Assembly: GCF_004103715.1 (NCBI RefSeq)
Contig: NZ_CP035282.1
Span: forward strand, 982,673 to 1,046,672
Length of the DNA stretch: 64,000 nucleotides
Origin: Acidilutibacter cellobiosedens
GTDB lineage: Bacteria; Bacillota; Clostridia; Tissierellales; Acidilutibacteraceae
Direction: 5' to 3'
This document shows positions 1-64,000 of the stretch, piece after piece; the first letter of the stretch is position 1, and each line of letters starts with the position of its first letter. The position numbers were made by a program, and so were the translations under genes. The notes under the pieces were generated by a model that saw only the letters and a list, made by a program, of their open reading frames with translations, was not told where the DNA came from and ran no database searches.

Positions 1-7
1 GAGTCTT

Positions 8-1327
8 ATGAGTGTAAGAGTAATTAAAATATTATCGGGAATTATTTTAATTATTTTCATGATATTTTGGAGTTATAATATGATTTTTAAGGATATAAAA
101 AGTTTAATTCCTGCTGAAGAAGAACTTTATTCCGGAATTATAAATATTGGGGATTTTCCCCGGTTAACTGCTGAGACAGGAAGTAAATACGGGTGGATTC
201 AGGAAAGAATAAAAAGATTTGAAAAAAGATATCCGGGAATATACATTGAATTTACTCCAATGGATGAAAAAGAAGGATATAGTAAAATGAAGGAAGAAAT
301 GGATAAAGGAAATTTTCCCGATATTATTCCGGTGAACAATATGTTTCCTTATTTTGATAAACTGCAGCCTTTAAACGGGTACTTTACGGAAGAAGAGTTG
401 GAAAGTTTGAGAATTCAGGCAACGAATGAAATTAAGGAAGAAAATGATTTTCTGTCTCTTCCCGTAATGCTTACTACTTATACTATGTATCTCAATTTAG
501 ATTTATTTAATGAAAGAGGGGTATCTCCTCCTCTGGACGGAAATTGGACCTATGAAGAATTTGTTGACGTTCTTAAAAAGCTCACTTATGATTCTGACGG
601 AGATGGAATAGTCGACAGATATGGTTTTTTATCATTTGTAGAAGAAGACAGCTATAATATTTGGGGAATGATTATCAGTGACGGAGCTCAAATAATTGAT
701 CCGAAAAGGGATAGATATGCTTTTTATGGGGAAAAATCTATGAAGGGGTTAGAAAAGGTAATGGACTTGAAAACCAAATATGAGGTAGCTCCGGGGCTGT
801 TCGGATATTTAGACGAAAGTGAATGTTGGGAAATGTTTACAAAGGAGAAGGCTATTGGGGTATATCCCGGAGGGAGCTGGCTGATTCCCACACTTCAAAG
901 ATTAAAGGATTCGGGAGAGGGATTTAACTTTGATATTGCAAATTATCCTATGGGGGATGAAAAGCTTCCGACCGTGCTAAGCAGCGGAATAATTTCTTAT
1001 GGAATAATGAAAGGGGAAGATGAGAAAAAAACGGATATGTGTGTAAGGTTCTTAAAGTATCTGTTAGAAGAAAGTTCTCAAAGATCATTGGAATCTATAG
1101 GAACATTTCCGGTAATAAGGGGAATAGAAGGGATGTATTCAGACGATATATATATGCAGAGAATAGAAGACAGTCTGTCTTATACAAGGTATATTCCAGT
1201 AAGTGAAGAATGGATTGGAATAGAGAAGGTAATACAGCAGGAAGTTAAGTTTGCAATACAGGGGTATAAAACTTCTTATGAGGCTATAGAGGATGCTAAA
1301 AATAGAGTGGAATTATTACTGCAATAA
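8..1327 (+). CDS. membrane-anchored extracellular solute-binding protein (family 1)
   Basis: 439 residues with the layout of family 1 ABC substrate-binding proteins, which capture sugars or oligosaccharides outside the cell for an importer. Residues 7-27 form one hydrophobic segment, but no lipobox cysteine follows, so the protein is probably held by an uncleaved N-terminal anchor rather than as a lipoprotein. The mature part has family hallmarks: a region around 'NWTYEEFVDVLKKLT', a calcium-loop-like 'DSDGDGIVDRYGF', and a late 'GGSWLIPTLQ' segment. The ATG at 8 is used, but the ribosome binding site falls at the window edge, so the start is uncertain. Permease genes are not in the window and the substrate cannot be told. 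Confidence 0.75.
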   Translation: MSVRVIKILSGIILIIFMIFWSYNMIFKDIKSLIPAEEELYSGIINIGDFPRLTAETGSKYGWIQERIKRFEKRYPGIYIEFTPMDEKEGYSKMKEEMDKGNFPDIIPVNNMFPYFDKLQPLNGYFTEEELESLRIQATNEIKEENDFLSLPVMLTTYTMYLNLDLFNERGVSPPLDGNWTYEEFVDVLKKLTYDSDGDGIVDRYGFLSFVEEDSYNIWGMIISDGAQIIDPKRDRYAFYGEKSMKGLEKVMDLKTKYEVAPGLFGYLDESECWEMFTKEKAIGVYPGGSWLIPTLQRLKDSGEGFNFDIANYPMGDEKLPTVLSSGIISYGIMKGEDEKKTDMCVRFLKYLLEESSQRSLESIGTFPVIRGIEGMYSDDIYMQRIEDSLSYTRYIPVSEEWIGIEKVIQQEVKFAIQGYKTSYEAIEDAKNRVELLLQ

Positions 1328-1374
1328 GGTATAATAATTAATATGAGATGAATATTGTTATAGGAGTGGTTTTC

Positions 1375-2286
1375 TTGTTGGAAAATATCAAAAATATTTT
1401 TAACGATGTTATAATTAAAGGAAGCGTGCTTATTGATGAACCGATGAAAGCTCATACTTCATTTAAAATAGGGGGACCGGCAGATTTAATGGTTATACCG
1501 GGAAATGAAGGAGAACTTTTAAATGCTGTAAACATATGCAGAAATAATAAAATTAACTTTTATATAATGGGAAATGGAACTAATTTGTTGGTGAGCGACA
1601 AGGGAATAAGGGGAGTAGTCATAAAGGTCGGAGATGGGTTAGGTGAGATAAGGATAGAAAACAATATTATTAAAGCGGGAGCCGGAGCATTGTTGAGTAC
1701 TGTAAGCAAGGTTGCCATGAAGAATTTACTTGAAGGGATGGAATTCGCAAGCGGGATTCCCGGGAGCATAGGCGGAGCCGTAATGATGAATGCGGGAGCT
1801 TATGGCGGTGAAATGAAAGATATAATAAGCCGAGTGAAATGCTTAAATGAAGATGGAGATATAGTATATTTTAACAGAGATGAGATGAATTTCAGGTATA
1901 GAAAAAGTCGAATAGGAGATGAAAATTTAATAGCATTGGAAGCAGAAATTGAACTTGATTGCGGAGATAAAGAAGAAATTGAAAAGAAAATGAATGAATT
2001 AAGAGACAGAAGAAATTTAAAACAACCTCTGAATGTTCCCAGCGGGGGAAGTACTTTCAAAAGGCCTGAAGGATTTTTTGCGGGGAAACTTATTGAAGAT
2101 TCGGGGCTTAGAGGTTTGAGATTCGGAGGAGCACAAGTTTCGGAAAAACACTGCGGATTTATTGTTAATATAGATAATGCAACATGTGAAGATGTTAAGA
2201 AATTAATAAGAATAGTACAGAAAGTTGTTCAAGATAATTTTGATCTTACATTAGAACCTGAGATAAAAATAATTGGAGAAGAGTAG
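1375..2286 (+). CDS. murB: UDP-N-acetylenolpyruvoylglucosamine reductase MurB
   Basis: FAD-dependent cytoplasmic reductase that converts UDP-GlcNAc-enolpyruvate to UDP-MurNAc, the second committed step of peptidoglycan precursor synthesis. The FAD-binding half shows 'HTSFKIGGPADL' and 'GNGTNLLVSDKG', followed by 'SGIPGSIGGAVMMNAGAYG'. The C-terminal half has the catalytic-serine motif 'PSGGSTFKRP' and 'GFIVN'. An in-frame ATG exists at 1348, but AGGAGTG at 1362-1368 lies 6 nt before TTG 1375, so TTG 1375 is preferred (about 303 residues). It is followed after 10 nt by the PHP gene, suggesting cotranscription with the rapZ-glmR group. Confidence 0.93.
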   Translation: MLENIKNIFNDVIIKGSVLIDEPMKAHTSFKIGGPADLMVIPGNEGELLNAVNICRNNKINFYIMGNGTNLLVSDKGIRGVVIKVGDGLGEIRIENNIIKAGAGALLSTVSKVAMKNLLEGMEFASGIPGSIGGAVMMNAGAYGGEMKDIISRVKCLNEDGDIVYFNRDEMNFRYRKSRIGDENLIALEAEIELDCGDKEEIEKKMNELRDRRNLKQPLNVPSGGSTFKRPEGFFAGKLIEDSGLRGLRFGGAQVSEKHCGFIVNIDNATCEDVKKLIRIVQKVVQDNFDLTLEPEIKIIGEE

Positions 2287-2296
2287 AGGACATTTT

Positions 2297-3031
2297 ATGA
2301 AAATATACGGAGACTATCATACTCATACTGTATTCAGTCATGGAAAAGGTACTATAAGAGAAAATGCGGAAGCAGGGATTAAAAAAGGACTTAAGGAAAT
2401 TGCCATAACAGATCATGGATTTAGGCATATATCTTATGGAGTAAAGCGAAAGAATATCAAGGTAATGAGAGAAGAAATAAATGCCTTGAATCGGGAATAT
2501 GAGGGAAGAATAAGAATATTGCTTGGAATAGAAGCAAACGTAATAGGATATGATGGGAAAATAGATGTAGATGATGAGATGCTGAGTTATCTTGATATTA
2601 TGCTTTTGGGATATCATTTTGGAGCAATCCCGTCTACATTTTCCGACGGAAACAAGTTATATTTTTTAAACCTTTTGGGGAAAATATCTTTATCAATTAG
2701 GGAGAAAATGGCAGAGCAAAATACGGAGGCTCTTATAAATGCTATGAATAGATATCCCGTAGATATTATTACTCATCCAGGCTCAAAAGTACCGGTGGAT
2801 ATTAAGCGGCTATCTCGTGCAGCTGCTGAGAGAGGAGTTTCTCTGGAAATAAATTCTCACCACAGTCAGCTTTCTGTGGAAAATATCAGAATTGCAATGG
2901 AAGAAGAAGTTACATTTTATATAAACAGTGATGCTCATATACCGAAAGATGTAGGAAATATTGATGAAGGTATAGAAAGAGCATTAAAAGCGGGATTACC
3001 TTTTGAGAGGATATTGAACATAAGAAAATAG
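2297..3031 (+). CDS. PHP-domain metal-dependent hydrolase/phosphatase
   Basis: About 244 residues. The PHP fold is shown by 'DYHTHTVFSHG' at the start (metal-binding HxH), 'ITDHG' near residue 43, 'GIEANV', a late 'ITHPG', 'EINSHH' and 'NSDAH' near the end. These match the metal ligands of the PHP family, such as histidinol-phosphatase-like and YcdX-like enzymes. No histidine-pathway neighbours are present, so the substrate is open. The ATG at 2297 is preferred over the upstream TTG 2273 because AGAGGA lies just before it and the HxH motif then sits at the usual distance from the N terminus. It is probably part of the murB-rapZ transcript. Confidence 0.85.
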   Translation: MKIYGDYHTHTVFSHGKGTIRENAEAGIKKGLKEIAITDHGFRHISYGVKRKNIKVMREEINALNREYEGRIRILLGIEANVIGYDGKIDVDDEMLSYLDIMLLGYHFGAIPSTFSDGNKLYFLNLLGKISLSIREKMAEQNTEALINAMNRYPVDIITHPGSKVPVDIKRLSRAAAERGVSLEINSHHSQLSVENIRIAMEEEVTFYINSDAHIPKDVGNIDEGIERALKAGLPFERILNIRK

Positions 3032-3048
3032 AAAAGAGGTGAAGAAAT

Positions 3049-3906
3049 ATGACGATGGAATTTTTGATAATAACAGGCCTTTCCGGCTCAGGAAAAAGCC
3101 AGGCTATGAAAGCCATGGAGGATATTGGTTATTATTGTATGGACAACCTTCCGCCTCAACTTCTTCCTAAATTTGCGGAATTATGTTATCAGTCTAAGAG
3201 TAATATACAAAAAGTAGCGGTAGTTGTTGATATCAGAGGAGGAATATTTTTTGATGATTTATTTGAGAGCCTTAATACACTGAAAATTCAAGGGTTTAAA
3301 TACAGAATTTTGTTTTTGGATACGGCAGACAGTGAATTGGTAAAAAGATATAAGGAATTGAGACGTCCTCATCCTTTAAGTCCTACGGGAAGAATAATAG
3401 ATGGAATTTCTAAGGAGAGGGAACTTTTTAGGGAAGTTAAAAGGAGGGCTGACTATATTATTGATACCACCAATTTAACTATTGGTATGCTTAAGAGGGA
3501 AATAGAAACCATATTTCTTGAAGGAAAAGAATCTAAAAAGCTTACAATTTTGGTAGTTTCTTTCGGATTTAAGCATGGTATATTGCTGGATGCGGATTTG
3601 GTCTTTGACGTGAGATTTCTTCCCAATCCTTATTATATTCCGGAGCTTAAGAACTTTACAGGAAATGATGATAATGTAAGGGATTATGTACTGAAGTGGG
3701 AACAGACAAAAATTTTTATTGAAAAGTTGAAAGATATGCTTGACTTTCTCATACCATATTATATAAAGGAAGGAAAAACTCAATTGGTGATTGGAATCGG
3801 ATGTACCGGCGGGGTCCATCGCTCGGTGTCCATTGCCAATGTTATATACAAAGAATTAAAAGAAAAAGGAAACAGAATTATTTTGCGCCATAGGGATTTA
3901 AAGTAA
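3049..3906 (+). CDS. rapZ: RapZ/YvcJ nucleotide-binding protein
   Basis: 285 residues, the usual family length. The N-terminal P-loop '[10 protein letters not shown]' binds ATP/GTP. The C-terminal half has the strongly conserved 'FGFKHG', '[10 protein letters not shown]' and '[13 protein letters not shown]' motifs that define RapZ. In E. coli RapZ is an RNA adaptor controlling glmS through GlmZ. In Firmicutes the orthologue YvcJ is encoded next to glmR and has roles tied to cell-wall precursor supply and competence. AGAGGTGA precedes the ATG at 3049, and a second ATG lies 6 nt later. It is 18 nt from glmR, as in the conserved operon. Confidence 0.95.
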
Positions 3907-3924
3907 GGGGGAAGATATATAGGT

Positions 3925-4953
3925 ATGAATACTGGAAAATCGGTAAGAAAAAAATTTTTGTCCAAGGGACCTAAAATTGTGGCTATAGGAGGAGGAACGG
4001 GACTTTCCATATTATTAAGAGGAATGAAAGAATATACATCTAATATAACCGCTATAGTAACGGTAGCAGATGACGGGGGAGGTTCTGGAATATTAAGAGA
4101 AGATTTGGATATGCTTCCTCCGGGAGATATAAGAAGTTGTATTCTGGCTCTTGCAAATACGGAACCGACAATGGCAAGATTATTACAGTACAGGTTTAAA
4201 GAAGGAAGTCTCAAGGGACAGAATTTCGGGAATCTTTTTATTGCTGCAATGAATGAAATATATGGAAGTTTTGAAGTAGCAGTGAGGGAAACCTGTAATG
4301 TTTTGGCGGTAACCGGAAAGGTTCTGCCGGTAACTCTGGAAAAGGTAAAGCTTCATGCGGTTCTTAAAAACGGGGAAAAAGTTCACGGGGAGTCAAATAT
4401 TCCTTTGATAAATAAAGCAATGTCCAGCCAAATTGACCATGTATATATAGAACCGGAAATCAGTTTTCCCATGAAAGAAGCTATTGATGCTATAGAAGAA
4501 GCGGATGCTATTGTACTGGGACCCGGAAGTTTATATACCAGTGTTATACCGAATCTTTTAATAAAGGATATGGCCGATACCATATCGGCTGCAGATGGAA
4601 TTAAAATTTATATTTCTAATGTAATGACTCAGCCTGGAGAAACTGACGGATATTCCTTATGGGATCATGTAAATGCAATAATTTACCATAGCAGAGAGGA
4701 TTTAATAGATTATGTAATTGCAAATGTAGAAGAGATACCTGAAGAGACTCTCAAAAAATACAGTGAAGATGGGGCTACTCCTGTAATTTTTTCAAAGGAG
4801 GATGAAGAAAAGTTGAATTCCATAGGAATTGGGATAATAAAGGAAAATCTTATTGATATAAAGAAAAATTATATTCGCCATGACAGCATAAAATTATGTG
4901 AAATAATTACAAGAATGGCAAAAGAAAAGAGAGCGAAAAAGGCTTTTGATTAG
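3925..4953 (+). CDS. glmR: GlmR/YvcK UDP-sugar-binding gluconeogenesis factor
   Basis: 342 residues of the CofD-like/YvcK family. Recognised by 'KIVAIGGGTGLSILLRGMK', 'TVADDGGGSGILR', 'LPPGDIRSC', 'LGPGSLYTSVIPNLL' and 'SNVMTQPGET'. In Bacillus the protein binds UDP-GlcNAc and stimulates GlmS, supporting wall synthesis during growth on gluconeogenic carbon. AAGGGGGAAG precedes the ATG at 3925. The usual next gene, whiA, is displaced here by a convergent gene and a Nudix gene, so the canonical rapZ-glmR-whiA operon is split. The gene ends only 8 nt from the convergent neighbour. Confidence 0.95.
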   Translation: MNTGKSVRKKFLSKGPKIVAIGGGTGLSILLRGMKEYTSNITAIVTVADDGGGSGILREDLDMLPPGDIRSCILALANTEPTMARLLQYRFKEGSLKGQNFGNLFIAAMNEIYGSFEVAVRETCNVLAVTGKVLPVTLEKVKLHAVLKNGEKVHGESNIPLINKAMSSQIDHVYIEPEISFPMKEAIDAIEEADAIVLGPGSLYTSVIPNLLIKDMADTISAADGIKIYISNVMTQPGETDGYSLWDHVNAIIYHSREDLIDYVIANVEEIPEETLKKYSEDGATPVIFSKEDEEKLNSIGIGIIKENLIDIKKNYIRHDSIKLCEIITRMAKEKRAKKAFD

Positions 4954-4961
4954 ATTTTAAT

Positions 4962-5489
4962 TTAATGTTTTCTGCTTTTTTCATTGATCATCTTTGATAT
5001 GAGATTTCCGGCGGATTTTTTAGTTAAATTTTCATAGGCGATGTTCATATTCAGTTCATCGGATAATTTTTTAATTGTGTCAATCTGCCTTTTTGTGGGC
5101 AATTCATCGATAAAATCCGTAACCTCTTTTTTATCTTCCGAGGGAACATCTTCATTAAACAATATTTCTTCAAAAGCGGTCATTCCTATATTTGTTAAAT
5201 CTCTTAAAGCTCTTGCTTTCGCCCTGGTAGAAGCTATTCTGATTAGATGAGGTACTAAGTTAGAATTTACCGATTGAGGATTAGCATCTCCTATGTCTGT
5301 AAATTTTTCTTTATCTGTAAATGCGGTAGCTTTACAAATAGCAGTATAATTATTTTCCTTCTGTGGAAATTGAATTAATTCCACATCCATGGATTTTAAA
5401 TTTTTTTGGTGAGCCAGGTCTAAAAGGCCTTCATAAGTTACAAAATTTTTTCCGTTAATATTTATTATGAATTTTTCATTTATATTCAT
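4962..5489 (-). CDS. conserved protein of unknown function with a Rad52-like TRAKARALRD motif
   Basis: 175 residues, on the opposite strand to its neighbours. A central block reads 'FTDIGDANPQSVNSNLVPHL' followed by 'IRIASTRAKARALRDLTNIG'. This GDA-P...TRAKARALRD pattern occurs in small bacterial and phage proteins and resembles single-strand-annealing (Rad52-type) proteins, but I cannot establish homology from sequence reading alone. The C terminus has a separate helical segment beginning 'LPTKRQIDTIKKL' and ending 'KKSAGNLISKMI'. GAGG lies directly before an upstream ATG and 9 nt before the ATG at 5489, so 5489 is preferred. Function unknown; a role in recombination or repair is only a suggestion. 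Confidence 0.6.
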   Translation of the reverse strand: MNINEKFIININGKNFVTYEGLLDLAHQKNLKSMDVELIQFPQKENNYTAICKATAFTDKEKFTDIGDANPQSVNSNLVPHLIRIASTRAKARALRDLTNIGMTAFEEILFNEDVPSEDKKEVTDFIDELPTKRQIDTIKKLSDELNMNIAYENLTKKSAGNLISKMINEKSRKH

Positions 5490-5570
5490 TATTATCATCC
5501 TCTATAAAATATTTAGGTTTTAAGATACCTATAAACTAAACTGTAAAATCAATTAAATTAATAAAATTTG

Positions 5571-5598
5571 TTGACTTATCGTAAAAATCCTTTATAAT
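5571..5598 (+). promoter_or_regulatory. sigma-A type promoter upstream of the Nudix gene
   Basis: TTGACT (5571-5576), a 16-nt spacer and a perfect TATAAT (5593-5598). It would drive the Nudix-whiA-HPr unit and leave an unusually long leader of about 190 nt. The leader is very AT-rich and holds a micro-ORF at 5639-5674. Confidence 0.6.
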
Positions 5599-5638
5599 AT
5601 ATTGTTATAAAATTTATTTAAAATAAACCAAGGAACTT

Positions 5639-5674
5639 ATGACAAATGGACCATTATATGATAAACTTAAATAA
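5639..5674 (+). other. possible 11-codon leader micro-ORF
   Basis: ATG followed by ten sense codons and TAA (MTNGPLYDKLK), preceded by AAGGA with a short 4-nt gap. It lies in the long leader between a good promoter and the Nudix gene. It may be a translated leader peptide, or a chance ORF in AT-rich DNA. No hairpin pair typical of attenuation was seen around it. Confidence 0.25.
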
Positions 5675-5799
5675 AAAATAACTGAGTGCTTTAATTTGTT
5701 AAAATATTTTGTTAAAATTATTTTTTTTATAGTTTAATTAATTTAAATGATATCATTGCAATTTATCTTTATTTATATATAGAATTAGGAGTGAAGAAT

Positions 5800-6207
5800 A
5801 TGTTGCAGGAGATAAGTGCTGGAGGTGTAGTAGTGTTTAGCAATACTATTCTTCTTTTAAAAAAATTCAATGGCGATTGGGTATTGCCTAAAGGGAGAAT
5901 TGAAAAATCAGAAAAGATAGGAGATACGGCTTTAAGAGAAGTATTTGAAGAAGGTGGGGTAAAGGCACAAATACTAAAGTATATTGGAAAAGTAAGTTAT
6001 AAATTTAGCAATGTACGAGAAGATGAAATTATTTATAAAACCGTCCATTGGTATCTTATGACTACGAAGAGTATGGAGTGCGTTCCGCAGAAAAGTGAGG
6101 GATTTGCTGAAGCGGCTTTCGTTTATATGGGCCGGGTTCCGGACATAATTAAATATAAAGATGAAAGAAATATTGTTTTAAAAGCAATATCTTTGATTAA
6201 TGTATAG
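5800..6207 (+). CDS. Nudix hydrolase
   Basis: About 135 residues. A textbook Nudix box Gx5Ex7REUxEExGU is present as 'GRIEKSEKIGDTALREVFEE' followed by GGV (about residues 32-54), so the protein hydrolyses a nucleoside diphosphate linked to another moiety, with divalent metal. The substrate is not predictable. AGGAG at 5787-5791 is 8 nt before ATG 5800, so this start is chosen over the in-frame GTG 5791. A Nudix gene (yvcI) also neighbours rapZ-glmR-whiA in Bacillus. Here it lies between glmR and whiA, and whiA starts 16 nt after its stop. Confidence 0.88.
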   Translation: MLQEISAGGVVVFSNTILLLKKFNGDWVLPKGRIEKSEKIGDTALREVFEEGGVKAQILKYIGKVSYKFSNVREDEIIYKTVHWYLMTTKSMECVPQKSEGFAEAAFVYMGRVPDIIKYKDERNIVLKAISLINV

Positions 6208-6222
6208 ATGGGGGAGATGAAT

Positions 6223-7182
6223 ATGTCTTTTTCCACGCTGACAAAGAATGAACTTTCAAGAATTCCTATTAAAAATAACTGTTGCATGAAGGCAGAATTA
6301 GCTTCTCTTTTGAAGACCAATGGATCAATTCAAATAAATGGCAGAAAAAAAATACATTTAAAATTGATAACTGAAAATGCCGCTATTGCGAGAAGGATAT
6401 TTACATTATTGAAAACGTTATATAATAGTGAAATTGAAGTAATGGTAAGAAAAAACAGGCAGCTTAAAAAGAATAACAGTTATTTCATAGTAATTTCAAA
6501 TAGTCAGCAGACGATAGAAATATTAAAGGACTTAGGATTGATAGAAGATATTTTATCAAAAAATTGTTTGACCACTTATAAAATACCGAAAAAATTAGTA
6601 GAAAAGAGGTGCTGTAAGAGGGCCTATATCAGAGGGGCTTTTTTAGGGGGTGGTTCTATTAGTAATCCGGAAAAAACATATCATTTAGAGTTTGTTGTAA
6701 ATTCTCTGGAACATGCTGAAGGACTTTCCCGTTTAATTAACAGTTTTTCTTTAAATTCCAAAATTGTCTTAAGAAAAGAGAATTATGTTGTATATTTAAA
6801 AGAAGGAGAACAGATAGTGGATCTCCTGAATATAATGGGTGCACACTCTGCCTTGCTGGATTTGGAAAATATCAGGGTGATTAAAGAAGTGCGAAATAAT
6901 ATTAACAGAATAGTGAATTGTGAGACTGCTAATCTGGGAAAAACTATAGATGCTTCTTTAAGGCAAATTGAAAATATAGAATATATTAAAAGTACCATTG
7001 GATTAAATAAAATTCCTAAAAGTCTTTCCGATTTGGCATATGTGAGATTGAGCCATAAAGATTCAAGCCTTAAAGAATTGGGAAAGATGCTTGATCCTCC
7101 GGTAGGTAAATCCGGAGTCAATCATCGGTTTAGAAAAATAGAAAATATTGCAGAAGATATCAAAAGAGAAAGGAGAAATTAG
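6223..7182 (+). CDS. whiA: WhiA-family DNA-binding protein
   Basis: 319 residues. It combines an N-terminal LAGLIDADG-like fold (seen as 'KAELASLLKTNGSI' and 'KRAYIRGAFLGGGSISNPEK') with a C-terminal WhiA helix-turn-helix ('SLSDLAYVRLSHKDSSLKEL', then GKM..PPVGKSGVNHRF). In streptomycetes WhiA activates sporulation cell-division genes; in Firmicutes it affects division and chromosome organisation. GGGGAG lies 6 nt before ATG 6223, which is preferred to the ATG at 6217. HPr starts just after its stop codon, so the two are translationally close. Confidence 0.95.
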   Translation: MSFSTLTKNELSRIPIKNNCCMKAELASLLKTNGSIQINGRKKIHLKLITENAAIARRIFTLLKTLYNSEIEVMVRKNRQLKKNNSYFIVISNSQQTIEILKDLGLIEDILSKNCLTTYKIPKKLVEKRCCKRAYIRGAFLGGGSISNPEKTYHLEFVVNSLEHAEGLSRLINSFSLNSKIVLRKENYVVYLKEGEQIVDLLNIMGAHSALLDLENIRVIKEVRNNINRIVNCETANLGKTIDASLRQIENIEYIKSTIGLNKIPKSLSDLAYVRLSHKDSSLKELGKMLDPPVGKSGVNHRFRKIENIAEDIKRERRN

Positions 7183-7183
7183 A

Positions 7184-7450
7184 ATGTATTCAAAGAAGGT
7201 TATTATAAATAATGAGGTTGGGCTCCATGCAAGACCTGCAGCGCTGTTTGTTCGAGTTGCAAATAAGTTTTTAAGTCAGATAAATATTGAATCAAAAGGC
7301 AGAAAAGTAAACGGCAAGAGTATAATGGGAGTGATGTCCTTAGGAGCATTCCAGGGAGAGGAGATAATTATTACAGCCAGAGGAGAGGATGAAAAAGAAG
7401 CTGTTGAAGCTTTGGTAGAATTGCTTTCAAAGAAGTTGGAAGATATATAG
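7184..7450 (+). CDS. ptsH: phosphocarrier protein HPr
   Basis: 88 residues, exactly HPr length. The phosphotransfer histidine is His15 in 'GLHARPA', and the HPr kinase site is Ser46 in 'KSIMGVMSLG'. It can therefore act both as the PTS phosphocarrier and as the P-Ser-HPr corepressor of CcpA. Retention of His15 argues against the Crh paralogue found at this position in Bacillus. AGGAG at about 7171 precedes ATG 7184. The whiA stop is immediately upstream and a strong terminator overlaps its own stop codon. Confidence 0.95.
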   Translation: MYSKKVIINNEVGLHARPAALFVRVANKFLSQINIESKGRKVNGKSIMGVMSLGAFQGEEIIITARGEDEKEAVEALVELLSKKLEDI

Positions 7451-7474
7451 AGTAGGGTATCCTACTCTTTTTAT
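7449..7474 (+). terminator. Rho-independent terminator after HPr
   Basis: Perfect 8-bp stem AGAGTAGG / CCTACTCT with a 4-nt loop (7449-7468), then TTTTTATT. The left arm overlaps the ptsH stop codon. It closes the Nudix-whiA-HPr unit. Confidence 0.88.
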
Positions 7475-7554
7475 TAGCATAGAAATTTTTTCTACATGTT
7501 ATATGTTTATATGTTAAAATATAATTAATAAAATTGTTGGAAAGGATAATAGAT

Positions 7555-10500
7555 ATGTCTGAAACGGGGAAATTTGTCCACCTCCATGTTCATACGGAAT
7601 ACAGTCTTCTTGATGGGGCAAACAGGATAAAAGATTTGATAAACAGAACAAAGGAATTAAATATGGATACTATAGCTATTACCGATCATGGGGCTATGTT
7701 CGGAGTAATAAATTTCTATAAGGAAGCTGTGGAAAATGGTATCAAGCCTATATTGGGCTGTGAGATATATATATCAAGGGGAAGGTATACTCAGAAAGAT
7801 CCTAAAGGAAGGGAGCAGTACCATCTGATTCTTCTTGCGGAAAATAATGAAGGGCTTAAAAATTTGATGAAAATTGTTTCGGAAGGATATGTAAATGGTT
7901 TCTATTATAAGCCGAGAGTGGATAAAGACGTACTTAGAAAATATTCCAAAGGAATAATTGCATTAAGTGCATGTTTGGCAGGAGAAATCCCTCAAAACCT
8001 TCTTGAAGGTGATTTTCAAAGAGCAAGGGAAATTGCTCTGGAATATAGAGATATATTCGGAGAGGATAATTTTTTCTTAGAGTTGCAAGATCATGGTATG
8101 AGAGAAGAAAAGCTGGTAGATGAAGAAATAATAAATTTAAGCAGGGAAACGGGGATACCTCTTGTTGCAACAAATGATGCCCACTATTTAAAAAGAGAAG
8201 ATGCTAAGATTCATGATGTACTTCTCTGTATACAAACAGGGAAGAAAGTCGATGACGAAGACCGAATGAAATTTCCTACAGACGAGTTCTATATAAAATC
8301 CTATGATGAGATGAAAGAAATATTTGGAAATGTAGAAGAGGCATTAGACAATACAGTTAAAATTGGGAAACGATGTAATGTAACATTAGATTTTGGGCAT
8401 TTACATTTACCCAGATATGATGTACCCAAAGGATATACTAATGTAGAGTATTTGAGAAAACTTGCTGAGGAAGGGCTTAAGAAGAGATATGGACAAATAG
8501 ATGAAAATATAAAAAAGAGATTTGAATTTGAATTTAACACCATAGTTAATATGGGATATACGGACTATTTTCTTATAGTATGGGATTTTATAAAATATGC
8601 TAAGGATAATGGAATAATGGTAGGGCCGGGGAGAGGCTCGGCCGCCGGAAGTATAGTTTCCTACGCATTAGGAATAGTAGATATTGATCCCACTAAATAC
8701 GGACTTCTTTTTGAGAGATTTTTAAATCCCGAAAGAGTTACTATGCCCGATATTGATGTGGATTTTTGCTATGAGAGAAGAGAAGAAGTTATAGATTATG
8801 TAATAAATAAATATGGGAAGGACAGAGTAGCTCAAATAGTTACCTTTGGAACTATGCAGGCGAAGGGAGCCATAAGGGATGTAGGAAGGGCTATCAATAT
8901 GCCCTATGGAGAAGTTGATTATATTGCAAAACAAATTCCTATGGAGTTGGGAATGACTATAGATAAAGCTCTTGAAGTTAATAAGGCATTGAAGGATGAA
9001 TATGAAAATAAGCCGGAAATAAAGGAACTCATAGATTTAGCGAGAGCGGTGGAAGGACTGCCGAGGCATACTTCTACTCATGCTGCGGGGGTTGTTATAT
9101 CCAAAGATCCTATAACCGAATATGTTCCTCTGTCTAGAAATGGTGATTCCATTACTACTCAATATACGATGACGGAATTGGAAGAAATGGGATTATTAAA
9201 AATGGATTTTCTTGGGCTTAGAACTCTTACGGTAATAAGGGATGCGGTAAATTTAATTGAAGAGAATCACAAGATTAAAATAGATTTTTCTAATTTTTCT
9301 TATGATGATGAAAATATATACAATATGTTTTCCAAAGGAGATACTTTGGGAGTGTTTCAGTTTGAAAGTGCAGGAATGAGAAGATTCCTTAAGGAATTGA
9401 AGCCCACGATGTTTGAAAATATAGTGGCTGCCAATGCCCTATTCAGACCTGGTCCTATGAATCAAATACCAATGTATATTGAAAATAAGAATAATCCTTC
9501 TAAAATAGAGTATCCCCATATAAAATTGGAACCAATATTGAAAGTTACCTATGGCTGTATTGTATATCAGGAGCAGGTAATGCAGATAGTCAGGGATATA
9601 GGAGGATATTCCATGGGAAGGGCCGATTTGGTCCGCAGGGCTATGAGTAAAAAGAAAATGGCCGTAATGGAAGAAGAAAGAAAAAATTTTATATATGGGA
9701 AGACAGATTCTGACGGTAATATAGAAATACCCGGGGCTATAAGAAATGGTGTAGATGAAAAAAGTGCCGGGAAAATATATGATTTGATGATTGATTTTGC
9801 AAAATATGCTTTTAATAAATCTCATTCTGCCGCTTATTCTATGATTGCCTACAGAACGGCTTGGCTTAAATATTATTATCCGGTGGAATTTATGGCAGCA
9901 CTTATTTCCAGCGTTATGGGAGATACGAACCAAGTTTCCCTTTATATTCAAGAGTGTAAAAGACTTAATATAAAGGTACTTCCTCCCGATATAAATGAAA
10001 GTGATAGAAAATTTACTGTTTCTAATAATGAAATACGATTTGGATTGTCAGCAGTTAAAAATGTGGGGGACGTATTAATAGATGTTATAGTTAAAGGAAG
10101 AAAAGATGGCGGCAGATATAGAAGTTTTACAGATTTTTGTCAAAGGGTTGAAAAGATAAATTCTTCTGTAATGAACAAAAGAGCCATTGAGAGCCTGATC
10201 AGATGTGGTGCCATGAAAAGCCTTGGAGGAAATAGAGCGCAATTGATAAAGGTATTTGAAAGAATAATGGATAGAGCCCATAAGGATAAACGCAATAATA
10301 TAGATGGGCAGACTTCATTTTTTGATGTAAACAATAGTGATATCCTAAAGGATGATCTTCCTGATGTCAAAGAATATTCCCAAGATGAACTTCTCACCAT
10401 GGAAAAGGAGATGCTGGGGATATATGTCAGCGGACATCCTTTAGCGCCTTATGAGGAAGATTTAAAGAAAGTTTCTAATATGTCCACAATAGATATATTG

Positions 10501-11031
10501 GGAACGAAAGAAGAAGGAGAAATGTCAGCAGGCGGAATTTCAGACGGGCAGGCTGTTACCTTAGGGGGTATAATAATATCTAAAAAGAACAAAATAACAA
10601 AGAATAATAATATGATGGCATTTATAACATTGGAAGATTTATACGGGGTAATTGAAATAATTGTTTTTCCTGCTGTTTATGATAAATTTAATAAATATAT
10701 AATTGAGGATAGCGTGGTGGTAGTTAAAGGAAGAATTTCTTTAAGCGAGGATGAGGATCCTAAAATAATATGTGAATCTGTTAAACCGCTACAAAGATTT
10801 AATAAGGATAAATTATATATAAAGATACCTAATATAAACAATAAAGATATATTTAATGAGATCAAATCTATTCTTATGAAATATAAGGGGGAAACTCCTG
10901 TGTATATTTACATGGAAAAAAAGAATAGGACTATTATGGCGGACAGAGATCTTTGGGTTGATTCCCATGACAGTGATTTGATCGAAAAATTGGAAGATGT
11001 ACTGGGAAAAGATTGTATAAAAATTTGCTAA
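7555..11031 (+). CDS. dnaE: DNA polymerase III alpha subunit DnaE
   Basis: 1,158 residues, typical of DnaE1. Order of parts: N-terminal PHP domain ('HVHTEYSLLDGANR', 'AITDHG'), a palm with 'GPGRGSAAGSIVSYALGI' and the catalytic aspartates in 'MPDIDVDFCYERR' (about residues 397-410), fingers, a helix-hairpin-helix region ('VSGHPLAPYEEDL' lies in the tandem HhH/linker zone), and a C-terminal OB fold around 'VTLGGIIISKKNKI'. It is a replicative polymerase, working with PolC in Firmicutes. An AAAGGATA Shine-Dalgarno precedes ATG 7555. The PHP metal ligands look intact, so proofreading by this domain is possible. Confidence 0.96.
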   Translation: MSETGKFVHLHVHTEYSLLDGANRIKDLINRTKELNMDTIAITDHGAMFGVINFYKEAVENGIKPILGCEIYISRGRYTQKDPKGREQYHLILLAENNEGLKNLMKIVSEGYVNGFYYKPRVDKDVLRKYSKGIIALSACLAGEIPQNLLEGDFQRAREIALEYRDIFGEDNFFLELQDHGMREEKLVDEEIINLSRETGIPLVATNDAHYLKREDAKIHDVLLCIQTGKKVDDEDRMKFPTDEFYIKSYDEMKEIFGNVEEALDNTVKIGKRCNVTLDFGHLHLPRYDVPKGYTNVEYLRKLAEEGLKKRYGQIDENIKKRFEFEFNTIVNMGYTDYFLIVWDFIKYAKDNGIMVGPGRGSAAGSIVSYALGIVDIDPTKYGLLFERFLNPERVTMPDIDVDFCYERREEVIDYVINKYGKDRVAQIVTFGTMQAKGAIRDVGRAINMPYGEVDYIAKQIPMELGMTIDKALEVNKALKDEYENKPEIKELIDLARAVEGLPRHTSTHAAGVVISKDPITEYVPLSRNGDSITTQYTMTELEEMGLLKMDFLGLRTLTVIRDAVNLIEENHKIKIDFSNFSYDDENIYNMFSKGDTLGVFQFESAGMRRFLKELKPTMFENIVAANALFRPGPMNQIPMYIENKNNPSKIEYPHIKLEPILKVTYGCIVYQEQVMQIVRDIGGYSMGRADLVRRAMSKKKMAVMEEERKNFIYGKTDSDGNIEIPGAIRNGVDEKSAGKIYDLMIDFAKYAFNKSHSAAYSMIAYRTAWLKYYYPVEFMAALISSVMGDTNQVSLYIQECKRLNIKVLPPDINESDRKFTVSNNEIRFGLSAVKNVGDVLIDVIVKGRKDGGRYRSFTDFCQRVEKINSSVMNKRAIESLIRCGAMKSLGGNRAQLIKVFERIMDRAHKDKRNNIDGQTSFFDVNNSDILKDDLPDVKEYSQDELLTMEKEMLGIYVSGHPLAPYEEDLKKVSNMSTIDILGTKEEGEMSAGGISDGQAVTLGGIIISKKNKITKNNNMMAFITLEDLYGVIEIIVFPAVYDKFNKYIIEDSVVVVKGRISLSEDEDPKIICESVKPLQRFNKDKLYIKIPNINNKDIFNEIKSILMKYKGETPVYIYMEKKNRTIMADRDLWVDSHDSDLIEKLEDVLGKDCIKIC

Positions 11032-11061
11032 AACGTTTATAATATCAAGTATTTATAATTG

Positions 11062-11210
11062 TGCTATAATATTTTTATAACGAATAGGGAAGTCCTTACA
11101 TATAATATTGATTAAAAAAGACTTTCCGTAAATGAGTTTCAAGAAAAGCCACATTATAATGTTTCAATAGAAGCTTTTCTTATAATACTTAATTAAGGAG
11201 TGCGAAAGGT
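11062..11210 (+). promoter_or_regulatory. promoter and structured leader before the 64-aa gene and pfkA
   Basis: An extended -10 (TGCTATAAT, 11062-11070) stands 140 nt before the next gene. The leader then contains a 9-bp inverted repeat AAGAAAAGC / GCTTTTCTT enclosing the perfect 12-nt palindrome ACATTATAATGT. A weaker pair, GGAAGTC and GACTTTCC, lies just before it. The second arm is followed by only a short AT run, so it may be a processed or regulatory leader rather than a terminator. No known riboswitch class was recognised. Confidence 0.4.
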
Positions 11211-11405
11211 ATGTGGACAGCGGTGTATGTAATAGAAGGAAAGGGAAATGCAGCGGAATTGGAAAAGAAGCTGAAGACAGAAGGATTTTTAATAAAAGTA
11301 AAACCTTTTGCAAAAGAAGGAGAAGAGATGCTTTATGAAATATTAGCACCTGAATTTGAGGCTGAGGAAGTACAAACTGTATTAATTGATTTAGGTTATA
11401 TGTAG
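11211..11405 (+). CDS. conserved 64-residue protein upstream of pfkA, function unknown
   Basis: A small acidic alpha/beta protein that starts '[20 protein letters not shown]' and contains '[13 protein letters not shown]'. The pattern of two beta-alpha units looks like a tiny ferredoxin-like or DUF2007-like signal-domain fold, but no motif assigns a function. AAGGAG sits a little far upstream with a nearer GAAAGG before the ATG. Small proteins of this kind are commonly found between dnaE and pfkA in clostridia, which supports it as a real gene, likely cotranscribed with pfkA 40 nt downstream. Confidence 0.75.
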
Positions 11406-11445
11406 TTTTATATTTTGTTATTATATAAGGGAGGGTCTATCTATA

Positions 11446-12405
11446 ATGAAAACTATAGGAATATTAACAAGTGGTGGAGATGCACCTGGAATGAATGCAG
11501 CAATCAGAGCAGTTGTAAGAACCGGAATATTCAATAAGATGAAGGTAATGGCTGTAAAACAGGGATACAACGGGCTTATAAATGGCGATATTGATGAGAT
11601 GAACCTTTCTTCTGTAGCAGATATTATTCATAGAGGAGGAACTATAATCAGAACTGCCAGAAGTGAGGAATTCATGACTGAAAAGGGTTTAAAAAAAGCA
11701 TTGAATGTAATCGATGTTTTTGGAATTGATGGTTTGATAATACTTGGAGGAGACGGTTCTTTTAGAGGAGCTCAAACTTTAAACGAGAGAGGAATTGCCT
11801 GCGTAGGGATACCTTGTACCATAGACAATGATATGGGATATACTGATTATACTATCGGATTTTTTACAGCGGTAGAAACCGTAGTAGATGCTATAAGTAA
11901 AATCAGAGATACATCTGCTTCTCACGGAAGAGCCAATATAATAGAGGTCATGGGAAGAAGATGTGGCGATATTGCTTTATATTCGGGAATGGCAGGCGGA
12001 GCTGAAAGTATAATTGTTCCGGAAGAAGAATTGGATGTAGACAAAGTTTGCAAGAGACTTATACAAGGTCGAAACAGAGGAAAACTTCATAGTATTATTA
12101 TTTTGGCTGAAGGAGTAGGCAATGCTTATGAGTTATCTAAGAGCATTGAAGAAAAGACGGATATAGAAACAAGAGTTACAATATTAGGCCATATTCAAAG
12201 AGGAGGAACTCCTACTGCCTTTGATAGAATAGTAGCAAGCAGGATGGGCTTTAAAGCTGTAGAACTTTTGATGGAGGGAAAATCCGGGGTTGCTGTTGGA
12301 ATAAAGGAAAATAAAATATATTCTATACCTCTGGAAGAAGCTTTAAATGTCGAGAAGGCTTTTGATGAGAAGATGTTTGATATTGCAAGAGTACTTTCAA
12401 TTTAA
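11446..12405 (+). CDS. pfkA: ATP-dependent 6-phosphofructokinase
   Basis: 319 residues, the bacterial PfkA length. The N-terminal '[15 protein letters not shown]' binds ATP, 'GGDGSFRGA' forms the nucleotide/fructose-6-phosphate region, '[10 protein letters not shown]' carries the catalytic Asp, and '[10 protein letters not shown]' and '[15 protein letters not shown]' contribute substrate and effector sites. It catalyses the committed step of glycolysis. AAGGGAGGG precedes ATG 11446. It forms a glycolytic pair with pyk 22 nt downstream, the standard arrangement in Firmicutes. Confidence 0.96.
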
Positions 12406-12427
12406 AAGGGAAATGGGAGGAAAAATA

Positions 12428-14185
12428 ATGAAAAAAACTAAAATTGTTTGTACTATAGGACCTTCATCTGAAAAAGAAGAGGTATTGAGAGAGCTTATAA
12501 TTAATGGAATGAATGTTGCAAGATTAAATTTTTCACATGGAAGTCATGAAGAACATCAGAAAAGAATCGTCACTATTAAAAAATTAAGAGAAGAACTTGA
12601 TTTACCTATTGGGATTATGCTGGATACAAAAGGGCCTGAAATTAGAATTAAGGAATTTGAAGACGGAGTATGTGAATTGGAAGAGGGGCATGAATTTATT
12701 CTTACTTCAAGAGATGTCCCGGGAAATAAAAATATTGTAGGAATCAGTTATGCCGAACTTCCAAAGGATGTTAAGAGGAAAGACACTATACTTATAGATG
12801 ATGGACTTATAGAATTAGAGGTAGAAGATATAATTGATGGTAAGGATATTAAATGCGTTGTTAAAAACGGGGGAACTTTATCAAACCATAAGGGTGTTAA
12901 TGTCCCGGGTGTAAAAACAAATCTTCCTGTTCTTACTGATGAGGATATAAAGGATATTAAATTTGGAATTAAAAATGAAGTTGATTTTATAGCAGCATCT
13001 TTTATAAAAAAAGGTAAAGATGTTATAGAAATAAGGAAGATACTTGAACAAAATGGAAATAATAATATAGAGATAATTTCAAAGATTGAAAGCCGTGAAG
13101 CGGTGGAAAATATTGACGAGATAATAAATGTATCAGACGGGATAATGGTGGCACGGGGAGATTTGGGAGTGGAAATACCTACTGAAGAGATTCCCCTGAT
13201 ACAGAAAAGTATTATCAGAAAATGTAATTTGGTTGGAAAGCCTGTAATTACAGCAACTCAAATGTTGGATTCCATGATCAGAAATCCGAGGCCTACAAGA
13301 GCCGAAGCTACAGACGTAGCTAATGCTATATTGGACGGCACCGATGCTATAATGTTGTCGGGAGAGACGGCATCAGGAAAATACCCCATAGCAGCAGTAA
13401 AGACTATGAGAAGAATCGCTGAAAGAATAGAGTCTTCTTTGGATTACAGACAATTATTTAAAGTTAAATCCATGAGAAATGAAATAACAAGTACTAACGC
13501 TATCAGCAGAGCTACATGTGCCACTGCTGAAGACTTGGGAGCAAGTGCTATTATTACAGCAACGTCTTCCGGATATACGGCCAGGGCTGTATCAAAATTC
13601 AGACCTAAAGCTCCTATTATTGCTGCCACACCTTCTGAAAAAATAATGAGAAAATTATCATTGATATGGGGAGTGTATCCTGTATTATCGTTGAGAAGTG
13701 TATCTACAGATGAAGTAATAGATTTATCAATTCACTGTGCATTGAAGAAGGGATACATAAAAGAAGGAGATCTGATAATCATAACGGCAGGCATACCTGC
13801 AGGTGTTCCCGGTTCCACTAATCTTATTAAGGTTCATACAGTAGGAAAAATCCTCCTTAGAGGAACAGGAGTCGGAGCCAAAGCGGTAACGGGAAAAGTT
13901 TGCATAGGAAACAGCCCAGAAGAACTGAAAGGGAAATTTGTAAAGGGCGATATATTGGTAAGTAAAGCTACGGATAAGGATATAATTGAATATATAAAAA
14001 TTGCATCGGCCATTATAGCGGAAGAAGGCGGGCTTACTTCCCATGCTGCTATAGTAGGGTTGAACTTAGGGATACCAACTATTGTGGGAGCAAAGAATGC
14101 AACGAGTATACTTAAAGACGGCAGTGTCGTTACTGCAGATAGTATTACCGGATTGATATATAACGGTGAAGTGAAAGTTCTATAA
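12428..14185 (+). CDS. pyk: pyruvate kinase with C-terminal PEP-utiliser-like domain
   Basis: 585 residues. The start 'KTKIVCTIGPSS', 'NVARLNFSHG', 'DTKGPEIR', 'SKIESREAVENI', 'MVARGDLGVEIP' and 'TATQMLDSMI' are classical pyruvate kinase motifs. The extra C-terminal segment with 'GLTSHAAIVGLNLGIPTIVG' is the phosphohistidine-swivelling domain seen in Bacillus and clostridial enzymes. Here the histidine is kept, although its use in these enzymes is unclear. GGGAGG precedes ATG 12428. An in-frame upstream ATG at 12347 overlaps pfkA and has no ribosome binding site. Confidence 0.95.
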   Translation: MKKTKIVCTIGPSSEKEEVLRELIINGMNVARLNFSHGSHEEHQKRIVTIKKLREELDLPIGIMLDTKGPEIRIKEFEDGVCELEEGHEFILTSRDVPGNKNIVGISYAELPKDVKRKDTILIDDGLIELEVEDIIDGKDIKCVVKNGGTLSNHKGVNVPGVKTNLPVLTDEDIKDIKFGIKNEVDFIAASFIKKGKDVIEIRKILEQNGNNNIEIISKIESREAVENIDEIINVSDGIMVARGDLGVEIPTEEIPLIQKSIIRKCNLVGKPVITATQMLDSMIRNPRPTRAEATDVANAILDGTDAIMLSGETASGKYPIAAVKTMRRIAERIESSLDYRQLFKVKSMRNEITSTNAISRATCATAEDLGASAIITATSSGYTARAVSKFRPKAPIIAATPSEKIMRKLSLIWGVYPVLSLRSVSTDEVIDLSIHCALKKGYIKEGDLIIITAGIPAGVPGSTNLIKVHTVGKILLRGTGVGAKAVTGKVCIGNSPEELKGKFVKGDILVSKATDKDIIEYIKIASAIIAEEGGLTSHAAIVGLNLGIPTIVGAKNATSILKDGSVVTADSITGLIYNGEVKVL

Positions 14186-14217
14186 ACCAAAATAAAAAGG
14201 GAAACGGAGAGTGTTAT

Positions 14218-14610
14218 ATGAATAAATTAGTATTATTCTTAGTTATAACACCCATACTTGATTTGTTCATACTGATTAAGCTTTTTAAAAATATGGGGTT
14301 TTGGACTACTGTATTACTTATAATTCTTACAGGAATCGCAGGATGTTATCTGGCAATAACTGAAGGAAAAGTAACTGTTATAAAAGTAAATAAAGAATTG
14401 GGTCAAGGTAAAATACCGGGTAATGACATCATAAGTGCTTTATGTATATTTTTAGGAGGAATATTTCTTGTGATGCCGGGAATTATTACGGATATTATAG
14501 GGATAACTCTTGTAGTCCCCCCTACGAGAGATTTTTACAGGGAATATTTGATAAGAAGATTTACGAAAATGATTAAAAAAGGAAATGCACATTTATTTTT
14601 AAAATGGTAA
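14218..14610 (+). CDS. FxsA-family membrane protein
   Basis: 130 residues with hydrophobic segments near residues 4-22, 27-48 and 75-100. The pattern 'PILDLFILIKLFKNMGFWTT', 'GIAGCYLAITEG' and 'GGIFLVMPGIITDIIGITLV' is characteristic of FxsA/YtzA proteins. E. coli FxsA affects phage T7 exclusion by F; the role in Firmicutes is unknown. It follows pyk by 32 nt, as in Bacillus, and is probably in the same transcript. Confidence 0.85.
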   Translation: MNKLVLFLVITPILDLFILIKLFKNMGFWTTVLLIILTGIAGCYLAITEGKVTVIKVNKELGQGKIPGNDIISALCIFLGGIFLVMPGIITDIIGITLVVPPTRDFYREYLIRRFTKMIKKGNAHLFLKW

Positions 14611-14686
14611 ACAAATAAGGTATAGAAAAAATTTTTTTGGTCGATAATTGATTTTAAGAAGGAAAAAAGGGATACTGATTCTTTTT

Positions 14687-14714
14687 GGGGCATTTTAAAT
14701 GCCCCTATTTTTTT
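14687..14714 (+). terminator. Rho-independent terminator after the fxsA-like gene
   Basis: GGGGCAT stem, 5-nt loop, ATGCCCC (14687-14705), followed by TATTTTTTT. It separates the pfkA-pyk-fxsA unit from rlmD. Confidence 0.88.
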
Positions 14715-14730
14715 GGAAAGGAAGAAACAT

Positions 14731-16380
14731 ATGAAGGAAGAATTTTGGAAAGGCAAAGAAATAGAATTAAAAATACGGGATATGACAAAAGAAGGACAAG
14801 GAGTAGGAAAGGCAGATGGGTTTACGATATTTGTTGAAGGAGCTATTTTGGGAGATCAAGTGATTGCCAAAATAGAAGATATAAAAAAGAATTATGCCTT
14901 AGGAAAAATAGTAAAAGTAATTTCTCCCTCTGAATACAGAACGGATTCAAAATGTATATACGACATGGATTGTGACGGATGTCAATTTCACAGATTGAAT
15001 TATAATAAGCAACTGGAGTTAAAGACAAGCATAGTGAAAAATGCATTGGAGAGAATAGGAAAAATTCAAGGAGCAGTAATACATCCGACTATAGGAATGA
15101 AATTTCCATATAGGTATAGAAATAAGGGGGAATTTAAAGTAAAATCAGTAGGAGGAAAATCATCTGTCGGCTATTTCAAAAGAAGAAGCCATGATATAAT
15201 TAATATAGAAAGATGTATTATACAGGATGAGTTATCTGATAAAATAATGAATAGTATAAGAGATATATTAAAAAATGAAGATACTTCCGAATTAAAGAAT
15301 ATAACAGTCAGAACAACGAAGCATAAAGAAGCAATGATAATACTTACTACAACGCGCAAAGGATTTTCGTTTAAAGAAAAATTAATAAAAAGGCTTTCAA
15401 ATATAAAAGAAGTGAAAAGTATTTATCAGAATATAAACCCGAGGGCAGATTCGGAAATGATGGGAAGCAGAAACATTAAATTATACGGACAAGATACCAT
15501 AACAGATTGTATAGGAGGTTTCAGATATAGTATTTCTCCCAACTCCTTTTTTCAAGTAAACAGAGAACAGGCGGAAGTATTATATGAAAAAGCAGTGGAA
15601 TACCTTGATTTGAAAAAAGATGAGGTAGTCGTAGATCTTTATTGCGGTATAGGTACTATAAGTTTATATCTGGCCCAAAAGGCCGGAAAGGTCTACGGAG
15701 TCGAAGCAGTAGAAGAAGCCGTAAAAAACGGGCAAGAGAATGCGGTACTTAACAGAATAGAAAACGTAGAATTTATACAAGGCCTTAGTGAAGATGTGTT
15801 TCCCAAGTTATTAAAAAGAGGAATAAAGGCAGATAAATTAGTAGTAGATCCTCCAAGAAGAGGATGTGAAAAAGAAGTATTAGAGACAATAGCTCAGATG
15901 AAGCCCAAACGCATAGTATATATATCCTGCAACCCTGCAACCTTAGCGAGAGATTTGAGATACTTAGAGGAAAGAGGATATAAAACTTTAGAAGTGCAGC
16001 CTGTAGATTTATTTTGCTGGACGGGGCATGTGGAGACGGTTGTATCGCTCTCCCACAAAAAAGCAGACACACATATCAACATAAATGTGGAGTTTGGTGA
16101 TGAGGAAGGACAGATTCCTATTGATGAGATAGCGAGAAAGGCTGAAGAATATAGACCAAGCGAAAGAGTAACCTATAAAATGATGCAAGAGTATATAGAA
16201 AGCAAGTATAATTTCAAGGTGCATACCGCCTATATTGCAGAAGTAAAAAGAGACTTGGGATTACCTATGTACGATGCTCCCAATGCTGTAGAAGAATTAA
16301 AACAAGAACGGAAACACCCAACACCCGAAAAGGTAGAGGCAATAAAAGATGCCTTAAAACATTTTGGAGTTTGCCAATAA
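14731..16380 (+). CDS. rlmD: 23S rRNA (uracil-C5)-methyltransferase RlmD/RumA with element-derived C-terminal extension
   Basis: 549 residues. An N-terminal TRAM domain is followed by Fe-S cysteines in 'CIYDMDCDGCQF', the SAM site around 'VVDLYCGIGTISLYLA', 'DPPRRGCEKEV' and the catalytic Cys in 'YISCNPATLARDL'. It methylates a conserved uracil of 23S rRNA. The normal family end is near 'HVETVVSLSHK' (about residue 447). About 105 further residues, with 'PSERVTYKMMQEYIESKYNF' and 'RDLGLPMYDAPNAVEELKQ', resemble the 3' ends supplied by ICEs that integrate in rumA. A decayed second copy of that 3' end lies at 16635-16733. The ATG at 14731 has AAAGGAAG upstream and is preferred to TTG 14713. Confidence 0.9.
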   Translation: MKEEFWKGKEIELKIRDMTKEGQGVGKADGFTIFVEGAILGDQVIAKIEDIKKNYALGKIVKVISPSEYRTDSKCIYDMDCDGCQFHRLNYNKQLELKTSIVKNALERIGKIQGAVIHPTIGMKFPYRYRNKGEFKVKSVGGKSSVGYFKRRSHDIINIERCIIQDELSDKIMNSIRDILKNEDTSELKNITVRTTKHKEAMIILTTTRKGFSFKEKLIKRLSNIKEVKSIYQNINPRADSEMMGSRNIKLYGQDTITDCIGGFRYSISPNSFFQVNREQAEVLYEKAVEYLDLKKDEVVVDLYCGIGTISLYLAQKAGKVYGVEAVEEAVKNGQENAVLNRIENVEFIQGLSEDVFPKLLKRGIKADKLVVDPPRRGCEKEVLETIAQMKPKRIVYISCNPATLARDLRYLEERGYKTLEVQPVDLFCWTGHVETVVSLSHKKADTHININVEFGDEEGQIPIDEIARKAEEYRPSERVTYKMMQEYIESKYNFKVHTAYIAEVKRDLGLPMYDAPNAVEELKQERKHPTPEKVEAIKDALKHFGVCQ

Positions 16381-16400
16381 TTAAAATTAAATAGGAAAAC

Positions 16401-16440
16401 AAAAAGTTGTTTGCTCTTATTTAGAGTAGACAACTTTTTT
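16401..16440 (+). terminator. terminator after rlmD
   Basis: AAAAAGTTGT (16401-16410) pairs with ACAACTTTTT (16430-16439), with an inner CTCT/AGAG pair. The right arm runs into a T tract. It likely ends rlmD transcription in either direction. Confidence 0.75.
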
Positions 16441-16535
16441 ATATAGATAAAATTGAATAATGCCATTTTCTAAAAAGGAGTTAGTTTATGTGAATAGCTC
16501 TTTTTTTGTACCCAAAATTGAAAGGAGGAACAGAA

Positions 16536-16733
16536 TTGAACGCAAAAATCATTGCCGTAGCCAACTAAAAAGATGATGCTGGCAAAACAGCTACCTGTGC
16601 TAATTTAGGCATAGATTTAGCTATGGAAAATAAAGAAGTAAAAAGAGACTTGGGATTGCCAATGTATGATGCTCCCAATGCTGTAGAGGAACTAAAACAA
16701 GAACGGAAACACCCAACAACCAAAAAGGTGTAA
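16536..16733 (+). pseudogene. chimeric remnant: parA start fused in frame to rlmD end
   Basis: Bases 16521-16640 match the parA ribosome binding site and first codons at 27181-27300, including AAAGGAGG and the TTG start. From about 16635 the sequence instead matches the end of rlmD (16240-16336). Both parts are in one frame and end at TAA 16731. A C-to-T change turns the Gln before the P-loop into TAA (after MNAKIIAVAN), and the P-loop glycines are degraded to KDDAGKT. It is thus non-functional. No other gene is visible in 16441-16812. Confidence 0.85.
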
Positions 16734-16812
16734 ATTGTACCACTTCGGTATTTTTATTTTACAACAAATAGGAACTTTGATTTTATCACAACGAAAGGAG
16801 GCTTAGAGCAGT

Positions 16813-17523
16813 TTGAAGATACTAAAAAACCGGATATTTCTAAGCGCCCTCTGTATTGGTGTTGCAGCAGCTATATCCTTTGGGCTTTTACCAAGGTTTT
16901 ATGAGGATAAAAGTGCAACGATTATGGTACTTAGGGCATCAGAGGACATTCCAGTGGGAACGGAGATTAAAGATAATCACCTTACTACCGTGGAAGTGGG
17001 AAGCTATGGACTACCTGAAGGTGCTATCAACGACAAAGATACGGTTTTAGGTAAGGTTGCACAGACCAATATTATCAAGGGAGATTATTTCTTTCCACAA
17101 AAACTGGGAGGATTTCTTGCAAATGAGCTATTAGACCGCATTACTAAGAATAACCAGCGTCTTGTTACCATCAGCGTACCAAGTATTGCGGCAGGACTTT
17201 CCTCCCACCTTCAAAACGGAGATATAGTAACTGTGGCAGTATTTTTAGAGCAGGCATCAGATGGTCAGAATTCTTCTCCACAAGTTATCATCTATCCCGA
17301 ACTAAAAGGGTTGGAGGTTTACAGTGTTGAGAATGCCAGAACGCAAGATACAGCAGAAATGCGAGAACAGCAAAAAAGCGGTCAGTCACCTAATGGTGAT
17401 ACTGTTCCTAAAGCTATTACGCTAATCGTTACCGAGGCACAGGCTGAAAAACTTATCCAAGCCGAATATACAGGCAAGCTACACATAGTTTTTGAGAAAC
17501 GAGGTGTTATGAACTATGAGTAA
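16813..17523 (+). CDS. cpaB: Flp pilus assembly protein CpaB/RcpC
   Basis: 236 residues. One N-terminal membrane segment (about 8-25) is followed by an SAF domain: 'VLRASEDIPVGTEIKDNHL' and 'GKVAQTNIIKGDYFFPQKLG'. The C-terminal part fits the CpaB/RcpC family, with 'ITLIVTEAQAEKLIQAEYTG'. In Tad systems this protein sits at the outer face and modulates pilus export, probably by binding the wall. AAAGGAGG lies 9 nt before TTG 16813. It is the first gene of the Tad operon, and its stop overlaps tadZ by 8 nt. No clear promoter was seen in the 80 nt upstream. Confidence 0.85.
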   Translation: MKILKNRIFLSALCIGVAAAISFGLLPRFYEDKSATIMVLRASEDIPVGTEIKDNHLTTVEVGSYGLPEGAINDKDTVLGKVAQTNIIKGDYFFPQKLGGFLANELLDRITKNNQRLVTISVPSIAAGLSSHLQNGDIVTVAVFLEQASDGQNSSPQVIIYPELKGLEVYSVENARTQDTAEMREQQKSGQSPNGDTVPKAITLIVTEAQAEKLIQAEYTGKLHIVFEKRGVMNYE

Positions 17524-18253
17524 TAAAATCTATGCCGTTTGGGGCGGCAATAACAGCGGTAAAACAACCTTTGCAGTTAATCTTGCTTGCGCTCTTTCTA
17601 AGCGTGATGTATTGGTGGGGCTCATTTCCACTAACCTTATCTATGGAGACCTGCAAGTCTTTTTTGGTCAAAGTGTTCTTGAAGAAAAGGGGCTTTTTCA
17701 AGCGTTGAACGATGATAACCCCAACATTGGAGAAAAGTTTATGGAATATGAACAAAGCAAAAACCTGTTTTTTCTATCATTGCCTACGCATTATACAGGG
17801 CTTCTTTGTGACACCGTAGCCATTCAGGAAGTAGAGAGGATGATTAATGCCGCATCTTTGGTATTTGATATTCTCATTGTGGATGGAGCAGCAGATATGA
17901 CTAATCCCATATCTGGTGTTGGCCTTTGGATGGCAGATAAGGTATTTACCCTGCATAAGCCATCTATAGCAGCACAAATGTGGCAAAAGGGTGTTTCAGA
18001 CTTTGTAAAGGGACTTCATATTGCAGAGAAACAAACCCATATACTGCAGACCCCTAACGGTGAATTTGACGACAAGACCTATAAGAGCATGATGGAACTT
18101 TCCTTTGACTATGAGCTACCCTATGTAAAGCAGGCAAGTGAACTGGAAAATGCGGGAACTCCACTGTGTTTATTCCATGATCGACATTGCAGACGTTATA
18201 GCAAGGTACTGGAGAAAATTGCAGATGAAATCTACAGAGGTATAGAGTCATGA
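17516..18253 (+). CDS. TadZ/CpaE-like ParA-superfamily ATPase
   Basis: 245 residues with a deviant P-loop 'VWGGNNSGKTTFAVNLA' near the N terminus and 'ILIVDGAADM' as Walker B. Such MinD/ParA-like ATPases (TadZ, CpaE) place the Tad machine in the cell. The signature lysine of classical ParA (KGGxGKT) is replaced by Trp-Gly-Gly, common in TadZ-like proteins. The ATG overlaps the end of cpaB and its own stop overlaps tadA by ATGA, so the three are translationally coupled. Confidence 0.75.
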   Translation: MSNKIYAVWGGNNSGKTTFAVNLACALSKRDVLVGLISTNLIYGDLQVFFGQSVLEEKGLFQALNDDNPNIGEKFMEYEQSKNLFFLSLPTHYTGLLCDTVAIQEVERMINAASLVFDILIVDGAADMTNPISGVGLWMADKVFTLHKPSIAAQMWQKGVSDFVKGLHIAEKQTHILQTPNGEFDDKTYKSMMELSFDYELPYVKQASELENAGTPLCLFHDRHCRRYSKVLEKIADEIYRGIES

Positions 18254-19638
18254 ACAACAGATTTTCCGTTAATGATCTGATTTACCGAGCTAATAAGCGA
18301 CGTTCTGACAGTGGGGAAAGTATAAAAGCTCAGGACTATGGAGAAATCCTTGATAAGCTTCAGCGGCTCATTGCTAAGAACCATTCAGCAGAGCTTGCCC
18401 AGGTATTGTATTCTGAGGAAGCAGAGGAAAAACTTAAAGACCTTATTATGCGATATTTAAACAGTGAGCAGTTGGTGGCTAAAAATCTTAACAATATCTC
18501 CGAACTGGTAGACGCTGTATATTATGATATGGCTGGTATGGGACTGTTATCTCCTTATCTTAAGGATGGTGACGTAGAGGAAATAAACATCAATGGCTTT
18601 AGTGGAATTTGGGTGCTATACAAAGACAAAAAGGTGAGACTTAATGAAATCTTCACCAATTCTGAAGCCTGCTCCAACATCGTAAGAAAGATGAGCCGAT
18701 TCGGTAATGTTATTCTTGATGGATCAAAACCTATTGGGGATAGCTTTATTGCACGAGGCATCCGTATGTCAGGAGCCATTACGCCTTGCGTTGACCAAGA
18801 TTCAGGAGCTATTGCCTCCATCAGAAAGCAAAAGCCCTCCTATATCACAAGGGAAAACCTGATTGAATGGGATACAGCAACAGCGGAGGAACTGGACTTT
18901 CTCACCCTTTGCGTTAACAATGGCGTATCAGTAGCTATTGCTGGAGCCACCGGCAGCGGAAAAACTGCCGATATGGGATACATTCTAAGCTGTGTATCTT
19001 TGGATAGGCGTATTGTCACTATAGAAGATACCCGTGAGCTATCGTTAGCACAGTTTGATGAAAATGGTATGATGATAAACGATGTAATTCATCTTTTGAC
19101 CAAGGAGGAACCTAATCCAATCAGCATGTTGGATTTATTAAAACTCTCATTAAGACTGCACCCACAAATCCTTGTACCAGCTGAGATGCGAGGTAAAGAA
19201 GCCCTCACAGTGCAGGAAGCCGGACGAACAGGACACACCATCGTTAGTACGCTACATGCTAATAGTGCAAGGACGGCTTATGATAGAATATTGACCATGT
19301 GCTTGGAGGCTGGGACTTCTTTGTCAGAGGAAAGGCTTCTAAAGAATATTGTAGAGGCCTTTCCGATTATGCTCTTTAAAATGCAATTACCTGATATGTC
19401 AAGAAAGTATATGGAAATCTTTGAAGCCAAAGGGGTACAAAATGGTGAAGTTATCGGCAACACCCTTTTTAAATACGTAGTTGATCATTATGAACGAGAT
19501 GAGTCTGGGAAGATTACAAAGGTTGTGGGAGTCCATAAGCGTTTAGGCTGTATTTCTTCTACTCTTGCAGAAAGGCTCCTAATTGGTGGTGTTCCTAAAA
19601 AGGAGATTCAACGCTTTGCGGAAGGAGGAACTCAATGA
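18250..19638 (+). CDS. tadA: Tad pilus assembly ATPase TadA/CpaF
   Basis: 462 residues of the type II/IV secretion ATPase superfamily. An N-terminal domain of about 150 residues precedes 'EININGFSGIWV'. The P-loop is 'AGATGSGKTADMG' (about residue 233), with 'TIEDTRELSL' (Asp box), Walker B 'LVPAEMRGKEAL', and the His box 'GRTGHTIVSTLHAN'. It powers both pilus extension and, in Caulobacter, retraction. It is the only assembly ATPase in the operon. Coupled to tadZ and tadB by 4-nt overlaps. Confidence 0.92.
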   Translation: MNNRFSVNDLIYRANKRRSDSGESIKAQDYGEILDKLQRLIAKNHSAELAQVLYSEEAEEKLKDLIMRYLNSEQLVAKNLNNISELVDAVYYDMAGMGLLSPYLKDGDVEEININGFSGIWVLYKDKKVRLNEIFTNSEACSNIVRKMSRFGNVILDGSKPIGDSFIARGIRMSGAITPCVDQDSGAIASIRKQKPSYITRENLIEWDTATAEELDFLTLCVNNGVSVAIAGATGSGKTADMGYILSCVSLDRRIVTIEDTRELSLAQFDENGMMINDVIHLLTKEEPNPISMLDLLKLSLRLHPQILVPAEMRGKEALTVQEAGRTGHTIVSTLHANSARTAYDRILTMCLEAGTSLSEERLLKNIVEAFPIMLFKMQLPDMSRKYMEIFEAKGVQNGEVIGNTLFKYVVDHYERDESGKITKVVGVHKRLGCISSTLAERLLIGGVPKKEIQRFAEGGTQ

Positions 19639-20546
19639 ATCCAATTTATCTATCCCATATTCTTATTTTCGCATTTATCAGTTTTGCAATGTTACTACTG
19701 CTAAAACTAAACCCTTTTGCTATAGAACAAAATCCTCTGAAAAAACGCCGCCTATACCTTACAGGAACAAAATTGAAAATTACCGAGAAAATTGCTATAC
19801 GGTTTGAAACATTATTTCGGCAGACACGATGTACACACAAAAAATTCATTGTAATGGTATTTGTATCAGTAGTAGGTGGCTTTGTGGCCGGGATTATACT
19901 CTTTGGCAGTACTGAGCTGGCAGCAGTTATGGCAGCGTGTATGCTTCCTGCTCCATACTTTTACCTAACTGTAAAAAGCTCTGGGGCAGCAAGAGAGGAA
20001 ATTGAGGGATTGGAAAATATGTCCATTATTACCAATGCCTATGCTGGAAATGACGATATTATTAAAGCAGTGGAGACCTATGTGGAAGAAAAGAACCGAT
20101 ATATTCCAGCTCATTTAAGAACTCCCACACCATTTGATGAGTTTGTATCTGAAATCAGGCTCATCAATCCTAATGTGGAGCATGGTCTATACCGTCTATC
20201 TGCAAAAGTTAAAAATCGCTATTTTACCGAGTGGGTAAAAACTCTTATCCTCTGTTACCATGACAGAAGATTAAAATTCGCTTTGTTTCCTATTATTAAA
20301 GCTATGAATGATGCAAAATCCATGCAGATTGAGAGTGACAGCATGATGGTGAGAGTATGGCGGGACTATCTTATGACAGCAGGTCTGATGTTTTCCATAA
20401 TTCCTATGATGCGCTTTTCCAATGCCGAATGGTTTTTTATTCTTACAAAAACACCCATCGGTAAACTGCTGATTATCATTATGTTACTGACTGCCCTTGG
20501 CACAGCCTTTTATGTAATGAAGGCTACAAAACCATCAAACAGATAA
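19635..20546 (+). CDS. tadB: Tad pilus inner-membrane platform protein TadB
   Basis: 303 residues with hydrophobic segments near residues 8-24, 72-110 and 250-300, and a cytoplasmic region between them containing 'EGLENMSIITNAYAGNDDII'. This arrangement and its place after TadA match the GspF-like platform proteins TadB/CpaG, though it is diverged. It would form the membrane platform with TadC. GGAGG lies before ATG 19635, which overlaps the tadA stop (ATGA). Confidence 0.75.
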   Translation: MNPIYLSHILIFAFISFAMLLLLKLNPFAIEQNPLKKRRLYLTGTKLKITEKIAIRFETLFRQTRCTHKKFIVMVFVSVVGGFVAGIILFGSTELAAVMAACMLPAPYFYLTVKSSGAAREEIEGLENMSIITNAYAGNDDIIKAVETYVEEKNRYIPAHLRTPTPFDEFVSEIRLINPNVEHGLYRLSAKVKNRYFTEWVKTLILCYHDRRLKFALFPIIKAMNDAKSMQIESDSMMVRVWRDYLMTAGLMFSIIPMMRFSNAEWFFILTKTPIGKLLIIIMLLTALGTAFYVMKATKPSNR

Positions 20547-20558
20547 GGAGGTTTTCCG

Positions 20559-21464
20559 TTGTTTTATCAAGTTATTATATTCGTCCTGCTGACTGCGGCA
20601 GGATTTTTAATTTGCAGGCAACTTCTTAAAATTCCAAAGATGAGTATGAAAAAGAACATCAAGCATCTGCAGGATAAAAAAGAAAAGACAGGGAGTCGAT
20701 TGTTAAACCGATTTGTAATGCCCCTTGTAAAGCCCGTCTCACGGCTAATACCCCTTGATCCTGTAAAGGAAGCAAGGATGGCATCTACACTCCGTCGCGG
20801 AGGATTAGAGCTTACCCCAAAGGAGTATTACGCAAGGGCTATTATATGCGCCATTTTTACATTACCTCTTGCTCTGCTATTGTTTGCAATCGGTGCTACA
20901 AATCTTGTGCCTATTGTACTCATCTTTTCCATAGTGGTATATTTCCACTTCATGACCGACCTTAAAGACAAGATGAAGGAAAAAAAGATGCGCATTGAAA
21001 TGGAGCTTCCAGGCTTTGTGCGCTCTATATTGTATAAGCTGGATGACATCAAAGCTGACAGTAAAAAAGCCGTCGTACAGGTGGATTTAATTCAGATATT
21101 TGAGGATTACCTTAAGGTAGCCAGTGATATATTCTACTATGATGTTTCAGTTTTAGTAGTGGAGATGAAAGCAAAGGATATTGAAACCGCCCTTAGAAAT
21201 TTCAATGAACGCATCGGCCTTGCAGAAGTATCCTTTCTGGTGAATGCCCTTATAGGACTTCACCGGGGAGAGCATCAAGGGGAGGCACTGGCGTATCTTG
21301 CAAGAGATATGGACATTAAAGCTAAAGAAGCTTTAAAGAAAAAACTAAATAAGCTGCCCCGCAGGATTAAGATTGCATCCATACCCCTTGTGGCTGTAAC
21401 TCTTGCAAGCCTGCTCTATGTCATAGGCTCCCACCTTATAAAGTCAATGGGGGGCCTTTTTTAA
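20559..21464 (+). CDS. tadC: Tad pilus inner-membrane platform protein TadC
   Basis: 301 residues with membrane segments at about 2-18, 95-130 and 275-298. The core 'MELPGFVRSILYKLDDIKAD' and 'FNERIGLAEVSFLVNALIGL' is typical of the type II secretion F domain. The start is TTG 20559, 7 nt after AGGAGG; no ATG fits. It is the partner of TadB. The gene ends within a GGGGGGCCTTTTTT run that is followed by a hairpin, so transcription may be partly attenuated before the pilins. Confidence 0.8.
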   Translation: MFYQVIIFVLLTAAGFLICRQLLKIPKMSMKKNIKHLQDKKEKTGSRLLNRFVMPLVKPVSRLIPLDPVKEARMASTLRRGGLELTPKEYYARAIICAIFTLPLALLLFAIGATNLVPIVLIFSIVVYFHFMTDLKDKMKEKKMRIEMELPGFVRSILYKLDDIKADSKKAVVQVDLIQIFEDYLKVASDIFYYDVSVLVVEMKAKDIETALRNFNERIGLAEVSFLVNALIGLHRGEHQGEALAYLARDMDIKAKEALKKKLNKLPRRIKIASIPLVAVTLASLLYVIGSHLIKSMGGLF

Positions 21465-21467
21465 TGT

Positions 21468-21488
21468 GAAAATGGGGAGACCCTTTTC
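21468..21488 (+). terminator. hairpin H1 before the first pilin gene
   Basis: GAAAA-T-GGG / CCC-T-TTTC stem with a short loop, between tadC and the first pilin. It is the first of four GGG-rich hairpins around the pilin genes. It may act as a partial terminator or mRNA stabiliser. Confidence 0.4.
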
Positions 21489-21569
21489 AAAATAAATTTT
21501 TAGGAGGTATTAACCATGCAAAACAAAACAACCGCAATCCAAATTATCGAGGGAAGGAGAGAAAATTCT

Positions 21570-21767
21570 ATGAAGAAAAGAATGGTAAATGCTCTTTTAA
21601 AGGCAAGAAATGTTTTAACAAGCAAATCCGGAGATCAGATGACAGGATGGCTCATTGTCGTATTGATTGTCGTAGTCGTGGGAGCAGTGTTTATGACACT
21701 GTATCAGGACTCCATCTCTACCATCTGGAACAGCATTGTTACCAAGATTACCAGTCTCTTGAACTAA
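21570..21767 (+). CDS. Flp-like major pilin, copy 1
   Basis: About 65 residues from ATG 21570 (AAGGAGAG upstream). A longer start, ATG 21516, also has AGGAGG, giving 83 residues. After a basic leader ending in Ser-Gly comes 'DQMTGWLIVVLIVVVVGAVF', then 'TLYQDSISTIWNSIVTKITS'. The size, basic leader, Gly before the presumed cut and long hydrophobic helix fit a Flp prepilin. The position that is Glu in classical Flp pilins (G/xxxxEY) is Gly-Trp here. It is nearly identical in its mature part to the next two genes. Confidence 0.75.
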   Translation: MKKRMVNALLKARNVLTSKSGDQMTGWLIVVLIVVVVGAVFMTLYQDSISTIWNSIVTKITSLLN

Positions 21768-21790
21768 TTTTAGCCAAAAGGCAGTGGTAC

Positions 21791-21815
21791 AAGGGGGAGA
21801 AATTCGCCCTTTTTT
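21791..21815 (+). terminator. hairpin H2 after pilin copy 1
   Basis: AAGGGGGAG-AAATTCG-CCCTT followed by TTTTT. It resembles a weak Rho-independent terminator between pilins 1 and 2. Confidence 0.5.
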
Positions 21816-21851
21816 AAAACTAAAATCTAAAAATAAACGGAGGTATTTTCT

Positions 21852-22061
21852 ATGTTGAAAGCAACAAAAAGCAAAATGCAAAGTATGGCACTAAAGGCAA
21901 GAAGGGTACTTACAAACCAATCCGGCGACCAAATGACAGGCTGGCTTATTGTGGTCTTGATCGTGGTAGTTGTAGGTGCAGTATTCATGACGCTGTATCA
22001 GGATTCAATCTCGCAGATATGGAACAGTATCGTAGCTAAAATCACCGGCTTAATAAACTAA
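21852..22061 (+). CDS. Flp-like major pilin, copy 2
   Basis: 69 residues. ATG 21852 follows ACGGAGGTATTTT. The leader contains several lysines and 'LTNQSG', then the shared core 'DQMTGWLIVVLIVVVVGAVF' and 'QIWNSIVAKITGLIN'. Differences from copy 1 lie mostly in the leader and in a few C-terminal residues. As in the other copies, the +5 position is Gly. The neighbouring prepilin peptidase (26556-26957) would remove the leader. It lies about 282 bp from copy 1 in a tandem array. Confidence 0.75.
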   Translation: MLKATKSKMQSMALKARRVLTNQSGDQMTGWLIVVLIVVVVGAVFMTLYQDSISQIWNSIVAKITGLIN

Positions 22062-22089
22062 AGGCAGAAAACTCAAAGATAGTAATATA

Positions 22090-22108
22090 GGGGGAGCATC
22101 GCTCTCCC
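22090..22108 (+). terminator. hairpin H3 after pilin copy 2
   Basis: GGGGGAGC-ATC-GCTCTCCC, an 8-bp stem with one G-U pair, followed by a pyrimidine-rich TTTCCCTTT. Probable attenuator. Confidence 0.5.
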
Positions 22109-22146
22109 TTTCCCTTTAAACCAAATAAAATATGGAGGTATTTATT

Positions 22147-22356
22147 ATGATGAAAACTTTAAAAAACAAAATGCAAATGGTAGGTCTTAAAGCCAGAAAT
22201 ATACTTGCGAGCAAGTCCGGAGACCAGATGACTGGCTGGCTTATTGTGGTCTTAGTTGTGGTAGTTGTAGGTGCGGTATTCATGACACTTTATCAGGGCT
22301 CTATCACACAGATCTGGAATAGCATTGTTAATAAGATTACTGGCTTAATAAGCTAA
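22147..22356 (+). CDS. Flp-like major pilin, copy 3
   Basis: 69 residues from ATG 22147 (a second ATG follows directly). TATGGAGG precedes it; an in-frame ATG at 22132 overlaps the ribosome binding site and is less likely. The leader ends 'ASKSG', and the mature part begins 'DQMTGWLIVVLVVVVVGAVF'. It differs from copies 1 and 2 at a handful of positions (QGSITQ for QDSIS). It is the last of the tandem pilins. The three could be mixed subunits, or dosage copies. Confidence 0.75.
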   Translation: MMKTLKNKMQMVGLKARNILASKSGDQMTGWLIVVLVVVVVGAVFMTLYQGSITQIWNSIVNKITGLIS

Positions 22357-22402
22357 TGACAGTCATTTCGAATATATCCGCTGATGCGGGAGGTGCAAGA
22401 AG

Positions 22403-22885
22403 ATGAACAGAAGGCACCGAGGTATATGGGGGAGAAATTCTCCCCCGTTTCCTTTTATGAAACTACTTTTTAACAGGAAAGGTAGCAGCTATTTTGACTT
22501 GATGGTCAAAACGCTGGTGGTCATTACGCTCATGGTTACGGTTATGAGTTTTTTAAGTATCTTTACTACCTACCTCAACTTAAACCATATCTGCCGACGT
22601 GTTGTTCGGGTAATTGAGCTTGAAGGACAGGTATCGGACAGAGCCTATGATGTTTTCTACCGGCTAAAACAGCAGACCAGTCTATCCCCGGAGATGACTG
22701 TCGAGGATGTGGAGTATCAGGGAGGACAGAAAATCCAATTGAGAGATACCTTTACAGTCACTATGACGTATAGTCATCCCTTTACCATCTTTACACCATC
22801 CTTTGCGCCCCCTGTTAAAATTGATATTCCTATGCGGGTGAGTATCACCGGCATGTCGGAAAAATATTGGAAGCTCTTAGAGTGA
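22403..22885 (+). CDS. DUF4320/TadE-like minor pilin
   Basis: 160 residues. After 'LLFNRKGSSYFDLMVKTLVV' comes a single hydrophobic helix, then a soluble domain with 'SDRAYDVFYRLKQQT' and a C-terminal beta-rich part. The G/SSYFD sequence gives an acidic residue at +5, as in TadE pseudopilins, so the processed protein may be a minor pilin. The ATG 22403 has GGGAGG 9 nt upstream. A later ATG at 22457 lacks one, although a perfect hairpin (22428-22446) lies inside the first codons. Confidence 0.65.
   Translation: MNRRHRGIWGRNSPPFPFMKLLFNRKGSSYFDLMVKTLVVITLMVTVMSFLSIFTTYLNLNHICRRVVRVIELEGQVSDRAYDVFYRLKQQTSLSPEMTVEDVEYQGGQKIQLRDTFTVTMTYSHPFTIFTPSFAPPVKIDIPMRVSITGMSEKYWKLLE
22428..22446 (+). terminator. 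hairpin H4 inside the start of the TadE-like gene
   Basis: Perfect GGGGGAG-AAATT-CTCCCCC, followed by GTTTCCTTTT. The same family as H2 and H3, but within translated sequence. Translation would compete with its folding. Confidence 0.5.
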
Positions 22886-22907
22886 GAGCGCCGGAAAGGA
22901 GAAAGCT

Positions 22908-23390
22908 GTGGGGAATTTTAAACGTATTTTACAAAATCGCAGGGGCGACACCTTCATATTCATCTTGATACTTGTATTCTTTATCCTAACCCTATCCGCT
23001 ATTCTGATTGAGTATTTCCGTATGGAAAGCCTGTATCAGCAGGTGGAATATGTAATTCAGCGGGGCGTAAACAGTTCTGTGGAATATGCAATGATGGATG
23101 AATATCGTAGGGACGGCTATGCTCAGCTGGACAGCTCCCTTGCGAAAGAAAAGCTTTATGAGTACCTACACGAAAATATGAAGCTGGATGCGGGACTTAA
23201 TAAATATGCTGATGAAGAATGGGTTTATGAGCTTGAAATCAAAAACATTAACGCAACTGATAATCCACCTCGGCTGACGCTGGACGGGGTACTAAAAACC
23301 CACAGTATTTTCAATTTTCTAACCGGCGAGGTTAAGCTCCCCTTTAGCATATCCAGCGTCAACAATAGAATCGAGGAAGGAGGTTTCTAA
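22908..23390 (+). CDS. TadE-like minor pilin
   Basis: 160 residues starting GTG 22908 with AAAGGAGAAAG upstream. The N terminus 'NFKRILQNRRGDTFIFILIL' carries a basic leader ending in Gly, followed by a hydrophobic helix and a soluble domain with 'IEYFRMESLYQQVEYVIQRG'. This layout is that of TadE/TadF pseudopilins. There is no acidic +5 residue. Its stop overlaps the next gene by one base (TAATG), so expression is coupled. Confidence 0.65.
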   Translation: MGNFKRILQNRRGDTFIFILILVFFILTLSAILIEYFRMESLYQQVEYVIQRGVNSSVEYAMMDEYRRDGYAQLDSSLAKEKLYEYLHENMKLDAGLNKYADEEWVYELEIKNINATDNPPRLTLDGVLKTHSIFNFLTGEVKLPFSISSVNNRIEEGGF

Positions 23391-26300
23391 TGAAATGCAA
23401 ATTTATCTTTGTCATTCCCCTTATGCTTGTATGCTGCCTGCTCTTATCAGGTAAAGCCTTTGCTGCTCAGATTAGCGACATTGAAATTAGTATTACTTCT
23501 CCCATAGACAGTCTGAAAAATGAAAGCGGTATGGTAGCCGTAGAACAATTCCCCGCAGAGATTCCTATTAGGGTAATGGCTAAAACCGGTAATCTTACGG
23601 ATATCCAACTGGAGTACGACGGTCAAAGCAAAAAGATAACACCGGAATATATCCTGACCGTTGAAAGCAAAGAAGCTTGTGGTCCCTATACTATTACAGC
23701 AAAAACAGACCAGAATGCAGTCCTTACCATTACTGCAAACGTCATATTCCAAGTCAAAGCTACCTATGACACTCGATACCGCATCATCGGCATGAATGTT
23801 AAAGAAATCTATGAAGGTGAAACATTGCTAAAATCCTTTAAAGAACCCCAGCGTATTGACCTTGTAAATGCCAATACTGTTGCCGATTATGAGCAGGAGC
23901 GAATCGCTGATTGGATTGGTCGGTATGACGGTGGAACCTATAACTTAAAGGGAAGCAATGTGGTAGAAATCTATGGTTTTAGTTCTGGCAAACTCTATGG
24001 AACCTATGACACTGATAGGGATTTTGAATCGCTGACCACCCGTTACGGCTGGACACCAAAATCATTGATTGCTTTTGAAACCATGAGAGATACAGCCCTA
24101 TCCTATCAGGCTCCAGTCAAAATTGATGTAGAGGCTACATGGTGCGATGAAAAAAAGCAGGATGTATACGGTAAAATAACTGCTCAGGATAAGGGAGTGC
24201 CAGAACTACTCTATCCTTATCAGACCACATCCGTGACCTTTACCAAGGATGATATTTTATTGTCCCGAAACTTCATATACATGGGGCTTGAATGGGATTA
24301 CACACCGGAAACAGAAGAATTTACAGATGGAGAAAGCAAGACACTTACCTCTGTCACACAAAAAATCCATTATCAAATCCCTACTGTAGACTTCTGTTTT
24401 AAGTTTAAGGCTCAGGATGGAAACGACTTATCGGTTGTTATCCGTGCACCTTCCACAGTGTATCGGGGCAATAACTATACTTTTACCGTTATTTATATGA
24501 ATAGCGGAAACAGTCCAGCCTATGACGTGCCATTAAAAGGTACAGTAGATGATATTTTGGTTGAAGAAATACCTAAAGTGCAGGATTTTTCAGCTAATAT
24601 AAGCAAAACCTACACCATTAAGCGTACTGCTGATACTGTAGCTAATGAAATTCATCTATGGGCTAATATTGGTGTACCGGAAGGCTTTATTGACGGGAAT
24701 CTTTCCAATAACACTGCCACGGCAGTTATCAAAGTGATTGACCCTGAACCAGAGTCAACACCCGACCAGCCTGATATACCGGATAAACTCGATGATCCAG
24801 TAAATTCACCGGAAGAGCCACCAGTTCCTCCAAAACTTTGTGACCTTACGGCAAGTATTCTTGTGCCCCGTACAGTCTATGAATATGAGGATTATAGCTA
24901 TACCGTGAGCTTCACAAACAATTCTGACGTAGAACTAAAAGACGTACTCTTACAGGGGAAAAACAATGATAATATCTTGCCTGAAATTCCCAAAACAGCA
25001 AGTTTTAAGCCCCAAGAAACAAAATCTTTTACTATCACAGGTACAGCAGGAGACGCAGGTGAAGTTTATCGCCTATGGGCAAATGTGAAAGCACCAGAAG
25101 GCTTTAGGGATGAAAAACCAACTAACAATACTGCTATTTCGAGCATTACGGTGGTAAAACACACTTTTGATGATCCAGATGACCCCGAAAACCCTGACAA
25201 TCCTGACGACCCGGATAACCCAGATAACCCAGATAATCCAGATGAACCTGACAACCCAGATGATCCAAGTGATCCCGACAATCCATCGGATACCCCGGAC
25301 AATCCTGAAAATCCAGAGGTACCCCCGGTAGTAAATCTCTGCGACGTATGGGTAAATTTATCATCGCCGCCTACGGTGTATGAACGGGATGAATACAGCT
25401 TTACTGTATACTTTGCCAACTCTACAGATAAGGAACTATCTGATGTGGGTCTAAATGTCACCATCAACGGTAAGATAGTTTCAACTATACCGCCTAAAGC
25501 CAATTTCAAATCCTTTGAGAAGAAAGCATTTCTTGTTACTGGCATAGCAGGAGCAAAAGGCGTACCTATCAAGCTATCAGCACAAGTATCACCACCTAAA
25601 AGGTATAGGGACATCAATACAGGTAACAACCAGGTTTCATCTGAAATCATGGTGTTGGAGCATCCTTATGATTTAGATGTGCAAAGAATCACGCCGGATG
25701 AGTACAAGGAAAATCAGTCGGTCATTACCACCGTCAAGGTATCAAACAAAGGAAGCCTTGACTTTGCACCAGGACAAAACGTTACTGTATTGTTTCAAAT
25801 TCCTGAACTGTCTTTATCAAAACGTATTGATGCGGTAGTGATGGAAAGGGATACATGGAATGTTGTGTCCATACGATGGGATACACCCAATGTAAAGGCC
25901 GATAAAGATATTACACTGATTGCCATTATCAACCCTGAACAGTTATTAGGGAATGAAGGCACCAATGATAACAACACCTATACCCAAAAGGCTATTATAC
26001 AAAATATATCCTATGGGGAACCAGAGGAAAGCCGGGTATTACCCGACCCACCGAAAAGAAATGAACAGCCAAGGGTAACATGGTGGGAACAACGGTACGA
26101 AAATAATAAGTTTATATGGCGAGAATTCTACGCTGAACTAAAGGTAAGCACTATGTTGGATTATGATACAAAAGCAAAGGGCTACTTAAAATCGGGTTAC
26201 GGCTATTTTATTCGTGTTACAGCCACGGTAAGCACCAACTATGACAGGTCAGAAATGATTACTGCTCCACAGACAGCAGAAGTATATCTGCCGGAATACC

Positions 26301-26554
26301 ACTATGAAACTGCCATTCCTTTAGTCAAGGAGGGCAGTCAATTTACCTTTAAAGAAAATCCATCATCACCTTTCCGCTACAGAAAACAGTATATTCCGGT
26401 GTGGTTCCCAGATAACAAAGATTATATCGTACAGCTTCTTGTCACCGACGTACACACTCCTGGAGGAACACTGTCTAAGTGGATTACCGGAGGACAACTT
26501 AAAATCAATGTGGTAGATAGCATGTATTCCGATGATGTCACTACGGGTAATTGA
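23390..26554 (+). CDS. large secreted CARDB-repeat protein, probable pilus-associated adhesin
   Basis: 1,054 residues. A signal peptide (about 1-26, cut near AFA/A) is followed by a region without recognisable motif, then repeated CARDB-like immunoglobulin-fold modules at about 345-450, 483-590, 650-755 and 760-870. Each starts with a '[DC]L..-TVY...YTF' type pattern, for example 'APSTVYRGNNYTFTVIYMN'. Two acidic Pro/Asn linkers separate them, the second (about 592-650) being long. No LPXTG motif or C-terminal anchor is visible, so retention may depend on the pilus. In Tad operons such proteins are candidates for tip adhesins, which is inference here. Confidence 0.7.
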   Translation: MKCKFIFVIPLMLVCCLLLSGKAFAAQISDIEISITSPIDSLKNESGMVAVEQFPAEIPIRVMAKTGNLTDIQLEYDGQSKKITPEYILTVESKEACGPYTITAKTDQNAVLTITANVIFQVKATYDTRYRIIGMNVKEIYEGETLLKSFKEPQRIDLVNANTVADYEQERIADWIGRYDGGTYNLKGSNVVEIYGFSSGKLYGTYDTDRDFESLTTRYGWTPKSLIAFETMRDTALSYQAPVKIDVEATWCDEKKQDVYGKITAQDKGVPELLYPYQTTSVTFTKDDILLSRNFIYMGLEWDYTPETEEFTDGESKTLTSVTQKIHYQIPTVDFCFKFKAQDGNDLSVVIRAPSTVYRGNNYTFTVIYMNSGNSPAYDVPLKGTVDDILVEEIPKVQDFSANISKTYTIKRTADTVANEIHLWANIGVPEGFIDGNLSNNTATAVIKVIDPEPESTPDQPDIPDKLDDPVNSPEEPPVPPKLCDLTASILVPRTVYEYEDYSYTVSFTNNSDVELKDVLLQGKNNDNILPEIPKTASFKPQETKSFTITGTAGDAGEVYRLWANVKAPEGFRDEKPTNNTAISSITVVKHTFDDPDDPENPDNPDDPDNPDNPDNPDEPDNPDDPSDPDNPSDTPDNPENPEVPPVVNLCDVWVNLSSPPTVYERDEYSFTVYFANSTDKELSDVGLNVTINGKIVSTIPPKANFKSFEKKAFLVTGIAGAKGVPIKLSAQVSPPKRYRDINTGNNQVSSEIMVLEHPYDLDVQRITPDEYKENQSVITTVKVSNKGSLDFAPGQNVTVLFQIPELSLSKRIDAVVMERDTWNVVSIRWDTPNVKADKDITLIAIINPEQLLGNEGTNDNNTYTQKAIIQNISYGEPEESRVLPDPPKRNEQPRVTWWEQRYENNKFIWREFYAELKVSTMLDYDTKAKGYLKSGYGYFIRVTATVSTNYDRSEMITAPQTAEVYLPEYHYETAIPLVKEGSQFTFKENPSSPFRYRKQYIPVWFPDNKDYIVQLLVTDVHTPGGTLSKWITGGQLKINVVDSMYSDDVTTGN
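25165..25331 (+). repeat. DNP/DDP codon-level tandem repeat encoding a flexible linker
   Basis: Repeated 9-base units encoding Asp/Asn-Pro-(Asp/Asn/Glu) triplets (DPDNP, DNPDD and similar) over about 165 bp. They form a stiff acidic spacer between two CARDB modules. Such repeats are prone to length change by slippage. Confidence 0.8.
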
Positions 26555-26555
26555 T

Positions 26556-26957
26556 ATGGTACTACTATTTTGTGCCGTTCCCATACTGTGGGCGGCTATC
26601 ACAGACTTTAGAAAGCGGATTATCCCAGACTGGACATGGATAGCTATTGTCCTATTTGGCGGTATATCCGCTTTTCTTTTACCCCATCCTACGTTACCCC
26701 AACGGATTGTGGGTTTTTTACTGCCGGGTGTCTGCCTATTTATCCTTGCTTTAAAATACGGCGGTGTGGGCGGTGGTGATATTAAACTTACGTCGGCAAT
26801 AGGCTTTTGCTTTGGACTATACGGTCTTGCAGCCATTCTCTTTTTCGCACTGCCTCCTGCCTACATTTATGCAAAGGCAACACGGCAAAAAAGTGTTCCA
26901 CTGGCTGTATTCTTATGTATCGGATTTTTTGTCTATATGGGTGTTTTTATATGTTGA
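26556..26957 (+). CDS. tadV: prepilin peptidase TadV/CpaA (A24 family)
   Basis: About 133 residues from ATG 26556 (141 from an ATG at 26532 that overlaps the adhesin gene). The A24 signature is present: the first catalytic Asp in 'AAITDFRKRIIPDW' and the GxGD site in 'GVGGGDIKLTSAIG', among four to five hydrophobic segments. It would cut the three pilin leaders and the TadE-like proteins on the inner face of the membrane. It closes the Tad operon, so that the cluster carries its own peptidase. Confidence 0.88.
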   Translation: MVLLFCAVPILWAAITDFRKRIIPDWTWIAIVLFGGISAFLLPHPTLPQRIVGFLLPGVCLFILALKYGGVGGGDIKLTSAIGFCFGLYGLAAILFFALPPAYIYAKATRQKSVPLAVFLCIGFFVYMGVFIC

Positions 26958-27086
26958 TTTGCCTTTGTACTCTGTATGGTGTTGGACATTGAGTGTGTAG
27001 ATATGTTTACACATCGTTTTACTTAAAGTGTTCAGGGATGTCTATATTATGAAATGTTGAGCAAATTTAAGGTTAATAAATAATGG

Positions 27087-27119
27087 GAGGATGTCGTTTT
27101 TTACTGACATTCTCTTTTA
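27087..27119 (+). terminator. terminator at the end of the Tad operon
   Basis: GAGGATGTC / GACATTCTC, a 9-bp stem with one G-U pair and a 10-nt loop, followed by TTTTAT. The preceding 130 nt (26958-27086) hold no gene that I can support. Confidence 0.65.
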
Positions 27120-27131
27120 TATTAAAAAAGT

Positions 27132-27175
27132 AAAAAGCCGTTTTCTTTATTGAATGATAAAGTAAGCGGTTTTTT
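27132..27175 (+). terminator. hairpin directly before parA
   Basis: AAAAAGCCG (27132-27140) pairs with CGGTTTTTT (27167-27175), with an inner CTTTAT / ATAAAG pair. The T tract ends a few bases before the parA ribosome binding site. It probably isolates parA from upstream transcription, or acts as an attenuator. Confidence 0.6.
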
Positions 27176-27195
27176 GTGTGAAAGGAGGAACAGAA

Positions 27196-28017
27196 TTGAA
27201 CGCAAAAATAATTGCCATAGTCAATCAAAAAGGAGGCGTTGGCAAAACAACCACCTGTGCCAACTTAGGCATAGGCTTGGCTATGGAAAACAAGAAAATC
27301 CTGCTTGTGGATACCGACCCTCAAGGAAGTCTGTCTATCAGTTTAGGATACCAACAGCCGGATACGCTCACTATTACCCTTGCTACGGTCATGGGAAAAG
27401 TGATTACCGACACAACTATTGAAAATAAGGAGGGTATTTTACATCATCACGAGGGAGTAGATTTACTTCCTGCAAATATTGAGCTATCGGGTATGGAGGT
27501 ATCGCTCGTAAATGCCATGAGCCGAGAAACTATCTTAAAGCAGTACCTTGATACGGTGAAAAGGCAATACGATTTCATACTTTTGGACTGTATGCCCTCT
27601 TTGGGTATGCTGACAGTCAATGCCCTTGCCGCCGCAGATAGCGTAATCATTCCTGTGCAGGCACAGTATTTGCCCGCCAAAGGCTTAGAACAGCTTTTAC
27701 AGACCATTGGAAAGGTACGCAAACAGATAAATCCAAAGCTAAAGATAGACGGTATTCTGCTGACAATGGTGGATAACCGTACCAACTTTGCAAAGGACAT
27801 CAGCTCCTTGCTTAGAGAAACTTATGGAGGAAGTATCAAGGTATTTGCCACTGATATTCCCCATTCCGTAAGAGCTGCCGAAATCAGTGCGGAGGGGAAA
27901 AGTATCTTTACCCATGATCCGAAAGGCAAGGTTGCAGAGGGATATAGAAATCTGACAAAGGAGGTGCTAAAAATTGAAAAGCTCCGCCAAAAACATAAAG
28001 CTGACATCAGTAGATGA
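27196..28017 (+). CDS. parA: ParA-family partition ATPase
   Basis: 273 residues from TTG 27196 with AAAGGAGG upstream. The deviant Walker motif is complete: 'KGGVGKTTTCANLGIG', 'DTDPQGSL' and 'FILLDCMPSLGML'. It pairs with parB to segregate or stabilise the element, as expected of the left end of Tn1549/CTn-type ICEs. A decayed copy of its first 40 codons lies at 16536. The end overlaps parB by 44 nt in another frame. Confidence 0.92.
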   Translation: MNAKIIAIVNQKGGVGKTTTCANLGIGLAMENKKILLVDTDPQGSLSISLGYQQPDTLTITLATVMGKVITDTTIENKEGILHHHEGVDLLPANIELSGMEVSLVNAMSRETILKQYLDTVKRQYDFILLDCMPSLGMLTVNALAAADSVIIPVQAQYLPAKGLEQLLQTIGKVRKQINPKLKIDGILLTMVDNRTNFAKDISSLLRETYGGSIKVFATDIPHSVRAAEISAEGKSIFTHDPKGKVAEGYRNLTKEVLKIEKLRQKHKADISR

Positions 28018-28900
28018 TTTGTTTTCCACTGAGGAAAGCAGAGCTGATGAGAGCCGAGAAAAAATAGTGGAACTTCCCTTAACGGAATTGTTTCCGTTCA
28101 AAGACCACCCATTTAAGGTAATCGACAACGAGGCTATGTTTGATACAGCCGAGAGTATCAAGCAGTATGGTGTGCTTGTTCCTGCTATTGCTCGTCCCCG
28201 TGATGAGGGTGGATATGAACTTGTGGCAGGACACCGCAGACACAGGGCAAGTGAACTTGCTGGACTTGAAACAATGCCTGTCATTGTCCGTAATCTTGAT
28301 GATGATGCTGCCACCATTATCATGGTAGACAGTAATTTACAGAGAGAAAATATCTTACCGAGTGAACGTGCTTTTGCTTTTAAGCTAAAATTAGAGGCTA
28401 TCAAAAGACAGGGTGCGAGAACAGATTTAACTTCTGTTCAAGTTGGACAGAAGTTAAATGCAAGAGATGTAGTGGCAAAAGAGGCTGGTGCAAGTGCTGT
28501 TCAAGTACAACGCTACATTCGCCTAACTGAACTTATCCCTGAACTGATTGCTATGGTAGATGAGAAGAAAATTGCTTTTAATCCTGCTGTAGAATTGTCT
28601 TATCTTAAAAAAGGGGAACAGACCGACTTGCTTGAGGCTATGGATATGGAACAGGCTACCCCCTCTCTTTCACAGGCACAGCGGTTAAAAAAATTCAGTG
28701 CCGAGGGCAAATTAAGCCTTGAGGTTATGAGTGCCATTATGAGTGAGGAAAAGAAAGGCGAAATCGACAAGGTAACTCTTACAGGCGATAAAATTAAAAA
28801 ATATTTTCCTAAAAGCTACACTCCACAGCAGATGGAGGCTACTATCATTAAACTACTTGAAGGCTGGCATAAAAAAAGGACACAGCAACAGGAGCGATAG
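27974..28900 (+). CDS. parB: ParB-family partition protein
   Basis: 308 residues. The start TTG 27974 follows AGGAGG within the end of parA. The ParB N-domain shows 'PFKDHPFKVIDNEAMFDTAE', 'GVLVPAIARP' and 'ELVAGHRRHRASELAG'; after 'NLQRENILPSERAFAFKLKL' comes the KorB-like helix-turn-helix. 'GHRRHRA' is the CTP/ParB box 2 equivalent. It probably binds centromere-like sites not identified here. Confidence 0.92.
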   Translation: MKSSAKNIKLTSVDDLFSTEESRADESREKIVELPLTELFPFKDHPFKVIDNEAMFDTAESIKQYGVLVPAIARPRDEGGYELVAGHRRHRASELAGLETMPVIVRNLDDDAATIIMVDSNLQRENILPSERAFAFKLKLEAIKRQGARTDLTSVQVGQKLNARDVVAKEAGASAVQVQRYIRLTELIPELIAMVDEKKIAFNPAVELSYLKKGEQTDLLEAMDMEQATPSLSQAQRLKKFSAEGKLSLEVMSAIMSEEKKGEIDKVTLTGDKIKKYFPKSYTPQQMEATIIKLLEGWHKKRTQQQER

Positions 28901-28914
28901 AAAGGAGTTTCCCT

Positions 28915-29229
28915 ATGAATAAGAATAAACCCATTTTTGAGCTGATTGACGAGGCTCGCAGGCAATCAGGAGAACCGAAACTTGCTGGACACGATATTAT
29001 GGCTTTGGAACGCTTTGACCCTGATGTTACACACATGGTTGTATTTGATGTGTTGAGCCATTCTTCCCCTGTGGGAAATAAGGGAGAGCGTATGCGATTG
29101 TTTTTGACCGATATGGGGTATCAAAAGGCACTGGAGAGCCAAAAGTGTGAGGAAATTAAAATACTTAGACACGCCAAAATAGCAAGAGGTCATATCCTCT
29201 ATGACAGAGGAAATGAGCCAATACGCTGA
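28915..29229 (+). CDS. conserved element protein of unknown function
   Basis: 104 residues, no membrane segment or recognisable catalytic motif. Begins 'MNKNKPIFELIDEARRQ' and contains 'DVTHMVVFDVLSHSSPVGNK'. AAAGGAGT precedes ATG 28915, 14 nt after parB, so it is probably cotranscribed with the partition genes. Proteins of this size are regularly found after parB in such elements, but I do not know a function. A terminator follows at 29236. Confidence 0.65.
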   Translation: MNKNKPIFELIDEARRQSGEPKLAGHDIMALERFDPDVTHMVVFDVLSHSSPVGNKGERMRLFLTDMGYQKALESQKCEEIKILRHAKIARGHILYDRGNEPIR

Positions 29230-29235
29230 GATAAC

Positions 29236-29259
29236 CGCAAAATTGCTTGCGATTTTTTT
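29236..29259 (+). terminator. terminator after the parAB unit
   Basis: CGCAA, 6-nt loop, TTGCG, then ATTTTTTTATTTTT. Short stem but a strong T tract. Confidence 0.6.
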
Positions 29260-29287
29260 ATTTTTCAGTAGGAAAGGAGTGATGTGA

Positions 29288-30199
29288 TTGGCAGTATTCA
29301 GAGTGGAAAAGACAAGAGATTACACGGTTATGGCAAATCATCACTTGCGAAATACCGAACTTTCCTTAAAGGCAAAAGGCTTATTATCTCTTATGCTTTC
29401 CCTTCCGGAGAATTGGGATTACACCACAAAAGGACTTTCCTGTATCTGCAAGGACGGAATCGACAGTATCAATGCCACGGTAAAAGAACTTGAGGCACAT
29501 GGGTATATAACCCGCAGGCGTATTCGTAATGAAAAAGGGCAGCTTACCACAATAGAATATACGATTTTTGAACAGCCACAAAGCCTTGATACTACTGATG
29601 TTCCACCTAAACGGGAAAATCCAATCTTGGATAAGCCAATGTTGGAAAATCCAATACTGGAAAACCCAATCTTGGAGAAACCTAAACAGGGCGAACCTAT
29701 CTTGGGAAATCCCCACCAATTAATTACTAATAAATCAAATACTGATTTATTAAATAACGATATATTAAATCCTCATCAATCAAATCCTTATCCATCAAGT
29801 GCAGGGGCGAAAAAGAAGATGGGATATGATACAATTGCATGTGACAGATTAGAAGAAGTAAGAGAATTGGTATTAGAAAACATTGAGTACGAGTATATCA
29901 AGCACAATCATGACCGTGAACAGCTTAACGAAATTGTTGACCTTATGGTGGAAACACTTTGCTCCACAAAGGACATTATCAATGTTTCAGGAGATGATTA
30001 TCCGGCACAGCTTGTTAAGGAAAAACTGTTACGGATCAACAGTCTGCATATTGACTATGTGTTTGAGTGCCTAAGAAAGACTACCACCTATATCCGCAAT
30101 ATCAAGCGTTATTTGCTGGCTACTCTTTTTAATGCACCATCAACGATTGGCACTTATTATTCGGCACTGGTAAACCACGATTTATATGGAGATAGATAA
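29288..30199 (+). CDS. DUF6017-type helix-turn-helix replication protein
   Basis: 303 residues from TTG 29288 (GGAG 8 nt upstream). The N-terminal half, about 1-95, resembles winged helix replication initiators ('SLKAKGLLSLMLSLPENWDY', 'VKELEAHGYITRRRIR'). A linker follows with repeated pentapeptides of the form (N/K)PILE. The C-terminal domain (about 190-303, 'YPAQLVKEKLLRINSLHIDY') fits DUF6017 of ICE and plasmid proteins. It may start replication of the excised circle or regulate the transfer genes; neither is proved by the sequence. Confidence 0.7.
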   Translation: MAVFRVEKTRDYTVMANHHLRNTELSLKAKGLLSLMLSLPENWDYTTKGLSCICKDGIDSINATVKELEAHGYITRRRIRNEKGQLTTIEYTIFEQPQSLDTTDVPPKRENPILDKPMLENPILENPILEKPKQGEPILGNPHQLITNKSNTDLLNNDILNPHQSNPYPSSAGAKKKMGYDTIACDRLEEVRELVLENIEYEYIKHNHDREQLNEIVDLMVETLCSTKDIINVSGDDYPAQLVKEKLLRINSLHIDYVFECLRKTTTYIRNIKRYLLATLFNAPSTIGTYYSALVNHDLYGDR

Positions 30200-30246
30200 T
30201 GGCATTTTGCACCTGTTATACAGGAATAGCAAGATGCCTTTTTTTG
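30199..30246 (+). terminator. terminator after the helix-turn-helix gene
   Basis: Nested stem: GGCAT, TTGC, CCTG paired with CAGG, GCAA, ATGCC, then TTTTTTT. A GTACCCAAAAT box follows, as it does at 16508 before the parA remnant. Confidence 0.85.
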
Positions 30247-30275
30247 TACCCAAAATCAGAAAGGAGTTTTAGAAG

Positions 30276-30629
30276 ATGAAAAGACCTATGGCATACATTA
30301 CTGCGGCTTGGGGAAAGAACGAGTTTGAAAATACCGAGCTGGCTGTTAAATATTGCAGGAAAATCTACGAGGCGGGATTCACTCCCATGTGTCCCCTTTT
30401 GTTCCTGCCCCTTTATCTCAACGATGAAATTCCGCAGGAGCATAAAGATGGGGTTGATATGGCAAGGGATATGCTGCGGCGTTCTCATGTGCTTGTGGTA
30501 TGTGGCGATGTGGTGGACGAAAATGTGAAAAATGATATTGCCATCGCTGAACGTTTACACATTACAGCTACTACTCTTGAGGGTATTTTAACCGTCAAGG
30601 GGCAAGGGAGGGATAAAAACAATGGCTGA
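30276..30629 (+). CDS. DUF4406/DUF7768-like nucleoside deoxyribosyltransferase-fold protein
   Basis: 117 residues. 'MAYITAAWGKNEFENTELAV', 'GFTPMCPLLFLPLYLNDEIP' and 'RRSHVLVVCGDVVDENVKND' match small proteins with a Rossmann-like deoxyribosyltransferase fold, common in phages and conjugative elements. The enzyme reaction in these is unknown. AAAGGAGT precedes ATG 30276. A 13-codon ORF (30622-30663) overlaps its end. Confidence 0.65.
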   Translation: MKRPMAYITAAWGKNEFENTELAVKYCRKIYEAGFTPMCPLLFLPLYLNDEIPQEHKDGVDMARDMLRRSHVLVVCGDVVDENVKNDIAIAERLHITATTLEGILTVKGQGRDKNNG

Positions 30630-30663
30630 TTACTTGATAAGGCGGCTGGCTGTTCCGCCGTAA
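30622..30663 (+). other. possible 13-codon micro-ORF
   Basis: MADYLIRRLAVPP, with GGGAGG 9 nt before ATG. It includes a GGCGG / CCGCC hairpin. It may be a leader regulating pcfB or a chance ORF. Confidence 0.2.
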
Positions 30664-30699
30664 CGAGTATTTTAAAACCCATGAAAGGAGGTACTTATC

Positions 30700-31179
30700 A
30701 TGCAGGAAGAAGTAGAAAACAGAACCGTTGCACTGGCTATTAACGGAGGTAAACTGACAGGGCATGTGCTAAAGGCGGCAATCCTTAAATTTTTAGCGGC
30801 ACAGAAAAATAAAGGCAGGGATAGTCCTGAAATTCCTCATGGCAAGCAGAGTATCAAAGATCTTGCCAAGCAAAATCAAGGATTAAGTAACATTGAGGTA
30901 ACGGATAAGAATATCAAAAGTTTTGAACGTGTGGCAAGGAAATACGGTGTAGACTTTGCGATCAAAAAGGATAAGTCCGTCACACCGCCGAAATACCTTG
31001 TTTTTTTCAAAGGTAGAGATGCTGATGCCATTACTTCTGCTTTTACTGAGTTTACCGCAAAGACCATGAAGCAAGCGGCAAGACCCTCTGTGCTGGCACA
31101 ACTTAAAAAGTTTACCGAGCTTGTGAAGAACACCATTACCGACAGGGTAAAAAACAGGGAGAAGGAGCAAAGCCGATGA
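30700..31179 (+). CDS. PcfB-family conjugation protein (DUF3801)
   Basis: 159 residues of the PcfB/DUF3801 family. Typical parts are 'LAINGGKLTGHVLKAAILKF', 'SIKDLAKQNQGLSNIEV' and 'FKGRDADAITSAF'. In pCF10 PcfB is encoded beside the coupling protein PcfC and the relaxase and works in substrate processing at the type IV system. Here also it directly precedes the VirD4 gene with ATGA overlap. AAAGGAGG before ATG 30700. Confidence 0.85.
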   Translation: MQEEVENRTVALAINGGKLTGHVLKAAILKFLAAQKNKGRDSPEIPHGKQSIKDLAKQNQGLSNIEVTDKNIKSFERVARKYGVDFAIKKDKSVTPPKYLVFFKGRDADAITSAFTEFTAKTMKQAARPSVLAQLKKFTELVKNTITDRVKNREKEQSR

Positions 31180-32951
31180 ATACAAAACTTAAAAAGCTCC
31201 TTATCCTGAATATCCCCTACCTGTTTCTTGCTCTGTTCTTTACAAAGGTATCACAGGCATGGCAGCTTGCCGCAGGCTTTGAGATGGCGGACAAAATCTT
31301 GAATCTTATGGACGGTTTTTCGGTTGCCTTTAGCAGTCTACTTCCGAGCCTGTATCCACGGGATTTATTGGTTGGTATCGTGTTTGCCGCTATAATCCGT
31401 CTTGCTGTCTATATCAAAGGGAAAAACGCTAAGAAATACAGAAAAGGTGTAGAGTATGGCTCTGCAAGATGGGGCAAAGCCGAAGATATACGACCTTTTG
31501 CAGACCTCGTATTCCGAAACAATGTAATACTGACACAGACAGAACGTCTTATGATGTCAAGCCGCCCCAAAAACCCTAAGAACGCACGAAATAAAAATGT
31601 GCTGATTGTGGGCGGTTCCGGCTCTGGTAAAACAAGGTTTTGGCTGAAACCCAATCTGATGCAATGCCACAGCTCCTATGTGGTAACTGACCCAAAAGGC
31701 AGCATTGTTGTGGAATGTGGGAAGTTGTTACAGCGTGAGGGATATAAAATCAAAATCCTTAACACCATCAACTTCAAGAAGTCCATGCACTACAACCCTT
31801 TTGCTTATATTAGGAGTGAAAAGGACATTTTAAAGCTTGTTACCACCCTCATTGCCAATACCAAAGGCGAAGGTAAGGCAGGTGATGACTTTTGGGTAAA
31901 GGCAGAAACCCTGCTCTATACGGCTCTCATTGGATACATCTATTTTGAAGCTCCTGAACATGAGCAGAACTTCTCCACCCTCATTGAGTTTATTAATGCC
32001 TCTGAGGTGCGTGAAGATGATGAGGACTTTAAAAATCCTGTGGACTTAATGTTTGATGCCTTAGAGGAAAAAGACCCACAGCACTTTGCCGTAAGACAAT
32101 ACAAGAAATACAAACTGGCGGCAGGCAAAACCGCAAAATCTATTCTCATCTCCTGTGGGGCGAGGCTTGCTCCTTTTGACATTAGAGAACTGCGTGAGCT
32201 GACTGCTTACGATGAAATGGAGCTTGATACCTTGGGCGATAAGAAAACCGCCCTGTTTATTATCATCAGCGATACAGATGATACCTTTAATTTCTTGGTA
32301 TCTATGGCATACACACAGCTTTTTAATCTGCTCTGTGATAAAGCAGACGATGTGTACGGCGGCAGACTTCCTGTTCATGTCCGCTGTCTGATTGATGAGG
32401 CTGCAAACATCGGGCAGATACCAAAATTGGAAAAACTGATGGCTACAATCCGTAGCCGTGAAATTTCTGCCTGCCTTGTGTTACAGGCACAAAGCCAGCT
32501 AAAGGCTTTGTATAAAGACAACGCCGATACCATTATCGGTAACTGCGACAGTATGATTTTTCTTGGGGGCAAGGAAAAAACTACCCTCAAGGATTTATCA
32601 GAAACCCTCGGTAAAGAAACCATTGATATGTTTAACACTTCCGACACCAGAGGGTCACAAAGAAGTTACGGGCTTAATTATCAAAAGCTGGGAAAGGAGC
32701 TTATGAGTATGGATGAGCTTGCTGTCATGGATGGAGGCAAGTGCATTTTACAGCTAAGAGGTGTTCGCCCATTTCTCTCCGAAAAGTATGACATTACACA
32801 GCACCCCAATTATAAATACTTATCGGACTTTGATAAAAGAAACACTTTTGATATTGAAAAGTATCTGTCCACAAAACTAAAACCAAAGCCTAATGAGGTG
32901 TATGATGTTTATGAAATCGACCTCACAGACGAACCCGAAACCGCACAGTAG
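31176..32951 (+). CDS. VirD4/TraG-type coupling protein
   Basis: 591 residues. Two membrane segments (about 9-27 and 60-82) anchor a cytoplasmic hexameric ATPase. P-loop 'VGGSGSGKTRFWLKPN' (about residue 143), 'VTDPKGSIVVECG', Walker B 'VRCLIDEAANIGQI' and 'LVLQAQSQLKALY' identify the TraG/VirD4 family. It brings the relaxase-DNA complex and other protein substrates to the transfer channel. The shared C-terminal tails noted on other element proteins could be recognised here. Confidence 0.93.
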   Translation: MNTKLKKLLILNIPYLFLALFFTKVSQAWQLAAGFEMADKILNLMDGFSVAFSSLLPSLYPRDLLVGIVFAAIIRLAVYIKGKNAKKYRKGVEYGSARWGKAEDIRPFADLVFRNNVILTQTERLMMSSRPKNPKNARNKNVLIVGGSGSGKTRFWLKPNLMQCHSSYVVTDPKGSIVVECGKLLQREGYKIKILNTINFKKSMHYNPFAYIRSEKDILKLVTTLIANTKGEGKAGDDFWVKAETLLYTALIGYIYFEAPEHEQNFSTLIEFINASEVREDDEDFKNPVDLMFDALEEKDPQHFAVRQYKKYKLAAGKTAKSILISCGARLAPFDIRELRELTAYDEMELDTLGDKKTALFIIISDTDDTFNFLVSMAYTQLFNLLCDKADDVYGGRLPVHVRCLIDEAANIGQIPKLEKLMATIRSREISACLVLQAQSQLKALYKDNADTIIGNCDSMIFLGGKEKTTLKDLSETLGKETIDMFNTSDTRGSQRSYGLNYQKLGKELMSMDELAVMDGGKCILQLRGVRPFLSEKYDITQHPNYKYLSDFDKRNTFDIEKYLSTKLKPKPNEVYDVYEIDLTDEPETAQ

Positions 32952-32963
32952 CGGTTATTTTTT
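32939..32963 (+). terminator. terminator overlapping the end of the coupling protein gene
   Basis: AACCGC, 6-nt loop, GCGGTT (32939-32956), then ATTTTTT. Separates virD4 from the channel genes, perhaps partially. Confidence 0.7.
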
Positions 32964-33000
32964 ACCCAAAAACAAAATAACAAATTAGGAGGATTTAATT

Positions 33001-33216
33001 ATGGCATTTTTTAATGAGGCAGTTGATGTATTGCAGACACTTGTTATCGCTCTTGGAGCAGGACTTGGTATTTGGGGTGTTATTAACCTTTTGGAAGGTT
33101 ACGGCAACGATAACCCTGGTGCAAAAAGTCAAGGCATGAAACAACTCATGGCAGGCGGTGGCGTAGCACTGATTGGCATAACCCTTGTACCTTTGCTTTC
33201 CGGCTTGTTCGGTTAA
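33001..33216 (+). CDS. Maff2-family membrane protein (VirB2-like)
   Basis: 71 residues, two hydrophobic segments (about 13-29 and 50-70) with a short Gly/Asn-rich loop 'EGYGNDNPGAKSQG' between. This is the Maff2 protein of Tn1549-like elements, which occupies the VirB2 or pilin-like position. TTAGGAGG before ATG 33001. The VirB6-like gene follows by 14 nt. Confidence 0.82.
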   Translation: MAFFNEAVDVLQTLVIALGAGLGIWGVINLLEGYGNDNPGAKSQGMKQLMAGGGVALIGITLVPLLSGLFG

Positions 33217-33229
33217 AAGGTAACACTTT

Positions 33230-34099
33230 ATGCAAAGTATCATCGACAGTATTACCCAATGGCTCAAAGAGATGTTAGTCGGTGGTATTACGGGAAATTT
33301 GTCGGGGATGTTCGATAACGTCAACCAAAGTGTTGGCGAAATCGCAGGGGAGGTAGGAAAGACACCGTCAACGTGGAATGGCGGTGTCTTCTCTATGATA
33401 CAGTCCCTCTCCGACACCGTAATTATCCCCATTGCCGGCATTATCCTGACCTTTGTGATGTGCTACGAACTGATACAAATGGTCATTGAGAAAAACAATC
33501 TCCATGATATTGAAACTTTTATGTTTTTTAAGTGGATTTTCAAAACCTTTGTGGCTGTGATGATTATTACCAGCACCTTTAACATCATTATGGGGATTTT
33601 TGATGTATCACAGCACATCGTATCTAACGCCGCAGGCGTAATTATTTCCGACACCAGCATGGACATTGCCACTGTCATAGCAGATATGGAAACTCGCCTC
33701 ATGGAAATGGAACTTGGCTCACTGCTTGGAATATGGCTGCAAAGTATGTTTATAGGACTAACCATGCACGCCCTGACCATCTGCATTTTTATCGTCATCT
33801 ATGGGCGTATGATAGAAATTTATCTCATGACTTCCCTTGGAGCAATCCCCTTTGCCACCATGACAAACCGTGAATGGGGCAGTATGGGACAGAACTATTT
33901 GAGGGCAATGCTGGCTCTTGGTTTTCAAGCCTTTCTCATTATGGTATGCGTAGGAATCTATGCAGTATTAGTACAATCCATTGCCACGGACAGCGATATT
34001 ATGGGTGCTATTTGGACTTGTGTAGGGTACACGGTACTCTTGTGCTTTACCTTATTTAAGACAGGCTCACTGGCAAAGAGCATTTTTAATGCCCACTAA
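33230..34099 (+). CDS. TrbL/VirB6-like conjugal channel protein
   Basis: 289 residues with an amphipathic N-terminal region and about five to six membrane segments. Loops carry 'GEVGKTPSTWNGGVFSM' and 'GAIPFATMTNREWGSMGQNY'. This matches the polytopic TrbL/VirB6-like proteins of Firmicute ICEs, which form the inner-membrane part of the channel. The ribosome binding site (AAAAGGTAA) is moderate. Position between Maff2 and PrgI is as expected. Confidence 0.82.
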   Translation: MQSIIDSITQWLKEMLVGGITGNLSGMFDNVNQSVGEIAGEVGKTPSTWNGGVFSMIQSLSDTVIIPIAGIILTFVMCYELIQMVIEKNNLHDIETFMFFKWIFKTFVAVMIITSTFNIIMGIFDVSQHIVSNAAGVIISDTSMDIATVIADMETRLMEMELGSLLGIWLQSMFIGLTMHALTICIFIVIYGRMIEIYLMTSLGAIPFATMTNREWGSMGQNYLRAMLALGFQAFLIMVCVGIYAVLVQSIATDSDIMGAIWTCVGYTVLLCFTLFKTGSLAKSIFNAH

Positions 34100-34122
34100 G
34101 GGCAGAACGAAAGGAGGATTTT

Positions 34123-34536
34123 ATGGCTTATGTACCTGTACCAAAGGATTTAAGCAATGTGAAAACAAAGGTCATGTTCAACCTGACGAAAAGGCAGCTC
34201 ATCTGCTTTTCCCTTGCTCTGTTGGTTGGATTGCCTTTGTTTTTTCTGTTAAAGGACAGAACGAATACAAGTGCTGCAACGCTTATTATGATTTTTGCTA
34301 TGATGCCTTTTTTCATGCTGGCTATGTACGAAAAACATGGGCAACCCCTTGAAATAATCGCAAAGCATTACTTAGAGGTTCGTTTCTTAAATCCAAAACA
34401 AAGACCCTATAAAACAAACAATTTTTATGCCGTTATCATGCGGCAAGCAATGCTGGATAAGGAGGTAAAGTACATTGTTACACGCAAAAAAACCAACCCG
34501 TCCAAAGCTGACAAAGGCAGACAGACGGGAAATTAG
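34123..34536 (+). CDS. PrgI-family conjugation membrane protein (VirB3-like)
   Basis: 137 residues with two adjacent membrane segments (about 27-45 and 50-67) following 'VKTKVMFNLTKRQLICF'. It is the PrgI/VirB3-like partner of the VirB4 ATPase. AAAGGAGG before ATG 34123. The end overlaps virB4 by 62 nt in a different frame. Confidence 0.85.
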   Translation: MAYVPVPKDLSNVKTKVMFNLTKRQLICFSLALLVGLPLFFLLKDRTNTSAATLIMIFAMMPFFMLAMYEKHGQPLEIIAKHYLEVRFLNPKQRPYKTNNFYAVIMRQAMLDKEVKYIVTRKKTNPSKADKGRQTGN

Positions 34537-36874
34537 CACCGCTATTTTACGGGCAAGGAATACCAATAAAAAGGAAAAATCAGCACAGGACAGTATCCCC
34601 TATCTGCGTATGTTCCCCGATGGGATTTGCCATGTTATGGATCGGTTCTACACAAAAACCATACGCTTTCAGGACATCAACTACCAGCTCGCCCAAAATG
34701 AGGATAAGACCGCAATTTTTGAAAGCTGGTGTGATTTCCTTAACTATTTTGATAGCTCCATTAAATTTCAGTTTTCCTTTCTCAACATGACCGCCAACGC
34801 AAAGGATTATGAAAGCAGTATTTCCATCAAGCCACAGCAGGACGATTTTGACAGTATCCGTACTGAATATGCAGATATGCTCCATAATCAACTTGCAAAG
34901 GGTAATAACGGTTTGACGAAAACGAAATATCTTACCTTTGGAATTGAAGCAGACAGCATTAGAATTGCAAAGCCGAGGTTAGAGAGGATTGAAAATGACC
35001 TGTGGAATGGACTAAAACGGATTGGAGTATCGGTGGAGTCCCTTGACGGAAAGGAACGCTTAAAGCTCTGCCATAATATGATTAGAATGGACGGGAATGA
35101 GCCTTTTCGCTTTGATTGGAAATGGCTTGTGCCATCAGGATTGTCTACAAAAGATTTTATTGCTCCGTCCTCTTTTGAGTTTCATGAGGGCAGGACATTT
35201 AAAACAGGCGGTAAATATGGTGCAGTTTCCTTTTTGCAGATACTTGCACCCGAACTCAATGACAGGGTACTTGCTGACTTCCTCGATATGGAAAGCAACC
35301 TGTTAATTACCATGCACATTCAGTCCGTTGACCAAACAAAGGCAATCAAGACCATCAAGCGAAAGATTACAGACCTTGATAAAATGAAAATTGAGGAACA
35401 GAAAAAGGCAGTTCGTTCCGGCTATGACATGGACATTATCCCCTCTGACCTTGCTACGTATGGTGGAGAGGCGAAGAAACTCCTTGCAGATTTACAGAGC
35501 AGAAACGAGAGAATGTTTCTTATGACCTTTCTTGTAATGAACACTGCGGACACCAAACAACAGCTTGAAAATATCGTATTTCAGGCATCGGGGATTGCCC
35601 AAAAACATAACTGCACTTTGGTAAGATTGGACTTCCAGCAGGAGCAAGGCTTTATGTCCTCTCTGCCCCTTGGATTCAATCAGATAGCCATTCAGCGAAG
35701 TCTAACTACTTCTGCTACCGCAATTTTCGTTCCCTTTACCACACAGGAGCTATTTCAATCAAGCGGCGAGGCTTTGTATTATGGCTTAAATGCTCTAAGC
35801 AACAACCTTATTATGGTAGACCGAAAACGGCTGAAAAATCCTAACGGCTTAATTTTAGGAACGCCCGGCAGTGGCAAGTCCTTTTCTGCAAAACGTGAGA
35901 TTGCAAATATCTTTCTCATTACTACCGATGACATCATCATTTGTGACCCAGAGGCAGAGTATTATCCTCTCGTCAACCGCCTAAACGGACAGGTGGTAAA
36001 AATCTCTCCCACAAGCACGGACTATGTAAATCCAATGGACATTAACTTAAATTACAGCGAAGATGAAAACCCTTTATCGTTGAAATCTGACTTTATCCTG
36101 TCCTTGTGTGAGCTGATTGTAGGCGGGAAAGAGGGACTACAGCCTGTGGAGAAAAGTATTATAGACCGCTGTGTCCGTCTTATTTATGCTGACTACCTTG
36201 CCGACCCCGTACCCGAAAAGATGCCGATTTTGGAGGATTTGTATAATGCCCTTGAAAGTCAAGGAGAAAAAGAGGCACAGCATATCAGAGCCGCCCTTGA
36301 AATTTATGTGACAGGTTCGCTTAATGTATTTAACCATCGTACCAACGTGGACATCACAAACCGCCTTGTCTGCTTTGAAATCAAGGAGTTGGGTAAGCAG
36401 CTTAAAAAGTTAGGTATGCTTGTAGTGCAGGATCAGGTTTGGAACAGGGTAACGGTAAACCGTGCTGAGAAACGTGCGACCCGTTACTACATGGATGAGT
36501 TTCATCTGCTGCTGAAAGAAGAACAAACGGCGGCTTACAGCGTGGAAATTTGGAAAAGGTTTAGAAAGTGGGGAGGGATTCCTACAGGTATTACGCAGAA
36601 TGTCAAAGACCTGCTATCCTCTCGTGAGGTGGAGAATATCTTTGAAAACTCTGATTTCATCTATATGCTCAATCAAGCGTCGGGGGATAGACAAATTCTT
36701 GCAAAGCAGCTTAACATCTCTCCTCATCAGCTTTCTTATGTGACCCAATCGGGCGAGGGAGAAGGACTACTGTTTTACGGCAATGTGATTTTACCATTTG
36801 CTGATAAATTCCCGAAAGATACGGAGCTTTACCGTATCATGACCACGAAGCCGAATGAAACGGAAAAGGATTAG
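34475..36874 (+). CDS. VirB4-type conjugation ATPase
   Basis: 799 residues. The start TTG 34475 has AAGGAGG upstream inside prgI. After an N-terminal VirB4 domain comes the P-loop 'LGTPGSGKSFSAKREI' (about residue 461), Walker B region 'RYYMDEFHLLLKEE', and 'GITQNVKDLLSSREVENIFE'. It energises assembly of the transfer channel and substrate passage. No motif is missing. Confidence 0.93.
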   Translation: MLHAKKPTRPKLTKADRREISTAILRARNTNKKEKSAQDSIPYLRMFPDGICHVMDRFYTKTIRFQDINYQLAQNEDKTAIFESWCDFLNYFDSSIKFQFSFLNMTANAKDYESSISIKPQQDDFDSIRTEYADMLHNQLAKGNNGLTKTKYLTFGIEADSIRIAKPRLERIENDLWNGLKRIGVSVESLDGKERLKLCHNMIRMDGNEPFRFDWKWLVPSGLSTKDFIAPSSFEFHEGRTFKTGGKYGAVSFLQILAPELNDRVLADFLDMESNLLITMHIQSVDQTKAIKTIKRKITDLDKMKIEEQKKAVRSGYDMDIIPSDLATYGGEAKKLLADLQSRNERMFLMTFLVMNTADTKQQLENIVFQASGIAQKHNCTLVRLDFQQEQGFMSSLPLGFNQIAIQRSLTTSATAIFVPFTTQELFQSSGEALYYGLNALSNNLIMVDRKRLKNPNGLILGTPGSGKSFSAKREIANIFLITTDDIIICDPEAEYYPLVNRLNGQVVKISPTSTDYVNPMDINLNYSEDENPLSLKSDFILSLCELIVGGKEGLQPVEKSIIDRCVRLIYADYLADPVPEKMPILEDLYNALESQGEKEAQHIRAALEIYVTGSLNVFNHRTNVDITNRLVCFEIKELGKQLKKLGMLVVQDQVWNRVTVNRAEKRATRYYMDEFHLLLKEEQTAAYSVEIWKRFRKWGGIPTGITQNVKDLLSSREVENIFENSDFIYMLNQASGDRQILAKQLNISPHQLSYVTQSGEGEGLLFYGNVILPFADKFPKDTELYRIMTTKPNETEKD

Positions 36875-36884
36875 GGGGTGCTTT

Positions 36885-38645
36885 ATGAGCCGAAAGAGCA
36901 AAAGACCATTTCGTCCTGCGGGTAAAGTGTCAAGGCTTACCTTTACCGAGGAAGAACGCTCCGACCCTATCCTTGAAAAGCCGCTAAAAAAAGCAGAAAA
37001 AGCGGCAGATAAGTTAGAAAAGGCACAGGCAAAAGTCCCAAAGATAAAAAGCCTTGCAACAGAACGCACCTTTGATGCCAAAACAGGCAAAGCAAAGGTG
37101 CGTTTATATTTTGAAGAAACGGATAAGCCAAAGCCACCCTCTAAGCTGTCCCATGCTGTTAAAACCATTCCACAAAGGGAGCTGCTTAATAAAATTCATA
37201 AGGAAATCCGTGAGAGCGAACAGGATAATGTTGGTGTGGAGGCGGCACATAAGACGGAACAAGGGATAGAGTTTGGAGCAGGGCGGGTATTAAGTGCCTA
37301 CCGCAGCCATAAATTAAGACCCTACCGTCAGCTTGCCAAAGCAGAAAAACAGACGGTCAAAGCCGAGGTCAATTATCTGTATCATAAAAGTTTAAGAGAT
37401 AATCCTGATTCCATGACCAATCCCATTTCCCGTTGGCAGCAAAAGCAGGCGATTAAGAAACAGTATATTGCCAACCGTTATGGAAAAGGTGCTAAGACAG
37501 CTCATCAGGCGGCTAAGAATACAAAAGTGGCGGTTCAAAAGACAGCAAGTGCCGCTGAAAAAATCACACAGTTTCTTGTCAGAAATAAGAAGGGAATCTT
37601 GATTGCTCTTGGAATTGGGGCAGTTATTATGTTTTTGATAAGTGCGGTTTCTTCTTGCTCCATTATGCTGGAGGGCGGCTTTCAAAGCGTGGTAGGTACT
37701 TCCTATACTTCCGAGGACGAGGACATTGTTGCCGTAGACGAGGATTACGAGGCACTGGAACGAGCATTGCAGGAACGCATTGACAATATTGAAAGCCAGT
37801 ATTCAGGTTATGACGAGTACCAATATCATTTAGATGAAATCGGACATAACCCATTCACCCTTGCCTCTTACCTGACAGCAAAGCTACAAGTCTATAAAAG
37901 GTCTGAGGTGCAAGCAGAATTAAGAGCCTTGTTTGACCAGCAATATACCCTTACTGTCCGGGAAGAAGTACAGGTGCGTTACCGCACAGAAACACGCACC
38001 GATACATGGACAGATGAGGACGGGAATACCCATAGTGATACCTATACCGTAGAAGTCCCTTACGATTATTACATTCTTCACGTCACGCTGAAGAATAAGG
38101 ACATCAGTATTCTTGCCGAGAGCCATTTGACTGACGAACAGCACAAAATGTTTGGCGTGTATATGGAAACACAAGGCAACAAGCCTTACTTGTTTGAGGG
38201 CAATATCTATGCTCCCAACAAGGGCGAATATACTGATTATGACATACCGCCCGATGCACTGACTGACCCTGACTTTGCCGCCCTTATCAAAGAGGCGGAA
38301 AAATATTTAGGCTATCCCTATGTGTGGGGAGGCAGCTCTCCCAGTACCAGTTTTGACTGTTCCGGCTTTGTGTCATGGGTATTAAACCAATCGGGTGTAT
38401 ACCCGATGAGCCGGACAACGGCACAGGGCATTTTCAATCAAGCTGCTAAAATCCCCCCAAACGAGGCAAGACCCGGTGATATTATCTTTTTCACTGGAAC
38501 TTATGCAAGCAGCGGTGCAGTATCCCATGTGGGCATTTACGTTGGAAACGGAATGATGATTCACTGCGGAAATCCCATACAGTATGCCTCTGTAACCACT
38601 CCTTATTGGATAGAGCATTTCTATGCCTATGGGCGTTTGAATTAA
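36885..38645 (+). CDS. CD1108-type transfer protein with NlpC/P60 peptidoglycan hydrolase domain
   Basis: 586 residues. A basic, coiled N-terminal region is followed by one membrane segment (about 238-262), a stalk, and a C-terminal NlpC/P60 domain. The catalytic Cys is in 'TSFDCSGFVSW' (about 490), the His in 'AVSHVGIYVG' (about 546). It would open the wall for the channel. ATG 36885 with GGGGGTG upstream is chosen rather than ATG 36855, which lies within virB4 and has no binding site. Confidence 0.9.
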   Translation: MSRKSKRPFRPAGKVSRLTFTEEERSDPILEKPLKKAEKAADKLEKAQAKVPKIKSLATERTFDAKTGKAKVRLYFEETDKPKPPSKLSHAVKTIPQRELLNKIHKEIRESEQDNVGVEAAHKTEQGIEFGAGRVLSAYRSHKLRPYRQLAKAEKQTVKAEVNYLYHKSLRDNPDSMTNPISRWQQKQAIKKQYIANRYGKGAKTAHQAAKNTKVAVQKTASAAEKITQFLVRNKKGILIALGIGAVIMFLISAVSSCSIMLEGGFQSVVGTSYTSEDEDIVAVDEDYEALERALQERIDNIESQYSGYDEYQYHLDEIGHNPFTLASYLTAKLQVYKRSEVQAELRALFDQQYTLTVREEVQVRYRTETRTDTWTDEDGNTHSDTYTVEVPYDYYILHVTLKNKDISILAESHLTDEQHKMFGVYMETQGNKPYLFEGNIYAPNKGEYTDYDIPPDALTDPDFAALIKEAEKYLGYPYVWGGSSPSTSFDCSGFVSWVLNQSGVYPMSRTTAQGIFNQAAKIPPNEARPGDIIFFTGTYASSGAVSHVGIYVGNGMMIHCGNPIQYASVTTPYWIEHFYAYGRLN

Positions 38646-38656
38646 GGAGGAATATC

Positions 38657-38908
38657 ATGAGTAAAAAAAGAGAAAAAATCCTTTTGGAAATCTCAAAGAC
38701 TAAAGAAAAGATTGCGGAATTACAAGAAAAGCTCCGTGAACTGGAACAGCAGAAAATGGGGATTGAAAACACAGAGATTGTGGCACTTGTCCGCAGTACA
38801 AAAATGAATACCATCGAGTTATCTGAATTTTTAAAGGCGTATCGTGAGAAAAACGATGCGTCTTTTTTCAATCAAAAACAGGAGGAAACCATCCATGAAG
38901 AAAAGTAA
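38657..38908 (+). CDS. DUF4315 family protein
   Basis: 83 residues, charged and largely coiled coil ('KTKEKIAELQEKLRELEQQK'), typical of DUF4315 found after the NlpC/P60 gene in such ICEs. AAGGAGGAAT precedes ATG 38657. The end overlaps the next gene by 14 nt. The function is unknown; it may bind the wall hydrolase or the channel. Confidence 0.82.
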   Translation: MSKKREKILLEISKTKEKIAELQEKLRELEQQKMGIENTEIVALVRSTKMNTIELSEFLKAYREKNDASFFNQKQEETIHEEK

Positions 38909-39623
38909 TATTCGTATTTTTGCTGCTTTGTTTGCAGTTGTCCTTTGCTTTACCATCTTTCCTGCTACAGCCTTTGCAGGAGGTGGCGAAGAAGAAATCC
39001 CGCTTATACCCGAAGTAACGGAAATACCAAAGTCTGACCCTGTTCCCCTCACTCCCGACGGTAATCTGACCCTTGTAGATGATGTTGCAGGGGAAAACGC
39101 CGAGGATAAACAGTTTGTAACCCTTGTTTCCAAAAACGGAAATTACTTTTACTTGGTAATTGACCGAGCAGGTGATAAGGAAAATGTCTATTTCTTAAAT
39201 CTTGTAGACGAGGCAGATTTGCTTGCACTCATTGAGGGAGAAACCACAAAACAACCTCAAGTGCCACAGGTATGTAATTGTACCGACCTTTGCGAAGATG
39301 GAAAGGTAGACCCGAATTGTCCTCTTTGTAAAAATGACCTGACCAAATGTACCGGAAAGACCACAACGCCGACCCATGCTCCTGAATCAAAAGAAAAAAA
39401 AGATGGAGGTACAGGCGGTACGTTACTCCTTTTACTAATTGTGGGCATGATCGTAGGCGGTGCGTTTTACTATTTCAAGGTGCTAAAAAATAAGCCGAAT
39501 ACCAAAGGTAATACCGCACTGGAGGAATATGACTTTGAGGATGATGAGGACACTGACGAGGGCGAATATGAGAAAGAGTATGAAGTCGAGGGAGCGGAAG
39601 AAAGTGAGGCTGACAGCCTATGA
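38895..39623 (+). CDS. DUF4366 (CD1107) surface protein
   Basis: 242 residues. A signal peptide (cut near 'TAFA/GGGEEE'), an extracellular region with a Cys-rich cluster 'CNCTDLCEDGKVDPNCPLC', a C-terminal membrane anchor (about 181-200) and an acidic cytoplasmic tail. It matches the DUF4366 proteins of Tn1549-like elements. The cysteines may bind metal or form disulfides. It may contact the wall or recipient; this is inference. ATGA overlap with the small gene that follows. Confidence 0.8.
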   Translation: MKKSNIRIFAALFAVVLCFTIFPATAFAGGGEEEIPLIPEVTEIPKSDPVPLTPDGNLTLVDDVAGENAEDKQFVTLVSKNGNYFYLVIDRAGDKENVYFLNLVDEADLLALIEGETTKQPQVPQVCNCTDLCEDGKVDPNCPLCKNDLTKCTGKTTTPTHAPESKEKKDGGTGGTLLLLLIVGMIVGGAFYYFKVLKNKPNTKGNTALEEYDFEDDEDTDEGEYEKEYEVEGAEESEADSL

Positions 39624-39784
39624 CCTACTTCACTGACAGTGTTTATGAAAAAATGATGGTGCAAAAGCCTAAGTGCGAGCAGGAGAAAAAAACTCCCGCC
39701 CCTAATGATAAAAAAAGTGAGAAAAGGGATAAGACAAATAACGAACCTATCCCCAACCTCGAAGAAAGGAGCGTGAAAGAATGA
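39620..39784 (+). CDS. small 54-residue hydrophilic protein
   Basis: ATG 39620 overlaps the end of the DUF4366 gene (ATGA) and its TGA overlaps the topoisomerase ATG, so it is coupled on both sides. It is 54 residues: MTYFTDSVYEKMMVQKPK, then a Lys/Glu/Pro-rich tail ending 'EERSVKE'. Tight overlaps support a real gene. Similar short ORFs lie before topoisomerase genes in related elements; function unknown. Confidence 0.55.
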   Translation: MTYFTDSVYEKMMVQKPKCEQEKKTPAPNDKKSEKRDKTNNEPIPNLEERSVKE

Positions 39785-41859
39785 AATTAGTAATAGCGGA
39801 AAAACCATCTGTGGCACAGAGCATTGCTGCTGTTATCGGTGCTACGGACAGAAAAGACGGATACATGGAGGGAAAGGACTTCCTTGTATCGTGGTGTGTG
39901 GGGCATTTGGTGGAGCTTGCCTCTGCCGATTCCTACGATGAGAAATATGCTAAGTGGCAATATGAGGATTTGCCTATCCTGCCCCCTGATTGGAAGTATG
40001 TCATTTCAAAAGGCAAGGAAAAGCAAATGAAAATTATTGGAGAGCTGATGAAACGCACTGAGGTTACACAACTTGTAGCTGCTACCGATGCAGGGCGTGA
40101 AGGAGAACTTATCTTCCGATTGGTATATGAAAAGCTCTCCTGCAAAAAGCCTGTTAAAAGACTTTGGATTTCCTCTATGGAGGAAAGTGCCATAGCCGAG
40201 GGATTTCGTAATCTCCGCAATGGATCAGATTATGAACTGCTGTACCAGTCCGCTCTGTGCAGAGCCAAAGCAGACTGGATTGTAGGCATTAACGCCACTC
40301 GCCTGTTTTCCGTCCTCTATGGTCAGACTTTAAATGTAGGCAGAGTGATGTCCCCGACCCTTGCCATGATGGTGGAGCGTGAGGAAAATATCTCTGCTTT
40401 TCGTACAACACCATTCTATACCGTACAGCTTGATTTAGGTGGTTTTATGGTATCGGGAGAAAAACTTCAAGACAAAAAAGAGGCTGAGATTCTGTGCAAT
40501 GACTGTGACGGTCAGAATGTTACCATTGAAACGGTGGAACAGAAGGAAAAGTCAGAAAAGCCGCCGAAATTGTATGACCTCACTACGCTCCAAAGAGAGG
40601 CTAACAGACAGCTTGGTTTTACCGCAGAGCAGACCCTCGAATATGTTCAGAACCTTTATGAAAAGAAACTTGTAACCTATCCCCGTACAGACAGCCGCTA
40701 CTTAACGGAGGATATGAAAGATACTGTTCCTGCTGTGGTAGAAACCGCCGCAGGATTTTTTTCGCTCCAAAATCCGTCTGTGAACATGAAACAGGTCATA
40801 GATAACAGCAAGGTATCCGACCACCATGCCATTATCCCTACTATGAGCGTAAAGAATTGCGACATTCAATCTCTGCCTTATGGAGAACAGGAAATTTTAA
40901 GGATTATTGCTCTGCGTTTGGTTTGTGCTGTGGGCGAAAGCTGCCGTTATGCGGAAACCGTCATAACAGCAAAGTGTAACAGTTCTGTATTTAGTGCAAA
41001 GGGAAAAAGCATTCTTGATGATGGGTGGAAATCGGTTGAAAAACTCTACCTTGCTGATAAAAAGGAACAGACGCAGGAAGAAAAAGATGCAGCCCTGCCA
41101 CATGCCTGCCAGGGCGAAGTTTTTTCTGCTAAAGCAACTATTAAGGAGGGCAAGACCAGTCCACCTAAACATTTCACAGACGATACACTGCTTTCCGCTA
41201 TGGAAAATGCTAACAACGCAATGGAGGATGCGGAACGTAAAGGGATTGGCACTCCTGCCACTCGTGCAGGGATTTTAGAAAAGCTCATTAAAACAGGACT
41301 GGCAGAGCGTAAAGGAGAGAAAAAGACAAAGTATTTTATTCCGACACCAAAAGGCATTTCCCTTATCACTGTTTTACCGGAGGCAATCAAGTCCGTACAA
41401 CTTACCGCCGAATGGGAGGAACAGCTAAAACAGATTGAACGAGGAACACTTTCCCCCAAGACCTTTTTAGAAAGTATATCCTACATGACAAAAGACCTTG
41501 TATCCACCTATGAAGTCATCAAAGAGGCGAATACTCTTTTTCCATCAAAAATCCAAAGCATTGGGCAATGCCCTCGTTGTAAAGGTTCGGTTATAGAAAA
41601 TAAGAAAGGCTTTTGTTGTGAAAACAGGAATTGCGGTTTTGCCTTGTGGAAAGAAAGCAAGTTTTTTACGGCGAAGAAAAAGGCTTTGACAAAAGCCATT
41701 GCTACAGAACTGCTGAAAAAAGGCAAAGCCATTCTTACAGGCTGCTATTCAGAAAAGACAGGCAAGACCTATGATGCTGTTATCATTCTTGATGATACGG
41801 GTGGTCAGTATGTAAACTTTAAAATGGAGTTTCCTGCAAAGAAAGGAGGCAAGAAGTAA
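39781..41859 (+). CDS. topB: DNA topoisomerase III (type IA)
   Basis: 692 residues. The Toprim domain begins 'MKLVIAEKPSVAQSIA' and has 'ATDAGREGELIFR'. The active-site Tyr lies in 'LVTYPRTDSRYL' (about 301). Near the C terminus is a zinc-ribbon-like segment 'CPRCKGSVIENKKGFCCENR', 'NCGFALW'. It relaxes or decatenates DNA and in conjugative elements probably resolves transfer intermediates. Starts by ATGA coupling to the preceding small gene. Confidence 0.93.
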   Translation: MKLVIAEKPSVAQSIAAVIGATDRKDGYMEGKDFLVSWCVGHLVELASADSYDEKYAKWQYEDLPILPPDWKYVISKGKEKQMKIIGELMKRTEVTQLVAATDAGREGELIFRLVYEKLSCKKPVKRLWISSMEESAIAEGFRNLRNGSDYELLYQSALCRAKADWIVGINATRLFSVLYGQTLNVGRVMSPTLAMMVEREENISAFRTTPFYTVQLDLGGFMVSGEKLQDKKEAEILCNDCDGQNVTIETVEQKEKSEKPPKLYDLTTLQREANRQLGFTAEQTLEYVQNLYEKKLVTYPRTDSRYLTEDMKDTVPAVVETAAGFFSLQNPSVNMKQVIDNSKVSDHHAIIPTMSVKNCDIQSLPYGEQEILRIIALRLVCAVGESCRYAETVITAKCNSSVFSAKGKSILDDGWKSVEKLYLADKKEQTQEEKDAALPHACQGEVFSAKATIKEGKTSPPKHFTDDTLLSAMENANNAMEDAERKGIGTPATRAGILEKLIKTGLAERKGEKKTKYFIPTPKGISLITVLPEAIKSVQLTAEWEEQLKQIERGTLSPKTFLESISYMTKDLVSTYEVIKEANTLFPSKIQSIGQCPRCKGSVIENKKGFCCENRNCGFALWKESKFFTAKKKALTKAIATELLKKGKAILTGCYSEKTGKTYDAVIILDDTGGQYVNFKMEFPAKKGGKK

Positions 41860-42582
41860 ATGAGTAAAGAAATCAAAGCATTTGCCGTAAACACCAGAGC
41901 TTATGACGAGGGAGATCGGGACTTAGGAGAATGGGTATCATTCCCTGTTACCAAAGAAGAAATAAAGGCTGTCTATGACCGTATTGGCATAGATGGAACA
42001 CACTTTAAAGAAATATTTCTTGATGATTTTAAAACAGATGTAGCCGGACTGGATAAGATTTTATCCGTTCATACCGATATTGACGAGTTGAATTACCTCG
42101 CTCTCTGTCTATCAGAGCTGCCCCAATCGGAACTGGCTAAGTTGGAGGCCATTGCGGAAATATCCCCTTTTAAGGATATAAAGTCATTCATCGACTTTGC
42201 CCCAAACGTGGATTATTATGTTTTGATTGACGGTGTAAAAAATGCGGAGGACTTAGGTAACTACTATCTTTACAAATCCGGTATGGTACAGATGCCCGAA
42301 GAATGGAAAGCCGGAATCGACCCGAAAGCCTTTGGCGAACATATCTTAAAAGACGAATTAGGGAACTTTACAAAAACCGGATATTTGATAAAATCCGATG
42401 ATTTCTGGCTTGATGATTACTGTGGAAAAGGAGATATTCACAAGGATTTTCTTGTATCCCCTCAAGCAATTTTTAAGCCATCTGCAAAAGAGAAACCCTC
42501 TGTTATGGAGCAGCTTGGAAAAACCAAAGAACAGGCAGTAAAACTTCAAAGTCCTATGAAAAAATCAGAGTTAGAACGATGA
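41860..42582 (+). CDS. ardA: ArdA-type antirestriction protein
   Basis: 240 residues. The ArdA part (about 1-185) contains 'VNTRAYDEGDRDLGEWVSFP', 'LNYLALCLSEL' and 'GYLIKSDDFW', and mimics DNA to inhibit type I restriction enzymes, protecting the incoming strand. It ends in a tail 'KPSVMEQLGKTKEQ' and finally 'KSELER', which resembles the tails of three other element proteins. The stop is immediately followed by AAAGGAGCAT before the next gene. Confidence 0.85.
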   Translation: MSKEIKAFAVNTRAYDEGDRDLGEWVSFPVTKEEIKAVYDRIGIDGTHFKEIFLDDFKTDVAGLDKILSVHTDIDELNYLALCLSELPQSELAKLEAIAEISPFKDIKSFIDFAPNVDYYVLIDGVKNAEDLGNYYLYKSGMVQMPEEWKAGIDPKAFGEHILKDELGNFTKTGYLIKSDDFWLDDYCGKGDIHKDFLVSPQAIFKPSAKEKPSVMEQLGKTKEQAVKLQSPMKKSELER

Positions 42583-42594
42583 AAGGAGCATGAT

Positions 42595-45189
42595 ATGGCA
42601 GATAACAGTAAAACCAAAGAACGGTTAAAAGAGATTACGGACAGCATAGAAAATGGCATAAAAGAGCTTTTTGAAAGCGATAAATATCAGCAGTACCTAC
42701 GCACCATGTCTCGCTTTCACAGCTATTCCCTGAATAACACTGTACTCATTGCTATGCAAAAACCCGATGCCACCCTTGTGGCAGGATTTAATAAATGGCG
42801 TGACCAATTTTCCCGGAATGTAAAAAAGGGAGAACGGAGCATTAAAATCATTGCCCCTACACCCTATAAGGTAAAAAAGGAACAAGAAAAAGTTGACCCT
42901 GTGACAAAGGCTCCTATGCTTGATACAAATGGTAAGGTATTGACGGAGGAAGTGGAAATTAAAATTCCAATGTATAAGGTGGTATCGGTGTTTGATGTTT
43001 CCCAAACAGAGGGGAAACCACTGCCCACCCTTGCGGAAAATCTGACCGGAGATGTAAAGTATTTTGAGATTTTCATGGAGGCATTAAAGCGTTCTTCCCC
43101 TGTGCCTTTATTCTTTGAAAAAATGCCGGAAGATACAGACGGATACTTTCATACCACGAAACAGCATATCGCCATTCGTGAGGGCATGAGTGAAATACAG
43201 ACGGTTTCAGCTACAATCCATGAGATTGCCCATTCAAAGCTACACAACTATGAAAAGGAAAGACAGGAAAAGGTACAGTCTGATGAAAATGACGAGCCGA
43301 TAAAACCCATAAGCAGACAGACGGAGGAAGTTGAGGCAGAAAGCATTTCTTTTGCTGTCTGCTCCTACTATGGAATTAAGACCGATGAAAACAGCTTTGG
43401 ATATATTGCCGCTTGGAGTAAGGGTAAGGACTTGCCGGAACTGCGTGCCTCTTTGGAAACCATCAGCAAAACTTCCTCTGCTCTCATAGAGGATATTGAC
43501 AGGCACTTTGCAGAGATTGTGAAAGAAAAAGGTATTGACCTGTCTGCTGAAAAAGAAAAACTTCCTGCCTACTACCTGACAGCTGATAAGGTAAACGCCA
43601 TCGTGACTGATTATGGAACAGAGGGGAAATTGGTGTCAGGGGAACTGGAATTACTGATACAGAATGTAGGTACTCTCGCCAACAGCATCAATAATAAGCT
43701 GATTATGTGGCAAAGTGACCATATGGGAGAGGGTGTTCCTGCTGATGTGGAGCAGAATATCGTGGAACAGCAGATTTCAGCTTTAAGCAAGGAGTTAGCT
43801 CCCAAAGAACTGGCTTACCAAATGGGGGATTTCTATTTTTCCATTCAGACCATCGAAGATGGCTATGATTACTCTATCTATGATAAGGACTACAATCTCC
43901 TTGACGGAGGCGTGTATGATGACCCCGATATTTCTATCTATAAGGCAATAGATTATATCTTGGAGGATGAGCCTGCAATGGATTTTTCCACTGCCAAAGA
44001 TATTGACTATGAAGAATTGACGGAAAAGGCAGATCAGGCTTGGCAAGAAAGTGTTGCAGTTAAAAAGGCTGAGGTTTTATCTGATGAACCAATGCAGGAA
44101 CACACCTACCCTCTGCCCGACCCTGATATAAGTATTTTAGACCGTAATTCTTATGGTTACTTATATGATGAAATGCTGCCCCTCACAAAAGAACGGGCAA
44201 CCGAATTGTTTGAACAGGACTTAACAGTGTACTTGCTTTATGAGGACAATACGGAGGCTATGGCATTTGACCTGAAAGATATAGACAACCATGGCGGAAT
44301 CTTTGGCATGGAACGTACTGACTGGATTGCCTCTAAAGACTTTGAGGAATTGAACGCGGCTGAAAGATTCTCTGTATTAGAGTTGGAGCAGAGATTTTTA
44401 GAAAGTCCTGCTGATGCCTATGCCATTTATCAGCTCAAAAGCGGTGACAAATATCGTGATTACAGCTTTGAGGGACTGAAATCATTAGAAAACCGTGGTC
44501 TTTCAGTAGAGCGTGATAACTACAACATTGTATATTCAGATAAGTTTACAGGTTTTGCATCTACAAGAGAGCGGCTTGAAGAACTTTGGGAGCGTTTCAA
44601 TATTGACCACCCCGACAACTTCAAAGGTCATTCCTTATCGGTCAGTGACATCATTGCCATTAAGCATAACGGCATTGTAACATACCATTACTGTGATAGT
44701 TTTGACTTCGTAAAGCTGACAAAGTTTTTAGAGTCTGTACCACTTGTGCCGGACAGTTTCTTGACGGGAGATAGGATTGATACACCACGAGGGAGTTTTT
44801 CCTTGACTTCCATGACAAAGGAGCAGATGTCGGCAGCCGGATATGGTGTTCATCACACTTCGGATAACGGCAGCTATTACATCATGGGAAACGGTACTCA
44901 TGCATTTGCCGTTAGAAATGAGGACAATCCACTCCGTACTGCCGAGATGTCAACCGAGCGGAACTACAATCAGATTGATGGCATTATCAATAATCAGCCT
45001 ACTGTGGCAGAACTGGAACAGACAGTCAAGGCAGGCGGCCAGATTTCCCTTTTAAATCTCTCTCGTGCAATTCGGGAAGATAAAAAGGAAAAACGGATTT
45101 CTGTGGTGGAACAGCTTAAGAACCAATCTGTTGCAAACAAAGAAAAGCAAAAAACAGCACCCTACACGAGTGCAGAAATGGAGCGATGA
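42595..45189 (+). CDS. ArdC-type polyvalent protein with metallopeptidase, YodL and DUF4316 domains
   Basis: 864 residues. The N-terminal ArdC-like single-strand-binding region (about 10-130, 'MSRFHSYSLNNTVLIAMQKP') is followed by a zincin domain with 'HEIAH' (about residue 208), a middle zone with YodL-like motifs, and a C-terminal DUF4316 segment ('GNGTHAFAVRNEDNPL'). Such multi-domain 'polyvalent' proteins counter host defences when carried into the recipient. The tail 'KRISVVEQLKNQSVANKEKQ' ends 'SAEMER'. Confidence 0.85.
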   Translation: MADNSKTKERLKEITDSIENGIKELFESDKYQQYLRTMSRFHSYSLNNTVLIAMQKPDATLVAGFNKWRDQFSRNVKKGERSIKIIAPTPYKVKKEQEKVDPVTKAPMLDTNGKVLTEEVEIKIPMYKVVSVFDVSQTEGKPLPTLAENLTGDVKYFEIFMEALKRSSPVPLFFEKMPEDTDGYFHTTKQHIAIREGMSEIQTVSATIHEIAHSKLHNYEKERQEKVQSDENDEPIKPISRQTEEVEAESISFAVCSYYGIKTDENSFGYIAAWSKGKDLPELRASLETISKTSSALIEDIDRHFAEIVKEKGIDLSAEKEKLPAYYLTADKVNAIVTDYGTEGKLVSGELELLIQNVGTLANSINNKLIMWQSDHMGEGVPADVEQNIVEQQISALSKELAPKELAYQMGDFYFSIQTIEDGYDYSIYDKDYNLLDGGVYDDPDISIYKAIDYILEDEPAMDFSTAKDIDYEELTEKADQAWQESVAVKKAEVLSDEPMQEHTYPLPDPDISILDRNSYGYLYDEMLPLTKERATELFEQDLTVYLLYEDNTEAMAFDLKDIDNHGGIFGMERTDWIASKDFEELNAAERFSVLELEQRFLESPADAYAIYQLKSGDKYRDYSFEGLKSLENRGLSVERDNYNIVYSDKFTGFASTRERLEELWERFNIDHPDNFKGHSLSVSDIIAIKHNGIVTYHYCDSFDFVKLTKFLESVPLVPDSFLTGDRIDTPRGSFSLTSMTKEQMSAAGYGVHHTSDNGSYYIMGNGTHAFAVRNEDNPLRTAEMSTERNYNQIDGIINNQPTVAELEQTVKAGGQISLLNLSRAIREDKKEKRISVVEQLKNQSVANKEKQKTAPYTSAEMER

Positions 45190-45202
45190 AAGGAGCATTG
45201 AA

Positions 45203-45388
45203 ATGAGTATCAAAAATTTAATTAAAACCCTTTTGGATATAGAAGTGAGTACGGAAGATATGATTGCGTTACATGAAAATCCTCATAAATATACCAATAG
45301 TGAAGATGATGCGGAAAAGCTGAAGGATTTATTTTTACTCATGGATTTAGCAAGTAGTCAGGCGGTGGGCAAAGATGCCAGCCTTTGA
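45203..45388 (+). CDS. small conserved element protein, unknown
   Basis: 61 residues from ATG 45203 (AAAGGAGC upstream), beginning 'MSIKNLIKTLLDIEVSTEDM'. Helical and acidic, no motif. Its end overlaps the RadC-like gene by 14 nt. It follows the same SD arrangement (GCGATGAAAGGAGCAT) used by the neighbours. An ORF extending further upstream in this frame has no support. Confidence 0.5.
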   Translation: MSIKNLIKTLLDIEVSTEDMIALHENPHKYTNSEDDAEKLKDLFLLMDLASSQAVGKDASL

Positions 45389-46130
45389 AGAACTTCGCTA
45401 TATTCAAGCATTTGCGAGAATTATAGGAGTAAAAGAGGACGCTGCAATAGAATATGCACAAAGAAAGGGCTTAAATGCTTTAGTGGATAATGCTACACAA
45501 CTGCTTACTACTCCGGTTCAGCGAGAGAAACATCAAGCATTTTTGGATCTATATAGAATGAGCAGCTCCATTAATACTCGAAATCCAATAATCAGTTCCC
45601 CTAATGATGCCTCTGCCTTTTTCCATTCAATTATGGAGAAAATATATGATAAGGAGGCTTTCGTGGTTGCATTTCTAAACACTAAAAATCGTATAATCGA
45701 CCATGAAGTAGTGTCGGTTGGAACCATTAACAGTTCTATCGTACACCCCAGAGAAGTTTTTAGAAATGCCATTATAAACAAGGCAAATTCTGTTATTCTA
45801 TGTCACAATCACCCATCTGGAGATATAAATCCAAGTGCTGAAGATATAACCATTACACGTAGATTAAAGGAGACTGGGGAGATATTAGGAATCAGTGTTT
45901 TAGACCATTTGATTATAAATGGAATCAATCAGAACAAAATGTATTCATTCAAGGAAAAAGGAGTGTTAGAGCAGGTAGGAGATTATATTACATCTAACTC
46001 AGATGGCATTGCAGTAAAGGAAGCTAAAAAGGAAAAGAAGATTTCCGTTGTGGAGCAGCTCAAAAACCAATCGACTATAAGCAAAGAAAAACAAAAAACA
46101 GCACCTATCAGTGCAGAAATGGAGAGATGA
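45375..46130 (+). CDS. RadC-like JAB-domain protein
   Basis: 251 residues. The JAMM metal motif 'CHNHPSGDINPSAED' is intact and the region 'VVAFLNTKNRIIDHEVVSVG' is typical of RadC. Despite the name, RadC proteins are not established repair factors; versions in mobile elements may remove restraints in the recipient. The protein ends 'ISVVEQLKNQSTISKEKQ' and 'SAEMER', almost identical to the tail of the ArdC-type protein. Confidence 0.88.
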   Translation: MPAFEELRYIQAFARIIGVKEDAAIEYAQRKGLNALVDNATQLLTTPVQREKHQAFLDLYRMSSSINTRNPIISSPNDASAFFHSIMEKIYDKEAFVVAFLNTKNRIIDHEVVSVGTINSSIVHPREVFRNAIINKANSVILCHNHPSGDINPSAEDITITRRLKETGEILGISVLDHLIINGINQNKMYSFKEKGVLEQVGDYITSNSDGIAVKEAKKEKKISVVEQLKNQSTISKEKQKTAPISAEMER

Positions 46131-46132
46131 AT

Positions 46133-46363
46133 ATGAGTAAATTTAATGTAGAAGAAATTAATTTAATCTGCATTTACAACACAGGCACAAGAACAGGATT
46201 GCTATCTGAGCTTACTAAAATGCAGACACATTTGGCACAAGATGAAAAAGAGCTTTTCAATTTGACCCAATCCGTTGTAGATAAGCTGAGTACCATGAGT
46301 GATGATGAGTTTGATAGCATTACAGCAGAGCTGATTGCTGATTTTGAGGAACAGGAGGACTAA
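46133..46363 (+). CDS. transposon-transfer assisting protein (TTRAP family)
   Basis: 76 residues. '[20 protein letters not shown]' is the hallmark of the small transfer-assisting proteins of Tn1549-type elements. GGAG lies 8 nt before ATG 46133. An ATG 6 nt upstream overlaps the RadC stop. Role in transfer is named in family annotation, but its mechanism is unknown. Confidence 0.75.
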
Positions 46364-46364
46364 A

Positions 46365-49300
46365 ATGTCAGACAAAGCACAGGCCTATGCACAGTTGGCA
46401 GAAGAAACCGCAAAAAGTCTTACCAAAAGTCTTGCGAACTGGACTGGTTTTCTTACCACTGTAGGAAGGCTGTATAAATACCCTTATCATGAACAGCTCA
46501 TGATTTACGCACAAAGACCCGACGCTACGGCTTGTGCGGAATATGACCTGTGGAACAATACCATGAACCGATATGTTCGCCGTGGCTCAAAGGGAATTGC
46601 ACTGCTTGACCCTGACGGCGATAGAATGAGGTTAAAATACGTTTTTGATGTTTCCGATACCGGCGGCAGGGAAAATTCCCGCCGCCCATTTCTTTGGGAA
46701 ATGCAGGAGTATCACAAAGAGCCTATCTTAGAAATGTTAAAAGACAGATATGGAACAGAGCACAATACTCTTTCTGATGTCTTTTACAACATTGCAAGGA
46801 ATATGTCCAAAGAGTATTATGATAATCACAAAGCCGATATTCGTTATCTTATAGAAAACAGCTTTTTAGAGGAATACGACGAGGACAATATCCGAGTGGC
46901 GTTTGAAGATGCCGCTACTGTAAGCACTGCATACGCTTTAATGAAACGATGCGGATTAGATACGGAAGGATATTTTGCACATGAGGATTTTTTAAGTATC
47001 TTTGATTTTAATACCGCCGATGCCGTTGCCCTGTTAGGAACGGCAGTCAGCGAACAATCAGAACAGGTATTTAGGCAAATTTCTCTTACCATTACCAAAA
47101 CGGAGCGTGAAAGGAGCAAAGAGCATGAAGGAAATCACTTACAGCAGGAACGGGGATTATCTGATACCCGACCTCACATTGACACAGCCGACAGTGGGCA
47201 AGGAACAGATCTTGGGCAAATACGGGAGAATGAGGAAGCAATATCTTCAGGAACACAGGAAACCCCTATTTCATTCCCTGCTCCTGTCAGAGAAACTGTT
47301 TCCCCACTTGTTGGAAATCGACCAGACAGCCAACAGGAGGCTAACGCAGATAATGGCGGACTTACAGAAAGTACAGACCTCGCCCGACAAGATGAAACAG
47401 CAGATGGAATGGGTAGGCTACATGAACAATCTCAAATCACAGGCGGAGGAAATGATACTGACGGAACTTATATACAGTTAACACTGTTCCCCTCGGAGCA
47501 GGAACAGATACAAAGAATTGCGGAGAACGGCAGGCTTGATAAGCCTTTTCGTACCTCCGCTTTTTCTTTTCCACAAGAGGATATTGACAGTATTTTAAGA
47601 ACAGGAAGTAATCGTAATGACAGCCTGCTACGAATTGTTGCTTTCTATCAAAAGGATAAAACACCGAAAGAAAAAGTTGACTTCTTACAAAAGGAATACC
47701 GAGGTGGAAAAGGGCTTTACATCAATGGAGAAAAGGTATCCGCATGGTTTCATACCGATGGGATTCATCTTGCAAAAGGAGATTCTGCCCTTTATGCTCC
47801 CTCCAAACAGGTAATCAACTGGACAGATGTGGCAGACAGAATTGAAGAATTGCTGACAGATGGGCAATTCGTTCCTCAAGATACTTTGGATATGGCAGAG
47901 AGTTTTGAAAAGCTGGAGCTTGCAAAAAGGCTTTGGTATCTGCATCAGGATTTTTCTGATAAAGCAAAAGAAGAATTTTTTGATGAGGAACTTTTTAAGG
48001 GTGGTTTTCCCGATTCTACCGAGCATATTGCGGAGCTGTTAAATGACCATCAAAAGGCGGATGCTTTGATAAAGGGATTACAAAGGTTCATTTCTGCCTA
48101 TGAGAATGACAGGGAGATTTTGCGTTTTCAGTTCCACAAGCCACAAAAATTACTTTCGGATTTCATGGAGTTGAAATTGTCAAGGCGTGAATTTATTTCT
48201 GCAATCTCTGACTATACCGATTTTAAAATGTTCATCACACAAGATGAAGTTGATAAGCAGCTTGCAACAGGGAGTGGATTTGAAAATGGAAAATACCGCA
48301 TTTATGAATACTTTACCCAACTTAACAGTCCAAAGGAAAAAGAAGATCTTGTAAAAAATGAATATGGTATTGGTGGGAGCAGTCATGCTCTTTCCGGAGC
48401 AGACAACAGTAACCAGTGGCATGATGCAAAAGGAATTTTATACACTCGCAGAGATAGTGACGATAAATTGCTTTTAAACTGGACTAAAGTTGCGAATCGG
48501 ATTGATTATCTGATTTCCAATGACCGCTATCTGACAGCCCAAGAAAAAGAACGCTTTGCCCAAATGCAAAATGAGAAAGCAGGAATTGTGAAAACACCGC
48601 CTGCTCCCTCTCCCATAGCAGAGTCCGATAATTTGGTACCTGTCCATGAGCCACAAGCTGAAACAACGGTTGAAACTGAAAACGAGGTAGAATCAAAAGC
48701 CGATGCCGCACCACAAATAAAAGAAATTACACCGGAAGATATTGATACCGCATTACAGGCATGGAATGGCAATGCAGACAGTAAACAGCGTGTTGCGGAC
48801 TACATGGAAACCCATGCCCGTGAGCGTACTACTGCTGAATGGCTAAAAAATGAGTATGGCGGCAATCTCCTGAACTTTCTCGTTAAAAAAGACGGACTAT
48901 CCCTTGAACTACCTTGGACAAAGGTACAAAGGCGTATTGGTCAGCTCATAGCTGAAGGAAATTTTTCTGCTAAACAGGAACATATCCCATCTATCCATGA
49001 TTTAGATGTTGAAACTGAAACCGAAGTTATACCAAAACAGATAGAAGAAAACAAAATAATACCATTTGAAAAGGGCGATACCGTCTATCTTGAAAATGGT
49101 ACGCCCTTTATTATTGAGGAAATCACGGACTATCAAGTGACGCTGCTTGATCCATCTCTTTTCTATCCAGTCCTTAGAGCAGAGAGCAGGGAGAGTTTTT
49201 TAAGACTTTTGAAATGTTACCCGCAATCTGAAGTCCTACAGGAAAAGGCTGAGAACTTCCGCATTACAAATGATCATTTAGGCGAGGGCAGCAAGCGTGA

Positions 49301-52300
49301 AAAGTTTGCGGGAAATATAGCTGCTATTACTACCTTACAGACCATAGAAAAAGAACACCGCACCGCTACAAAAGAGGAACAGGAAATCTTATCCCATTAC
49401 GTTGGTTGGGGCGGCTTATCCGAGGTTTTTGACAAGGACAACAACAGTTTCAGCAATGAATACACACAATTAAAATCCCTGCTGTCCGAAGATGAATACA
49501 ATATGGCAAGAGCCTCTACCCTTAATGCCCACTATACAAGCCCTGTGGTTATCAAGGCGATTTATGATGCAGTAGAGAATATGGGATTTACCACAGGCAA
49601 TATTTTAGAGCCTGCCTGCGGGACAGGACACTTTTTCGGTATGCTCCCTAACAGTATGCAAAGTTCCCGCCTATATGGAATTGAACTGGACAGCGTTACA
49701 GGCAGGATTGCAAAACAGCTATATCCCAAAGCCAATATTTCCATATCCGGTTTTGAAAAAACAGAACTTCCCGACAGCTTTTTTGACCTTGCCATCGGGA
49801 ATGTACCTTTTGGAAACTATAAATTAAGTGAGAAACGGTATGACAACAAAAATTTTATGGTGCATGACCATTTCTTTGCAAAGGCGCTGGATAAAGTACG
49901 CCCCGGAGGTGTGGTTGCCTTTGTTACCTCAAAGGGAACGATGGATAAGCAAAGTACTGATGTCCGACGCTATCTTGCACAGAGGGCGGAACTGCTCGGT
50001 GCAATCAGACTGCCTAACAATGCTTTTCTGAAAAATGCAGGGACAGAAGTTACAAGTGATATTATTTTTCTGCAAAAGCATGACAGACCCATTGATGTGG
50101 ATAGGGATTGGATGCACCTTGATACCAACGAGGATGGCATTGCCCTAAACAGTTATTTTGCCGACCACCCTGAAATGATTTTAGGAACAATGGAAATGAA
50201 AAGCGGTCAGTTTGGAATGGAAAGCACCTGTACGCCTATTCCTGATTCTGACCTTGCAGAACAGTTAAAAGCTGCTATCCACAACATTGAGGGCAACATA
50301 CCCGAAACTGAGCTGCCCGACATGGAAGTCAGCACCGACACTTCCATTCCTGCCGACCCTACTGTAAAGAACTTTTCCTATACACTTGTAGATGGAGAAG
50401 TTTATTATCGTGAGAACTCCCGCATGGTAAAGCCGAATTTAAGCCAGACAGCAATGGAACGCATTGTGGGAATGGTAGAACTTAGGGAGTGCGTGGGCAA
50501 TCTTATCCGCTATCAGCTTGAGGATTACAGCGAAGAAACCATTAAGCAGGAACAGGAAACGCTAAACCGCCTTTATGACAGCTTTACCGAAAAATACGGA
50601 CTGATTAACAGCCGTGGGAACAGCCTTGCCTTTAGTGATGACAATTCCTACTATCTACTTTGCTCCCTCGAAGATATAGATGAAAACGGAAATTTAAAAG
50701 CCAAAGCCGATATGTTTACCAAACGCACCATTAAAAAGCGTGTGGCAGTCAATTCGGTGGATACTGCAAGCGAGGCACTGGCACTCTCCATTGCTGAAAA
50801 AGCAAAGGTTGATATGGAGTATATGGGCAGGCTGACAGGACTTTCAGGAGAACAGCTTGCCAATGATTTGAAGGGCATTATATTCCCCATCCCCATGCCC
50901 TATGACAGCAGTAGTCCCACTCGCTATGTAACTGCCGATGAATATCTTTCTGGCAACGTAAGGGAAAAACTGTATACCGCTAAACTGGCGGCACAAACCT
51001 CGGACAGATACATTCCCAATGTGGAGGCTTTAGAAGCGGCACAGCCAAAAGACCTTGATGCTTCTGAGATTGATGTCCGACTTGGAGCAACGTGGATTGA
51101 CAAGGAATACATTCAGCAGTTTATGTATGAATTGTTTGATACCCCATACAGACAGCAAGGAGAAATCGAGGTAAAATACGCCCCCTTTACTGCCGAATGG
51201 AGCATTACCAATAAAAATGCTATTGGCTATAACAATGTGGCGGCATATGTCACTTACGGTACAGACCGTGCCAATGCCTACCGTATTTTAGAGGACACCT
51301 TAAATCTGCGTGATGTGCGTATCTATGACACTGTGACAGATCCCGACGGTAAGGAAAGGCGTGTGCTGAATAAAGATGCCACCACTTTGGCACAGCAAAA
51401 ACAACAGGCTATCAAGGGCGAATTTCGGGATTGGATTTGGAGAGATGCAGACAGACGGCAGACTTTAGTAAAAACCTACAATGAGAAGTTTAATTCTATT
51501 CGCCCCCGTGAGTATGATGGGCAGCACATCAACTTTGTGGGGATTAATCCTGAAATATCGCTCCGACCACATCAGGTCAATGCCATTGCTCATATTCTTT
51601 ACGGAGATAATACATTACTTGCCCATGAGGTAGGTGCGGGCAAAACCTTTGAGATGGTAGCCGCCGCTATGGAAAGCAAGCGGCTTGGACTTTGCCAAAA
51701 GCCTCTCTTTGCCGTACCAAACCATTTGACCGAGCAATGGGCGAGTGAGTTTTTAAGGCTTTACCCTGCCGCCAATATTTTGGTGGCCACGAAAAAAGAT
51801 TTTGAAACAAAGAACAGAAAGAAGTTCTGTGCAAGGATAGCCACAGGCGATTATGATGCGGTTATTATCGGACACAGCCAGTTTGAACGTATTCCCATGT
51901 CCTTTGAACGGCAGGAACGCCTGCTCCGTGAGCAGATTGATGAAATCATAGACGGAATTGAGGAAGTCAAGGCAAGCGGCGGAGAAAGGTTTACCGTCAA
52001 GCAGTTGGAACGGACAAAAAAGGGATTAGAACAAAGGTTGGAAAAATTACAGTCACAGCAAAGGAAAGATGATGTTGTAACCTTTGAACAGCTTGGCGTT
52101 GACAGGCTTTATGTAGATGAGGCACATAATTACAAGAATCTATTCCTATACACGAAAATGCGGAATGTGGCAGGACTGTCCACCACTGATGCCCAAAAGT
52201 CCAGTGATATGTTTATGAAATGCCGTTACATGGATGAACTGACAGGAGGCAAGGGAATTGTATTTGCTACAGGTACGCCTGTTTCAAACTCTATGACTGA

Positions 52301-54191
52301 ACTTTATACCATGATGCGGTATCTGCAATATTCCACACTCCAGCGTAACGGATTGGTTCACTTTGATAGTTGGGCAAGTACATTCGGAGAAACTGTGACC
52401 GCCATCGAACTGGCCCCTGAAGGTACAGGGTATCGGGCAAGGACAAGATTTTCAAAATTCTTTAATCTGCCCGAACTTATGGCAATGTTCAAAGAGGTTG
52501 CGGATATTAAAACTGCCGACCAGTTAAACCTGCCTACTCCAAAAACTAACTATCATACCATTGCAGTAAAGCCTACGGAGATACAGCAGGAAATGGTAAA
52601 GGACTTATCGGAAAGAGCCGCCGAGGTTCATGCAAACAAGGTTGACCCCTCTGTTGACAATATGCTGAAAATCACTTCTGATGGACGGAAGTTAGGACTT
52701 GATCAACGTATCATTAACCCACTTCTTCCCGATGACGAAAGTAGCAAGGTAAATGCCTGTGTCGATAATATCTACCACATTTGGGATAAGGGTATATCAG
52801 AACGGCTGACACAGCTTGTATTCTGTGATATTTCTACTCCAAAGGGCAAGGCTGCGGCACAGGAACAAAAAGCGGCAAAGGCAGGAAACCAAACCATAAA
52901 TGGTGTGGAACTCCATGCTTTGGAGAATAGCTTGCCTGATGAGGTAGTTACCCATGATACTTCATTCAATGTCTATGATGATATACGGGAGAAATTGATT
53001 AAAAAAGGTGTCCCTGCCCATGAGGTAGCATTTATCCATGAGGCAAATACGGAAGTCAGAAAAAAGGAGTTATTTGCAAAGGTGCGTAGCGGTGATGTCC
53101 GAGTGCTGATTGGCAGTACCGCAAAATGCGGTGCAGGCACGAACATCCAAGACCGCCTTGTGGCACTCCATGACCTTGACTGCCCTTGGCGTCCGGGGGA
53201 TTTGACACAGCGTTCCGGAAGAATTGAACGACAGGGAAATTTAAACGAGGAAGTGAACATTTACCGCTATGTGACAGAGGCAACCTTTGATGCCTACCTG
53301 TGGCAGACCATAGAAAATAAGCAGAAGTTTATCTCGCAGATTATGACTTCCAAAAGCCCTGTCCGTTCTTGTGAAGATGTAGATGAAGCGGCATTGTCCT
53401 ATGCGGAAATTAAGGCTCTGTGTGCCGGCAATCCAAAAATCAAGGAAAAGATGGACTTGGACATTGAGGTGTCAAGGCTCAAGCTCTTAAAAGCAAGCCA
53501 CCAAAGTAATCAGTACCGTTTGGAGGATAACTTATTAAAATATTTTCCTGAAAATATTGAGAAGAACAAAAGCTTTATCAAAGGCTTTGAGCAGGACTTA
53601 AAGACCCTTGCCGAGAATACGCCTGCCGAGGGTGTATTTTTGCCGATGATAATTAAAGGCGATACCCTGACGGATAAGGACAATGCGGGAGCTGCTCTCC
53701 TTGAGGCTTGCAAAGAAGTGAAAGGAAAAGACCCTATGGAAATTGGCAGTTACCGAGGATTTACTATGCACCTGTCTTATGACGGTTTTTATAATGAATT
53801 TCAGCTTATCTTAAAGGGTGCGATGAGCCATATAGCAAAGCTTGGTATGGATGCAAGGGGAAATCTCACTCGTATTGACAATGCTCTTGCCGCTATGCCT
53901 GACAGGTTAAAGGCTGTTATGGATCAGCTTGACAATCTCTACAAACAGCAGGATGCGGCAAAATCTGAGGTCGGCAAACTGTTCCTACAGGAGCAGGAAT
54001 TAAAAGATAAGGTTTCTCGTCTTGCTGTCCTCGATGCGGAGCTGAACATGAGCGTTTCTAAGCCGCAGGAACAGGCTGACAGGCGGGTTTCCAAAAGAGA
54101 GCGTCCATCGGTATTAGATAGCCTGAAACAGTCCTCACAGGTCAGCAGAGAGGGCAAGGAAAAACAAAATAGATATATGGAGGTTTTATAA
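46365..54191 (+). CDS. giant SNF2-like helicase with N6-adenine methylase and accessory domains
   Basis: 2,608 residues from ATG 46365 (CAGGAGGAC upstream). An N-terminal ~250-residue domain ('[20 protein letters not shown]') is followed by a low-complexity linker (about 250-375) that overlaps tnpV in another frame. Several LPD-like repeats containing '[11 protein letters not shown]' are next, then the methylase (motif I '[11 protein letters not shown]' about 1081, motif IV 'NVPFG' about 1145, where NPPF/Y is usual) and the helicase: '[11 protein letters not shown]' (about 1752), 'VDEAHNYKN', '[10 protein letters not shown]', '[10 protein letters not shown]' (about 2283). A coiled C-terminus follows. 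It may protect, modify and unwind transferred DNA. Coupled to mobC by TAATG. Confidence 0.92.
47125..47481 (+). CDS. tnpV: TnpV-family protein encoded inside the helicase gene in another frame
   Basis: 118 residues from ATG 47125 with AAAGGAGC 7-8 nt upstream. The sequence '[19 protein letters not shown]', '[14 protein letters not shown]', '[20 protein letters not shown]' and the terminal '[13 protein letters not shown]' are clear TnpV family hallmarks. It is read in the +1 frame relative to the 2,608-residue helicase, which there encodes only a Gln/Glu/Gly-rich linker. Both proteins seem intact, so the segment is overprinted. TnpV is a widespread accessory protein of Tn1549-like elements with unknown function. 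Confidence 0.8.
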
Positions 54192-54526
54192 TGGCAAAGC
54201 GAAAAAGAAATATACAGTTGCACTTCATGGTATCAGAGCAGGAACGAAAGCTGATAGAGGAAAAGATGGAACAGCTTGGCACAAAGAATTTGGGAGCATA
54301 TCTGCGTAAAATGGCAGTGGACGGCTATGTTATCCATCTTGATTTGTCCGATATACGGGAGCTTGTTACCTTGCTTCGCCGCACCAGCAACAGTCTAAAC
54401 CAACTTACAAAGCGTGTTCATCAGACAGGCAATATTTATATTGAGGACTTGGAGGCACTGCGGGAAAGCTATGATAAACTTTGGGATACGTCAGATGAAA
54501 TATTATCCCGACTTTCCACTATTTAA
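54191..54526 (+). CDS. mobC: MobC-type relaxosome protein
   Basis: 111 residues. Basic ribbon-helix-helix-like N terminus ('RKRNIQLHFMVSEQERKLIE') then 'LGAYLRKMAVDGYVIHLDLS' and 'LLRRTSNSLNQLTKRVHQTG' as in MobC/NikA-type accessory proteins. It binds oriT and opens it for the relaxase. The ATG overlaps the helicase TAA by one base. Confidence 0.9.
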   Translation: MAKRKRNIQLHFMVSEQERKLIEEKMEQLGTKNLGAYLRKMAVDGYVIHLDLSDIRELVTLLRRTSNSLNQLTKRVHQTGNIYIEDLEALRESYDKLWDTSDEILSRLSTI

Positions 54527-54606
54527 AATTTCTATCATAGACAATGTTTCTTTTCTCTGGTATCTTTTCCCTATACAACGTACCAATGGAAAAGGAGGAT
54601 TTCATT

Positions 54607-54891
54607 ATGCGGATACTGCTTAAAATATTATTATTCCCTATTACCCTAATATTGACTGTTATTTTGCTCATCTGTGAGTTCATTTGTATGTTTGGAACAA
54701 TGCTGCTCTCTATCCTGGCATTAATCCTATTTGCCTTAGCACTTGGTATTATGATTTTCTTGGGCGAGTTACAGGACGGAATAAAAGCAATGGTACTTGC
54801 CTTCCTTATTAGTCCTTATGGAATACCCTTGTTTGCCGGATGGCTTATCGGAAAATTACAGTCAGTCAATGAACGGTTAAAATCTATTTAA
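54607..54891 (+). CDS. CD1845-type small membrane protein
   Basis: 94 residues from ATG 54607 (AAAGGAGG upstream), nearly all hydrophobic: segments at about 4-26, 30-50 and 55-80, ending 'PLFAGWLIGKLQSVNERLKS'. It matches the small CD1845-like membrane proteins adjacent to MobC/relaxase genes in these ICEs. Function unknown. Followed by two hairpins. Confidence 0.65.
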   Translation: MRILLKILLFPITLILTVILLICEFICMFGTMLLSILALILFALALGIMIFLGELQDGIKAMVLAFLISPYGIPLFAGWLIGKLQSVNERLKSI

Positions 54892-54897
54892 TGATGA

Positions 54898-54999
54898 AAG
54901 GGCGAAAGCACTTTTAGGCTTTCTCCCTTAGTTGCCACAAAGCAGAAGTACCAGCGTAGAACAAGGGCGGCAAAGCCGTTTATCTTGACCCTTGTTCTA
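54898..54999 (+). promoter_or_regulatory. two conserved-looking hairpins between the membrane gene and HEPN gene
   Basis: First hairpin AAGGGcGAAAGC (54898-54909) / GCTTTCtCCCTT (54918-54929). Second: 11-bp TAGAACAAGGG / CCCTTGTTCTA (54957-54967, 54989-54999), enclosing CGGC-AAA-GCCG. No T tract follows. Candidate structured RNA, or part of an origin of transfer near mobC. Nothing else is seen in 54892-55137 except a weak promoter (TTGATG at 55034, TATAAT at 55060). Confidence 0.4.
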
Positions 55000-55137
55000 T
55001 GTGGGCTCTTTTGCTATTTCTTATTAAAAACTATTGATGATTTTGAAGATATTGTATAGTATAATTATTTTTGAAAATTGGAATTTAAGTGCAGAACGTT
55101 AAAACATATTAAATTGTTTTATTTTGGAGGAAAGAAA

Positions 55138-55890
55138 ATGAGAAATCAAAAAGATAGTGAAATACTCTATTTTCAAAGCAAGTTATCAGAGGTAACCTAC
55201 AATTCAAATCGTTTTAAGGTAATGATTGGTGAAGATAGATTTTTGTTTGGAGTAGTTTCTGCAAATGATAATGAAGCTCCCTTTGGAAAACTGATGCAGT
55301 ACAAAACGATATATGATACTCTGAAAGATTTGGACTGGAAAATTAAAATGTCATTTGATGAAGCTATCAAATATGCATATTCTGACTCCATGAAAAATGA
55401 CTTTAGTCTGATTAGAACGGATTCGGAAGAAGAAGGACTTGCTTTTTATTATATTGAAAATGCTTTGTTTCGCACCTCAAGTTTGTGGGATATGTTGGCA
55501 CAGTTATATAGACTTTTCTACAATGTAGATATTCCAAAAGAGAAAGTTTATTACAAACAAATATTTAGTCCTACTAAAAATTATGGGGATAAATTCAGGA
55601 TAAAGGCAGCAGAAATTTATGAATATATTGAACAAGATGATAATACGGATTGTGAAGGAGAGTGGAAAGGTAATCATTCCTTTGTCAATGACCTTAGGAA
55701 TAAAATGATACATAGAAACTCTCCCAATATTGCTGTAATGAGTGATTTTGATATGAACCTAAAACATCATCCTGTTTTTCAGCTTAAGAGAATAATTGAA
55801 GATTATGTAGTAGTTTCACAATATATTAAAGAGATTTTGGATGAGATAGAAAAGGAAGTTATGAGTACTTTTGATGATGCAGATTGTTAA
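55138..55890 (+). CDS. HEPN-domain protein (candidate RNase), accessory gene 1
   Basis: 250 residues from ATG 55138, 7 nt after GGAGG; an upstream in-frame start (55078) has no binding site. The C-terminal helical part carries 'NDLRNKMIHRNSPN' with Arg187-x4-His192, the R-x4-H motif of HEPN RNases (similar to the Cthe_2314 HEPN group). The N-terminal 120 residues are unrecognised. It is clearly more AT-rich than the conjugation genes around it, suggesting separate acquisition. With the next gene it may be a toxin-antitoxin or abortive-infection pair. Moderate confidence in the domain, low in function. Confidence 0.55.
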   Translation: MRNQKDSEILYFQSKLSEVTYNSNRFKVMIGEDRFLFGVVSANDNEAPFGKLMQYKTIYDTLKDLDWKIKMSFDEAIKYAYSDSMKNDFSLIRTDSEEEGLAFYYIENALFRTSSLWDMLAQLYRLFYNVDIPKEKVYYKQIFSPTKNYGDKFRIKAAEIYEYIEQDDNTDCEGEWKGNHSFVNDLRNKMIHRNSPNIAVMSDFDMNLKHHPVFQLKRIIEDYVVVSQYIKEILDEIEKEVMSTFDDADC

Positions 55891-55924
55891 GAGAAGGACA
55901 TAATTTATGAAGGAGAAGGGCAGT

Positions 55925-56566
55925 ATGAAAATCTTTTATGAAAGTAAAATCATGGAACAATCAGCTCATTTTGGTTGGCAAGATAAAGATTCAGCTTTAT
56001 ATGGTCTGAGAGAGGGGTATAAAAATAGTGCAGATGATTTAGTGGGAATTGCCTTAGAAAGTGGAAATATTAAAACTTTAGATACATATATCTTCCCTAT
56101 TTTATTCTCTTATCGACATAGTTTGGAAATTTTTTTAAAACATATTTATCTACGGTGTTGGGGAAAGTTACCCAAAGGTGGACATAACTTAATAACTCTT
56201 TGGGATGAAGTAAAAACAGAAGTTATAGATGGATTTATAAATAATGAAACCGCTCTTGAAGAGGTCAAAAGGAACAAAATTGATTTTATACCTTATTCGT
56301 TAGCCGATATAAGCCTTACTAAAATCAGACTTTTGCTCAAAGAATTTCAAGAGGCAGATCAAAGAGATTTCGAAAGAACAAATCCATCTGAAAAGCAAAC
56401 AGATCAAAACGCAGAAGTTTGGAGATATTTAATTAGTACCGATAATGATTTATACTTTACAAGCGGTCATTCGATTGACTATTTATCATTAAAAGAAAGC
56501 ATTTCATATTTGTATGAAATATTTGACTTTCTATACCATATTACGGATGAATACCTATCATCTTAA
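55925..56566 (+). CDS. partner protein with HEPN-like helices, accessory gene 2
   Basis: 213 residues. ATG 55925 is chosen because AAGGAG lies 8-9 nt upstream; an ATG at 55907 precedes it. 'SYRHSLEIFLKHIYLRC' followed by 'GKLPKGGHNLITLWDEV' resembles the 'H..E..LK....G...HDL..L' pattern of HEPN-type helical bundles. No R-x4-H motif is visible. Only 34 nt separate it from the first gene and a terminator closes the pair. It may be an antitoxin or a catalytically inert partner. I do not recognise a named family. Confidence 0.5.
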   Translation: MKIFYESKIMEQSAHFGWQDKDSALYGLREGYKNSADDLVGIALESGNIKTLDTYIFPILFSYRHSLEIFLKHIYLRCWGKLPKGGHNLITLWDEVKTEVIDGFINNETALEEVKRNKIDFIPYSLADISLTKIRLLLKEFQEADQRDFERTNPSEKQTDQNAEVWRYLISTDNDLYFTSGHSIDYLSLKESISYLYEIFDFLYHITDEYLSS

Positions 56567-56574
56567 TATATTAG

Positions 56575-56610
56575 GCACTTGGATTCATATATCTAAGTGC
56601 TTTTATATTT
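56575..56610 (+). terminator. terminator after the HEPN pair
   Basis: GCACTTGGAT / ATCTAAGTGC, a 10-bp stem with one G-U pair, then TTTTATATTT. Confidence 0.75.
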
Positions 56611-56630
56611 GACTAAAGGAGGTGTTTTGA

Positions 56631-58031
56631 TTGGCAACAACACGCTTAATTTCTATGCACCAAAACAAAGGAAAGTCTATTGCTGATTGTCTTGCAGATC
56701 GCACAGATTATGCGAAAAATACTAACAAAACAAATGATGGCGAATACATCAGCTCTTACGAGTGTGACCCTAAAACCGTGCAGGGAGAATTTCTTTTATC
56801 TAAGCGAATTTACTCTGACATTACAGGTAGAGAACAAGCAAACGATGTAATAGCTTATCAGATACGCCAATCCTTTAAACCGGGAGAAGTTACGCCGGAG
56901 CTTGCCAATCAAATAGGCTATGAATTGGGTATGCGGTTTACAAAAGGCAATCATGCTTTTTTTGTCGCTACCCATATAGATAAGGCTCATATTCATAACC
57001 ACATAATTTTTAATTCCACCTCACTGGACTGCACCAAAAAATTTCGTGATTTTTTAGGTTCAGGCAGAGCAATTCGTAAAATATCTGACCGCATTTGCCT
57101 TGAAAACGGACTGTCTATTGTTGAAAATCCAAAGCGAGGAAAAAACCATTATGGTAAATGGCTTGGAGATAAAAAGCCTGTTTCTCACTCTGAAAAGTTA
57201 AGGCTTGCTATAGATGAAACCCTTAGAAAAAAGCCTGCCGATTTTGATACGTTCTTATCAGAAATGAAACTGGAAGGATATGAAATCAAGACGGGAATGC
57301 ACATCAGTTTTAAGAGTGAAAATCAAAAAAAATTCATTCGCCTGCGTTCTTTAGGGAGTGGATATTCTGAGGAAGAAATCAAGGCTGTCATTGACGGGAA
57401 CAAACCTTTTGTTAATAGAAAAAGAGCAACTGAAAAGTCACAATCTCATGTTAATCTTTTAGTAGATATACAAGCAAAATTGCAGGCTGGAAAAGGTGCT
57501 GGTTATGAACGGTGGGCAAAGATTTTTAACCTAAAACAGATGGCACAGACAATTAATTTTCTAACGGAAAATAATCTGCTTTCTTATGAAGATTTGGATA
57601 AAAAGGCAAAGGCTGTTACAGATAATTTCAATCAATTATCGGCTCAAATTAAAGCTGCCGAAAAGCGTATGACAGAGATAGTAAGCCTTAAAACCCATAT
57701 CATCAATTATTCCAAAACCCGTGAGGTTTACATGGCTTACCGCAAGGCAGGATACTCCAAAAAATTCTATGAAGAGCATACTGCTGATTTGCTTTTGCAT
57801 AAAGCGGCAAAGGCGGCTTTTGACAGCTTAGAGGGCAAGAAATTACCTACCGTTAAGGCTCTGCAAATGGAATATTCCAAACTGCTTTCTGAAAAGAAAA
57901 AAGCTTATGGGAAGTATCATTCCACTAAAAAAGAAATGCAGGATATACTGAATGCAAAGGCAAATGTTGACCGTCTTTTAGGCGAGAATATATCGGAGAA
58001 GGAAAAAGAAAAATCACAGGAACAGAGGTAA
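56631..58031 (+). CDS. MobA-type relaxase (MOBP-like)
   Basis: 466 residues from TTG 56631 (AAAGGAGG upstream). The relaxase domain (about 1-240) starts 'MATTRLISMHQNKGKSIADC' and has the metal-binding triad 'HIDKAHIHNHIIFNS'. The probable nicking Tyr is in the N-terminal part ('DRTDYAKN'). A long coiled C-terminal half ends in Lys/Glu/Gln-rich 'KEKEKSQEQR'. It nicks oriT and leads the strand into the recipient. A terminator overlaps its end. Confidence 0.9.
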   Translation: MATTRLISMHQNKGKSIADCLADRTDYAKNTNKTNDGEYISSYECDPKTVQGEFLLSKRIYSDITGREQANDVIAYQIRQSFKPGEVTPELANQIGYELGMRFTKGNHAFFVATHIDKAHIHNHIIFNSTSLDCTKKFRDFLGSGRAIRKISDRICLENGLSIVENPKRGKNHYGKWLGDKKPVSHSEKLRLAIDETLRKKPADFDTFLSEMKLEGYEIKTGMHISFKSENQKKFIRLRSLGSGYSEEEIKAVIDGNKPFVNRKRATEKSQSHVNLLVDIQAKLQAGKGAGYERWAKIFNLKQMAQTINFLTENNLLSYEDLDKKAKAVTDNFNQLSAQIKAAEKRMTEIVSLKTHIINYSKTREVYMAYRKAGYSKKFYEEHTADLLLHKAAKAAFDSLEGKKLPTVKALQMEYSKLLSEKKKAYGKYHSTKKEMQDILNAKANVDRLLGENISEKEKEKSQEQR

Positions 58032-58048
58032 TCTCTCCTGTGATTTTT
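58013..58048 (+). terminator. terminator overlapping the relaxase end
   Basis: ATCACAGGA (58013-58021) and TCCTGTGAT (58036-58044), 9-bp stem, followed by TTTTC. Confidence 0.75.
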
Positions 58049-58050
58049 CA

Positions 58051-58200
58051 GCTCCCAAAGGGAGCGTAGCCACACAATTTATTGTGTGTTCAGTGGGGAT
58101 TGGGGAACTCCCCAACAAGCAGATTTGCCCAAAATACCGTAAGGGAATTTTGAGCAAAATCGCAAGGTGTGTACCACCTTGCCCTGCTTGCCACGTTACT
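58051..58200 (+). other. candidate origin of transfer downstream of the relaxase
   Basis: A 150-nt gene-free stretch dense in inverted repeats: GCTCCC-AAA-GGGAGC, CACACAAT-TT-ATTGTGTG (58071-58088), GGGG/CCCC, and GCAAGGTG-TGTAC-CACCTTGC (58162-58182). The last is directly followed by CCTGC. An inverted repeat next to a C-C-T-G-C sequence resembles P-type nick regions. The remaining 58201-58322 shows no gene. No nick site is proved. Confidence 0.45.
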
Positions 58201-58322
58201 TAATCTATGATATCAATACCAATGGAGAAGCCAATCTTAACGTGACAAGAGCAAAGAAAAACGCTGCAAGGTTGTATCGGCTGCAACGTTCTTCATTCAT
58301 TATTTGACTGTGTTTTGGACAT

Positions 58323-58676
58323 TCATTCGTCCTCTGTTTCGACTTCCTTAACCTCTTTTGCTGTAGCGGTAACAATCTGCAAACCCTTGTCGCTTATATC
58401 ATCAAGCAGACTTTCAAGCTGCCTACGTTGCGTGGATTTATCTGTTTCTTTATTTGGAAAAAAGAATTGGTCTACCGATACATCTAAAAGAGTAACAAGT
58501 TCATAAAAGATTTGAAGGCTTGGGTGCTGTCCACTATTTTCGATGGACGCAATATAGCGAGGAGCAATGTGAATTTGATCCGCTAATTCGTTTCTTGATA
58601 ATCCCTTTGCTTTACGTGCTGCTTTTATGGCTTGACCGAAAGTCTTAAAATCGTATTTTTCGACTTTGCGTATCAT
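58323..58676 (-). CDS. XRE-family transcriptional regulator
   Basis: 117 residues. Helix-turn-helix of the Cro/CI type at about 15-70 ('FGQAIKAARKAKGLSRNELA', 'IAPRYIASIENSGQHPSLQI'), followed by 'LVTLLDVSVDQFFFP' and an acidic tail. Regulators like this, transcribed against the relaxase, stand at the right end of Tn1549-type elements and control transfer or excision. AGGGTGA precedes the ATG at 58676. The xis and int genes that usually follow are absent. Confidence 0.88.
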   Translation of the reverse strand: MIRKVEKYDFKTFGQAIKAARKAKGLSRNELADQIHIAPRYIASIENSGQHPSLQIFYELVTLLDVSVDQFFFPNKETDKSTQRRQLESLLDDISDKGLQIVTATAKEVKEVETEDE

Positions 58677-58792
58677 GATTTATTTCACCCTACTACATTT
58701 TACTGTTCACCTTATATTTTGGATATGATTAGACACATCATAAGGCTGATTGGAATATATCAAAATTATATGGAATTATAAAATTTTCCAAT

Positions 58793-58820
58793 ATGCTGTT
58801 AAAATTCAATTTAACAGCAT
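58793..58820. repeat. 11-bp perfect inverted repeat upstream of the XRE gene
   Basis: ATGCTGTTAAA (58793-58803), 6-nt spacer, TTTAACAGCAT (58810-58820). Could be an operator of the XRE regulator or a hairpin. The wider 58677-58899 is AT-rich without a supported gene. Confidence 0.55.
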
Positions 58821-58899
58821 TAAATTAATCGTAAGGTTTAATATAATTAGACCTGAAATAAAGATACTATAGATAACACTGATAATAAATGTTTGTGGT

Positions 58900-58975
58900 C
58901 GACAGTCAATTAGGATATAAATTCTCTTGATTGGCGGTTTTTTACTGTAAAGCAATAAAAGTTTATTATTTCAAA
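58900..58975 (+). repeat. repeat R1: terminator-bearing segment before the recombinase stub
   Basis: Contains GACAGTCAAT..AGGA..TTGATTGGCGGTTTTTT, then AGCAATAAAAGTTTATTATTTCAAA. A diverged second copy (R2, 59112-59190) ends with the same ATTATTTCAAA. A third related terminator (R3) lies at 62852. Confidence 0.6.
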
Positions 58976-58976
58976 C

Positions 58977-59096
58977 TACGCTGACCAGAGCCTTGATTAC
59001 GATGAAGAATTGGTAAGGCTCCTTGTTGAGAAGGTAAATGTATTTGAAAGCAACGTGGTTGTAAGGTTTAAGTCGGGAATTGAAGTAGAAGTATAA
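58977..59096 (+). pseudogene. 3' remnant of a serine site-specific recombinase
   Basis: An open frame of 39 codons ending TAA 59094. It reads 'YADQSLDYDEELVRLLVEKV' then 'NVFESNVVVRFKSGIEVEV', which matches the last residues of large serine recombinases of Firmicute elements (YDE-LVR-L-EKV-V......FKSG-E). No start codon or upstream part exists; the junction is with repeat R1. It is probably what remains of the element's integrase, or of another resident element. Confidence 0.7.
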
Positions 59097-59111
59097 ACAT
59101 AGCTTAAAGAC

Positions 59112-59190
59112 AGGCCGTCAATCAGGAGATAAATCATCGTCTTGGTTGGCGGTTTTCTCTGGAATAGCAATAAGGTTTACATTATTTCAA
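59112..59190 (+). repeat. repeat R2: second copy of the R1 segment
   Basis: GGCCGTCAATCAGGA...GGTTGGCGGTTTTC, then AGCAATAAGGTTTACATTATTTCAAA. It resembles R1 over about 78 bp and abuts the truncated Crp/Fnr gene, as R1 abuts the recombinase stub. Confidence 0.6.
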
Positions 59191-59355
59191 AAGAGTAATC
59201 GAATCTGTATCGAATTCTCCATCAAAATGAACAACGCTACTTTTCTTATAAGATGTAACTTTAAACTTTCCATTTTTAACGTTAGTAAGTATATCCTCAT
59301 CTGATAAAGATTTTATCAGTGCTGTACTTCTGATTAAATTAATATTCTTAGTCAT
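59182..59355 (-). pseudogene. truncated Crp/Fnr-family regulator (N-terminal piece)
   Basis: 57 residues from the ATG at 59355 (GGGAG upstream), 'MTKNINLIRSTALIKSLSDE' and 'VTSYKKSSVVHFDGEFD'. This is the first third of a cyclic-nucleotide-binding-like domain of Crp/Fnr regulators, which are normally about 220 residues. The frame stops where repeat R2 begins, and the DNA-binding domain is missing. The downstream neighbour and operator suggest an HcpR-like role before truncation, which is inference. Confidence 0.6.
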
Positions 59356-59370
59356 ATAGAATCTCCCATG

Positions 59371-59386
59371 TGTTACCAAGGTAACA
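59371..59386. promoter_or_regulatory. perfect palindromic operator between the regulator and the 4Fe-4S gene
   Basis: TGTTACCAAGGTAACA: 7-bp arms around a 2-bp centre. GTTAC..GTAAC half-sites are of the Crp/Fnr type. A TATAAT for the rightward gene lies at 59409. With the regulator truncated, the site may now be read by a paralogue elsewhere. Confidence 0.6.
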
Positions 59387-59445
59387 CCCTTTTTAATATT
59401 ATAGCGTTATAATATTAAAAATTCAATAAATGGGTGGAGGATCAT

Positions 59446-59901
59446 ATGAAGTATATTATTACTACAATACGTGTTTTATTTTTTGCGCTATTCATATTTT
59501 TATTACTTAACGGTAAAATGATGCTTTGGATTGCATTATATGCGGTAAGTCTCTTAGTAGCATTGCTATTTGGCAGAGTATATTGTGGTTATGTCTGTCC
59601 GATGAATACGTTGATGATTCCAACAGAATGGCTCTCAAAAAAGCTAAAGCTACAGACGGTTAATTCTTCCAAGTGGCTTAGCTCTGGAAAATTTGCATGG
59701 TTCGCATTGGTGGGTAGCGTAGCAATAATGTTGCTTGCACAAAAATTGTTACATAAAAATATTCCTATCTTACTAATTTGGTTAGTGGTTTCGGTGCTTA
59801 TAACGCTTAGATATAAGCCGGCAGTATTTCATATTGTCAACAAGTATGTTCGAAAGATGCCATTTACTACTCAAAATAGATATAATCGTTTTGTGTTGTG
59901 A
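59446..59901 (+). CDS. NapH/CcoG-like 4Fe-4S membrane protein
   Basis: 151 residues from ATG 59446 (GGAGG upstream). Membrane segments at about 5-22, 26-45, 80-98 and 104-120. Between the first two and the rest lies 'GRVYCGYVCPMNTLM', part of a 4Fe-4S binding loop (CxxxCP) of the polyferredoxin family NapH/YccM. It is shorter than usual and lacks the C-terminal ferredoxin cluster, so it may be truncated or a minimal variant. Divergent from the Crp/Fnr remnant and probably controlled by the palindrome. Confidence 0.6.
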   Translation: MKYIITTIRVLFFALFIFLLLNGKMMLWIALYAVSLLVALLFGRVYCGYVCPMNTLMIPTEWLSKKLKLQTVNSSKWLSSGKFAWFALVGSVAIMLLAQKLLHKNIPILLIWLVVSVLITLRYKPAVFHIVNKYVRKMPFTTQNRYNRFVL

Positions 59902-59962
59902 CTAAGTTACATATAATAATATTAAATTTATGATATGATTTAAATACTAGGAGGATGATAAA

Positions 59963-60072
59963 ATGATTGAGCAAGTATATAAAATATCAACTGGCAACGA
60001 AAAAGCAGTAGAAAAGGTTATTTATGATGATAACCTTCATTATCTGCACATGATTTTTAACAAAAATGAAGG
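59963..60072 (+). pseudogene. cupin gene, 5' part, interrupted by an IS21-family element
   Basis: AGGAGG precedes ATG 59963. The first 36 codons read 'MIEQVYKISTGNEKAVEKVI' and then 'YDDNLHYLHMIFNKNE'. The frame then enters the IS and stops at 60110. Removing the IS and one copy of GAAGG restores a 104-codon cupin gene with the 3' part at 62640. Confidence 0.8.
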
Positions 60073-60181
60073 TGTTTATGCTAATCTAAAAATAGGTCAG
60101 CTGGCTCATTGAAAATTAGGTCACTTTCTTAAGAAAATATGGTATCCTTTCAGTATAAACTGGGAGGAGGAAGAGAAGGAA

Positions 60182-61765
60182 GTGATAAAATTGAATCAAA
60201 AACAAAAAATCATACTTAAACATATTGACGGTATGAGCAATCGAAGCATTGCCAGTGAGCTTCACATGAGCAAGGATACTGTAAATAAATATGTAAATGA
60301 GTATGAAAATCAAAAGCAAGAACTTTTAGCAAAAAATCCTGAAACAGATACAAAAGAATTAATTCAAGCAATTGTTGAAAAACCAAAATACAATTCTGAA
60401 AACAGAGGGCCAAACAAGGTAACATCTGAGATGATTGAAGTAATTGAAGAATGCTTAAAGGTTAATGAATGGAAGCGTGCTAACGGTATGTCAAAGCAGC
60501 AAATGAGAAAAATTGATATTCATGAATACTTGTTAAAGAAAAATTTTAATATTAGTTATTCATCAGTTAAAAGATTAGTTAAAACAATCGAGGATAGGCA
60601 TCGTGAAGCTTTCATAAGACAAGAATATGTTCTTGGAGATGTATGTGAATTTGACTGGGGTACGGCAAAATTAGATATAGGGGGAGAAGGATATAAAGCT
60701 TATCAAATGGCAGTTTTTACTCCTGCTAAAAGCGGAATCAGATATTCAATGCTTTTTAAATCTCAAGATACTCCAGCATTTCAACAATCACATGCAGAAT
60801 TTTTCTCATTTTGCAAAGGTAATTTTAGAACAATGGTCTATGATAATATGAGGGTTGCAGTTAAGAAATTTGTTGGATTGTTCGAAAAAGAGCCAACAAA
60901 AGCATTGACAGAATTATCAATATACTATGGATTCAACTTTAGGTTCACGAATATTGCAAAAGGCAATGAAAAGGGCCACGTTGAGAGAAGTGTAGAATAT
61001 GTTAGAAGAAAAGTATTCAGTGAGCCGGGTAATGACAAATTCGACACTCTTGCAGAAGCAAACAAGTTTCTTTTTGAAGAATGTATGAAGCTTAATAATA
61101 AAGAAACATCTAACGGATTGGTGCCGATGGAAATCTTTAAAGAAGAGCAAAAACACTTGTTTCCTAACTTACCTAAGTTTGAAAGCAGTATTTATTCAGA
61201 AAACCGTGTTGACAAATATTCGACCGTAACGGTAAGTCAAAATCATTATTCTGTGCCGGATACATTAGTTGGTAAAATGGTAAAAGTGAAGATGTTTACA
61301 GATAAGATAATTATCTACTACGATAACAGCATTGTAGCTAAACATGACCGCAGTTTTAAACTGCATGACTGGAAAATTGAGATTCATCATTATCTTAGAA
61401 CTCTACATAAAAAACCAGGTGCCCTCAAAGGAAGCACAGCACTGCTCCAAACGGACACCCAGATCAAATATATCTATGAACAGTATTATACCAAAGATGC
61501 CAAGACATTTCTACAAGTTTTAGAAATTATTTATGAAAAAGGAATCCATGCTGTGACAGAAGCTTTAAGGGAACTTGAAAAACTGTCACCAATGGATATG
61601 AGTGCTGATAAGGTTAAGGTGATTTGTGAAAGTAGAAAGGAAAAAGAAATTTGCGTTACTGTTCCATTAAATGATCATCTAACTGAAAAATCAAGGAGCA
61701 CATTATCGATTTATGATAAACTTGCAGCACTCCAATCAAGAAAGCTTAACAAGGAGGCTGTATAG
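60182..61765 (+). CDS. istA: IS21 transposase IstA
   Basis: 527 residues, GTG 60182 (a TTG at 60191 is possible). An N-terminal helix-turn-helix ('DGMSNRSIASELHMSKDTVN') is followed by the DDE integrase core: 'VCEFDWGTAKLD', 'VYDNMRVAVKKF' and 'GNEKGHVERSVEYVRR'. A C-terminal beta domain follows with 'YSVPDTLVGKMVKVKMF'. It cuts and joins the IS ends. Ends one base before the IstB ATG, in a different frame. Confidence 0.93.
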   Translation: MIKLNQKQKIILKHIDGMSNRSIASELHMSKDTVNKYVNEYENQKQELLAKNPETDTKELIQAIVEKPKYNSENRGPNKVTSEMIEVIEECLKVNEWKRANGMSKQQMRKIDIHEYLLKKNFNISYSSVKRLVKTIEDRHREAFIRQEYVLGDVCEFDWGTAKLDIGGEGYKAYQMAVFTPAKSGIRYSMLFKSQDTPAFQQSHAEFFSFCKGNFRTMVYDNMRVAVKKFVGLFEKEPTKALTELSIYYGFNFRFTNIAKGNEKGHVERSVEYVRRKVFSEPGNDKFDTLAEANKFLFEECMKLNNKETSNGLVPMEIFKEEQKHLFPNLPKFESSIYSENRVDKYSTVTVSQNHYSVPDTLVGKMVKVKMFTDKIIIYYDNSIVAKHDRSFKLHDWKIEIHHYLRTLHKKPGALKGSTALLQTDTQIKYIYEQYYTKDAKTFLQVLEIIYEKGIHAVTEALRELEKLSPMDMSADKVKVICESRKEKEICVTVPLNDHLTEKSRSTLSIYDKLAALQSRKLNKEAV

Positions 61766-61766
61766 T

Positions 61767-62531
61767 ATGAAGGTTAAATTAAATGAAGAGATTAAAGAAT
61801 ACTGTAATATATTGAAACTTAAAGGAATTAAAACTCACTATGAAGAAGTAATATCTGAAGCGGCTGATTATGAGGATTTTCTTCATAAGCTTTTAACTTA
61901 TGAGATGGAAGAAAAGGATAAGCGTTCCATTGAATGTCGTATTCGAAATGCACATTTGCCTTACAGGCAATATATTGAAGATATTGAAATTGACTGTCTC
62001 CCAGTAGATATGCAGAAAAGACTTCCTGAGTTAGCAACACTTGATTTTATCGAAAAAGGCAAAAATATCATAATGACCGGTAACCCGGGAACCGGAAAAA
62101 CTATGGTTAGTATTGCTTTAGCATTAAAGGCTTGCATGGCAGGTTATAAGGTTCTGTTCACGACAATTCCACTACTGGTTACTACATTGAAGGAAAGCAA
62201 TAGCGCTAAGACCTTGAGATATTTTGAGAATAGATTTGAAAAATATGACCTTGTAGTGGCAGATGAACTTGGGTACACCTCGTTTGACCGGGAAGGGACA
62301 GATCTGCTGTTTAATAATCTTTCTTTAAGGGCAGCAAGGAAATCAACAATAATTACTTCTAACCTTTCATTTGAGCGTTGGATTGAGGTTTTCGGTGATC
62401 CGACAGTTACAAGTGCGATGATAGATAGACTTACTTACAAGGCAATTCTTGTCGACATGGAGGGTGATTCTTATCGGCTAAGAGAAACATTAAGAGAAAA
62501 TGGTGCATCTATTAAATCTTTAACAGCTTAA
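61767..62531 (+). CDS. istB: IS21 ATPase helper IstB
   Basis: 254 residues from ATG 61767 (AAGGAGG upstream). AAA+ ATPase of the DnaC/IstB type: 'MTGNPGTGKTMVSIAL', Walker B 'DLVVADELGYTSFDREG', and sensor 'STIITSNLSFERWIEVFGDP'. It selects target DNA for IstA. No truncation. Confidence 0.94.
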   Translation: MKVKLNEEIKEYCNILKLKGIKTHYEEVISEAADYEDFLHKLLTYEMEEKDKRSIECRIRNAHLPYRQYIEDIEIDCLPVDMQKRLPELATLDFIEKGKNIIMTGNPGTGKTMVSIALALKACMAGYKVLFTTIPLLVTTLKESNSAKTLRYFENRFEKYDLVVADELGYTSFDREGTDLLFNNLSLRAARKSTIITSNLSFERWIEVFGDPTVTSAMIDRLTYKAILVDMEGDSYRLRETLRENGASIKSLTA

Positions 62532-62639
62532 AGTATTTGTGCCTTTGTACACAAATTTTAGAGGCACATTTATTTACAAGAAAGTGACCTAAAATTAAAT
62601 GGTCTTTTGACCTAATTTTCGGTTGACAAATACAGAAGG

Positions 62640-62844
62640 ATTGCCAGAGCATTTTTCAAATTCTAATGTTTATATGACCGTAGTAAGAGGTACACTTTCT
62701 ATTGGCCTTAATGACCAGGAAATTCATAAGTATTCCAATGGTACTTTACTAAAAATACCTGTAAATACAAAGATGAACGTTAAAAATTTGAATGATGACA
62801 CGTTGGAATTGATTGTTGTAAAAGCACCAGCCCCAACAAAATAA
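62640..62844 (+). pseudogene. cupin gene, 3' part
   Basis: Continues the cupin frame after the IS: 'LPEHFSNSNVYMTVVRGTLS', 'GLNDQEIHKYSNGTLLKIP' and a C-terminal 'LELIVVKAPAPTK'. The 'LPEH' to 'VVRG' spacing is the usual cupin metal-site region. The TTG start at 62623 is inside the IS and is not native. Confidence 0.75.
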
Positions 62845-62851
62845 AATAAAG

Positions 62852-62896
62852 CGTTGACCGTCACTTGAGGAATTTCCTTGATTGACGGTTTTTTTT
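62852..62896 (+). terminator. terminator R3 after the cupin gene
   Basis: CCGTCA / TGACGG stem with inner AGG / CCT, then TTTTTTTT. Same design as R1 and R2. Confidence 0.75.
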
Positions 62897-62926
62897 GAAT
62901 TTTCTATTAAATTTACTCGAAAGTTA

Positions 62927-62975
62927 TTGACATATGCCATAAACAGAGTATAATAAGAATAGATGGCATATGTCA
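62927..62975 (+). promoter_or_regulatory. promoter with paired CATATG operators upstream of the DUF5320 operon
   Basis: TTGACA (62927-62932), 16-nt spacer, TATAAT (62949-62954). TGACATATGCCAT (62928-62940) and its exact reverse complement ATGGCATATGTCA (62963-62975) flank the -10. Each half is itself a near-palindrome of the form TGRCATATGYCA. A repressor bound here would block the promoter. Confidence 0.75.
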
Positions 62976-62997
62976 TAAATTATAAGAAGGTGAAAAG

Positions 62998-63282
62998 ATG
63001 CCAAGAAGGGATGGAACCGGCCCAATGGGTGCGGGATCAATGACTGGAAGAGGTTTAGGGCTTTGCACAGGTGCTAATGCAGTAAAGTATGGAGCTGGTC
63101 TCGGAATGGGAATAGGTCTTGGACTTGCTTGCAGACGCGGTTTCGGTTTCGGTCGCGGTTTTGGTAGAGGTTCTGCGATTAACCAGGCCTCCTCAAAAAC
63201 ACAAAAAGAGCTGCTGAATGAACAGAAAACCATGTTGCAAGATCGACTTGAAGTTATTGATAAGCAATTGGAGAACCTATAA
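62998..63282 (+). CDS. DUF5320 family protein
   Basis: 94 residues: 'MPRRDGTGPMGAGSMTGRGL', a Gly-rich hydrophobic zone 'GLGMGIGLGLACRRGFGFG', and a C-terminal coiled coil. This is the DUF5320 pattern, commonly found beside NifB/NifX-type dinitrogenase cofactor proteins and Mrp ATPases. AGAAGGTG precedes ATG 62998. First gene of the operon controlled by the paired operators. Confidence 0.85.
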   Translation: MPRRDGTGPMGAGSMTGRGLGLCTGANAVKYGAGLGMGIGLGLACRRGFGFGRGFGRGSAINQASSKTQKELLNEQKTMLQDRLEVIDKQLENL

Positions 63283-63345
63283 TGGGCATCAGGGATAACC
63301 GGAGGACGCTCTGGTTATTTCTGATTAGGATGGAGGTGATGAATT

Positions 63346-63723
63346 ATGGCGAGACCAGTAAAGTGGAGAAAAGTTTGCTGTTTGCCTGAGAGCAATAAAT
63401 TCGGGCCTCTTGATTCGTCTGCCGACGCAGAAAACCATGTAAACATGACAGTAGATGAGTATGAAACTATAAGACTTATCGATTTGGAAGGCTTCACTCA
63501 AGAAGAGTGCGCCAAGCAAATGAATATTGCTCGTAGCACCGTTCAAGGCATTTATATCGAAGCCAGAAAAAAGCTGGCTGAATCATTAGTAAATGGAAAG
63601 GTATTACTGATTGAGGGCGGTGAATACCGGCTTTGTGAAGGGTTAGGGAATGGTTGTGGCCGTGGTTGCCACAGGCATAGGCGTGGTAGATGTTTTACAG
63701 ATGATGCGGATCGAGGTGGTTGA
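63346..63723 (+). CDS. DUF134 helix-turn-helix protein
   Basis: 125 residues. '[20 protein letters not shown]' and '[20 protein letters not shown]', '[15 protein letters not shown]' are the DUF134 family with a sigma-like helix-turn-helix. A Cys/His-rich C terminus ('[16 protein letters not shown]') may bind metal. GGAGGTGAT precedes ATG 63346. It may regulate the operon through the CATATG operators, by inference. Followed by the NifU-like gene with a 4-nt overlap. Confidence 0.9.
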
Positions 63724-64000
63724 TTATATATTCAGAAAGAGTAATTGAGCATTTTATGTGCCCACAAAATGCCCATAGTATGCCGGATGCAAATGCTGAA
63801 GGAAGCTACGGTGATCCTTCCTGTGGAGATTATTTGACCGTTTATTTAAAGGTAAAAGATAATCGTGTTGAGGAAATCAGCTATCTTGTGTTTGGGTGTT
63901 GTGCTTCAATTGCAACATCCAGTATGACGTCGGTATTAGCAAAGGGCAAAACCTTAGACGAAGCATTGAATATTACGGAAGAAGATATTATCCAGGCTTT
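63720..64000 (+). CDS. NifU/IscU-like Fe-S scaffold protein (partial, runs off the window)
   Basis: At least 93 residues. The start TTG 63720 overlaps the DUF134 stop and keeps the family N terminus '[14 protein letters not shown]'. '[16 protein letters not shown]' and '[14 protein letters not shown]' give the cysteine and Asp positions of IscU/NifU scaffolds. It probably assembles or delivers clusters for Fe-S or cofactor proteins further along. ATG 63756 would cut off the conserved start. Confidence 0.85.

Follow-up and report, generated by a model that had tools for sequence, protein, structure and literature searches.

Does the cluster of inverted repeats that follows the relaxase gene in the 64,000-nt stretch of Acidilutibacter cellobiosedens DNA analysed here (the window) act as an origin of transfer (oriT) and, if so, where is the strand cut? 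An earlier note on this DNA had proposed an oriT with repeat and nick region arranged as in P-type origins. Our analysis supports the first part of this proposal and corrects the second. Positions 58095-58195 are very probably the oriT of a Tn1549-like ICE, nicked on the + strand at 58190/58191 by the element's own relaxase together with MobC.

The genes of the element that bear on this question are:

31176-32951, + strand: VirD4-type coupling protein, same element (PF02534, 2.5e-53)
34475-36874, + strand: VirB4-like transfer ATPase, same element (PF19044, 4.4e-11; weak match to CagE_TrbE_VirB, 2.5e-4)
54191-54526, + strand: MobC/NikA-like accessory mobilisation protein (Pfam NikA-like PF21983, 9.1e-15)
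56631-58031, + strand: MOBP-type relaxase (Pfam Relaxase PF03432, 1.7e-33)
58323-58676, - strand: HTH regulator adjoining the oriT and transcribed towards it (domain search)

With MobC, VirD4 and the VirB4-like ATPase, the element has parts of a conjugation machine. Among 85 aligned relaxases, Y27 is kept in all 80 rows with a residue at that position, and H115, D117, H120, H122 and H124 are kept in 82/82 such rows, as expected for a working relaxase. The place of Y27 suggests that it is the catalytic residue. A MobC homologue lies near the relaxase in many relatives as well. In the available part of PMC7563491, ICEs of the Tn1549 family are described as carrying a MobP relaxase, VirD4, an MPF-FATA T4SS, and a serine integrase (sites rumA or hsdM). 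A uracil-5-methyltransferase gene is located at 14713-16380. No intact serine integrase was recognised in the element, which therefore may not excise by itself. By eye, 58981-59095 resembles the C-terminal end of a serine recombinase, left as a remnant, and 58980-59093 gave no Pfam match. Separately, a HEPN-domain gene (PF18730) and a gene of unassigned family are paired at 55138-56566, between the DUF5699 gene and the relaxase gene. Homologues of both occur together near the relaxase in loci L012 and L132, and PADLOC returned no match for these two cargo genes.

The stretch 3' of the relaxase gene is devoid of ORFs of 80 aa and holds the following features:

58008-58049, + strand: 14-nt inverted repeat overlapping the stop codon of the relaxase gene (repeat search), a probable terminator
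58051-58065, no strand assigned: outer hairpin GCTCCC/GGGAGC (hairpin count)
58071-58088, no strand assigned: outer hairpin CACACAAT/ATTGTGTG (repeat search and hairpin count)
58100-58115, no strand assigned: element A hairpin TTGGGGA/TCCCCAA, immediately 5' of CAAGCAG (hairpin count)
58116-58122, - strand (CAAGCAG on +, CTGCTTG on -): inverted copy of the nick core, a mirror half-site (segment counts and predicted fold)
58124-58158, no strand assigned: hairpin P2, an imperfect repeat with 15-nt arms (87%), found in the long class of relatives only (see below)
58147-58160: perfect hairpin ATTTTG/CAAAAT, overlapping the longer P2
58162-58182, + strand: hairpin P3, GCAAGGTG-TGTAC-CACCTTGC, with an 8-bp stem and a 5-nt loop
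58185-58191, + strand: nick region TGCTTG|C (the bar marks the predicted cut), matching the tabulated pRJ6 and Tn1549 nic sites

The clustering of inverted repeats noticed earlier is confirmed: 58051-58200 contains five perfect hairpins (arms of at least 6 nt, loops of 2-10, non-overlapping). Together they comprise 70 paired nt; dinucleotide shuffles contain 0.34 hairpins on average, and 0/1000 match the hairpin content of the stretch. Its paired bases also exceed those of every other tile among the 2554 overlapping 150-nt tiles of the window. The second-highest hairpin content belongs to 59276-59450, which by eye includes TGTTACC-AA-GGTAACA. Folded as single-stranded DNA, 58094-58196 reaches -28.1 kcal/mol (z -6.2), and 0/200 shuffles are as good. 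A GGGG...CCCC-AA context like that of element A is seen in many A motifs of relatives, including the one in pMG2200. A further inverted repeat, 58187-58198/58238-58249, was set aside because the bases 3' of the nick vary among relatives.

In one alternative, the DUF5699 and HEPN genes would flank the oriT, at 54898-54999, and 58051-58200 would be only regulatory or terminator DNA. That segment has inverted repeats too, and similar DNA is present in the relatives L004, L007, L008, L010-L014, L017 and L133. Its hairpin density, however, is ordinary (304/1000 shuffles are as high), and 54890-55090 is without TGCTTG, CAAGCA or a degenerate core on either strand. Moreover, beyond relaxases of about 70% identity or more, a single 22-nt match was found (L047), whereas the module at 58162 reaches relaxases of about 30% identity. 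With the core absent and the matches almost restricted to near relatives, 54898-54999 was rejected, and an oriT there is hardly credible.

Where, then, within the cluster at 58051-58200 would the relaxase cut? The earlier note had seen CCTGC directly 3' of the repeat and likened this to the repeat and nick region of P-type origins. RP4 is cut at YATCCTG|Y, and a nick of its type would fall at CCTG|C (58186/58187). The CCTGC does follow the hairpin (CCTGCTTGCC lies directly 3' of P3), and this part of the observation stands. Its reading as a P-type nick site does not: the window has GCCCTGCTTGCC in place of the RP4 consensus, and the flanking bases vary among relatives while the core is kept. 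In the 69 rows of the window's group, the two bases 5' of the core are CC (34), AT (20), AC (13), GC (1) and AG (1), and in the Tn1549 group they are TG, TA, AG, AA and TT; the core itself is TGCTTG in 72/85 rows, TGCTCG in 11, and CGCTTG in two. Since the two bases before the core vary and the core is mostly kept, a cut of the RP4 type is very unlikely, and we rejected it. The nick sites tabulated for Tn1549 (RYGCTTG|C) and pRJ6 (TGCTTG|CCA) fall after GCTTG, and the parts of PMC7755788 consulted call this nic-site test set experimentally determined. The window reads CC-TGCTTG|CCA, and its core equals the pRJ6 site and, but for the R, the Tn1549 site. On this basis, we predict a cut of the + strand at 58190/58191, probably four bases beyond the RP4-like position.

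The window has 42 copies of TGCTTG on the two strands, and the oriT copy alone has a hairpin at most 3 nt 5' of it, although this test is weak by itself because 100 shuffled windows average 0.33 such sites, with up to three. When the genome was scanned for the core pattern with up to three mismatches, one exact match was returned, the window's oriT, among 13 matches in total (14 for the reversed control). Immediately 5' of the nick region, P3 is probably the hairpin that the relaxase recognises.

Conservation beside the relaxase argues for the same reading. The relaxase is present in 18/299 genomes of a sample of the phylum; 8/100 related genomes have DNA resembling the oriT stretch. Relaxase relatives were drawn from genome contigs (the best 80 of 248), other genomes, viral contigs and plasmids, and loci with a relaxase match were scanned strictly for a hairpin, exactly 2 nt, and then YGCTYGC. 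The module was found beside the relaxase in 96/134 loci, a count in which some loci are duplicates and four are copies of the window's own, with 79 distinct module strings, and it is still present down to about 30% relaxase identity. The strict scan found no module in the other 38 loci, nine of which have less than 150 nt downstream. The core with a weaker stem is seen in L019, L023, L039, L052, L069, L073, L080, L089, L130 and L137; L027, L034, L036, L041, L044 and L051 have no recognisable module nearby. These counts also bear on the possibility that the module is a replication origin or a recombination site instead of an oriT. Dense hairpins would suit either function, and the possible recombinase remnant mentioned above lies close by. 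This explanation is nevertheless extremely unlikely, as the module accompanies so many relaxases and its core equals nic sites of conjugative elements, as tabulated in PMC7755788.

Is the hairpin itself maintained? To avoid selecting by the hairpin, 74 distinct segments were chosen by the A motif and the core only. They form a long class (41 segments, 59-79 nt from the inverted copy to the core) and a short class (33 segments, 31-39 nt). At least 7/8 stem pairs form at the 2-nt spacing in 57/74 segments; spacings of 0, 4, 5 and 6 nt give 3, 0, 3 and 3 segments, respectively. Counts at spacings of 1 and 3 nt are 41 and 24, which probably reflects a largely shared stem. Pairing at this level is reached by 77% of arms with their own partners compared with 2.4% of 5194 trials with arms from different loci. 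The perfect stems are of 17 different kinds, with changes on both sides at 7/8 positions. The number of different stems argues strongly that P3 is under selection, although related segments are not independent trials. RNAalifold, applied to a MAFFT alignment of 40 segments (40/41 of the long class; the second segment of L091 was left out), returned the outer helix only, with a covariation term near zero. As loop lengths shift the P3 arm in this alignment, P3 and P2 were counted by script. P2 also looks to be under selection, its fold having z < -2 in 36/41 long-class segments (mononucleotide shuffles). Hence, a module conserved beside the relaxase, compensatory change in its hairpin and a core matching the pRJ6 and Tn1549 nic sites together support the oriT proposed in the earlier note.

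The module is also oriented in one of two ways. The order in the window is mobC, relaxase, oriT, HTH gene, and the oriT is downstream on the same strand in 69/85 relaxases and upstream on the opposite strand (the Tn1549 type) in 16/85. In a tree of 85 distinct relaxases (matches of at least 750 nt, from the 96 loci with the module), the two groups are split by one branch with 100% SH-aLRT, which amounts to one change; the tree is a quick one with long branches, notably that of L143. The sole exception among the 96 is L131, a partial relaxase nearest to that of Tn1549 with a downstream oriT, which was dropped from the tree by its length. The sequences around the core follow the same division. 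An R precedes the core in 15/16 upstream-type rows and 1/69 downstream-type rows, and the window has C; the bases after the nick are CT in 16/16 upstream rows and CC in 53/69 downstream rows. It is the upstream group that agrees with the consensus tabulated for Tn1549. Since the R difference is a difference between groups, the window is filed with a sister group and not with Tn1549's own type.

Wherever an HTH homologue was found adjoining the oriT, it lies on the far side and points at the oriT. This holds for the downstream type (the window's locus, L004, L008, L010-L012, L015, L055, L079 and L083) and for the upstream type (L091, L138 and L140). No HTH homologue was detected in most other loci, and L025 has one about 3.8 kb away. 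In both arrangements, reading 3' from the nick moves away from the mob genes, and by this geometry they would be the last to enter the recipient.

The other conserved part is the inverted copy of the core. AACAAGCA lies immediately 3' of the GGGG/CCCC hairpin and 5' of the core, and CAAGCA is matched with TGCTTG in 60/74 segments (the motifs used for selection allowed A/G and C/T). When the region is folded in silico as a single strand, a helix between CAAGCAG and CTGCTTG closes a junction that contains P2 and P3 and has the predicted nick at its base. Positions 58116-58122 probably serve as a second half-site for recognition or, in single-stranded DNA, as the opposite strand of the junction helix. 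The inverted copy and the pairing arm are the same letters, which the double-stranded reading and the folding share and which cannot by themselves separate the two. A third explanation is that the copy is a second true nick site on the - strand and that the module is a two-way origin. On that strand, P2 is separated by 2 nt from the TGCTTG|TTGGGG that follows it, a mirror image of P3 on the + strand. Moreover, a TGCTCG core is accompanied by a CGAGC copy in 11/11 tree rows and 8/9 segments. The remaining TGCTCG segment (L070), however, has CAAGCG, and of the two CGCTTG segments the copy matches in L055 and not in L129. The core and its copy show three supported independent changes together (sign test, p 0.25), too thin for the covariation to prove pairing of the outer helix. 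In addition, the base that follows the inverted copy is T, not C, and in 11/16 upstream-type rows the full inverted motif is absent at 28-90 nt, most of them keeping CAAG or so by eye. A second nick site is therefore unlikely.

The available portions of PMC7755788, PMC4735348, PMC6414798, PMC6856555, PMC7563491, PMC5704250 and PMC3826655 hold no description of the inverted copy. Tentatively, oriTs of the Tn1549 superfamily might be two-sided: two half-sites, each of hairpin, 2 nt and TGCTTG, would be placed back to back, one on each strand, with a single hairpin common to both in the short class. The relaxase would begin transfer at one half-site and use its mirror either for seating a second subunit or for ending the transfer and resealing. 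In this proposal, the module of oriT and HTH gene would have been turned once relative to the mob genes, with polarity unchanged. We regard this extended proposal as possible, though doubtful. What a specialist may not expect is this single reversal of the module, together with the mirror half-site.

How would transfer proceed from this site? The module, its conservation, the hairpin covariation, the conserved relaxase residues, and the coupling-protein and ATPase genes are read directly in the DNA; from these we infer binding, the exact nick, catalysis by Tyr27 and the polarity of transfer. The relaxase and the NikA-like MobC would recognise the 8-bp hairpin and the TGCTTG|C located 2 nt 3' of it. 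The relaxase would then cut the + strand, probably via Tyr27, and remain attached to the 5' end so formed (5'-CCACGTT...), and VirD4 would guide the nicked strand to the secretion channel. In the transferred strand, the HTH gene would be the first out and the relaxase gene the last. The Tn1549 relaxase is reported as cis-acting in the accessible part of PMC6856555, so tests in trans may underestimate function.

These data provide a rule for finding transfer origins: a hairpin, 2 nt and TGCTTG|C, mostly with CCCCAACAAGCA before them. The rule covers a large group of ICEs, mostly of Bacillota, and the position of the oriT predicts the direction in which an element enters the recipient. Moreover, the inverted copy of the core raises a testable question about the assembly of MOBP relaxosomes in this group or the way they terminate transfer.

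Further sites of the same kind occur outside the cluster. L101 in the same genome (258596-259924) encodes a relaxase 32% identical and a MobC, and its oriT is of the Tn1549 style, lying upstream on the opposite strand; the genome thus has one locus of each type, the window's (downstream) and L101. A second copy of the oriT region (L002:1501-1632, genome positions 3304229-3304360) is 77% similar, and neither of the genome's two relaxase matches lies near it. Lacking the nick core and part of the hairpin arm, it looks like a decayed remnant. On pMG2200, L091:2035-2124 (- strand, near vanR) is a second oriT-like module with element A, a 12-bp hairpin and CATTGCTTG|CCAG; its core is closer to that of the window's group than to that of Tn1549's own. 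To the right of the element in the window, 60182-62531 looks by eye like an istA/istB pair of the IS21 type.

Compared with known systems, the site is ordinary in kind, and we locate with confidence what reads as an oriT of the Tn1549 kind. The oriT of RP4 (IncP, MOBP) is like the window's in having a hairpin just 5' of the nick region and a relaxase of a related superfamily. Its nick sequence YATCCTG|Y is absent from the window, and we know of no inverted core copy in RP4. The pRJ6 oriT is identical to the window over the nine letters TGCTTG|CCA, a comparison of the letters tabulated in PMC7755788 alone. Tn1549, a vancomycin-resistance element, shares the hairpin, the 2-nt spacing and the GCTTG|C core, the inverted core copy after a GGGG/CCCC hairpin, the HTH gene directed towards the oriT, and homologues of mobC and the MOBP relaxase. 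In pMG2200 (L091), a vanB plasmid with a Tn1549-type element whose relaxase is 37.7% identical to that of the window, the same parts keep their order but lie on the other strand, with the HTH gene on one side and mobC on the other. We take L091:3584-3670, by its motif and place rather than by coordinates, to be the published 28-bp oriT. The pMG2200 oriT lies before mobC on the opposite strand, whereas that of the window follows 162 nt after the relaxase gene on the same strand, with CC after the nick and C at the R position (CT in 16/16 and R in 15/16 of the upstream type). The difference in arrangement from Tn1549 concerns where the oriT is placed rather than the site itself.
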